Source of the DNA: Sphingomonadales bacterium | GTDB taxonomy: Bacteria; Bacteroidota; Bacteroidia; UBA7662 | Length of the DNA: 33,302 nucleotides | Reading direction: 5' to 3' | Assembly (NCBI GenBank): GCA_016872215.1 | Contig: VHAX01000024.1 | Location: 1 to 33,302 of the forward strand | In this document: positions 1-33,302 of the stretch, piece by piece | Layout: the number at the start of each line of letters is the position of its first letter | Numbering within the stretch: position 1 is the stretch's first letter | Notes under the pieces: model-generated | The model's database searches: none | Seen by the model: only the letters and a program-made list of their open reading frames with translations | Told to the model about the DNA's origin: nothing | Translations under genes and position numbers: made by a program

Positions 1-250
1 GTTCCGATTTTTTCCTCTGACCCGGCGCTTTCTTTCTTTTTTCTACCGCGTTTTTTCGGTTCTGTCGTTCCGATTTTTACCTCTGCCCCGGCGCTTTCTT
101 TCTTTTTTCTGCCGCGAGTTTTTGGGGCGACTGTTTCAGTTTTCACCTCTGCCCCGGCGCTTTCTTTCTTTTTTCTACCGCGAGTTTTTGGGGCGACTGT
201 TTCAGTTTTCACCACTGCTTCAGCGCTTTCTTTCTTTTTTCTACCGCGTT
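1..250. repeat. 66-bp tandem repeat, about four copies
   Basis: A core (GCGCTTTCTTTCTTTTTTCT) recurs starting at 25, 91, 157 and 223, exactly 66 bp apart, with diverging flanks (middle copies end GAGTTTTTGGGGCGACTG, outer ones GTTTTTTCGGTT). The array reaches the left window edge and may continue. The + strand is strongly pyrimidine-rich. 66 bp is 22 codons, and a + frame stays open through copies 3 and 4, giving a Phe/Arg-rich peptide, but no homology or signal supports a real protein. I read it as a non-coding minisatellite or the decayed tail of a repeat gene. Confidence 0.85.
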
Positions 251-421
251 TTTTCGGTTTGGCGGCGACATTTGATTTGGATTTTTTTCTTTTTCGAGAT
301 GTTCCTGTCAGGTTTTCGGATTTGTCTGAAGATTTGTTTTTTGAACTGCTTTTTGTGTTGTCCATAGGTTGATTATTTTTTAGAAATTGTTTGGTAGATT
401 CGACCACAAAATTGCCCCAGG

Positions 422-649
422 TTATGTTGTTCCGTCCGGAACGATGTTCAATGGCACATTCAACGGCACATCCTGCGATATTCGATCCAAAATGACAGCA
501 TAATCTGATACTTTTCCTTGTTCCACATGGTGAATTAATACCGATTCTGCAGTAATTCCGGGCACATTTTTGGAATTGACCCGATCAATTAATGCTTTCG
601 GAAATGTTTTTTCCTGTCCAAATAAAATGCCTTTTTTTTCATAAATCAT
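422..649 (-). pseudogene. truncated N-terminal fragment of an ATP-grasp family protein
   Basis: The 75-residue frame starts MIYEKKGILFGQEKTFPKAL and continues through VNSKN, GITAE and YAVILDRISQDVP. From memory, this closely resembles the N-terminus of a Bacteroidota ATP-grasp protein of roughly 350-400 residues, in which the block ending DRISQDVP is followed by FYRAFLKNAA. Here similarity stops at DVP and thirteen unrelated residues precede the stop. The nucleotide-binding part is absent, so no ligase activity is expected. A TAnnTTTG promoter element still lies upstream. Family assignment is from remembered motifs; a real short protein is the alternative. Confidence 0.6.
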
Positions 650-1012
650 AAATAATAATAAAGGGTTAAAGAATAATATTTATAAAAATAAAAATTGAAA
701 CGAACCGCAAAGGTAGTTTAATTTATTGAATATAAATCTGTTTTATTTTTTAATTTTTATTGATGGGGGCGAATCTGTATTTTTGGTCACTTATTAAGTG
801 GTATTATCAGGTTGAAAATATTTTTCGCTTAGGATTTTGACAACTGTATTTTCATGGTAAATATTTTCTGTTTTAATCGGAGCGTATTGTATTTAGAAAT
901 TGAAAAATTGACATAACATATTTTTTTTGAATGAAAATATTTATATTTCTTTTCTTAACATATAAAAATTGAACAGTGCATGAAGAATGCAGCGATCAAT
1001 TTTTGGAGGCAT
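650..1012. other. AT-rich divergent intergenic region
   Basis: This spacer lies between the divergent ATP-grasp fragment and the esterase. It is AT-rich with runs of A and T, and carries the - strand -7 element at 707-715. No convincing TAnnTTTG box was found for the + strand gene; a run ending TTTTTTTTG near 921-931 is only a loose match. No open frame here looks coding. Confidence 0.5.
707..715 (-). promoter_or_regulatory. Bacteroidota -7 promoter element (TACCTTTG)
   Basis: On the - strand the sequence reads TACCTTTGC, an exact match to TAnnTTTG, about 60 bases upstream of the ATG at 649. No clear -33 TTTG was seen at the usual spacing. It would drive the truncated ATP-grasp fragment. Confidence 0.5.
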
Positions 1013-1837
1013 ATGAGTAAGATTTTGATTTCGAGTCAGTTGGATCGTGAGCTGCTTTTGGATATGTTTGTGCCTGCATCATATCGGGAAGGGGATCCGA
1101 TGGTTCTGGTATTCGACGGACAAGACTGGAAGGGATTGCGATTATTTGAATTGCTGGAGAAAATCATGAAGGCGGGTTTAACCCTCTTGCTGGTGGTGGT
1201 GGCTATGCATGCCGGAAAGCGACTGCAGGAATATGGATTGGCGGGAATAGCGGATTGTAGGGGAAGAGGTGTCCGTGCCGACCAGAATGCACGTTTTGTT
1301 GTAGAAGAACTCCTGCTCTGGTTGGAAAAGGAAGAGGGCCTACGTTCGGTGCCCGAGCGTCGATTTGTAGTTGAATGTTCACTTGGCGGACTCACTGCAT
1401 TTGACCTGTTTTGGAAGCATCCAAAACATTTCGCGGGCTTGGCGGCCCTTTCGGGCTCTTTTTGGTGGAGAGGTCGCGACCTCGACCAAGGTTATACCGA
1501 TCAGGACCGAGTTGCGCACAGAATGATTCGGATGGGTGAGCATAGAGCGGGATTAAGATTTTGGCTACAGGCGGGTACTCGGGATGAAACAAACGACCGC
1601 AACCAGAATGGCATCATAGATTCCATTGATGACACTCTGGATTTGGTGACGGAGCTGATCAAGAAAGGCTACAGGCAGGGAGTCGAAGTGGTTTACCATC
1701 AGGTTAAAGGCGGCCGGCACGATTTACCAACATGGAAAAAGGCATTCTCCATTGCCCTATCTTGGCTGATACAATCCAACCTTGAAGCCACAACCCAGTT
1801 TGAGGTAGAGGCAACAACAATATACATAGGGGAATAA
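1013..1837 (+). CDS. putative esterase, alpha/beta hydrolase (esterase D-like family)
   Basis: About 274 residues with the layout of the bacterial putative-esterase family: an early LVFDGQD block, the nucleophile elbow region VVECSLGGLTAFD, a GSFWWR segment after it, an acidic GTRDETNDRNQNGIIDSIDD stretch, and a C-terminal GGRHDLPTWK carrying the likely catalytic His. No signal peptide is visible, so it is probably cytoplasmic. The usual GxSxG elbow reads E-C-S-L-G, losing its first Gly. I chose ATG 1013 because GGAGG lies just upstream and the family-like sequence begins at ISSQLDREL; the frame extends to an ATG at 980. The substrate is unknown. Next to a fragment and pseudogenes, it may itself be starting to decay. 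Confidence 0.75.
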   Translation: MSKILISSQLDRELLLDMFVPASYREGDPMVLVFDGQDWKGLRLFELLEKIMKAGLTLLLVVVAMHAGKRLQEYGLAGIADCRGRGVRADQNARFVVEELLLWLEKEEGLRSVPERRFVVECSLGGLTAFDLFWKHPKHFAGLAALSGSFWWRGRDLDQGYTDQDRVAHRMIRMGEHRAGLRFWLQAGTRDETNDRNQNGIIDSIDDTLDLVTELIKKGYRQGVEVVYHQVKGGRHDLPTWKKAFSIALSWLIQSNLEATTQFEVEATTIYIGE

Positions 1838-1908
1838 TGAAACGGACAGAATATCTGAAAGAAATGCAGCAGAAACGCACAATAACCTATGAAACTACCC
1901 GGAATTAG
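1837..1908 (+). CDS. 23-codon ORF coupled to the esterase stop
   Basis: The esterase stop and this start overlap as TAATG, an arrangement typical of translational coupling. The frame encodes MKRTEYLKEMQQKRTITYET plus three residues and then a TAG. I recognise no family. It may be the truncated start of a former downstream gene, since its end overlaps the methyltransferase start at 1889 in another frame, or a chance ORF. Confidence 0.25.
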   Translation: MKRTEYLKEMQQKRTITYETTRN

Positions 1909-2764
1909 AAGTTGGTATCGTTTTTTGAGCTATCGGTATCAGAATTTGTTCCTCGACTATCGGGTTGATCTGAAACCACGCTTTGGATTTGGCCATCCGC
2001 CACATCAAGAACTATATGAGCTAATCCAATCCGGGCGTGCCCAGTATCGGGAATTGCTGATGAAATTTTTAGGACATTCCAAAGAACTATCGCTTATTCC
2101 GGAGGCGCACTCTACGCCCAAAAATTGGATCGGACCGGTCTGGAACAATGGGTTTTTGCCCGGACTTGACATCGTTTCTCTTTATGGTATGCTGATGCAC
2201 CTCCGCCCAGCGCGGTATCTGGAGGTGGGTTCAGGAAATTCCACACGTGTGGCTAAGATGGCGGTGGCACAAGGGAATCTATCGACCTGCATCATCAGCA
2301 TTGACCCCCAGCCCCGGGCGGATATCGGGGAATTGGCCAACGAAATACGGCGGATTCCCCTGGAGCAGGCCCGGGTTGACTGGTCGACCGAATTGGGGGA
2401 GGGAGATGTTTTGTATATCGACAACTCCCACAGAATATTACCAAACTCCGATTCCACGGTCTTTTTCATGGAAATCCTGCCACGGCTGCGGCCCGGGGTG
2501 GTTGTTCACCTCCACGATGTTTTCCTGCCCGACGATTATCCTGAACATATGTGCGCCAGGGGCTATTCGGAGCAATACCCCTTGGCTGTGGCGCTAATGG
2601 CCAACCCAAACCGTTACCAACCCCTTTTCCCCGCCTGGTTTGTGTCTCACGATCCCGAACTCAAGGCATTGGCCAACCCGTTCTGGTCGAACCACCCATT
2701 CGATAAGGCGGAACGGCATGGTTGTTCCTTTTGGTTGCGCATTGGCCATAAACAACAGGCCTAA
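1889..2764 (+). CDS. class I SAM-dependent methyltransferase
   Basis: A 291-residue protein with a Rossmann-type SAM site: motif I is YLEVGSGNSTRVA at about residues 111-123, followed by an acidic strand end ISIDPQPR, then DVLYIDNSH and a conserved HLHDVFLPDDYP stretch. This is the layout of the Methyltransf_24-like group that methylates small molecules or sugars. There is no signal peptide, so it should be cytoplasmic. It follows the esterase on the same strand. The acceptor is unknown; a link to cell-surface glycan or secondary metabolism is only suggested by the neighbouring GT87-like gene. Confidence 0.8.
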   Translation: MKLPGIRSWYRFLSYRYQNLFLDYRVDLKPRFGFGHPPHQELYELIQSGRAQYRELLMKFLGHSKELSLIPEAHSTPKNWIGPVWNNGFLPGLDIVSLYGMLMHLRPARYLEVGSGNSTRVAKMAVAQGNLSTCIISIDPQPRADIGELANEIRRIPLEQARVDWSTELGEGDVLYIDNSHRILPNSDSTVFFMEILPRLRPGVVVHLHDVFLPDDYPEHMCARGYSEQYPLAVALMANPNRYQPLFPAWFVSHDPELKALANPFWSNHPFDKAERHGCSFWLRIGHKQQA

Positions 2765-2912
2765 TTTCATCCGTTGTATGGGGTCATCAAACCGGAGAGA
2801 GGCGAACGCATTTTTAAGTGAACACGCCTTAATGTGGAAACGCATCAAAGTAAAAACACCATAAAAGCAATGCGCATTATAGCGAAATCACTAAATATGG
2901 AATAGACCTTCG

Positions 2913-4199
2913 ATGTTCGACGTTTTTTCAAAGTACCGCTGGCCATTTATACCGGGCAGGGGTAAAACACTTTTGGTTTGGGCATGCACGCTTTTTGCGC
3001 TGGCTGCAGTTGGTGCTGCCATACAATCGTGGTGGTTGGCCCAAACGAGCACGAATACGATCAATGGAGCACGCTTCCACGACTACAACAACTATGTAAT
3101 CTTCAAGCAGTCATTTTATCATCTGCTGGTGCAGAGGGACTTATATCAGGCCTGGCCAGCGGAGCATTGGGACTTATTCAAATACACCCCCACTTTTGCT
3201 CTGTTTTTTGGTGTGTTTGCCGTATTTCCTGATTTCTGGGGACTCATCGGATGGAATTTGTTGAATACAACGGTTCTCGCAGCCGGGGTCTTGAACCTGA
3301 GAAGCTGGTCGCAACGTGAACAGGCACTTGGGCTTTTGTTCTTGTTGCCCGAATTGCTCATATCCTTACAAAATGAGCAATCGAATGCCCTCATTGCGGG
3401 ACTATTGCTACTCGCAATGGGAGGACTTGAGCGGGGGCAACAGTTTCGCCCTGCTTTATGGATTGTATGCAGTGTTTTCATTAAACTATTTGGCGTAATG
3501 GCTCTCGCGCTGATTCCTTTCTCCTGGCGCTGGCACGCAACCCTGTTCAAAGCGATTGGAATCACAATAGCCCTTGCGGCGTTGCCTATTCTCGTGGTGT
3601 CGCTCGATTTTTATTGGGCTATGATGTTTAGTTATTCCCAAATGTTGACCTACGATCACTCGGTATCTTATGGGATGTCGGTCATGGGGTGGCTTCAGGC
3701 ATGGTTTGGTCGCGCCCTAGCCATTCAGATCCCCAAAACGCCCGTCTTTATAGCGGGATTAGTTTTATTGATCTCGCCTGCGCTGCACGTTTGGTGGACT
3801 CGGGTACGCGCACAAGGCCTCTGCGGCAAGTGGTGGGGCGAAGGATTGCCCGCGTCATCATCATTCCGAGCCCTATGGCTTTCCTCTCTGACGATATGGA
3901 TGGTCATATTCAACCACAAAGCGGAGTCACCCACCTTTATCATAGCCCTATCAGGAATCCTGCTGGCCTATCTTCATGGCCCGCGTACGCGCTGGGATCG
4001 TGTCTTGCTAATCGCCTGCTGGATTCTCTCGTCGTGGTCGCCCACCGACCTATTTCCGTCGACACTTAGAAAGGAATGGGTAGAGCCTTTTCAGCTAAAG
4101 GTGTTCCCTTATATTCTGTATTGGTTGCGTGTCGTTTGGCTGATGTGGACGACTACACGAAAAGACGCGTGGTCTTTGTCGACTCAGGATCTTCCGTAA
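2913..4199 (+). CDS. GT87-like (DUF2029) polytopic membrane glycosyltransferase
   Basis: A 428-residue integral membrane protein, hydrophobic nearly throughout, with an N-terminal transmembrane helix (TLLVWACTLFALAAVGAAIQ) followed by a periplasmic-type loop. The motif FKYTPTFALFFGVFAVFP and then GWNLLNT is characteristic of the DUF2029/GT87 family, whose studied members are polyprenyl-phosphate-mannose-dependent mannosyltransferases of the GT-C fold. A late loop contains NHKAESPTFIIALSG, also family-like. The acceptor is unknown. About 150 bases separate it from the methyltransferase. It is intact, unlike the decayed GT39 gene at 11440-12847. Confidence 0.75.
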   Translation: MFDVFSKYRWPFIPGRGKTLLVWACTLFALAAVGAAIQSWWLAQTSTNTINGARFHDYNNYVIFKQSFYHLLVQRDLYQAWPAEHWDLFKYTPTFALFFGVFAVFPDFWGLIGWNLLNTTVLAAGVLNLRSWSQREQALGLLFLLPELLISLQNEQSNALIAGLLLLAMGGLERGQQFRPALWIVCSVFIKLFGVMALALIPFSWRWHATLFKAIGITIALAALPILVVSLDFYWAMMFSYSQMLTYDHSVSYGMSVMGWLQAWFGRALAIQIPKTPVFIAGLVLLISPALHVWWTRVRAQGLCGKWWGEGLPASSSFRALWLSSLTIWMVIFNHKAESPTFIIALSGILLAYLHGPRTRWDRVLLIACWILSSWSPTDLFPSTLRKEWVEPFQLKVFPYILYWLRVVWLMWTTTRKDAWSLSTQDLP

Positions 4200-4690
4200 T
4201 TTTCGAAAATCGCTCTATCGGATTTTCCAGGCTGAGTGTAGTTTCGGTGCGGTGAACCCCCGGAATGGTCTGGATTCGGTAGTTGAGAATTTGCCGAAAC
4301 TGGTCGGTGTTGCGACAAACTAATTCCAAAAAATGCTAATGGCATCAGTAACATAATGCGCTTTTACTAGTTCTTAAATTTCCTCGAGAATTCGGATGAC
4401 TTCTTCATAATCGGTATTTTTTCTAATAAATGCCAATGAATGCAATCAAGTCGTATCCAATTTTTCGGTAATCGACGAGCAGACTCGAACAAAATATGAG
4501 ACCCGCCTGCTGCATCTTTTTCATGCGCATATGCACCGAGGCATTGGATACCGGTATTTGTGCTGCAATTTATGTGTCGGGCATGGCGGCGTTGTTCAAC
4601 AACGCTTTTAAAATGAGCCTGTCGGTGCGGTCGTGTTGTAGTCGTGGTTCCTGATCCTTGGTTTTGGTGCTGAACAAGGAGCTGTGGGAT
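4200..4690 (-). pseudogene. decayed Lrp/AsnC-family transcriptional regulator
   Basis: Reading the - strand downward from about 4690 gives DRTDRLILKALLNNAAMPDT, an in-frame TAA, then IAAQIPVSNASVHMRMKKMQ and SSLLVDYRKIGYDLIAFIGI: the Lrp/AsnC helix-turn-helix and start of the ligand domain. A frameshift follows; the next frame gives TDYEEVIRILEEI, stop, ELVKAHYVTDAISIF. A second shift back yields VCRNTDQFRQILNYRIQTIP and GVHRTETTLSLENPIE. At least two frameshifts and several stops show it is dead. The C-terminal end abuts or slightly overlaps the GT87 gene end. Limits are approximate. Confidence 0.85.
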
Positions 4691-4796
4691 TTTTCGGTTT
4701 AAGAACTGACTAGAAACATATGCTAAAAAGCAGGATAAATTCAGAAAAATATAAATAATTAATTAAAATATATCGAATAAATAAAATAAATTCAAA

Positions 4797-4908
4797 TATT
4801 ATAAAAAATATTATAAAAAATATTATAAAAAATATTATAAAAAATATTATAAAAAATATTATAAAAAATATTATAAAAAATATTATAAAAAATATTATAA
4901 AAAATATA
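4797..4908. repeat. 12-bp AT-only tandem repeat, about nine copies
   Basis: The unit ATAAAAAATATT repeats from 4801 to about 4908, nearly perfectly, with a partial unit before it. Each unit contains AATATT, which is self-complementary. 12 bp is four codons, so reading frames stay open through it (a Phe/Ile run on the - strand), but this composition is not a plausible protein. Near-identity of the copies suggests recent expansion. Confidence 0.9.
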
Positions 4909-4935
4909 AAAATATTTATATTTACATCATTCATT

Positions 4936-5042
4936 TGCAGAGGGGTGAAACAGGCAGACATGCCCTCCGTTCTATAGGGCCGAGAAAGGGGACAAAACTC
5001 AGGCCTAACCGCTCCGTGAAGGTTCTAATCCTTCCCCTGCAG
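4936..5042 (+). pseudogene. tRNA-like remnant (class II, tRNA-Leu-like?)
   Basis: The 5' segment TGCAGAG can pair with CCCTGCA at 5035-5041 at six of seven positions. A perfect five-pair T-arm GAAGG/CCTTC with a seven-base loop TTCTAAT directly precedes the 3' strand, as in a tRNA. The segment TGAAACAGGCAGACATGCC resembles a tRNA-Leu D-arm. Against a working gene: the T-loop has T where a purine is normal, no good anticodon stem was found, the length (about 107) is too great, and no CCA follows. It could be a degraded phage-type tRNA. Confidence 0.3.
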
Positions 5043-5157
5043 CCGATTCAATGGAGATGATTTGGAATTAGCCCGGATTATCATCCGATTTTTAAGTGAC
5101 AGTATGTTCTCCAAAGCAAGGAATGACTCAATTGCGCGTATCTGAGATCTGGTATGG

Positions 5158-5180
5158 CCCTACCATAGTTTTTCGTAGGG
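5158..5180. other. inverted repeat downstream of the AAA+ gene
   Basis: CCCTAC at 5158-5163 and GTAGGG at 5175-5180 form a perfect six-pair stem around an eleven-base loop, about 20 bases beyond the stop codon of the - strand ATPase gene. No T-run follows on the - strand, so it is at best an atypical transcript 3' end. Confidence 0.35.
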
Positions 5181-5197
5181 TGTTTTACCATCTAGAT

Positions 5198-7168
5198 TCA
5201 ACTTATAACGCGAACGGCTTCGGTTAGATCCTCCGACTCGAGACGGGTTAGATGCGCGCGGTCGGGGTTTTCTAAGGAGGCCAGTCGGTTGCTGTGAGCG
5301 ACCACCATAGTCTCAAACAGGTTGCGGACATAACGGGCGTTGCCGAAGTCCTCGCCCGCCGCGCTGGATTTATGTTTTAGGTGCGACAAAAGGGCCTCTG
5401 CCAGGGTAGGGTCGATTTCGTAGTCGTTGGCCTTGGCCACCCGTTTGCAGATCTCCACCATTTCTTCGGCTCCATAATTGGGGAAAAACACTGTGCGGTT
5501 GAATCGGCTGGCGAGTCCGGGGTTGGAGCCGATGAAGCGGTCCATTTCATCGGTGTAGCCGGCCACCACCAACACCAGCCGGTTTCGGTAGTCTTCCATC
5601 CGCTTAAGTAGTGTATTCACGGCTTCCTGCCCATACGAGTCATCGCCCTTTTCTGGGGCCAAGCTATAAGCTTCATCAATAAATAGTACACCATCGAGAG
5701 CCCGGGTTATGACCTCATCGGTTTTTATGGCTGTTTGTCCGGAGTAGCCCGAAACCAGGCCCGCGCGGTCTACCTCGACAAGGTGACCTTTTTGCAAAAC
5801 GCCCAACTCGCGAAGCATATCGGCATAGAGACGCGCTACGGTGGTCTTGCCCGTTCCGGGTGCTCCCGTGAACACGCTGTGCAGACTCACCTGCACTACC
5901 TGGAGTCCGGCTGCGGCCCGTTGTTGCTGCAGGCTAACCATGTTCGACAGGCTTTTCATCTGCTCCTTCACTGAGGCTAGTCCCACTAGTTGGTCAAGCT
6001 CCTGCAGTGACTTCTGCTTTTTTCGTCCGCTCCCCCCTTGTGTATCGGACCCGGATGAACGATAATCTTCTGATTTGACACCCGGCGAGGCGGTCGCAAC
6101 CGGCGGTGTGAAAGGTCCGTTGAGATTCTCTGGAGCTTGTCCCTTCAGTACTAAAAAACAGAGCCGAGCCGCTTCGGGATCGTCGAAATGGCTCAGCGTC
6201 CAGGAGATTTTTGATTCCTTTTCATCCCATTTATACAATGATGTGTTGTCGACCGCGTAAATCGACTCCTTCAGGTTCAGCACATTTTCAGGCATGACCA
6301 ATTCTGTCCGAATTAGGTCTATAAAGACCAGACACTCGTCGTAGACATACACCTCCATGCGGCTGTCAGACGAATTGCGCCCCCCTACGCGCTGAACCCG
6401 GCAGTGGCTCGTCCAGTAATTGCCGCTGATGCTGAAAGTCTTGTATCCATTGTTTATACTCAGTCGAAGAAGTGGTCCTCCGTCCCGCAACTGTACCCGG
6501 TTGTAGGCATTCAGGAATTTTTTCAGGCGGGCGTTGTCGTAATTCATCTCCATTCCGGTCAGCAGCAAGGCGTATACGCGAATACTGTCTGCCTCCTCGC
6601 GACTCACCTTACCGTCTCGTCCTCCAGCCTCCAGAATGCGGTCGACCGAGGGGGCAGATGCAGCTTGGTAAATTTGGCGCATATCCGTTTCCGGGATATC
6701 AAACAGGTGGTAGAGCCGCATGATCGACATCAACTCCTCGCTATCGATCCGGCCATCGGCGAAAGCTTTTTGGGCCTGAACATACGCGAGATTTAGGTTC
6801 ACCGACAGGTCAGGTGGAAGATTGTCTTCGCCCGGTTTGAGCATGGGTTTCCAAGCTTCGAGGCATTTGAGCGCCGATGGATCGACGCTGTTGCTCAGTA
6901 GTTCTTTTTTTAGGAATCGATAGAGCTTTTCCCGGTCGCGTTCCCCATCATTTTTTGATACGGAATGGCGTGTTTCCAGTTCAAGCACGTATGCCACGGA
7001 AGTTTGGTCAGGTTGGGTGGAATCAAGGTAATCACACAAACTTTTGAGGTATGCGTTGGTTCTCTTGTTCAGAATCCAGCCCTTATTCTGCAAATCGCCG
7101 GGCAATCGATTCCAAAGAGGCATAGGCTTGTTTTTGTCGACAGATGCGGGTACAGAATGATCGTCCAT
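5198..7168 (-). CDS. CbbX/SpoVK-type AAA+ ATPase with EF-hand-like and PH-like N-terminal region
   Basis: 656 residues. The C-terminal third is a CbbX/SpoVK/EccA-type AAA+ module: Walker A GAPGTGKTT near 434, a pore-loop-like GYSGQT, Walker B VLFIDEAYSL near 492, sensor VVAGYTDEM, and NPGLASRF with the arginine finger near 551. Family members remodel protein partners as hexamers. The first 400 residues differ: a helical region with two EF-hand/TerB-like acidic loops (ADGRIDSEE near 136, RDGKVSREE near 180), then a strand-rich PH-like segment (about 230-340) and a Ser/Gly/Lys linker. No signal peptide. It starts 18 bases after the FISUMP gene ends, so they are likely co-transcribed. No RuBisCO or ESX gene is nearby; the client is unknown. 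Confidence 0.85.
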   Translation of the reverse strand: MDDHSVPASVDKNKPMPLWNRLPGDLQNKGWILNKRTNAYLKSLCDYLDSTQPDQTSVAYVLELETRHSVSKNDGERDREKLYRFLKKELLSNSVDPSALKCLEAWKPMLKPGEDNLPPDLSVNLNLAYVQAQKAFADGRIDSEELMSIMRLYHLFDIPETDMRQIYQAASAPSVDRILEAGGRDGKVSREEADSIRVYALLLTGMEMNYDNARLKKFLNAYNRVQLRDGGPLLRLSINNGYKTFSISGNYWTSHCRVQRVGGRNSSDSRMEVYVYDECLVFIDLIRTELVMPENVLNLKESIYAVDNTSLYKWDEKESKISWTLSHFDDPEAARLCFLVLKGQAPENLNGPFTPPVATASPGVKSEDYRSSGSDTQGGSGRKKQKSLQELDQLVGLASVKEQMKSLSNMVSLQQQRAAAGLQVVQVSLHSVFTGAPGTGKTTVARLYADMLRELGVLQKGHLVEVDRAGLVSGYSGQTAIKTDEVITRALDGVLFIDEAYSLAPEKGDDSYGQEAVNTLLKRMEDYRNRLVLVVAGYTDEMDRFIGSNPGLASRFNRTVFFPNYGAEEMVEICKRVAKANDYEIDPTLAEALLSHLKHKSSAAGEDFGNARYVRNLFETMVVAHSNRLASLENPDRAHLTRLESEDLTEAVRVIS

Positions 7169-7186
7169 TGAGGTAGCTTTTTAGGA

Positions 7187-10100
7187 TCAGTCCTTTATAC
7201 AACGCACCGAACCGCCCCAGGGTTTCGTGCCCGTGGCGGGAGATATATTACCGGTTGAATTCCTGAAATACTGGCCTTGAACGAGATTAGTGGTTGATAG
7301 GGTTGACGACAACAACAGGCAGTAACCCGATAAAGAAGTGAACTGCCCGTCATCGCCTGAGCGGGCACCAGCCGGGAGAATCGACAATCCAAGCGCATCG
7401 GTGCCCCTATGGGTGGTGTGGCTGTTCCATCGAGGGTGTACGGTGGTATTGCAGCCTCCCCCCAAGGGCGATGTTACCTGCCGGCATGATTTCAATGCGC
7501 TCCCAGCTCCGTTCACATTGGATGAGGTGTTGGGATAGCCTCGACTCACTGTGTGGTTAATCAGGGTAGTGAGTTCCGCATTGGTAGGCACATGCCAACC
7601 CAAGGGGCATAACTTTCTGGGATCGGCAATTGCGTACCAGTTGTATAATTTGCCGTAAACCTGTTCGTATTGCATATCATTCTGGTAGGAAGACCAGGCA
7701 CCGGCTGTGGTGTTTTTCCACTGAATACTGTCGGTAATCAGGGGGATACTGTCGCCATTCGTGTAGAGTAGAGCCCTGAGGTGCGACTTAGTCCAGCATT
7801 GTGTGCCCAACAAAACGGTCGCATAGCGGAATCCAGATAGGTCTTGAAGGGAATCGGTGCCACAGGTGAAACCCACCGATGCGGGTAGGGTGTGGAACAT
7901 TCGCTCCGAACCATAAGCCGTGCCGGCAGCATTGGTGGCAAAGGCCCGGACATAATACCACGTACCCGGGTTCAAAGGCGATAAAGAGGCGGTGAAGGCA
8001 GCAGTTCCTCCACCAGCGGCGGAATTTGCATGAGAAATATTGGGATTTCGGGCGGTATTCCAGCATACTCCTTTCGAGGTGATGGGTGCACCACCATCGC
8101 TGAGTATCCGTCCGCCCCCTACTGCAGAATTTTGGGTGATGCTATTGATGGTTGATGTGAGTAGATAAGGCAATACCACATTGATGCTCGGAGTCGAAGC
8201 GTTTTGTATGCAGCGTACTGATAATGCATGCAACTCCAGGCGTGTGGATGACATTTGGTTTGGGGTACGGTCGAACCCAACCTGGCGATAGTTGCCACCC
8301 AAGGCATCCGTGAACTGCAAATCGCAGGCCCAGAAATTGGCTTGCAAACCCAAAAAGGAAAAAACATTGTCGTTGTAGCCCACCCCACCTGGGAGAATGC
8401 TCATGCCTAATGCGTCTGTGCCTCCGATCGAGCCCGACCAGTTCACCGCTGCTTTTAGACGCAATCCACCGTGCAGTGAGTCACCCGCAAACTGAGCCAG
8501 TGCGTTCCACTCCGACTGGGAGGGCAGATGCCAGCCGGTCGGACACAAGCCCCGAGCATCTGTGGCCGCTAGATAACTATAAAGCCGGCCGTAAACCGAC
8601 AGATTGGAAGTGTCGTTGTTATAAAGGGTTGTAGTGCCCACACCCGGGATGTTCTGCTGATATCGCCACAGCACACTGGCGATCGTGTCGTTGTTGTTGT
8701 AGCGCCGGGTTCGCAGGTTGGTTTTCATCCAGCACTGACTCCCAATAGTCACGGTTTCGTAGAGGTTGTTCTCCACATCGGTCACGGTGGCTGCACTACA
8801 TGCATTCCCGCCTTGTGGTGATAGGGTCGTAAATTGAATGGAATTTCCATAGGCGGTGCCTGCAGCATTCTCGGCAAAGGCCCGCACATAATAGGTGCCG
8901 TAGGAGAGTGTGCTGAGGGTATGGGTAAACAAACCCGTATCGCGACCAAGGCTGATTTGAGCATGGTTGCGGGTGGGCATCGGACGGTGGTTCCAACAGA
9001 AACCGCGGTTCAGAATAAGCGCGCCGCCGTCGGAGGAGATGCGCCCGCTGATTTGAGCCGATTGTACAGTAATGGCGGCGGGTGGCAATGTGTATATAGA
9101 TGGGGGCATGTAGATCGACACAGTTGTATCGGGTGTCCGCAAACAGCGGATAGATCGGCCGTTTTGTCGACTTCCTGTAGTGCGCGATAAATTCCCACCC
9201 GATGAATTCAACTGAACATACCAGCTGCTGCTACCGGAGGATGATGAACTCCACCAGGAACCGTTACTCCCCGGAGCTATGAATGAAGCGCCTGAACTCG
9301 ACAGGCTACCTCCTGGTAGTGCCGCGAAGCCGAATGGATCGCTGCCATAGTGTATGTTGTGGCTGTTCCACCGTGGGTGTGTGGCTGTACCGCAGCCCGA
9401 TTGCCCGCCACCGTTCAATTGCCTACATGATTTGAGTGCAAAACCCACCCCATCGAAATCCATAGAAAGATTCCCATAACCGCTCAGCCCCAGAAACTGT
9501 GTGAGTGCCTGCCAATCAGGGTCGGTGGGTACACGCCAACCAGTTGGGCACAAACCACGCGTGTCCGCGGCCGCATGAGCATTGTAGAGCTTGCCGTAGT
9601 TGGCCTCAAATTGGGGTTCCGATGTGTTAATGGTCCATGCGCCTAGTTGGGTGGTCGACCATCCCGTTGAATCGAGCCCACTAACGAGGGGATCTCCATT
9701 ACGGTAGGATGTGACACGGAGGTTCATCGCTGTCCAGCACTGACCGCCTATTTGAATTGTCGGATAGCTAAATCCTGAAAGATCTATAATCGGGGTTCCA
9801 CATTCAAAAGGCGCTGAGGGTGTGTTCACTAAAACCACACCGCCATAGGCAACCCCTACAGAATTGATGGCGTAGGCCCGGGTTTGATAGGAAGTGGACG
9901 GAAACAAACGCGACAATTTACCCGTGTATGACCCAATTCCCGTCCCATTTTGGGTAGTGTCATCGGCTATAGTAGGTGGTCGACCCGAAGACCAACAGAT
10001 GCCACGTGATGTAATCGGGCTGCCCCCGTCGCTAGGGATTTGTCCGTCCACCTGTGCTGAAAAGGGGAGGAGTGAAGACACAGACCCTGTGTTCACTTCT

Positions 10101-11242
10101 GGAGCAGTTGGAGGGGTGTAGAAGCTTAAGGCAATTCCATAACCAGTGCCAGCGGCGTTCGTGCCGAAGGATCGAACAAAGTAGGTTCGGCCGCTCTGGA
10201 GTCCGCTGATCACGGCTTCAATTCCATTACCTGGACCGATGGCACTGGCCTGAACCACTCCATGGGTAATCAGGGGAGTAGCTGATGTGTCGTAACAAAA
10301 TCCACGAATAGACAGGGGGAGTCCACCATCCCTCAACACTCTTCCGTAGGCCATTATACTGTTGGAAGTTACCTGGGTAATGGAATCGGTGCTCATTTCA
10401 GGAGCAACGGGAGTCGGGTTCACCACCGCCTCTGCAGAGTAATAAAAACCTGTAGAATTTTGCGCAAATCCTTTTACATACCAGTTGCGCCCGGGTAGGA
10501 GTCCGGGCAGAAAGGCGGTAAACCCGAACCCCCCGCTACCCGTATACAATACGCTGTCGGTGACATCCGGATTAGGCAGGGCACTCCAGCAGAGTCCGCG
10601 CGCGAATATTCCGCTACCTGGCTGATTGAAACGCAATCCAACCTGAGTGTTGTATCCCAGGGCGACTACTGTATCGATCGACAGCTGGGGCGCAGTTGGC
10701 GAAATCAGATAACTGCCATTGATGTCACCCCCACACAACACCAGGAAATCGCGCTGTAAGGGACTCCCCTGAGCCACGACCAACGTTGGATCCCACAGAA
10801 AATCACCTATGGCGAAGGAACCCGTCAGGAAACCAACACGGCGACTAATCTGAATGGCATCAGTCGAATTCAGTACTCCATTGCCATTGACGTCGGCCAC
10901 CCGGTTTCGAAAGGGGCTGAAGATTTGTTGGCCTGAGAATGATCGCTGTGCATTGAGTGCGTCGGTACTGTTTACCCCCCCCCAGGGATACCCGATTTGG
11001 GCCACAAAAGTGTAGGTCGCCGAGGGATAATCCTGCAAATGAAATTGGCCTTGGGCATTTGTGGTGTCGAAAGCCACCGGCAACCCCGCTAAATTCAGTA
11101 ACCGTACAGGAATCCCTGCCAGAGGTGTATGATTGAGGTTGTCGTATCGCAGAGAACCCTGAACACTATTTTGAGCCGAGGTATTGTGAGATGAACAAAT
11201 AAATGCCATACACAGAATCAAACCAAACCCACTTCGATACAT
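7187..11242 (-). CDS. secreted protein with dockerin-like segment, five Fn3-like repeats and three FISUMP modules
   Basis: 1351 residues with an N-terminal signal peptide ending near NTSAQ. Next come a carboxypeptidase-regulatory-like strand region (about 25-85) and two dockerin-like lines (GGVNSTDALNAQR, then VADVNGNGVLNSTDAIQISR, about 88-140). Five Fn3-like repeats follow, marked by RGxCW near their start and VRAFATNAAGTAYG near their end. Three FISUMP modules (the Fibrobacter succinogenes major paralogous domain) lie at about 477-700, 814-1011 and 1125-1351, each with a QCW motif, LCPTGWxVP and a final SxRCxxx. No T9SS sorting domain is visible at the C-terminus, so how it reaches the surface is unclear. 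A run of nine G lies in codons 86-89. Probably an envelope or secreted adhesin or substrate binder; function unproven. Confidence 0.85.
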   Translation of the reverse strand: MYRSGFGLILCMAFICSSHNTSAQNSVQGSLRYDNLNHTPLAGIPVRLLNLAGLPVAFDTTNAQGQFHLQDYPSATYTFVAQIGYPWGGVNSTDALNAQRSFSGQQIFSPFRNRVADVNGNGVLNSTDAIQISRRVGFLTGSFAIGDFLWDPTLVVAQGSPLQRDFLVLCGGDINGSYLISPTAPQLSIDTVVALGYNTQVGLRFNQPGSGIFARGLCWSALPNPDVTDSVLYTGSGGFGFTAFLPGLLPGRNWYVKGFAQNSTGFYYSAEAVVNPTPVAPEMSTDSITQVTSNSIMAYGRVLRDGGLPLSIRGFCYDTSATPLITHGVVQASAIGPGNGIEAVISGLQSGRTYFVRSFGTNAAGTGYGIALSFYTPPTAPEVNTGSVSSLLPFSAQVDGQIPSDGGSPITSRGICWSSGRPPTIADDTTQNGTGIGSYTGKLSRLFPSTSYQTRAYAINSVGVAYGGVVLVNTPSAPFECGTPIIDLSGFSYPTIQIGGQCWTAMNLRVTSYRNGDPLVSGLDSTGWSTTQLGAWTINTSEPQFEANYGKLYNAHAAADTRGLCPTGWRVPTDPDWQALTQFLGLSGYGNLSMDFDGVGFALKSCRQLNGGGQSGCGTATHPRWNSHNIHYGSDPFGFAALPGGSLSSSGASFIAPGSNGSWWSSSSSGSSSWYVQLNSSGGNLSRTTGSRQNGRSIRCLRTPDTTVSIYMPPSIYTLPPAAITVQSAQISGRISSDGGALILNRGFCWNHRPMPTRNHAQISLGRDTGLFTHTLSTLSYGTYYVRAFAENAAGTAYGNSIQFTTLSPQGGNACSAATVTDVENNLYETVTIGSQCWMKTNLRTRRYNNNDTIASVLWRYQQNIPGVGTTTLYNNDTSNLSVYGRLYSYLAATDARGLCPTGWHLPSQSEWNALAQFAGDSLHGGLRLKAAVNWSGSIGGTDALGMSILPGGVGYNDNVFSFLGLQANFWACDLQFTDALGGNYRQVGFDRTPNQMSSTRLELHALSVRCIQNASTPSINVVLPYLLTSTINSITQNSAVGGGRILSDGGAPITSKGVCWNTARNPNISHANSAAGGGTAAFTASLSPLNPGTWYYVRAFATNAAGTAYGSERMFHTLPASVGFTCGTDSLQDLSGFRYATVLLGTQCWTKSHLRALLYTNGDSIPLITDSIQWKNTTAGAWSSYQNDMQYEQVYGKLYNWYAIADPRKLCPLGWHVPTNAELTTLINHTVSRGYPNTSSNVNGAGSALKSCRQVTSPLGGGCNTTVHPRWNSHTTHRGTDALGLSILPAGARSGDDGQFTSLSGYCLLLSSTLSTTNLVQGQYFRNSTGNISPATGTKPWGGSVRCIKD

Positions 11243-11439
11243 TGCAAAACAAAAGATGTAGAAAAGGAAATTTGTTTGGAAATAACCACGTAATGAAAAA
11301 TGTATTATCTATCTGCAATAATAGGTATTTGTCGCCATATGAAGGGGTAAACGTTGGTATTTTTCTTAATTACACGGGAACATCGGCCGATTGAAGCCCA
11401 GAGCTATTTTTCCTCCGGCACTGCTTACCTGGGCAGTAT

Positions 11440-12847
11440 TTTGTGCAATCCACATTCCGTCATTGTTCCGCGGGGTGGGTTCATCGATAGTTTACTTTAT
11501 GCATCGGTTTGTCACAGCCTGAGTCTGCAGGAATAATACGCCATCTGCTCGAGCTTCAGCGACATCCTTTATCTCGAATTTGCAGAACATCTGCCACTTA
11601 TGTTTTGACTGTGCTATTGGTGATTTCGGCTCCTAGGCGATCATCCGTGGACGGAAAAGTGCTTTTCTTTGGTTTTGGCGATCGGCATGTTGTCGGCGTT
11701 ATACCTTCCTGGAAAAGACATATACCCGGTCAGTAAAACTAGTATGGATGGGGCTGGTGGATGCTGTTCTGGTGTCTGGTGCCAGTGCCATTGTGTGGAC
11801 TTGGACAGATCATGCTCGAGAATCCGCTAACTCTTTTCACTTTCTCCGCGGTGTGGGCGACTATGGTTCGCAAAAAATATATAGTAGTGTGTGTGTGGTT
11901 GGGATCATTCATCCTGCTAGCCGTCATCACCAAAGGCCCACCTGCTTTGTTTCCTTTCGCCACGCCACTGCTCTTATAGATTTGCTGCCAGCGCATTACA
12001 GGCGACATATCTCGGGTTACCTCCCTATTGGAATCGGTTTTCGGGTTGCTTTTCGCTATTGGGTGAACTTGAACGCCACTGCGTGATGCCATGCAGCGCT
12101 ACCGGCAAAGGCAGTTACAGGCAGTTTTCCCAGGTGAAAGACCATACTGTGAGTTTTGGGGGCTAAATGAACACATATGGATCACGCATATATAATGTGT
12201 CGACTTTTTTTTGGGAGATGCTTCTTCCTGCAATCATCCTGCTTGTATGGTATTTGATTTTTGGTAAATGAAAATAATTCCAAGGGAAGTTCTGCCCTCG
12301 ACACCATATGGGGGACAACTCAGGAAATATGTGTTGTTTTTTAAGCTCATGGCCTTGAGTGCAACTGTCCCGCTTTTTGTTTCTCTTAAGCTGCACCCTC
12401 ATTATTTGATTCCTTCCTATCCTAGGTGGCCTTTAGAATTGACCTCGCAGCCCTGCCCGTGCGACGCCTGATGCCATTCCAGGTGCCGCACATCAATAGT
12501 ATGCGGAATCAAATCTGCTTAAATGTAGTGGCACCCGTTTTTGTGGCGGGCTATTTAAGGTTCACATGGAGGAATCGTGATTTGCCTGTTCGGGATTTGT
12601 CGCTGTAATCCGATATCAATGAGGTGGTTCAAACACTAAAAAGAACAGAGCCTGCCGGCGATTGTTGTGGTACAGCAATTTTATCGGAGATTCATGGCTA
12701 CCATGCCAAAATGTTGTATATGCAACGATATTACGGCATTAGCCTTGACCCCAATCCGGTGCCTCGTCATTACTTGGTTTTGGCGGGTAAAGGAAATCCC
12801 GATCCAAAAGTGATGGCCTCCGAGTCGACCCCCACTCGAGTCCTTTG
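11440..12847 (+). pseudogene. decayed GT39 (ArnT/PMT-like) membrane glycosyltransferase
   Basis: No long frame survives, but pieces in shifting + frames line up with a GT39 protein in the right order: GGFIDSLLYASVCHSLSL, EFAEHLPLMF then GDHPWTEKCFSLVLAIGMLS (the acceptor-loop and EHPPLMFW region), MLENPLTLFTFSAVWATMV, VITKGPPALFPFATPLL (the hallmark TKGP motif), RYRQRQLQAVFPGERPY, FFWEMLLPAIILLVWYLIFG, and LSATVPLFVSLKLHPHYLIP (the late ArnT-type segment). Stops and frameshifts lie between nearly every block. It was probably a lipid-linked sugar transferase. The boundaries are estimates, and the remainder of 11243-13083 shows no intact gene. Confidence 0.75.
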
Positions 12848-12900
12848 ATGTTTACATGTGTGTTCCCGAGAAATAGGTTTATTAAAATGGAAAAAAGACA

Positions 12901-12908
12901 TATCTTTG
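12901..12908 (+). promoter_or_regulatory. candidate promoter (TATCTTTG) for the OlsF-like gene
   Basis: TATCTTTG is an exact TAnnTTTG box. TTTA at 12878-12881, 19 bases earlier, differs by one base from the -33 TTTG. It would give a leader of about 170 bases before ATG 13084; nothing recognisable is seen in that leader. Confidence 0.5.
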
Positions 12909-13083
12909 AATACATTCATTGTAGCTGATTTTGAATACAATAATTAATTCGAACTAAGAGCTTATTAATTGTCGCAAACTAAAGTATATGAGTTGTTGCA
13001 ATCAAGACTAAATTAATTGCAGAAAATGCCGGGTATGTCAATTGTTTCGATCGAATAAAACCGAGTCCTAATGAAGATAATAT

Positions 13084-14901
13084 ATGCCTAAACAAGACTT
13101 CATTTCAATAGAAGATTTTTGCTCGTCAGCTGGTGTTTATCCGCGCTGGCTCAATGTTCATCTGAAACGATTGCTCGGGATAAGAAATATCAATTCTGTA
13201 AAGAACAAATTGTCGTTAGTAAATTTGGGGGAGGAGGGCCCAACAGACCGGGGGGTTTACACGAAGATTTTGGAAGCTTTGGGATTTGAATTTGAGGTAG
13301 AGTCACCTTCCTTTGAATGGCCGGCACCAGGCACGCCCCTTTTGCTGGTTGCCAATCATCCGATGGGAGGTATTGAAGGAATTGTATTGGTCGCCCTGGC
13401 TTTGTCGAGGAGGCCCGATACCCGCTTTTTGTATTCATCGTTTCTCGGGCAAATTGAAGGTGTTGGGGATACGCTTTTGCCGATTTCATCTGGTGGTGAT
13501 TCGGCAGGGAGAGAGTTGAACCGTAATTCGATGCGTGAAGCGATCAGGCACCTGTCTTCAGGGGGTTGTTTGGCTATGTTCCCGGGTGGCGACCCGCACA
13601 TGCGCGGCGTAATGCGTCGCAAACATGAGTCGACCTGGTCGCCACACGCTGGGGATTTAGCAAAAAAATCGGGTGCGGTGGTTTTACCCGTTTGTTTCGG
13701 TTTATGGCCCTCACCGCCATTGTCCTGGGTGGGGGGTATAAGGTCCAAGATGCGCCCCCTCGTTTGGTCGACCCGATTGGCCGGGCAGAAGGGTAGAAAA
13801 ATTCACGTAGCAATGGGTTGGCTCATTCCCAGCCCGGTATTGAAGTCTTTTTCGGACCGTAGCGTGTGTTCCGATTTCCTGTTGCTGGCCTCCCGGGTTT
13901 GTGGCGAACAATATGGGTTGCTGCCCAAGAAGTTTAGCATTTTACAAGGTGTATGGGATCGTTTTTCGACCGAGAATGACTTGAAACCTCAAATTTTGTT
14001 GGCGCCAGCGGTCAATCCCGGTTCCATAGCCGCCGAACTTTCGTCCCTGCCATCCGAGTCAATGATCCAAATGGAGGGCGATTTTCAAATGTTTTATGTT
14101 CGGGCTGTTGACATCCCACATACACTGAGGGAGGTGGGCCGATTGCGCGAGTATTCCTTCCGGGCAATCGGGGAAGGCACCGGCAAGGCACTCGACCTGG
14201 ATGAGTTTGATGAATACTACACCCATTTGTTGGTTTGGGATCGGTCTCGGCAGCGTCTGGTGGGTGCCTACCGTATGGGAAGAGCCTTGCCGAATCGAAA
14301 AAGGTATGTAGAAACCCTATTCCAGATCTCCAATCCCTTGATTCGCCACCTGAGTAACGCATTGGAATTGGGTCGGTCATTCATCACAGCCGAATATCAG
14401 GTTCACAGCGGTGTTTTGAATTTGATGTGGAAAGGAATCGCCAAGGTGGTTGCACAAAATCCTGAACACCCCTTGCTCTACGGGCCGGTGAGCATATCAG
14501 GGCACTTTCATCCTGTCTCCAGAGCATTGATTCTCTACTACCTCAAACAAAATCACTTTGACACCCGTAACGCCCGGTTCGTACGGGCGCCTGTTCCGCC
14601 CAAATTACACAGAAAGCAGTTGGGGGTCGACCTTGAATGCATTGCAAGGGGAATTCGATCGATGGATCAGCTATCGGCATTGGTGTCTGTTCTGGAAAAG
14701 GACGGCAAAGGGGTGCCGCCGCTCATCAAGCATTACACGCGTCTGGGCGGTCGTTTTCTCTCTTTTGGGGTTGATGAGCATTTCGGTAATGCGGTGGATG
14801 GTCTTCTTCTGCTTGATTTGCGCAACACCCCTTTTGCGCTTCTGAAGCGCTTCATGGGTGAAACGGTGGCAAAGTCCTTCGTCAAACAGCATCAGGGGTA
14901 A
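13084..14901 (+). CDS. olsF: OlsF-like bifunctional acyltransferase (PlsC domain plus hemolysin-type GNAT domain)
   Basis: 605 residues in two parts. The N-terminal half is a lysophospholipid-acyltransferase domain with LLLVANHPMGGIEG near residue 90 (the His-containing acyltransferase motif) and AMFPGGDP further on. The C-terminal half, from about 340, is the GNAT-like domain of the hemolysin/ornithine-acyltransferase family, with REYSFRAIGEGTG, LVGAYRMG, ELGRSFI and YGPVSISGHF. OlsF enzymes with this fusion make ornithine lipids in one polypeptide, the GNAT part N-acylating and the PlsC part O-acylating; some Bacteroidota use related enzymes for other amino-acid lipids, so the amino acid is inferred. 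Cytoplasmic, membrane-associated. It has its own likely promoter at 12901. Confidence 0.8.
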   Translation: MPKQDFISIEDFCSSAGVYPRWLNVHLKRLLGIRNINSVKNKLSLVNLGEEGPTDRGVYTKILEALGFEFEVESPSFEWPAPGTPLLLVANHPMGGIEGIVLVALALSRRPDTRFLYSSFLGQIEGVGDTLLPISSGGDSAGRELNRNSMREAIRHLSSGGCLAMFPGGDPHMRGVMRRKHESTWSPHAGDLAKKSGAVVLPVCFGLWPSPPLSWVGGIRSKMRPLVWSTRLAGQKGRKIHVAMGWLIPSPVLKSFSDRSVCSDFLLLASRVCGEQYGLLPKKFSILQGVWDRFSTENDLKPQILLAPAVNPGSIAAELSSLPSESMIQMEGDFQMFYVRAVDIPHTLREVGRLREYSFRAIGEGTGKALDLDEFDEYYTHLLVWDRSRQRLVGAYRMGRALPNRKRYVETLFQISNPLIRHLSNALELGRSFITAEYQVHSGVLNLMWKGIAKVVAQNPEHPLLYGPVSISGHFHPVSRALILYYLKQNHFDTRNARFVRAPVPPKLHRKQLGVDLECIARGIRSMDQLSALVSVLEKDGKGVPPLIKHYTRLGGRFLSFGVDEHFGNAVDGLLLLDLRNTPFALLKRFMGETVAKSFVKQHQG

Positions 14902-14988
14902 ACTGTGTGTATTAAATTTCTGTGAAAACGGGTTTTTTGTAATATTTTAATTATTTTTACTCAAAATCAAATCCCCAATTTTCCCCGG

Positions 14989-15948
14989 TTGTGCACCTCA
15001 GTCAGGTTGAGTAAAATAACAGTTTTTCGTTCGGTGGGCAATATGTTGCTCATTCTGCTCATCTTTCAGCTGGGCTCAGCGTGCACGCGCGAGCGGCTCA
15101 AAGTGGAGCCCGACAACGATGCGCCCTGGTATGGCGATGTGCCGACAATTTTGGTGGAGAATTATGTGAATCGCGTGTTTATTGATTTGTTAGGCCGCGA
15201 ACCAGTCGATTCGGAGATGACCGTGCACGTGCAGTACCTCCGCGCGGGTGACCTCAGTAAGGCCCGAAGAACCGATTGGATTCGGATTTTGCAGACCGAT
15301 ACGGTTCCTGCGGCGGGCGATTCATCATACCAGTCGGTCTACTATCGTCGATTTTATGAGATGACCAAAGTGCGCTTGCTTGAAGGGGTGAGCGATTCAT
15401 ATTTGCTCGGACAAATTGGTATTCTTCAGTTTGGGATTCAGGTGGATTCCCTCAACGGAGATACCATCGCGGTGAACAAGAAAAGGGCGAATGTGGCACG
15501 CTACGAGCGGATCATGCAGTGCGAATACGACTATCGCTTCGGCCTCATCGCACTCGATAGCGTCTGTGCTCGGATGGTGGACAATCCGGTATATGATTTC
15601 ATCAATATGAACTCATTCAACTTCATCAACGCCACCTTCGATAATCTGTATTTCCGATTTCCGACTCAGAGTGAGTTCGAGCGGGCTTACCTGATGGTTG
15701 ACGCTTCACAACCCTCCACTTTATTTGGTCGCCCCGGAAGCAACAAATCCGACTACATCCAGATTGTTGTGGCCCAACGGGAATTCTGGCAGGGTTGGAT
15801 TATATGGGCTTACAAAACCTTGTTGGCCCGCGACCCGTCGACCTCGGAACTGTACGCGGCCTTGCTGCAGCTCAATGCCGATAAAAATTTTCATACCACA
15901 CTCTCCAACATTTTGATTTCCGATGAATACGCCCATTTCAATCCGTAA
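14989..15948 (+). CDS. lipoprotein with repeated helical motifs, first gene of the surface cluster
   Basis: 319 residues from a GTG start; a TTG at 15007 gives an equally good signal peptide, and the start is unresolved. The hydrophobic segment MLLILLIFQLGSAC ends in a lipobox-like LGSAC. The mature part has two helical blocks of one type: VENYVNRVFIDLLGREPVDS early and YKTLLARDPSTSELYAALLQ with ISDEYAHF at the end. This pattern recalls DUF4214 or the DUF1549 repeats of planctomycete-style cytochrome clusters, but I cannot assign a family firmly. The next gene starts inside its last 26 bases and shares the motif. No enzyme residues are evident; probably a periplasmic or outer-membrane structural partner. 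Confidence 0.75.
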   Translation: MCTSVRLSKITVFRSVGNMLLILLIFQLGSACTRERLKVEPDNDAPWYGDVPTILVENYVNRVFIDLLGREPVDSEMTVHVQYLRAGDLSKARRTDWIRILQTDTVPAAGDSSYQSVYYRRFYEMTKVRLLEGVSDSYLLGQIGILQFGIQVDSLNGDTIAVNKKRANVARYERIMQCEYDYRFGLIALDSVCARMVDNPVYDFINMNSFNFINATFDNLYFRFPTQSEFERAYLMVDASQPSTLFGRPGSNKSDYIQIVVAQREFWQGWIIWAYKTLLARDPSTSELYAALLQLNADKNFHTTLSNILISDEYAHFNP

Positions 15949-16423
15949 TTTCATCATAGCCCTTATTCTGGGGGGCTTGATCGCTTCCTGCAGCCGCGAG
16001 GAGTATGTTGTGTATGAAGTGAATCCAGTGGAGGTGCAGGGGGTCAACTACGGGAAGAACAAGAAAAAGAGCGTAGAGCAGTACATCTCCATTCTCTACG
16101 CCAACCTGTTTCAACGGGCATTGTCGGCCAACCAGCTGGTCGAAATCCGCGATTTGATTGAGTCGATCGGCGACCAGCAGGTAGCCTTTGAAATCGTGCT
16201 CAGTAACTTCATGAATCGGGCCGATGTCGAAATCCCAACCAACAATGAGATGCGGGCCGACGTGGATGGTTTCATCAATGATACCTACCGAAGGTTCCTG
16301 ATCCGCCTGCCCACCGAAGCTGAAAGGACCTGGTTTAGGAATTACATTCAGACACATCCCTTTCTCACACCGCAGATTATCTACATGAGTTTTGCTTTGA
16401 GCAACGAATACCAGTATTATTGA
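15923..16423 (+). CDS. lipoprotein paralogous in motif to its upstream neighbour
   Basis: 166 residues with a typical lipoprotein signal: charged start, hydrophobic FIIALILGGLIASC and Cys after IAS. The mature region has YISILYANLFQRALSANQLV and then DTYRRFLIRLPTEAERTWF, ending SNEYQYY. The R-x-PT-x-x-E followed later by a SNEY-type end matches the layout of the preceding protein (FRFPTQSEF... ISDEYAHF), so the two are probably related and may pair. The start overlaps the upstream gene by 26 bases and the next gene begins 28 bases after the stop, pointing to one transcript. Function is not recognised. Confidence 0.75.
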   Translation: MNTPISIRNFIIALILGGLIASCSREEYVVYEVNPVEVQGVNYGKNKKKSVEQYISILYANLFQRALSANQLVEIRDLIESIGDQQVAFEIVLSNFMNRADVEIPTNNEMRADVDGFINDTYRRFLIRLPTEAERTWFRNYIQTHPFLTPQIIYMSFALSNEYQYY

Positions 16424-16450
16424 TTCAGTGGATTATTAATTACATCATAT

Positions 16451-17797
16451 ATGAAGCGTCGGACATTTCTGAAAAAGGCGGGACTCACCGCAGCGGGTAC
16501 ATTGGTGCTGCCTTATTTTTTGCCCGGTGGACGTTTGTTCGCTGCAACGGGTCGACAGCTGGCAAGCCACGTTGTGTATGTCATGTTTGCCGGTGGGGTG
16601 CGCCAGCAGGAATCGGTGCTGCAACGCTACCTCGATGATGCGCAGCAGTTCCCCGTTGGGGGTAATATCATGCTGAATATGCTCAACGGCGCCCAGCCCG
16701 TGGCTAAACGGGTCTATGGCACCGACGTGGCGGGGGAGCCCAGAGGTAGCGCACCCATACCGGCTGTGCTCCAACAAACCCTGCAAAGCATGGGCACTTT
16801 GTTTCCGGAGGTGCGTGCCACAACCGCCGGACATTTTTCCGGACTCAATACACTGCTCACTGGGAATACCGGCGCTAGCCAGGGCTTGCGTGAAAAACCC
16901 TTGTCACCCACCATATTCGAATACCTGCGCCGCCACGGGGGCATTCCGGCGAGCAAAGTCTGGTTTGTAGGCAACCGCATTGGCAACAGCATCCCGCTGC
17001 TCAACTACAGCGAACACGCCTCATATGGAATAAAGTATGGGGGCAATTTTCTGGCGCCGAATGTCACGTTTTCCCCCGCCGGAAGAACGCACCTCAGCAA
17101 TGCCCGGATTTACCATCCCGAGGAGGAGCTCGAGCCCATGCTGCAGATGAAGTATTTTTTGAACAATACTTACACATCCGCCGGGGGTATCCAATTGCCC
17201 GAGATTGGGAATACAGATGTAGAAAAGGATCAGATAAGAGTTTTCGTACGGGACACCTTTGTGCGGCAGCAGCAGGGACAAATCGCAATGCCTCCTGTGG
17301 CCGATAACGGCGACCTGAGGAATGTGGGTTTTGCCTGCGAGGTCATCAAAGCCTTTAAACCTACCCTAACCGTTGTGAATATGGATTCGGTGGATGGATG
17401 CCACAGCAATTTTACGAGCTATCTGCGATCGCTTCACAGGGCCGATCACGCCGTTGGTTTCCTGTGGAATTTCATACAAAATCAGGTGCCCGAAATGGCC
17501 GGAAATACCATTTTCATCATCTCACCCGAACACGGCCGCAACCTGAATCCGAACCCTATACAAGACGAAAACGACTGGTATGCCTACGACCACAGCGACC
17601 AGAATTCGATGCGGGTGTTCACCATTATGGTAGGCCCTAATGTTCCCCAGAACCTTTCGGTCGGCTCCGCAACCAATCCCGTCGGGTCGCTGATGGACAA
17701 CGTGCTCACCATTGGCGATATACTTGGGGTGAAGCAGAACATCGTGGCCTCCGGTCTGGTGTCGGCACAAGCCCGCAGTCTATTCGACCGGATATGA
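16451..17797 (+). CDS. Tat-exported DUF1501/sulfatase-like protein
   Basis: 448 residues. The N-terminus MKRRTFLKKAGLTAAGTLVL is a textbook Tat signal (RRTFLK). The mature part looks like the alkaline-phosphatase/sulfatase superfamily, close to the DUF1501 group: HVVYVMFAGGVRQQ at the start, VVNMDSVDGCHSNFTSYLRS and then VGFLWNFIQ, and near the end FIISPEHGRN and YAYDHSD, which hold the Asp/His residues expected to bind metal. The nucleophile Ser/Thr position is not clear, so hydrolase activity is unproven; many DUF1501 proteins have no assigned activity. In planctomycetes, DUF1501 genes sit beside c-type cytochrome genes, as here. The stop overlaps the next start (ATGATG). Confidence 0.75.
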   Translation: MKRRTFLKKAGLTAAGTLVLPYFLPGGRLFAATGRQLASHVVYVMFAGGVRQQESVLQRYLDDAQQFPVGGNIMLNMLNGAQPVAKRVYGTDVAGEPRGSAPIPAVLQQTLQSMGTLFPEVRATTAGHFSGLNTLLTGNTGASQGLREKPLSPTIFEYLRRHGGIPASKVWFVGNRIGNSIPLLNYSEHASYGIKYGGNFLAPNVTFSPAGRTHLSNARIYHPEEELEPMLQMKYFLNNTYTSAGGIQLPEIGNTDVEKDQIRVFVRDTFVRQQQGQIAMPPVADNGDLRNVGFACEVIKAFKPTLTVVNMDSVDGCHSNFTSYLRSLHRADHAVGFLWNFIQNQVPEMAGNTIFIISPEHGRNLNPNPIQDENDWYAYDHSDQNSMRVFTIMVGPNVPQNLSVGSATNPVGSLMDNVLTIGDILGVKQNIVASGLVSAQARSLFDRI

Positions 17798-18657
17798 TGG
17801 AAATGAAGGGCACATTGAGAATAGGATACTGGCAATGCATATGGCTCACCATAGGCGTATTCGTTCTCCTGTTGATGGGAGCCTGCTCCAAAAACAAGGG
17901 TCCTGAAAACCCTTTCGACGATCCCAAAAACAAGCCACCCATCACCAATAACCCCATCGATTCGTTGGGGATAGACAATTTTGCGGGGCTCCAACGTGAT
18001 ATTTTCAAAAAAACCTGCAGCAATTCCGGATGCCACGACGGAACGTTCGAACCCGATTTCCGCACCATTGAGAGTTCCTACAATACGCTGGTCTACCAAC
18101 CCGTCATCAAAAACAACCCGTCGGGCAGCTTCGTGCATCGGGTGGTGCCTGGTAATGCGCAGGCATCGGTACTGTATGAACGGGTGGTGCGCGACATCGA
18201 CGGCATTTCGGGAATCATGCCCCTGTCGGTCGACCCGGATAGCGATTGGCCCACCCGAAAAACGACCTATATCAACGCCATCGTGGCCTGGATCAACGCC
18301 GGTGCCAAAGACATGTTCGGCAACCCCCCGGGTAATGGTCCCGCCAACCCCAAAATACAGGGTGTGGTCTTCGGCGAGCACGACGCCATATTATCCTTTA
18401 TGGGTGGAACACCACCCAGGGTCGTGTGCATCAACCAAGTGACGGGAGTGCGTTATGAATTGCCCGTGAAGCCGTTTGCGTCAGGCAAAACAGAGATAGG
18501 ACTGTTTGCGGAAAGTGTGGTGTATGAACATAAAGTTGATCTGGACCCGCTCCCTTATGGCCGTTACCTGATTTGGATCCCACAGACTCCAGAGCCCACC
18601 CATGATTGGATTCGGCGTCGACTAACCCTTCAGCATTATGCGCGCAGATCGCCTTAA
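17794..18657 (+). CDS. lipoprotein with cytochrome-c-like CX4CH motif
   Basis: 287 residues with signal VFVLLLMGACSK and a lipid-attachment Cys. The mature part holds FKKTCSNSGCHDGTFEPDFR, a CX4CH heme-attachment-like sequence, then SYNTLVYQPVIKN, GNAQASVLYERV, IMPLSVDPDSDWP and AIVAWINAGAKD, the layout of the PSCyt-like c domains seen in surface proteins of Bacteroidota and Planctomycetes (the Met of IMP is the usual axial ligand). The C-terminal 100 residues are strand-rich and unassigned. It overlaps the sulfatase-like gene upstream by 4 bases and the next gene by 20. It could be a heme sensor or electron carrier on the envelope. The CX4CH spacing differs from the common CX2CH, so heme binding is likely but not certain. 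Confidence 0.75.
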   Translation: MMEMKGTLRIGYWQCIWLTIGVFVLLLMGACSKNKGPENPFDDPKNKPPITNNPIDSLGIDNFAGLQRDIFKKTCSNSGCHDGTFEPDFRTIESSYNTLVYQPVIKNNPSGSFVHRVVPGNAQASVLYERVVRDIDGISGIMPLSVDPDSDWPTRKTTYINAIVAWINAGAKDMFGNPPGNGPANPKIQGVVFGEHDAILSFMGGTPPRVVCINQVTGVRYELPVKPFASGKTEIGLFAESVVYEHKVDLDPLPYGRYLIWIPQTPEPTHDWIRRRLTLQHYARRSP

Positions 18658-19108
18658 ATCAGTCATCAAACCGGGCATTGGGCTTATGGTCATGACTCTG
18701 TTTTTAGGCTGTCGACCAGAGCGGGTCACGCGTATTGAATTGCCCCCGGCAATCCGGATTGTGTCGGTGTCGCCACTGGAGTTGACCGAATTCACCGATA
18801 GGGTCACAGTCGAACTGGGCTACGAAGATGGTGACGGGGATATGGGAAGCCTAAACCCCGATGAGTTGATGTTGGAAGTGAAAGACGATCGACTCGAGCA
18901 GGCCGACTTCTATTTCGTGCCTCCTTTGAGTCCACCCGGTAGCAATGTGCCCATCCGCGGGACCCTGATTTTCAGGCTGAATGGCACCTTTTTGTTTGGG
19001 AACGGCGCATACGAAGAGACCCGCTTCACCATCCGACTGCGCGACCGTTCCGGATTTTGGAGCAATACAGTAGTCACGCCAATCGTCCGCATCAACCGGA
19101 GGGTGTGA
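18638..19108 (+). CDS. small lipoprotein with a single beta-sandwich-like domain
   Basis: 156 residues: signal MVMTLFLGC with lipobox Cys, then an all-beta pattern with YEDGDGDMGSLNPDELMLEV, FYFVPPLSPPG, IRGTLIFRLNG and RLRDRSGFWSN near the C-terminus. The EDGDGD plus RDRxGxxSN combination is common in Bacteroidota lipoproteins of unknown function with an Ig-like fold. Acidic DGDGD could bind calcium. It overlaps the preceding gene by 20 bases and its stop overlaps the next ATG (TGATG), so it belongs to the same unit. Confidence 0.7.
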   Translation: MRADRLKSVIKPGIGLMVMTLFLGCRPERVTRIELPPAIRIVSVSPLELTEFTDRVTVELGYEDGDGDMGSLNPDELMLEVKDDRLEQADFYFVPPLSPPGSNVPIRGTLIFRLNGTFLFGNGAYEETRFTIRLRDRSGFWSNTVVTPIVRINRRV

Positions 19109-22100
19109 TGGCGAGGTGGTGTTTGTTCCTGCTGTTGCTTTGTCCCACGGCACTGGTTTGGGCGCAAAATCCGGTCTATGTAATGAGCAACCAGACGGTG
19201 GGCGATTGCAAGGCTTTTTTTTTGGATTCAGGTGGAAATCCGGTTCAACCAGGTAATTATGCCAACAATGAGAACTACACCTTTGTCATCAGTATACCGG
19301 TGGCACAGCAGATTGTGATGAGTTTTCAGAATTTTTGTACCGAGGTGCTGTTCGACGTCCTCCGCGTATATGATGGACCCGATACCAGTTCTTCCCTCAT
19401 CGGCTCGTTTTCTGGTAATGTTTCGCCACCGGTACTGCGGGCATTCAGTGGTGCTATGACCCTTCATTTTCGCTCAGACCTCAATGTGGTTTGTACGGGT
19501 TGGAATGCCTCTTGGTATGCGGTCGTGCCCCCCCCGGTACCGCCTGTCATCACCAGTGCTACTGCACAGTGCCTTACATCGAGCATCGAGATCGACCTAA
19601 GCGGAAAAGTGCATTGCGATTCAGTCTACGCGGCTGCGTTTGCCCTGAGCGGAACACCGGCGCGGACTGTTGTGGCGGCCCAAGCCTTGAATTGCGCGGG
19701 CGACAGCACCTCACAGGTGCGGTTGATAGTCAATAGTCCCTTCTCGGATTGCGCAAATTATTCTGTGTTATGGGCACTGAATATGCTCGATTTTTGCGAC
19801 AGCCTTTATGTATTCCCTTTGAATACATCTTTTGTCATTAATGATTGCCCGTTAGCGGTTACCCTCAACGCCAGCAACGATTCCATTTGCGTGGGTGGAT
19901 GTATAACACTTACGGCCCAGCCTTCGGGGGGTGATTGCCAATACACGTATTCCTGGAATCCGTCACTGCCGCTGACCGCCGGGCCGCATCAGGTTTGTCC
20001 ACCTCCCGGCACGACAACCTACTCGGTCAGCGTACAGGATGTGCGGGGCAATGGACCTGTTAGTGCTTCCATAACAATCCTGGTTTCACCGGTGCCCGAT
20101 GCGGGGTCAGATACCACCGTTTGCCTGCAGTCGTCCCCATTTAATTTATCGCCACGTGTATTACCCGCGGGCGGACGGTTTACAGGGCCGGGCATTACCC
20201 AGGCGCAATTGGGCACATTCAATCCTACCACGGCGGGTGTTGGTGTACACAACATCTTTTACGATCGTTTGGGCTGTCGTGATTCTCTCAGGATAACGGT
20301 CGTGCATGTGCAGGCCGGACCAACGCTCGCGGCTTGTCCGTCCGCCCCTGCTTTTCAGTTGACTGGGGCTATGCCTCCAGGCGGGGTGTGGTCTGGGCCA
20401 CGGGTCACACCGGGCGGGTTATACACTCCGGCCGATTCGGCACGGACCGATACTCTATACTACACCGCTCTGGGGTGCAGCAGCATGCGGATTGTTATGA
20501 TCGACACGATAGAAATATCTGGTCCTGCCACGGTTTGTCAGAATGCCCCTGTATTTACCCTTCAGTTTACTCCCGCGGGTGGTTTTTGGTCAGGTTCGGG
20601 CGTCACGGACACCCTCCTTGGGCGCTTCAACCCCGCAAACATGGCTGTGGGACTCAATTGGCTGGTGTATCGGGTGAATGGCTGTCGCGATAGTCTACCG
20701 GTGCAGCTGATCCAAATTGATGCCGGCCCTATGCGTACCTATTGCCCGTTAAACGCCCCCGTCCTCCTGCCACCTGGTGTACCGGCGGGGGGCATCTGGT
20801 CGGGTCCGGGTATACTGAATCCATCCACGGGACTGTTCAATCCGAATGTGAATGGCAATTTCTCCAGCCAGACTTTTGCCATTTATTCCCTCGGGGGTTG
20901 TTCTGATAGTCTGATCATCCGCCTGATTCGCACCAATCTGGGGCCGGATACGGTGGCACGCTGCCTTACCGACGGGGTATATGGCCTGTCGGCAGCTACC
21001 CTCAACCGAAACCCGACCGGAGGGGTCTGGAGCGGTCCCGGGGTTAATCCGGCCGGTAACGGAAGTTTCAACCCCGCACTGGTAGGGGTTGGATTTCACC
21101 GCTTGTATTATACCGCGAACGGGTGCTTCGATAGCGTGGTCATAAGGGTCGATCCGCGCCCCGTTTTGCAACCCGATACCGTGGTGTGTGTTTTGGCGCC
21201 CTCCTTCTTGTTGCGCAGCAGCGTTGTGGGCGGTATCTGGTGGGGACCTGGGATTACAGGCCCGGCGACCGGACTCTTTAATCCATCTGTGGCTGGGATC
21301 GGTGTGCACCGGGTCATACAGGCCTTCACCGGTGGTTGTCGCGATACCCTTTATGTGACCGTACAAGCTATCCCCAACCCTCAGTTTAATGTCAATCCAG
21401 CTACGTTTTGCTACCGCGATACGCTTTGGACACTCAATGCATCACCTCCCGGAGGTATATTTACTGGCCCGGGGATTGTGGGAAGCCAGTTTAATCCACG
21501 ATTAGCCGGAGTTGGCTCCCACTGGTTGGTCTATTCGGTGGGTGCAGGGCTCTGCCTTCGCCGCGACAGTGCCCGAGTGACGGTGCTCAACCGCCTATCT
21601 ATAACCCTTTCCCTACCCAAAGATACCTTTTGTGTGGGGGAAACGGTCCGCATTTTTGCCTCAGGTACGGGCGGAGTGCCCTCTAAGAATATTGTTTGGT
21701 TCCCGGGTGGAATAGATACCGATACCCTGGTTTTTTCCGCCATAGCATCTGGATGGTACCGCGCCGTGTTGAGTGATGGTTGCAGCAATGTGTCGACCGA
21801 CTCCGTTTTTATTTATGTGCATCCCCCCCTTTTGTATCAAAAGGTGCAGACTCTGGTGGGCTGCTATGACAGCCTGGGTACATTTGAAATTCGATATCCA
21901 GTTGGTAGTCCATACCGAATCCGATGGCTTACACAGCCCGTCGTGAACGGACCTGTTCTGATACGTCCACAAGGGAATTATACCTTTAGTTTGACCGACA
22001 CCGTAACCGGATGCACCACAACTGATACGGTGAACATGCGCGGGCATCCGTTCATCACGGCTCGCTTTTCGGTAAACCCCAATCGCAGCAGCTGCGCGGA

Positions 22101-22590
22101 GCTCCATGAGGCTGAATTCACCCTGCTCGATCTCTCGGTTGGAGCCACAACAGGCATCTGGTATCCGGGCGATGGGAGCCAAATTCCCTATATTCCGGGG
22201 CAATACCCACGATTCCAGTATGCCGATACTGGGCGCTACATCATTCGCCTATATGTAGAAAACGCGGCTGGCTGCAGCGCAGAAATGGAGCAAACGGTAT
22301 GCGTGAAAATAACCCCCCGCATTTTAGCACCCGACGCTTTTACCCCCAATTTGGACGGCAAAAACGACTCCTTTCTTGTGGTGTCCTTTGGAATAACCGA
22401 TATGGAAACCCGGATCTATGACCGCTGGGGGCATCAGGTCTTTTTTTCCGACCTGCTCAATTTTCGGTGGGATGGCACGGAGTCGGGCAACCCACTTCCC
22501 GCTAGTGTGTATCCCTACGTCATCCGATACCGCGAATACAATGGCCGTTCCAACCGAATATTCCGCGGAACGATTCAGCTGATTCGTTAG
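19108..22590 (+). CDS. CUB-domain repeat protein with gliding-motility type B T9SS C-terminal domain
   Basis: 1160 residues from ATG 19108, chosen over the ATG at 19057 because it directly starts the signal MARWCLFLLLLCPTALVWAQ and overlaps the upstream stop. A CUB domain spans about residues 25-145 (LRVYDGPDTSSSLIGSFSG, two pairs of Cys). Strand-rich regions follow, then seven repeats of 45-75 residues (about 350-830), each beginning PxGGxWSGPGV, with FNPxxxGVG in the middle and a CRDS-like end. A PKD-like segment lies near 990-1060. The last 90 residues (FTPNLDGKNDSFLV, IYDRWGHQVF, WDGTESGNPLPASVYPYVI) are the type B gliding-motility sorting domain used by T9SS. Expected to be displayed or released by the T9SS as the surface partner of the cluster. 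It contains T9 (19215-19223) and C8 (19528-19535) homopolymer runs. Confidence 0.85.
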   Translation: MARWCLFLLLLCPTALVWAQNPVYVMSNQTVGDCKAFFLDSGGNPVQPGNYANNENYTFVISIPVAQQIVMSFQNFCTEVLFDVLRVYDGPDTSSSLIGSFSGNVSPPVLRAFSGAMTLHFRSDLNVVCTGWNASWYAVVPPPVPPVITSATAQCLTSSIEIDLSGKVHCDSVYAAAFALSGTPARTVVAAQALNCAGDSTSQVRLIVNSPFSDCANYSVLWALNMLDFCDSLYVFPLNTSFVINDCPLAVTLNASNDSICVGGCITLTAQPSGGDCQYTYSWNPSLPLTAGPHQVCPPPGTTTYSVSVQDVRGNGPVSASITILVSPVPDAGSDTTVCLQSSPFNLSPRVLPAGGRFTGPGITQAQLGTFNPTTAGVGVHNIFYDRLGCRDSLRITVVHVQAGPTLAACPSAPAFQLTGAMPPGGVWSGPRVTPGGLYTPADSARTDTLYYTALGCSSMRIVMIDTIEISGPATVCQNAPVFTLQFTPAGGFWSGSGVTDTLLGRFNPANMAVGLNWLVYRVNGCRDSLPVQLIQIDAGPMRTYCPLNAPVLLPPGVPAGGIWSGPGILNPSTGLFNPNVNGNFSSQTFAIYSLGGCSDSLIIRLIRTNLGPDTVARCLTDGVYGLSAATLNRNPTGGVWSGPGVNPAGNGSFNPALVGVGFHRLYYTANGCFDSVVIRVDPRPVLQPDTVVCVLAPSFLLRSSVVGGIWWGPGITGPATGLFNPSVAGIGVHRVIQAFTGGCRDTLYVTVQAIPNPQFNVNPATFCYRDTLWTLNASPPGGIFTGPGIVGSQFNPRLAGVGSHWLVYSVGAGLCLRRDSARVTVLNRLSITLSLPKDTFCVGETVRIFASGTGGVPSKNIVWFPGGIDTDTLVFSAIASGWYRAVLSDGCSNVSTDSVFIYVHPPLLYQKVQTLVGCYDSLGTFEIRYPVGSPYRIRWLTQPVVNGPVLIRPQGNYTFSLTDTVTGCTTTDTVNMRGHPFITARFSVNPNRSSCAELHEAEFTLLDLSVGATTGIWYPGDGSQIPYIPGQYPRFQYADTGRYIIRLYVENAAGCSAEMEQTVCVKITPRILAPDAFTPNLDGKNDSFLVVSFGITDMETRIYDRWGHQVFFSDLLNFRWDGTESGNPLPASVYPYVIRYREYNGRSNRIFRGTIQLIR

Positions 22591-22636
22591 TACAACATTG
22601 GGACTGGGTGACTGCTCTCACGGCCCGGACTACTCA

Positions 22637-22795
22637 TAGCCAAATTCGTGTAGCGCTTATAACATCCTCAATTTTATTTTGGATTGGTCACGGACTACAT
22701 TTAGGTAGTGCAAGTGTCTACACTCAATATTCTGTTCGACGCTTATGAACTACATTCGGTTAGCGCGTGTGTTCCCCCTCATTTTTTCATCTGGA
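22637..22795. repeat. three degenerate copies of a 55-bp repeat in a convergent spacer
   Basis: ATTCGTGTAGCGC at 22644, ATTTAGGTAGTGC at 22699 and ATTCGGTTAGCGC at 22754 are exactly 55 bases apart, and each is followed by CTCA plus a T-rich stretch (22667, 22723, 22778). GRACTAC precedes copies two and three. Copy two can fold as ACTAC-ATTTAG-GTAGT. The third copy runs into the 3' end of the - strand gene. Position between convergent genes suggests a transcript-end role, unproven. Confidence 0.6.
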
Positions 22796-24188
22796 CCACA
22801 CCTTGGCCGAGGGGTGGACACTCCAAATCGATATGTTCGTCGCCACGTTCATAGGGCAGGTACTGAAAAATCAATTGAAACATCTCGTCGGTGGTTTTCA
22901 TGCTGCTGGTGGTTTCGTTGAAGTCACGCGGCGGTGAAAAGGGGTTCCGCGGATTAATAGCGCGGTTGTCGAATGTTCCAAAGGCCCACACCACCGAACC
23001 GGATGGAATATGCTTTGGCTTACGAAACACATAGGTATACTGCCAGCGAAAATCCCATTTCGGAATGGAAACCAGAGGTATGGTGTCGCCTGTCGGAACC
23101 ACTGCAAATGCCTTGAAGTTAGTACCCAGCAAGTGCATGTGCGGATTCACACTAATCATCGAGATATCTGAACGAATCAGCGCCCTGGTGTGAAATGTGC
23201 GGATGGTGCCTGCCGGGATGTTGAAGCGGGGCACAATCTCCGATATACCCAGGCTGCCTAATTGGGTTTCCATAAGCGGACGAACGGGTGGCTTGTCCAT
23301 GAAAAACAGGTTCAGCGTGGAGTAGTCGAAGGTATCGTGCAAAGAAGGACCATAATGCTGGTCGTTGAGAAGAAATGCCACGCTTTTACCAAGTTTAAAT
23401 CCCCCAATGCCATCAGGGAATGTGAGTGGATTCATGCCGGGGAGGTAGTTGAAGACCGACAAAGTCAACGGTGGGTAACTTCCGTTGTCGTTGAGTAAAT
23501 GGATGAACCTAAATGCCGCATCCATGTCTTGGAAACTGTCGCGGTAGGCATAGTAGGGCCCTTCCATCGGCTGCTTTTTCTGATCTTTGGTGTAGTGTAC
23601 TATATGCCCGTTGGTGTGGTGTACGAGCCTCCGGTTGCCCGGAATATACTCCACAGCCCGCAGAAAGGTGTCGAATGGGAGTTCGAACGGCACTTTCACC
23701 ATCATGAACCGGTCGGTATTATCTCCCGGTAGTGGCACGGGTTCCATGAAGCGCACCACCCAATCAGGGCGACCAAGCATGGAACCTTCAGGAAAGCTGG
23801 GCATCGACAAGCCTGATGTGTCGCCAGGCGCACAACCTTCTTCGACCCATCGCGCCAAAAGTTCAATTTCGTGATCGCTCAGTCGTTTCTCTCCAATAAA
23901 CGAAACATACTCGGGATCCGCCGGCCAAGGGGGCATGTAGCGCGACTTCGTGACTTTGCAAATGGTTTTGGCTTTCTTCCGTACCTGCTGATAGGTGATG
24001 AGGGGAAACGGACCTGCCGCGCCAGGGCGGTGACAAGGAGTACAGTTTCGGTGGATAATTGGGGCTATATGTTGGGCAAAATTGGGCGAAGAGTCCGATT
24101 TTTCACCGAATTCAAAACCACACGCCGACAATGCAGCGATCATTCCCAACACCAACAATCTATGAATCAAGCGCATCCTGAGCATCAA
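22779..24188 (-). CDS. lipoprotein with c-type heme and copper type II monooxygenase-like domains
   Basis: 469 residues with a lipoprotein signal ending LSACGFEFG; the start may be the second Met (MRLIHR) and not the first. A heme site NCTPCHRPG lies near residues 47-55, with YMPPWPADP supplying a candidate Met ligand. The C-terminal part resembles copper type II ascorbate-dependent monooxygenases as found in bacterial redoxin gene pairs: VHHTNGHIVHY near 188 and SVNPHMHLLGTNFK near 347, the His clusters that bind copper. This fusion is common in Bacteroidota and Planctomycetes and sits next to a redoxin lipoprotein. The gene overlaps its upstream partner by 4 bases. Substrate is unknown; probably envelope-located redox chemistry. 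Confidence 0.75.
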   Translation of the reverse strand: MMLRMRLIHRLLVLGMIAALSACGFEFGEKSDSSPNFAQHIAPIIHRNCTPCHRPGAAGPFPLITYQQVRKKAKTICKVTKSRYMPPWPADPEYVSFIGEKRLSDHEIELLARWVEEGCAPGDTSGLSMPSFPEGSMLGRPDWVVRFMEPVPLPGDNTDRFMMVKVPFELPFDTFLRAVEYIPGNRRLVHHTNGHIVHYTKDQKKQPMEGPYYAYRDSFQDMDAAFRFIHLLNDNGSYPPLTLSVFNYLPGMNPLTFPDGIGGFKLGKSVAFLLNDQHYGPSLHDTFDYSTLNLFFMDKPPVRPLMETQLGSLGISEIVPRFNIPAGTIRTFHTRALIRSDISMISVNPHMHLLGTNFKAFAVVPTGDTIPLVSIPKWDFRWQYTYVFRKPKHIPSGSVVWAFGTFDNRAINPRNPFSPPRDFNETTSSMKTTDEMFQLIFQYLPYERGDEHIDLECPPLGQGVVQMKK

Positions 24189-24712
24189 TCAAATTCAATA
24201 AAGCATCCGACAGCAGGAATCTGTGTGTAGGGCAGGGGCCGCTTCTCCTTTAGTGCAAGAAGATTTTCGCGGAGGTAGCGCCTACCAACCACACTTCTTT
24301 TGACACCGAGCTCAGGCAGGGCATCATCGATTGCTCCCCGATACAGGATTTGTCCACCCCCATCAACCAGCATAACCTCTGGGGTTACCTCGGCACCCCA
24401 ATAGTTCACATATTCCATTTGGGGATCGTGTATCACATCGAAAGGCAGAGGATGTTGATCCTTGAATTGCCTGCACTCCTCCCCACTGGCTGCCGTTCCA
24501 GGTATGATGCCCGTCATTTTTACCTGATGGCCCCATGTTTCGTGTATTTTTCTCAATTCAGGGATGTAATAAAGTGAAATGGGGCAGTCGGGCGCTAAAA
24601 AGACAATCAGTTCAATCTCAGAACTATTTATGCGACCCGCGCCACTACAAGAGGCCAGAATCCACATAGGAATTAGTAGTCCCGGAGCGAACCAATTGAA
24701 TCGTGTTTTCAT
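24185..24712 (-). CDS. redoxin-like (thioredoxin-fold) lipoprotein
   Basis: 175 residues with signal PMWILASCSG (lipobox Cys). The thioredoxin fold is visible: VFLAPDCPISLYYIPELRKI with the active-site region near residue 43, then VTPEVMLVDGGGQILYRGAI. The usual CXXC is CPIS, so only the first Cys is kept; the C-terminal PAVGCFI supplies a second Cys, as in the redoxin proteins paired with cytochrome-c/monooxygenase genes. Translationally coupled to that downstream gene (ATGA overlap), it probably supports heme or copper maturation or acts as a peroxiredoxin-like partner. A TATTTTTG box lies 35 bases upstream of the start. Confidence 0.75.
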   Translation of the reverse strand: MKTRFNWFAPGLLIPMWILASCSGAGRINSSEIELIVFLAPDCPISLYYIPELRKIHETWGHQVKMTGIIPGTAASGEECRQFKDQHPLPFDVIHDPQMEYVNYWGAEVTPEVMLVDGGGQILYRGAIDDALPELGVKRSVVGRRYLRENLLALKEKRPLPYTQIPAVGCFIEFD

Positions 24713-24746
24713 GAATAAACTGAATTTTGTGCCCCCACAGCTTCGT

Positions 24747-24754
24747 CAAAAATA
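24747..24754 (-). promoter_or_regulatory. -7 promoter element (TATTTTTG) before the redoxin gene
   Basis: The - strand reads TATTTTTG, matching TAnnTTTG, in the 75-base gap between cdsA and the redoxin gene. No -33 box was seen. It suggests the redoxin/monooxygenase pair can be transcribed apart from cdsA. Confidence 0.4.
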
Positions 24755-24787
24755 CGACGCAGCACGACACCCCGTCTACCTACAGGA

Positions 24788-25621
24788 TTACCCCCAATGT
24801 ATCAAACGCAGGTAGGCGTAAACCAGCGGTGCGGAGAGAATCAGTGAGTCGAAACGGTCCAACACCCCCCCATGTCCGGGCAGCAGACTGCCCGAATCTT
24901 TGCGGTCGAAACTCCTTTTCAAGAGCGACTCCAACAAATCACCATACACGCCAGCCACCGACACGAGTCCCGCCACCACCAGCCACTGAGCCGCGCTTAA
25001 ACTGGTGCACCAAACAGGCATAGCCCAATAGCCCAGTAATAGGGCCACTAAAACACCGCCCACACTGCCCTCAGCAGTTTTATTGGGTGAAATACGCTCA
25101 AACAATTTGGTACGCCCTATGCTGCGGCCTAGAACATAAGCTACGGAGTCACTTGTCCATAAAAACACAAAAATGCCCAGAACCAACTCGGGATTGTAGA
25201 GGCCATTTGGTAAAAACAATAGATAGGAAAGGAGGCCAAAAGGCAGCACTATGTAGATGAGGCCAAGAAAGGTGAGTCCCACATGTGCAAAAGGCTGCTC
25301 GCGGTTGAGGTAGAGTTCCACCAACAGAAAGAAGGCGCATAAGGGAATCATGAGCACCATCCATCCGTGGTCGACCCTACCTGATGCACTCAGGGCCATG
25401 CCCGTATACAAAATGCCCCCGGCCAATATGGAGGCCAGATATTCGCGCGTCTTTTCGCGGGGCACGGCCATACGGTAAAATTCAAACAGCCCCACCTGGG
25501 CTAATAGTCCAAATAAAACTGCAAAGGCCAGAAATCCCCACCACAAGGCCGCTAAAATCACCGCTACTAAAACGCTTCCGGTCAGAATTCGTTGCAGGAG
25601 GGTACGTTGATTCAATTTCAT
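24788..25621 (-). CDS. cdsA: phosphatidate cytidylyltransferase
   Basis: 277 residues, polytopic inner-membrane protein of normal CdsA length. It activates phosphatidic acid with CTP to CDP-diacylglycerol for phospholipid synthesis. The C-terminal signature is complete: SLLKRSFDRKDSGSLLPGHG followed by GVLDRFDS (about 230-258), holding the Asp residues that bind Mg2+. The TSDSVAYVLGRSIGRTKLFE and SPNKTAEGSVGG blocks are also family-typical. The start overlaps the DUF2007 stop by 4 bases, so it is coupled within the CPBP-DUF2007-cdsA string, an arrangement common in Bacteroidota. Confidence 0.95.
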   Translation of the reverse strand: MKLNQRTLLQRILTGSVLVAVILAALWWGFLAFAVLFGLLAQVGLFEFYRMAVPREKTREYLASILAGGILYTGMALSASGRVDHGWMVLMIPLCAFFLLVELYLNREQPFAHVGLTFLGLIYIVLPFGLLSYLLFLPNGLYNPELVLGIFVFLWTSDSVAYVLGRSIGRTKLFERISPNKTAEGSVGGVLVALLLGYWAMPVWCTSLSAAQWLVVAGLVSVAGVYGDLLESLLKRSFDRKDSGSLLPGHGGVLDRFDSLILSAPLVYAYLRLIHWG

Positions 25622-25830
25622 CCGATGTCGGGGGGAGAGAGGCGAAGATACATCATGGCCTGCTCATAGTCGCCCTCCTCCACCATCACCCGAACCCGGC
25701 CAAAATTATCATACGACCGATCGCGCAGGTTCAATACCACCGCGTTGATGTCGTGCTCCTCCAGAACAGACTTCACCAGTTCAGCCTGCCACTCCGATGG
25801 TCCATCATAAACAGCGCGCCAAGAAATCAT
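25618..25830 (-). CDS. DUF2007-family small protein
   Basis: 70 residues from ATG 25830 (an upstream TTG at 25854 would extend it, but the family normally starts just before the W-x-x-V strand). The pattern WRAVYDGPSEWQAELVKSVL, then INAVVLN and RVRVMVEEGDYEQAMMYL, is the ferredoxin-like fold of DUF2007, often annotated as a putative signal-transducing protein. No catalytic residues are known. It lies between the CPBP protease gene and cdsA, with which it overlaps by 4 bases. Confidence 0.85.
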   Translation of the reverse strand: MISWRAVYDGPSEWQAELVKSVLEEHDINAVVLNLRDRSYDNFGRVRVMVEEGDYEQAMMYLRLSPPDIG

Positions 25831-25850
25831 GGGAAAACAAATTTTGATTA

Positions 25851-26777
25851 TCAATCATTATTGAACTTAACATTACTTTTTTTCTGCTGCTTATAAAGCA
25901 CCGCCGCTGCTGCCGCGGCCAGGGCCAGTCCACCCACAACACACAGAAGGGGAAAGTCCAGCGCTTCCGACCCGTTGGCCGAAGACTCTTGCAGGTCGGT
26001 CGATTTAGAAATCAAAATCGATAAGGCATTGTGGGTGGCGTGCGACAAAACAGCGGGCCACAGACTACCAGTAAACCATGCAATGTAGCCCAGTTCAACT
26101 CCGAGCAGCCAACGCGGAAAAAAACCTAGCCATTGCATATGTATTGCGCTGAATATGGCTCCGGAGATCCAGATGGCGGCATGGGGGGAGGCCACCCAAC
26201 GTATGAAAACGCGTTGTACGATGCCGCGAAAAATCAACTCCTCGCCCAAGGCGGGCAAAACAACCAATATGACGATGTTAAATAACAACGCCAGAATGCC
26301 TGGAGCGGATAGAAACGCCTCAATGACCCGTTCGGTTTGCAGCTCGGTAGCCCGCCAATCCTCCTCCCAATCCGCCAGAGCGGCGGGCAGATGCAGCGAC
26401 TGATTCCACTGGTGGAGGCTATAGGCCAGGGGAAGGAGTCCGGCCGCCAACAATGGTGTAGCCCAATATACCGCTGCCGGCACCCCAAGCAGGTTTGAAA
26501 CGGGGCTCTTTCCTCCGTTATAATCATAGTAATAGAGAAAGATGAGTGAGGGCAGAACAAAAATAAACAAGTGCAACAGTCCTTGCGAAAGCCAGTACAG
26601 GGGCAATAAAGAGCGCGGCGGGGCCGACTCAAGGTCAATGGCATCCAAAGAATGACCAGTTAATGCCGGTGCCACGTAATATAGCAGGGCCCTTCCCAAT
26701 AAACCCACGCCCAAGCACAGCCCGATCAAAAGGAACAGTTGAGTCACAGGATGTTGCTCGCGGAGGGGCGTATTCAA
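25851..26777 (-). CDS. CPBP-family intramembrane metalloprotease
   Basis: 308 residues, multi-pass membrane protein. The three CPBP/Abi motifs are present: GEELIFRGIVQR near 178 (EExxxR), FSAIH near 209 (FxxxH) and LSHATHNALS near 243 (HxxxN-type), which hold the metal-binding and catalytic Glu/His. Family members (Rce1-like) cleave membrane peptides or prenylated substrates; the bacterial substrates are mostly unknown. The likely start is TTG 26777, as no in-frame ATG lies between it and the upstream stop. It is the first gene of the CPBP-DUF2007-cdsA string and divergent from dusB over a 43-base gap. Confidence 0.85.
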   Translation of the reverse strand: MNTPLREQHPVTQLFLLIGLCLGVGLLGRALLYYVAPALTGHSLDAIDLESAPPRSLLPLYWLSQGLLHLFIFVLPSLIFLYYYDYNGGKSPVSNLLGVPAAVYWATPLLAAGLLPLAYSLHQWNQSLHLPAALADWEEDWRATELQTERVIEAFLSAPGILALLFNIVILVVLPALGEELIFRGIVQRVFIRWVASPHAAIWISGAIFSAIHMQWLGFFPRWLLGVELGYIAWFTGSLWPAVLSHATHNALSILISKSTDLQESSANGSEALDFPLLCVVGGLALAAAAAAVLYKQQKKSNVKFNND

Positions 26778-26796
26778 TGCAATACGTTATTTTAGG

Positions 26797-26804
26797 TAAA
26801 TTTA
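26797..26804. promoter_or_regulatory. palindromic TAAATTTA in the divergent dusB/CPBP gap
   Basis: TAAATTTA is self-complementary and one base from TAnnTTTG in both directions. It lies 16 bases from the dusB ATG and 19 from the CPBP TTG. A shared two-way promoter is possible but the match is weak. Confidence 0.25.
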
Positions 26805-26820
26805 CGCGCTTTTTGATCCC

Positions 26821-27864
26821 ATGGTACGCATCGGTCCACTTGAATTGGGCGAATTTCCCATGCTCTTGGCTCCAATGGAGGATGTGAGCGATCCCCCGTT
26901 CCGCGCTGTTTGTCACCTCAACGGGGCCGACCTTATGTACACCGAATTCATATCTTCAGAGGGTCTGATCCGCGATGCCCACAAAAGCGTACAGAAACTA
27001 GATATCTATGATGACGAACGTCCGATGGGCATTCAGATTTTCGGGGGCGAACGCGAAGCCATGTTGAAGGCGGTCGACCGGGTGACCAAGGCCGCCCCCA
27101 ACCTCATTGACATCAACTACGGATGTCCGGTCAAACAAGTCGTATGCAAAGAGGCGGGGTCGGGCATGCTTCGTAACCTGCCCAAACTCCTCAGTATAAC
27201 GGCCGAAATGGTGCGCCGGAGCCCACTTCCCATTACCGTCAAAACCCGCTTGGGGTGGGATGAAGATTCCAAACATGTGGTCTACTTGACCGAGGCCCTG
27301 CAGGATATAGGCGTACAAGCCATCGCCATCCACGGACGCACCCGGGTTCAGATGTACAAGGGCCAAGCCGATTGGACCCTCATCGGGGCGGTCAAAAACA
27401 ACCCCCGCATGCACATTCCGATTTTCGGAAACGGTGATGTTGACAGTCCAGAAAAGGCACTCGCCAACCGCAACCGCTACGGTGTGGATGGCATCATGAT
27501 CGGTAGGGCAGCGATTGGCTACCCCTGGATCTTTCGTGAAATCAAGCACTACTTACAAACCGGGGCCCACCTCGACCTGCCCGACACCGCTGAGCGGGTG
27601 CGCACATGTCTGGTACATTTCGAGCGCTCACTGCAATGGAAGGGCGAGAAATTGGGCATCATAGAGATGCGCCGGCACTATGCGCCCTACTTCAAAGGCT
27701 ATCCCGATTTTAAAGAGTACCGCATGCGGCTGGTACAAAGTCCGGAACCCCATGAAATCCGAGCCATTTTAGCGGAAATCGACCGGCAATACGCAGGCTT
27801 TCGTATGCAGGCAGGTAGCCTATCCGGACAAACTGTCGAAAATCTGGCTGATTTTCCGGATTAG
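26821..27864 (+). CDS. dusB: tRNA-dihydrouridine synthase B
   Basis: 347 residues, cytoplasmic flavoenzyme that reduces uridines in tRNA to dihydrouridine with NADPH. The TIM-barrel motifs are complete: LLAPMEDVSDPPFR for FMN binding, IDINYGCPVKQVV with the catalytic Cys at 102, GSGML, TVKTRLGW, AIHGRTR and GNGDV, then GIMIGRAAIGYPWIF. The length fits DusB (about 320-350). It stands alone on the + strand, divergent from the CPBP gene and convergent with the ABC exporter gene. Confidence 0.92.
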   Translation: MVRIGPLELGEFPMLLAPMEDVSDPPFRAVCHLNGADLMYTEFISSEGLIRDAHKSVQKLDIYDDERPMGIQIFGGEREAMLKAVDRVTKAAPNLIDINYGCPVKQVVCKEAGSGMLRNLPKLLSITAEMVRRSPLPITVKTRLGWDEDSKHVVYLTEALQDIGVQAIAIHGRTRVQMYKGQADWTLIGAVKNNPRMHIPIFGNGDVDSPEKALANRNRYGVDGIMIGRAAIGYPWIFREIKHYLQTGAHLDLPDTAERVRTCLVHFERSLQWKGEKLGIIEMRRHYAPYFKGYPDFKEYRMRLVQSPEPHEIRAILAEIDRQYAGFRMQAGSLSGQTVENLADFPD

Positions 27865-27910
27865 ATGTGGATTTTGTTGCTCAATCGAAGGGTCAAATCA
27901 AAACCAATTT

Positions 27911-29788
27911 TTACCCATCGAGCAGGTCGTCGGACTGCCCGTCTATAAAGCGGCGGTAGCGTGCACTCCCGACCATCAGTTCCTCGTGCGTGCCTTGGGC
28001 CACGATGCGCCCACGGTCGAGCACTACAATACGGTCGGCATGTTGCACCGTGCTGAGTCGGTGGGCAATCACCAGCGACGTACGGTCAACCATAATGCGC
28101 GCAAGAGCAGCCTGCACCCAGCGTTCCGATTCCGTATCGAGCGCAGAAGTGGCCTCATCCAGAATGAGTATGGGCGGATTCCGATAAATCGCACGGGCAA
28201 TACACAAGCGTTGCCTTTGTCCACCACTCAGCAGATGTCCCCGGTCGCCCACCGGCGTATCGTAGCCCTGCGGAAGGACCTCAATAAATTCATGGGCATA
28301 GGCCACCCGGGCTGCCTCCTCGGCACGTGCACGATCTGGTTTCTCGTCGCCAAACGCGATGTTGGCCAACACACTGTCGTGAAAGAGCAGACTATCCTGG
28401 CCTACGATCCCCAAGAGAGCGCGCCACTCCAACAAACTTAGATCCCGTATGTCAACACCATCGACTCGTATGCTGCCCTCCTGTGGGTCCATAAATCGGG
28501 GAATGAGGTCTGCCAGCGTACTCTTGCCACTGCCCGAGTGCCCCACGAGTGCCACAGTCTTGCCCTTTTCGAGCCGTAGGTTGATGTCGCGTAGCACCCA
28601 TTCTTCCCCATATCGGAATCCCACCCTAACCCATTCGATTTCACTATTCAAGGTGTGAATCGACCGGGCATTCGCGCTCTTATTTTCCTGTACCTCATCG
28701 GTGCGATCGAGCAAGTCGAAAATCCGATCCGCTGCGGCAAGTCCCCTTTGAATGTTGGTGAAAGCCGCTGTCATAGCTTTCGCCGGTGGCAGAAGTTGGG
28801 AAAACAGGATGATGTAGGTGATGAATTCGCTGGCCGACAAGCCGCCATCACCACGGATGACCATGGAGCCTCCGTAGAGGATGATACCGAGAACCGCGGC
28901 AATGCCCATCACTTCCGATGCGGGAGAGGCCAGCTCTTTTCGGTGAAAAATTGATTTGAGGACCTGACGATATTCACTGTTTTCGCGGTCGAAGCGGGCG
29001 CGCACTACGGCGCGGGCATTGAAGGCCTTGATGATCCTGCTGCCGGATATCGCTTCCTGAGTCGATGAAATTAAACGCCCCAGTAATTCTTGTCCCACCC
29101 CAGCCTCGCGACGCAGGCGGCGGGTGATGCTTCCAATCACCACTCCCGTCACTGGCAGCAGAATGAGTCCGAAAACGGTGAGGTCGACCGATATGCGCAG
29201 CAGCAACAGCAGATATCCGACTAGTACAAGCGGCTCGCGCAACACAACCTGAAAAGTACTCACGATGGAATGCTCCACCTCGGTCACGTCGTTGGAAACC
29301 ACCGAAATCAGGTTGCCCGTCCTTTCTTTGTGATAGAAATGCACGTGGAGACTGCTCAATTGGGAAAACAATGCCTGCCGAAGGCGGAGCACCACCATTG
29401 TTCGAAGGCCGTTGAGCAGTCGTTGACTGAGATAACGAAAGGTATTGGAGAGTAGAACGGAAATGAGTACCGTTCCGCAAACGAAGCGCAGCGCCGCCAT
29501 CTTTCCCCCGTCCGCCATCACGCCATAGAAATAATAGAGGAATAGTCCTTTTAAATACTCTTCATTGAAGCGGAAGGGCCCGGGGTGCAGAGCCTCTGCC
29601 ACCGGCACCGTATCAAAGATGAGGTTCAGCAGCGGGATCAGCAGAGTGAAATTGGCCACCCCAAAAATGATACCCGCCACTGAAAAAAACAGGTATTGCG
29701 GGATGTAGCGCCGCAATGGGCGCGCAAACTGAACCAAACGCCAGTACGTACTCATAGAGGATGCCCCCTCCAAAGAACGATCGGCCAT
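27911..29788 (-). CDS. MsbA-type ABC exporter (fused membrane and ATPase domains)
   Basis: 625 residues: an N-terminal six-helix exporter domain (about 25-340) and a nucleotide-binding domain with Walker A GHSGSGKST near 414, signature LSGGQRQR near 518, Walker B ILILDEATSALD near 542 and the H-loop IAHRLST. Such half-transporters dimerise and flip lipids or export peptides; the MsbA-like lipid-flippase role is the most likely, unproven. An ATG at 29755 (MSTYWRL) is a plausible alternative start. It begins 18 bases after the M49 peptidase gene on the same strand, so they probably share a transcript. Confidence 0.88.
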   Translation of the reverse strand: MADRSLEGASSMSTYWRLVQFARPLRRYIPQYLFFSVAGIIFGVANFTLLIPLLNLIFDTVPVAEALHPGPFRFNEEYLKGLFLYYFYGVMADGGKMAALRFVCGTVLISVLLSNTFRYLSQRLLNGLRTMVVLRLRQALFSQLSSLHVHFYHKERTGNLISVVSNDVTEVEHSIVSTFQVVLREPLVLVGYLLLLLRISVDLTVFGLILLPVTGVVIGSITRRLRREAGVGQELLGRLISSTQEAISGSRIIKAFNARAVVRARFDRENSEYRQVLKSIFHRKELASPASEVMGIAAVLGIILYGGSMVIRGDGGLSASEFITYIILFSQLLPPAKAMTAAFTNIQRGLAAADRIFDLLDRTDEVQENKSANARSIHTLNSEIEWVRVGFRYGEEWVLRDINLRLEKGKTVALVGHSGSGKSTLADLIPRFMDPQEGSIRVDGVDIRDLSLLEWRALLGIVGQDSLLFHDSVLANIAFGDEKPDRARAEEAARVAYAHEFIEVLPQGYDTPVGDRGHLLSGGQRQRLCIARAIYRNPPILILDEATSALDTESERWVQAALARIMVDRTSLVIAHRLSTVQHADRIVVLDRGRIVAQGTHEELMVGSARYRRFIDGQSDDLLDG

Positions 29789-29806
29789 ACGATTTTCCCA
29801 ACGGCA

Positions 29807-31882
29807 TCAATCATTGATCAGCGGCAGGTGGGCGTGGTTGCGGCCATACTCCATCATCTGCTCGGTGAAATCGGCGGGGTATTCCACTTTCACATCACGA
29901 ATTTTTCCCTGGGCGTCATATTCGGCCAGCAGTTTGGGTTGAATGAATCCAGAATAGGCCCGACTACCGAGGCGGGAATAGCGCTGCCGCACCTCCTCGG
30001 CCAGCTTCTGGTCGACCTTCACACCATATTGCTCCACGAGTTGTGCCCCCGCCTTAAAATCCCCTTCACTTTTGATGCGTTGAATCTCGCGTAGAAGTTC
30101 ACCAAACAAAACCCTGAGTTTATTGTAGTCGTTCACCACAAAAAACGTTTTTCCATCACGCAACCGGCGTTCAATGACCTTTTCCGAAGCCCCTTTTTCG
30201 AACGCCCATGCAGCGATCAGCTGACGGTTGCGCATGTGTGACTCTTCGAGTTGTTCATTGGGTTCGAGGCGCCTTAATTGTTGCATGAGACCATTGCGGA
30301 TGTAGCCGTCGTATTCCGCCTTACCCGTCTCCAGACTCTTCATTACACCCAATTTGATCAGATGGGGGTCCGTGATAAAATAGAGTGCCACCAAATCGGC
30401 GCGGGCCTCTTCGAGTGTACTCGCATACTGCTTGAGGGTTTCCTTCGGTGTACCAATACCAGGGTTGAGTTGACCCGATGCATGCCCGATGACCTCATGC
30501 AGATCGGTGTGGAGGGCACCGGCCAGGGCCCCATATTGCTTGGCACGATCGATTTCAGCCTTATCCCATGCAAATTCGCTGATGGCGCTGCCCTTACTGG
30601 CCACCTCGTCGTAGGCGTAAACGATGTTTCCGAGAGACACCGATTTGCTCCCGTGTTCTTTGCGAATCCAGTCGGAGTTGGGTAGGTTGATGCCGATCGG
30701 GGTGGAGGGGGTCGCATCGCCACCTTCCTGTACAATGGTGATAACTTTCGCTGAAATTCCCGTAACCTGCGCCTTGCGGTGCTCGGGCAGTATAGGACAG
30801 TGATCCTCAAACCACTGCGCCTGGTCTCCTATGGCCTTGATGCGCCGGGTCGCTTCTGAGTCCCTAATGGAGACGACCGACTCATACGAGGCGCGCATGC
30901 CCAATGGGTCGCCATAAACCTCAATGAAACCGTTCACCACGTCCACCACCGACGAAGTGTCGGCCAACCAGGCGATGTTGTAGTCGTCCCATACCTTCAG
31001 ATCGCCAGTTCGGTAATAGGTGCATAGCAACTCCAAGGCCTTGGTTTGGGCCGGGTTCTCGGCCACCCTGCGCGCTTTTTCGAGCCAGAAGAGCACTGAG
31101 TCGATCGCCACGCTATATAGTCCACCCGATTTCCATACTTTTTCTATGATTTTCCCCTGTTCCTTCACCAATCGGCTGTTGAGACCGTGCCAGATTGGCC
31201 GCGACTCACCCGACTTCCGCGTCGCGGCGTAGTAGGCCTCCACTTCGGCCTGTGTTACCCCTCGGTAGAAATTGTTGGCAGACGAAACCACCAGGTCCAC
31301 CCCCGACTCCTGATTCACACGTTTGGCATCCACAGCGGGGTCAAACAAGATGGGGGTTAATAAGGCCAATAACGCATTGTTATTGTCCACGCGCCCCTCT
31401 ATTCTTGGGAATGTAGCTTTCGGACTGCCTTTCATCAGCTCAGCGAGGTAGGTGGCATCGAAGCCGGGCTCGATTTTGCGGGTACTGTAGTGGTGGTGAA
31501 TACCATTGCTGAACCAGACCCGCTTGGTGTAGGTCAAAAAGGCATCCCATTGGGCACCCGAACGCGCGCCCTCGTAGTGGGCCACAATTTCTTCGAGGGT
31601 TTTGCGAATCAGTAGGTTGTAGCGATAGTTTTGGTCCCAAATCATATCGCGCCCGGCCAGCGCGGCGCGACTCAGATAAAAGGCCAGTTCTTTTTGCTGG
31701 AGGGTCAATGAGTCCCATCCTGGAATTCGGTAGCGCAGAATTTGGATGTCGGCGAATTGCTCGGTCATGACCTGAAATTCGGTTTCATTTTCGTTCACGG
31801 TTTCCTTTTTAGGTTTACAAGCACTCAGTGTCATGGCCGCCAACGAGGCGACCAGCAAAAGGGTGATCCAATGGTTTTTCAT
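29807..31882 (-). CDS. dipeptidyl-peptidase III-like metallopeptidase (M49) lipoprotein
   Basis: 691 residues with lipoprotein signal LLVASLAAMTLSAC, placing it in the envelope, where bacterial M49 enzymes trim dipeptides from oligopeptides. The zinc site is complete: HEVIGH near 461 (the HExxGH motif special to M49) and the third-ligand block EEARADLVALY near 490. Other family segments include GINLPNSDWIR and NIVYAYDE, before the active site. The length fits M49 family proteins (about 650-700). First gene of a two-gene unit with the ABC exporter; divergent from scpB. Confidence 0.92.
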   Translation of the reverse strand: MKNHWITLLLVASLAAMTLSACKPKKETVNENETEFQVMTEQFADIQILRYRIPGWDSLTLQQKELAFYLSRAALAGRDMIWDQNYRYNLLIRKTLEEIVAHYEGARSGAQWDAFLTYTKRVWFSNGIHHHYSTRKIEPGFDATYLAELMKGSPKATFPRIEGRVDNNNALLALLTPILFDPAVDAKRVNQESGVDLVVSSANNFYRGVTQAEVEAYYAATRKSGESRPIWHGLNSRLVKEQGKIIEKVWKSGGLYSVAIDSVLFWLEKARRVAENPAQTKALELLCTYYRTGDLKVWDDYNIAWLADTSSVVDVVNGFIEVYGDPLGMRASYESVVSIRDSEATRRIKAIGDQAQWFEDHCPILPEHRKAQVTGISAKVITIVQEGGDATPSTPIGINLPNSDWIRKEHGSKSVSLGNIVYAYDEVASKGSAISEFAWDKAEIDRAKQYGALAGALHTDLHEVIGHASGQLNPGIGTPKETLKQYASTLEEARADLVALYFITDPHLIKLGVMKSLETGKAEYDGYIRNGLMQQLRRLEPNEQLEESHMRNRQLIAAWAFEKGASEKVIERRLRDGKTFFVVNDYNKLRVLFGELLREIQRIKSEGDFKAGAQLVEQYGVKVDQKLAEEVRQRYSRLGSRAYSGFIQPKLLAEYDAQGKIRDVKVEYPADFTEQMMEYGRNHAHLPLIND

Positions 31883-31922
31883 AAAGAAGAGTTTTGGGCT
31901 ACGTCAAACGGGATAAAAGTAA

Positions 31923-31930
31923 TAGTTTTG
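31923..31930 (+). promoter_or_regulatory. -7 promoter element (TAGTTTTG) for scpB
   Basis: Exact TAnnTTTG match, 12 bases before the scpB ATG at 31943, implying a very short leader. A TTTG at 31893-31896 is too far for the usual 19-base spacing. Confidence 0.4.
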
Positions 31931-31942
31931 GCTCACTTCAAG

Positions 31943-32578
31943 ATGGAACGATTACCCGAATCCTGGAGGGCCGATTGCGAGGCCCTGATTTTTGCTGCCG
32001 AAAGGCCCATCACTGCGGCTCATATGGCAGATGTTTTGTCGCGTCACCACCAGATGGAGATCACGGAAGCAGATGTGGATGAAGGCATGCATCAGCTGAT
32101 CGACGAGTGGTCGGCACGGGGGGGCGGACTCCAACTACGGTCTGTGGCGGGTGGTTTTGCTTTTTTCTCGCACCCCGATCAGCACACGCTGCTGCTGCTC
32201 GACGTTGCCGAACGCAACCGGAAGAAATTGTCGGCCGCAGCTTTGGAAACCCTATCAATCATCGCCTACAAGCAGCCGGTAAGTCGACCCGAACTCGAAT
32301 CAATCCGTGGGGTGAACTGCGAATACGCCTTGCAGCGCCTCCTCGAAAAAGGACTCATTGAAATCACCGGCCGCAGCCTGTCACCGGGTCGGCCCATTCA
32401 GTATGGCACCTCCGATTTTTTCCTGGAATATCTTGGGGTGAACTCCTTGGCAGACCTTCCCAAACTGTCGGACCTCACCGCGGTTGACGATGAGCCAAAC
32501 GATGAAAAATATACTTCGAATACCAACATGGAACAAGCGGACATCGTGGTAGATCCCCCCCGTCAGAACGAGATTTAG
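31943..32578 (+). CDS. scpB: segregation and condensation protein B
   Basis: 211 residues from ATG 31943. The same frame is open back to 31742, but that part overlaps the divergent peptidase gene and is not ScpB-like. Two winged-helix domains: RADCEALIFAAERPITAAHM at the start, and KKLSAAALETLSIIAYKQPV followed by SRPELESIRGVN (about 93-125) with GRPIQYGTSDFFLEYLG. ScpB joins ScpA and SMC in the condensin complex for chromosome segregation. The C-terminal 35 residues are acidic and variable. The gene order scpB then an rluB-like gene is common in bacteria. Confidence 0.93.
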   Translation: MERLPESWRADCEALIFAAERPITAAHMADVLSRHHQMEITEADVDEGMHQLIDEWSARGGGLQLRSVAGGFAFFSHPDQHTLLLLDVAERNRKKLSAAALETLSIIAYKQPVSRPELESIRGVNCEYALQRLLEKGLIEITGRSLSPGRPIQYGTSDFFLEYLGVNSLADLPKLSDLTAVDDEPNDEKYTSNTNMEQADIVVDPPRQNEI

Positions 32579-32600
32579 CGTTTCGCGAAGCTTTTTTCCT

Positions 32601-32630
32601 GTTGTATGTAGGGGTTTTTCCCTACCTTTG
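32601..32630 (+). promoter_or_regulatory. promoter for the RG-rich gene (TTG, 18 bases, TACCTTTG)
   Basis: TACCTTTG at 32623-32630 is an exact -7 box and GTTG at 32601-32604 sits 18 bases upstream, close to the Bacteroidota -33/-7 spacing. Transcription would start about 20 bases before the ATG at 32651. Confidence 0.6.
32608..32625. other. hairpin overlapping the next promoter
   Basis: GTAGGG and CCCTAC form a perfect six-pair stem around GTTTTT, 30 bases after the scpB stop. Its 3' arm shares three bases with the -7 box at 32623. No T-run follows, so a classical terminator is doubtful. Confidence 0.35.
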
Positions 32631-32650
32631 CGCTCTTTTGAGGTTTTATT

Positions 32651-33302
32651 ATGGATGATCACGAACAGTCGGGCAGCGGGCCACGCAAGCGTAAGGCAGT
32701 CGGTCAATCGTCAGGTGTCGGCTCTGACCGCAAGACGAGGATAGCGAGCAAGCGCAAGGAGCTGCAGCGTTGGGAAGAAGGAACAGGCGATGAAAAGAGC
32801 AAATGGATCCAACGCGAGCTCGATCAAATGTTTGCCGCAGGCGATTCTAGTCAGTCCAGCAAAGGCTCCACGCCAGCTCCTTCGATAGACCGTGGTCGCC
32901 CCGGAAAAGAACCACGCTCTTTCGATATGCCTCGGTCAACGGGTAGAAGAGATTCAGGTGATGGTGGCTACCAGCCCCGTGGCAGACGCGACGGCGATTC
33001 AGATTATAAACCACGCCCTCAACGTGATGGTGATTCGGGCTTTACCCCCCGTGGCAGACGCGATGGAGACTCGGGTTATCAACCCCGTGCCCGCCGCGAT
33101 GGGGATTCCGGTTTTGTCCCGAGAGGCAGACGCGATGGAGACTCGGGTTATCAACCCCGTGCCCGCCGCGATGGAGATTCCGGTTTTGTCCCGAGAGGCA
33201 GACGCGATGGAGACTCGGGTTATCAACCCCGTGCCCGCCGCGATGGGGATTCCGGTTTTGTCCCGAGAGGCAGACGCGATGGAGACTCGGGTTATCAACC
33301 CC
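32651..33302 (+). CDS. RG-rich N-terminal region of a probable RluB-type pseudouridine synthase (partial)
   Basis: The frame from ATG 32651 is open to the window edge (217 codons seen). It begins MDDHEQSGSGPRKRKAVGQS, has a short helical acidic/basic stretch (KELQRWEEGTGDEKSKWIQR), then an Arg/Gly/Asp-rich low-complexity region of alternating 12-residue units RRDGDSGYQPRA and RRDGDSGFVPRG. Bacteroidota RluB-like 23S rRNA pseudouridine synthases often carry such basic disordered N-terminal extensions, and rluB commonly follows scpB; both support the call, but the S4 and catalytic domains lie outside the window. An RNA-binding RGG-like protein is the alternative. Confidence 0.65.
   Translation, partial: MDDHEQSGSGPRKRKAVGQSSGVGSDRKTRIASKRKELQRWEEGTGDEKSKWIQRELDQMFAAGDSSQSSKGSTPAPSIDRGRPGKEPRSFDMPRSTGRRDSGDGGYQPRGRRDGDSDYKPRPQRDGDSGFTPRGRRDGDSGYQPRARRDGDSGFVPRGRRDGDSGYQPRARRDGDSGFVPRGRRDGDSGYQPRARRDGDSGFVPRGRRDGDSGYQP
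33053..33302 (+). repeat. 72-bp in-frame tandem repeat
   Basis: GGCAGACGCGATGGAGAC recurs at 33053, 33125, 33197 and 33269, exactly 72 bp (24 codons) apart. Each unit holds two related 36-bp halves. Copies are almost identical at the DNA level, including third positions, with only a few differences such as GGGGAT/GGAGAT, so the array expanded recently. It continues past the window edge. Confidence 0.95.

Follow-up and report, generated by a model that had tools for sequence, protein, structure and literature searches.

Organization of the locus

The window, the whole stretch of 33,302 nucleotides analysed here, is one complete contig (C24) of a 2.09-Mb genome that is 99.3% complete. A gene for a AAA+ ATPase follows a gene for a giant FISUMP protein head to tail on the same strand, with the FISUMP gene upstream (Table 1). 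The preliminary description had placed the ATPase gene 18 bases behind the FISUMP gene, and both the coordinates and the gap are correct. The window contains 15 sigma-70-like sites (11.6 expected) and 10 terminator-like sites (9.8 expected). The element TANNTTTG, which we take to be a Bacteroidota-type promoter element, occurs 16 times in the window (17.5 expected) and is not found on the minus strand between 7169 and 11400.

Table 1 Features of the ATPase-FISUMP locus; positions are those of the window.
Feature	Position	Strand	Source or remark
AAA+ ATPase, SpoVK/CbbX/EccA clade by sequence, 656 aa	5198-7168	-	ORF, Pfam, NCBIfam, PDB sequence searches
AAA+ core and lid, residues about 388-648	5225-6007	-	Pfam, alignment, PDB sequence search, motifs
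Putative beta-rich part, residues about 230-345	6134-6481	-	Low-confidence models
TerB-like helical part, residues about 120-226 (profile-supported in 120-166 only)	6491-6811	-	Alignment, profile comparison, low-confidence model
Gap, FISUMP stop to ATPase start, 18 bases	7169-7186	-	11 bases in each of three relatives of the same genus
FISUMP protein, 1351 aa	7187-11242	-	ORF, Pfam, NCBIfam
Fib_succ_major domains of the FISUMP protein	9137-9757, 8204-8752, 7193-7810	-	Pfam

Elsewhere in the window, a decayed gene lies at 11471-12797 on the plus strand, with matches in three frames at 45-51% identity. Its intact counterpart at the same place in a related genome (G003, L049:2289-3788) encodes 499 aa and has a PMT_2 match below the cut-off. 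At 19057-22590 the plus strand also encodes a protein of 1177 aa in which the T9SS type B sorting domain model TIGR04131 is matched at 7.5e-13. Tandem arrays occupy both ends of the window (33022-33302 and 1-257; a 72-base unit with 98% matches and a 66-base unit with 88%), which is perhaps why the contig breaks there.

The AAA+ core belongs to the SpoVK/CbbX/EccA clade by sequence

Pfam identifies a AAA domain (1.5e-19) and a AAA_lid_6 domain (5.7e-16) in the ATPase. The core carries Walker A (GAPGTGKT at 435), the pore loop (GYSGQTA at 474), Walker B (LFIDEAY at 495), sensor-1 GY (537-538, within VVAGY, 534-538), NPGLASRF (549-556), and GNAR (609-612). All nine aligned orthologues have these motifs unchanged, apart from one in which F replaces the aromatic Y of the pore loop.

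According to the accessible text of PMC10659427, members of the SpoVK/CbbX/EccA clade share a AAA+ core and lid, a sensor-1 GY, an Asn before the presumed (first) arginine finger, a GNAR-type sensor-2 arginine, and a variable N-terminus. The ATPase resembles them in each respect. G537 and Y538 are invariant (9/9), and N549 precedes R555, the presumed finger, spaced as in CbbX and EccA1; the difference is 6 residues compared with 4 in PMC10659427, whose accessible text does not make its counting convention evident. The arginine of GNAR would, by analogy, serve as the sensor-2 residue.

The closest solved structures in PDB sequence searches are EccA1 of ESX-1 (9lur, 2.4e-56 for the core) and the red-type RuBisCO activase CbbX (3zuh, 4.6e-54; also 3syk). 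However, the ATPase scores below the NCBIfam cut-offs of SpoVK (TIGR02881, 275.8 against 422.95 bits), EccA (TIGR03922, 249.2 against 466.65 bits), and CbbX (TIGR02880, 224.7 against 459.25 bits), all of them equivalog cut-offs. A tree was built from 31 AAA+ rows, a motif filter having dropped the Opitutales row and some second or third AAA+ domains; in it the nine rows of the bacterial family form one group (100/98). This group is not nested with CbbX, itself a long branch, and the fork that places it beside EccA1 and other rows is weak (83/95). By sequence, the motifs, the three missed cut-offs, and the tree put the ATPase in the clade and outside its three named families.

The assignment to a CbbX/EccA type in the preliminary description holds on motifs and PDB matches, in the form of a CbbX/EccA/SpoVK type. 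In accordance with its remark that neither RuBisCO nor ESX is seen, the RuBisCO large subunit model (PF00016) has no match in this nearly complete genome and matches 5 of 14 control genomes, and the WXG100 model (PF06013), the ESX component covered by the search, has no match in the genome and matches 2 of the 14 controls. The ATPase differs from both relatives in its N-terminus as well: it has a long N-terminal half in comparison with CbbX, and a different one from that of EccA1. The preliminary description names only RuBisCO and ESX as what such ATPases normally serve, which is too narrow: SpoVK acts on MurG (PMC10659427, accessible text).

An unusual N-terminal half

The preliminary description had also called the N-terminal half unusual, with EF-hand/TerB-like and PH-like parts. 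The half is indeed unusual and a weak TerB-like signal survives, but the Pfam matches to TerB (15.0-15.9 bits, gathering score 24.4) and EF-hand_5 (14.1-15.7 bits, cut-off 25.9) are sub-threshold. Compared by hhalign with 19 TerB segments of the class, residues 1-230 (a query of nine rows, six kept by the filter) reach a probability of 73.3% with an E-value of 3e-5 over residues 120-166, half a domain; nine controls (the reversed profile and eight column shuffles) reach at most 0.9%. The piece of DjlA-type TerB (PF05099) that aligns, over 47 columns only, is its second DG...E half. Two DG...E stretches are present in the TerB-like part of the ATPase, near residues 138 and 185, and the TerB profile matches the same spot in both genera that carry the ATPase, weakly (domain E 0.013-0.8, 95 sequences).

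The AlphaFold2 model of residues 1-350 has a mean pLDDT of 41.7. A separate model of residues 226-350 shows six strands and a terminal helix at a low mean pLDDT of 37.2. Each was made from an alignment of four rows that leaves out the sister-genus rows. A PH domain is a seven-stranded barrel with a C-terminal helix, and at this model confidence the PH-like label of the preliminary description is tentative.

A profile of residues 1-378 matches 1 of 394 other genomes sampled from the phylum, over 47 positions in the TerB-like region (E 1.8e-4). The first 299 positions of the ATPase profile are reached, among the matches listed, by the nine rows of the family only. Judged from these searches, the unusual N-terminal half appears almost confined to one bacterial family. 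By eye, a TerB-like stretch precedes the AAA+ core in two clade members of other families (G727 and G581), of which the TerB profile matches only that of G581, marginally. The G727 protein (L151:4905-7481) also has an N-terminal DUF4236 (6.2e-20).

Diverse N-terminal domains are normal in the clade and presumably recruit substrates, and the combination of TerB-like and beta-rich parts is none of those named in the accessible text of PMC10659427. The titles and abstract openings of the literature that we found do not describe this architecture.

Distribution of the ATPase

At E <= 1e-8, the ATPase is found in 10 of 21 genomes of the order: in all four of the window's genus (g1) and in six of nine of the sister genus (g2), in G014 only in part. 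It is absent at this threshold from the remaining three genomes of g2, from g3 and g4 (0/4 together), and from the other two families of the order (0/4). With 11 of the 21 genomes lacking the gene, three of them in the sister genus, the ATPase is not universal even among near relatives. The g2 orthologues are 42-45% identical to the ATPase of the window.

The ATPase profile finds matches at E <= 1e-30 in 105 of 395 genomes of the class; 82 of these have two matches, which fits two-motor proteins about 880 aa long. Clade proteins of two genomes (G447 and G601; L160 and L161) have three or four AAA matches; their genes share a context, with a protein kinase gene adjoining and a PP2C gene near in both.

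The FISUMP protein

Pfam finds three Fib_succ_major stretches in the FISUMP protein (3e-96), which also has a dockerin-like stretch and Fn3-like repeats. Its N-terminus looks signal-peptide-like by eye, from which secretion is predicted. NCBIfam models matching at E <= 0.1 are FISUMP and arabinosidase models only, so no sorting domain is detected. The genome has 18 FISUMP places and a single copy of the ATPase gene. Near-identical copies of the giant protein, full-length or partial, occur in g1 only among the 21 genomes of the order; the FISUMP-like matches listed for g2 genomes are partial and at most 49% identical, and none spans the giant protein.

FISUMP domains elsewhere are targets of diversity-generating retroelements (PMC4159848, accessible text), and the same role was considered here for that reason. 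It is not supported for this FISUMP gene; the candidate contig, C49, is cut at the enzyme gene. At its edge, C49 carries a reverse-transcriptase fragment (L163, G000:C49, about 3483-4256, minus strand, PF00078). Its GLPIGNLSSQ stretch resembles gene-diversifying retroelements. In the FISUMP comparison, the 4258 bases of C49 contain no stretch matching the window or 13 other stretches of the same genome. The FISUMP proteins of the window and of G002 are 88% identical over the last 190 residues and 75% over residues 3-721; therefore, the end of the protein is not hypervariable.

The neighbours of the ATPase gene change between genera

The FISUMP gene precedes the ATPase gene in all four g1 genomes (the window, L047, L048, and L049), with gaps of 18, 11, 11, and 11 bases; in G001 and G002 only the 3' part of the FISUMP gene is on the contig. 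The pairing is kept across about 20% protein divergence, as a coupling model also predicts. The other side of the ATPase gene is equally stable, with GT87 glycosyltransferase, methyltransferase, and esterase genes syntenic in all three g1 relatives. Since these flanks are syntenic too, the FISUMP pairing carries little weight. The ATPase-to-GT87 distance is 19-30 bases in the three relatives compared with a 1-kb stretch in the window; inside that stretch, an AT-rich unit of 12 bases is repeated perfectly in tandem (4794-4907, 9.5 copies).

The sister genus presents other neighbours. A phosphoesterase gene is upstream of the ATPase gene in all five g2 loci with a readable upstream side (in the sixth, G014, the contig starts inside the ATPase gene). 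The G007 phosphoesterase has a calcineurin-like Pfam domain and shares 60-96% identity with the other four; the best match in the window's own genome is on contig C2, away from the ATPase. Downstream are a gene for a small protein and, by sequence likeness, an isocitrate-dehydrogenase-like gene; one g2 copy of each was scanned, giving rhodanese and isocitrate dehydrogenase. In 5/5 g2 loci (L050-L054), TATCTTTG and then GTGA and ATG stand directly before the ATPase start. We take TATCTTTG to resemble the Bacteroidota -7 promoter element, and it might be the ATPase's own promoter in g2.

The FISUMP profile matches near the ATPase gene in 3/3 loci of the g1 relatives and in 5/5 control loci, but in none of the six g2 loci and none of 21 other clade loci (10 of 13 found by search, the other three being the g1 loci, and 11 hand-picked from 96 matching genomes outside the family). 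The flanks examined are mostly several kb long and shorter at contig ends; L051 has about 0.8 kb of upstream sequence and L055 has none. Each of the six g2 genomes has FISUMP-like matches elsewhere. The pair is thus seen within g1 only and the loci examined elsewhere lack a FISUMP gene nearby, which leaves the idea of the preliminary description, that the ATPase is coupled to the FISUMP protein and handles or exports it, without support. The two proteins are probably not working partners.

Proposed function of the ATPase

According to the accessible text of PMC10659427, members of the SpoVK/CbbX/EccA clade are dedicated chaperones. By analogy, the ATPase is probably a cytosolic, hexameric AAA+ remodelling chaperone that would hydrolyse ATP as a ring and thread or tug part of its client through the pore loops. 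The N-terminal half, TerB-like and apparently beta-rich, most likely serves to bring in the client or to sense a ligand. The ATPase persists in g2 next to other genes. Proteins that g1 and g2 have in common are the best place to look for the client; a cytosolic protein of this kind is a more likely client than the FISUMP protein. The close FISUMP spacing in g1 would then be a local operon arrangement, giving co-expression at most. We favour this reading, a dedicated cytosolic remodeller with a lineage-specific N-terminus and a client that is probably not the FISUMP protein, with moderate confidence.

A clearly less likely alternative is a role like that of SpoVK on MurG, with the ATPase as activator of a cytosolic enzyme that makes surface polymers or lipids. 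SpoVK and EccA1 offer precedents (PMC10659427, accessible text), and GT87 glycosyltransferase and methyltransferase genes are among the g1 neighbours, but these genes lie on the strand opposite to the ATPase gene and are replaced in g2, and they provide no direct link.

It is rather unlikely that the ATPase is dedicated to the FISUMP protein in g1, with the task of keeping this giant, or some factor that acts on it, competent for export. The constant adjacency on one strand in 4/4 genomes (gaps of 11-18 bases) and the restriction of the giant copies to g1 agree with such a role. However, the six g2 loci lack a nearby FISUMP gene although their genomes have FISUMP-like matches, one ATPase would face 18 FISUMP places, and the synteny of the g1 flanks deprives the pairing of most of its weight. 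The ATPase has no strongly hydrophobic stretch by crude hydropathy, so it could act directly in export only through a cytosolic pre-export step, of which no sign was found.

That the ATPase is a defence or stress protein, with a TerB-like sensor coupled to a AAA+ motor, is very doubtful. The TerB-like stretch fits such a role, as do weak PADLOC matches to IetA (best 4.6e-10), but the latter fall within the generic AAA+ core and are about equalled by those of two other clade members (1.9e-10 and 3.3e-10). PADLOC finds nothing in the FISUMP protein; the other neighbours, among which a defence partner may lie, were scanned with Pfam only. We give hardly any credence to the most elaborate reading, that the ATPase, a CbbX-type motor fused to a TerB-like sensor and to a beta-rich recruiter, serves one Bacteroidota genus as the pre-export chaperone dedicated to a giant surface protein of lectin-like character, which operon rearrangement would have made its partner only recently.

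As a probable cytosolic remodeller, the ATPase adds an uncharacterised architecture to a motor clade whose few studied members are each narrow, serving one client or context. In addition, the comparison with the sister genus shows that operon neighbours, taken alone, can point to the wrong client for such a motor.

Follow-up and report, generated by a model that had tools for sequence, protein, structure and literature searches.

Six neighboring genes (g1 to g6) on contig VHAX01000024.1, from a genome of the Bacteroidota (GCA_016872215.1), form a genuine, evolutionarily conserved unit that occurs in many Bacteroidia. The window analyzed here is a stretch of 33,302 nucleotides of this contig, and the six genes lie within it at 14989–22590. 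As the first-pass annotation had described, the ORFs are all on the + strand, all six have leaders of the exported type, and four of the five junctions overlap (g1/g2 by 26 bp, g3/g4 by 4 bp, g4/g5 by 20 bp, and g5/g6); g2/g3 is the sole junction with a gap, of 27 bp. The g5/g6 overlap is 1 bp, in a TGATG junction, if g6 starts at ATG 19108, and 52 bp if it starts at TTG 19057. This ATG is the better supported start and is favored by the relatives, as is, for g1, the better-placed ATG 15043 over TTG 14989. Promoter and terminator scans of the cluster gave results no better than those of shuffled sequences.

Table 1. Genes of the conserved cluster in the window, with g1 and g6 given from their ATG starts.
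Gene	Position	Strand	Product as predicted from the sequence
g1	15043..15948	+	All-helical lipoprotein, 301 aa from ATG; three GR-x-P-T-x-x-E type motifs
g2	15923..16423	+	Lipoprotein, 166 aa; two of the helical motifs of g1; related to g1
g3	16451..17797	+	Tat-leader alkaline-phosphatase-superfamily protein, 448 aa
g4	17794..18657	+	Monoheme c-type cytochrome lipoprotein, 287 aa; PSCyt1-like
g5	18638..19108	+	Ig-like lipoprotein, 156 aa; DGDGDxG motif
g6	19108..22590	+	Giant secreted protein, 1160 aa; CUB, GG-x-W-x-G-PG repeats, PKD, CHU_C type B T9SS sorting domain

The lipobox Cys is found in SAC (g1), ASC (g2), GAC (g4), and LGC (g5), which bears out the earlier description of g1 and g2 as lipoproteins. 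A CKKD/E pattern, with Lys and an acidic residue after the lipid Cys, is common in these four proteins, for which the pattern search misplaced some lipoboxes; we take this pattern to resemble the surface-export signals of Bacteroidota. The leader of g3 is of the twin-arginine type (MKRRTFLKK), 58 of 60 g3 proteins having an RR-type leader pattern, and that of g6 is of the Sec type. The genome of the window encodes TatC, SprA, and cytochrome c assembly proteins, and among 22 cluster genomes TatC was found in 20 and SprA in 21.

The gene order is kept across distant Bacteroidia. In 19 of 20 type A loci (the version of the window, collected as GTDB contigs scanned with g3), every gene that the contig can show is present, with the order unchanged and all genes on a single strand. 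The exception, L020, lacks g6 and has an opposite-strand gene after g5; in another of the loci, L010, g6 is frameshifted, probably by assembly errors. A further 21 type A loci comprised 17 with all the genes that the contig allows, one that ends at the contig edge after g4, and three exceptions (L164, L178, and L180). In type B loci g1–g5 were found in 19 of 19 cases, followed by neither g6 nor any other fixed sixth gene. Of 395 Bacteroidia genomes sampled, 87 (about a fifth, from 51 of 196 genera) have g3, and a close homologue was found in just one other genome among the 296 of a phylum-wide sample. Within the order of the window 8 of 21 genomes have a homologue, and in one genus of its family all nine genomes searched are without it.

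The flanks hold nothing beyond the six genes that is conserved past the nearest relatives. Just upstream of the cluster (13084–14901, + strand) is a gene for an OlsF-like bifunctional acyltransferase/GNAT lipid synthase, which scores 257 bits against NF052615, below the cut-off of 620. Downstream, on the − strand (22779–24712), are two genes. One encodes a lipoprotein that has a CTPCH heme motif at its N-terminus and weakly matches copper type II monooxygenases at its C-terminus, the other a redoxin-like protein. Both the acyltransferase and the opposite-strand cytochrome/redoxin pair were rejected as members of the unit, as they are neighbors only in the nearest relatives. Elsewhere in the window (7187–11242, − strand) lies the gene of a 1351 aa protein in which three Fib_succ_major (FISUMP) domains occur together with FN3-like stretches.

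The cluster exists in two paralogous versions, type A with g1–g6 and type B with g1–g5 only. The g3 scores are bimodal and give type A in 50 genomes, type B only in 37, and both in 19, with types assigned by score and the neighborhood checked for 40 loci. The A|B split has the same members in all five gene trees (support 0.999 for g1, 0.975 for g2, 1.0 for g3, 1.0 for g4, and 0.96 for g5), and the pairwise distances of g1–g5 correlate at 0.63–0.93. Because the split is identical in the five trees, we concluded that g1–g5 diverged together and that the two types exchanged no core genes. Among the type B clusters, 9 of 19 (within L185–L201) have a gene upstream of g1 that by eye encodes an M20-type peptidase, which we treated as flank, and three have a small lipoprotein gene after g5.

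These comparisons decisively contradict the refuting condition set beforehand, that the homologues would rarely lie side by side in other genomes, and uphold the proposal that the genes form a conserved unit. They redraw its limits: the unit is a five-gene core, and g6 belongs to only one of the two cluster types. They also rule out, to near certainty, that unrelated exported genes came to lie together by accident, a reading for which nothing speaks beyond the single window and against which stand the order kept in distant genomes, the congruent paralogue split, and the co-occurrence of g6 with the core even when it is unlinked.

The identification of g6 as a giant CUB protein with a T9SS signal held up, with a CUB match at E 9e-12 and a CHU_C/TIGR04131 type B sorting domain above cut-off at E 7.5e-13. 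A profile search matched g6 in 46 of 335 genomes, and 44 of these 46 have a type A g3; in the remaining two, MAGs that are 80–87% complete, g6 is a fragment at a contig edge. A Fisher test of this co-occurrence ignores relatedness and is illustrative only. Six type A genomes had no g6 entry in the g6 sample, which is smaller and may not include all six, and in two of them (G657 and G661) g6 was seen in the loci themselves. In G608 and G370 g6 is unlinked from g3 and still present, and in G434 g4-g5-g6 lie together on a different contig from g3. Thus, g6 is an accessory of type A clusters only.

The CHU_C domain likens g6 to the cargo of T9SS type B export. In G045 a PorP/SprF gene (TIGR03519 above cut-off) overlaps the end of g6, and a similar one does so in G579, in line with such export. 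The likeness to a cargo with a PorP/SprF partner ends there, as neither the window nor the other loci checked have PorP/SprF adjacent to g6, and as it was seen in two genomes only, we rejected the view that PorP/SprF is a constant seventh member.

Planctomycetes and verrucomicrobia are rich in PSCyt/DUF1501-type clusters, whose function is, to our knowledge, still unexplained. The first-pass annotation had connected the present cluster with such DUF1501/cytochrome pairs and had called g3 DUF1501-like. The Pfam DUF1501 model (PF07394) matches neither g3 of the window, nor the 20 type A and 17 type B members, nor anything else in the genome of the window, and we therefore rejected g3 as a DUF1501 member. 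The placement in the same superfamily stood, with a profile-profile probability of 94–95% against DUF1501, but g3 is closer to PF01663-like proteins of Bacteroidota (99.8%, hhalign). Foldseek neighbors of the AlphaFold model of g3 are sulfatases and alkaline phosphatases, and a PDB sequence search with g3 had no matches. Outside the cluster, no proteins are closer to g3 in sequence than the PF01663-type alkaline-phosphatase-family proteins of Bacteroidota (about 350–400 aa). These retain the LDG Asp and TDHGR, both of which g3 has lost or changed, and in three cases read, with short flanks only, their genes had no cluster partners.

The g3 model has a mean pLDDT of 69 with 128 residues below 50, and the residue equivalences therefore rest on the alignment. 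In 20 aligned type A proteins the putative ligands Asp315, His318, and His381 are invariant. The Asp ligand of LDG aligns with Gly48 and the nucleophile position with His128, likewise invariant in all 20; we take the His128 column to be that of the nucleophile from the alignment and from known phosphodiesterase motifs. The DH of DHGR would correspond to Glu360-His/Cys361, His/Cys being the only variable one of these positions. Type B g3 has the same His motif. Judged by the alignment, g3 has neither a Ser/Thr/Cys nucleophile nor the full set of two-metal ligands, and appears to have lost the canonical nucleophile and one Asp ligand.

We considered whether g3 could nevertheless be an ordinary hydrolase that scavenges phosphate, phosphonate, or sulfate esters with the help of accessory lipoproteins. 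The alkaline-phosphatase superfamily fold found by Foldseek and the PF01663-like best profile are what this would predict. The loss of key residues disfavors g3 as an ordinary phosphatase, since His128 and Gly48 replace the nucleophile and the Asp ligand invariantly; moreover, no PHO- or sulfur-type genes accompany the cluster, and an obligatory cytochrome would be left unexplained. We consider such a hydrolase improbable.

The same replacements, in 20 of 20 type A proteins and, for the His motif, also in type B, would suit a surface complex that is structural or adhesive and has no catalytic activity, in which g3 would be a dead phosphatase fold, g6 an adhesin, and the heme structural or sensing. 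The make-up of g6, with CUB and Ig-like repeats and no enzyme domain, and the resemblance of g1 to linker proteins point the same way. A structural role alone, however, would not predict that g3 is the most conserved of the cluster proteins (mean column identity 70% versus 46–59% for the others); the putative metal ligands Asp315, His318, Glu360, and His381 are invariant, and the invariant heme motif of g4 speaks for a redox role. An inactive complex is thus an unlikely reading, although one that carries some weight.

The description of g4 as a CX4CH cytochrome-like lipoprotein was confirmed, the motif lying at residues 75–81. CX4CH is present in 58 of 59 g4 proteins, the exception being a truncated ORF, and an MP motif with the Met axial ligand in 57 of 59; both CX4CH and the Met of SGIMPL/SGTMPL are invariant in 20 aligned g4 sequences. 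No Pfam family matched g4 above cut-off and a PDB sequence search was without matches, and the profile-profile comparison related g4, at 96.8% probability, to the PSCyt1 region found in DUF1549 proteins. The heme motif is CXXCH in each of the 30 DUF1549 proteins examined, unlike the CX4CH of g4. We conclude that g4 is a predicted monoheme c-type cytochrome that is related to PSCyt1 by profile.

A lipoprotein cytochrome with a strictly conserved heme motif, next to a T9SS surface protein in type A, could also be read as a surface electron-transfer conduit, with g4 passing electrons to or from an extracellular acceptor and g6 touching minerals or other cells. The cluster has one heme only and no porin-cytochrome or multiheme partner, and type B is without the surface protein, which makes a conduit highly improbable.

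The model of g1 is all-helical (pLDDT 88.5), and its three repeats carry the motif common to g2. DUF4214, above cut-off in one type B g1, was the sole Pfam match for g1. Phycobilisome linkers made up most of the PDB sequence matches to g1 (best E 1.5e-4), and no Foldseek match to the g1 model fell below E 0.001. By hhalign, g1 aligned with DUF1549 at 63% probability and, in its C-terminal part, with DUF1800 at 61%; g2 reached 12% against DUF1549/DUF1553, below any confident level. DUF1549/DUF1553 gave sub-threshold matches in a few members only, and neither g2, g3, nor g5 had a Pfam match above cut-off. On these data, g1 and g2 are helical lipoproteins that resemble DUF4214 proteins and phycobilisome linkers, with weak similarity to DUF1549/DUF1800. 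The motif of g5 looks calcium-binding by inspection, and g5 falls in no family.

The link to the planctomycete pairs is carried by g4 and weakly by g1. Pairs of PSCyt1-DUF1549(PSCyt2)-DUF1553(PSD1) and DUF1501 genes occur in planctomycetes, verrucomicrobia, and some Bacteroidota. They have in common with our cluster a gene for a Tat-exported alkaline-phosphatase-superfamily protein adjoining that for a protein with GR-x-P-T motifs and a heme module, which in our cluster is PSCyt1-like by profile, an adjacency that the conserved g1–g5 order reproduces, and several copies per genome. The Tat leader and alkaline-phosphatase-type fold of g3 are shared with DUF1501 itself. In the cluster described here, by contrast, the heme module and the helical parts each come as small lipoproteins of their own, the heme motif reads CX4CH where those proteins have CXXCH, the DUF1501 model does not match g3, and type A includes an additional T9SS giant. 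In one of the Bacteroidota (G167, locus L144) several DUF1549-DUF1501 pairs lie in tandem.

DUF1800 and DUF1501 pairs, widespread in Bacteroidota, similarly place a Tat-exported alkaline-phosphatase-fold protein directly beside a helical partner, and the g1 similarity noted above extends to DUF1800. The partners are not homologous at the family level, and the pairs inspected have no adjoining g4- or g5-like gene and no giant CUB protein. By eye, the DUF1501 proteins beside DUF1800 often have a T9SS type A-like tail (L132, L134, L136, L138, and L147). Since genuine DUF1501 genes also occur in Bacteroidota next to those for DUF1549/DUF1553 or DUF1800, the cluster is a third arrangement of similar parts. 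It resembles PSCyt/DUF1501 clusters but falls outside the DUF1501 and DUF1549 families. A literature search found no paper on this cluster, subscription journals being mostly outside its coverage, and no function given for PSCyt or DUF1800-DUF1501 proteins. PSCyt proteins of lake Verrucomicrobia sometimes have carbohydrate-binding modules and were tentatively linked to carbohydrate metabolism (PMC5615132), and in some proteobacteria DUF1800-DUF1501 pairs share operons with chitin synthase (PMC5122149).

We propose, giving it about an even chance, that the cluster encodes an exported assembly analogous to the PSCyt1-DUF1549-DUF1553/DUF1501 systems, its parts being split up and anchored as lipoproteins, with a T9SS subunit in type A and redox-linked work on a polymer. 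In this assembly g3 would be exported folded via Tat and have an alkaline-phosphatase-type fold with a remodeled metal site. The helical linker-like g1 and g2 may scaffold g3, g4 could serve as a one-heme electron carrier held at the same place, and g5 would be the Ig-like lipoprotein of the five-protein core. In type A, T9SS would export g6, whose CUB and Ig-like repeats may bind the substrate or surface on which the complex acts. Most likely, the assembly would bind or modify an extracellular glycan, or a polymer like it, in a redox-linked manner. There is good support for the exported core, for its coherence, and for its partnership with g6; the physical complex, the scaffold role of g1 and g2, and electron transfer through g4 are what we infer from them, and the weakest step is the extracellular polymer. 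No glycan-active enzyme, SusC/SusD pair, or transporter travels with the conserved block, which in this differs from a polysaccharide utilisation locus, and the substrate is therefore a guess.

A more specific reading, which we regard as possible yet doubtful, is that of a redox-coupled metalloenzyme complex of a new class, in which a rebuilt phosphatase-fold metal site would work with the CX4CH cytochrome at the envelope and with a T9SS-delivered substrate-binding subunit. The rebuilt site would then consist of His128, Glu360, and His/Cys361 beside Asp315, His318, and His381. If this metalloenzyme reading is true, the cluster would let the function of the PSCyt/DUF1501 family be sought in a system whose parts can be separated. 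The cluster predicts a physical complex that includes one T9SS-delivered member, and parts of the PSCyt/DUF1501 kind come here as separate small exported proteins in two defined types, so that the roles of the subunits would be separately testable.
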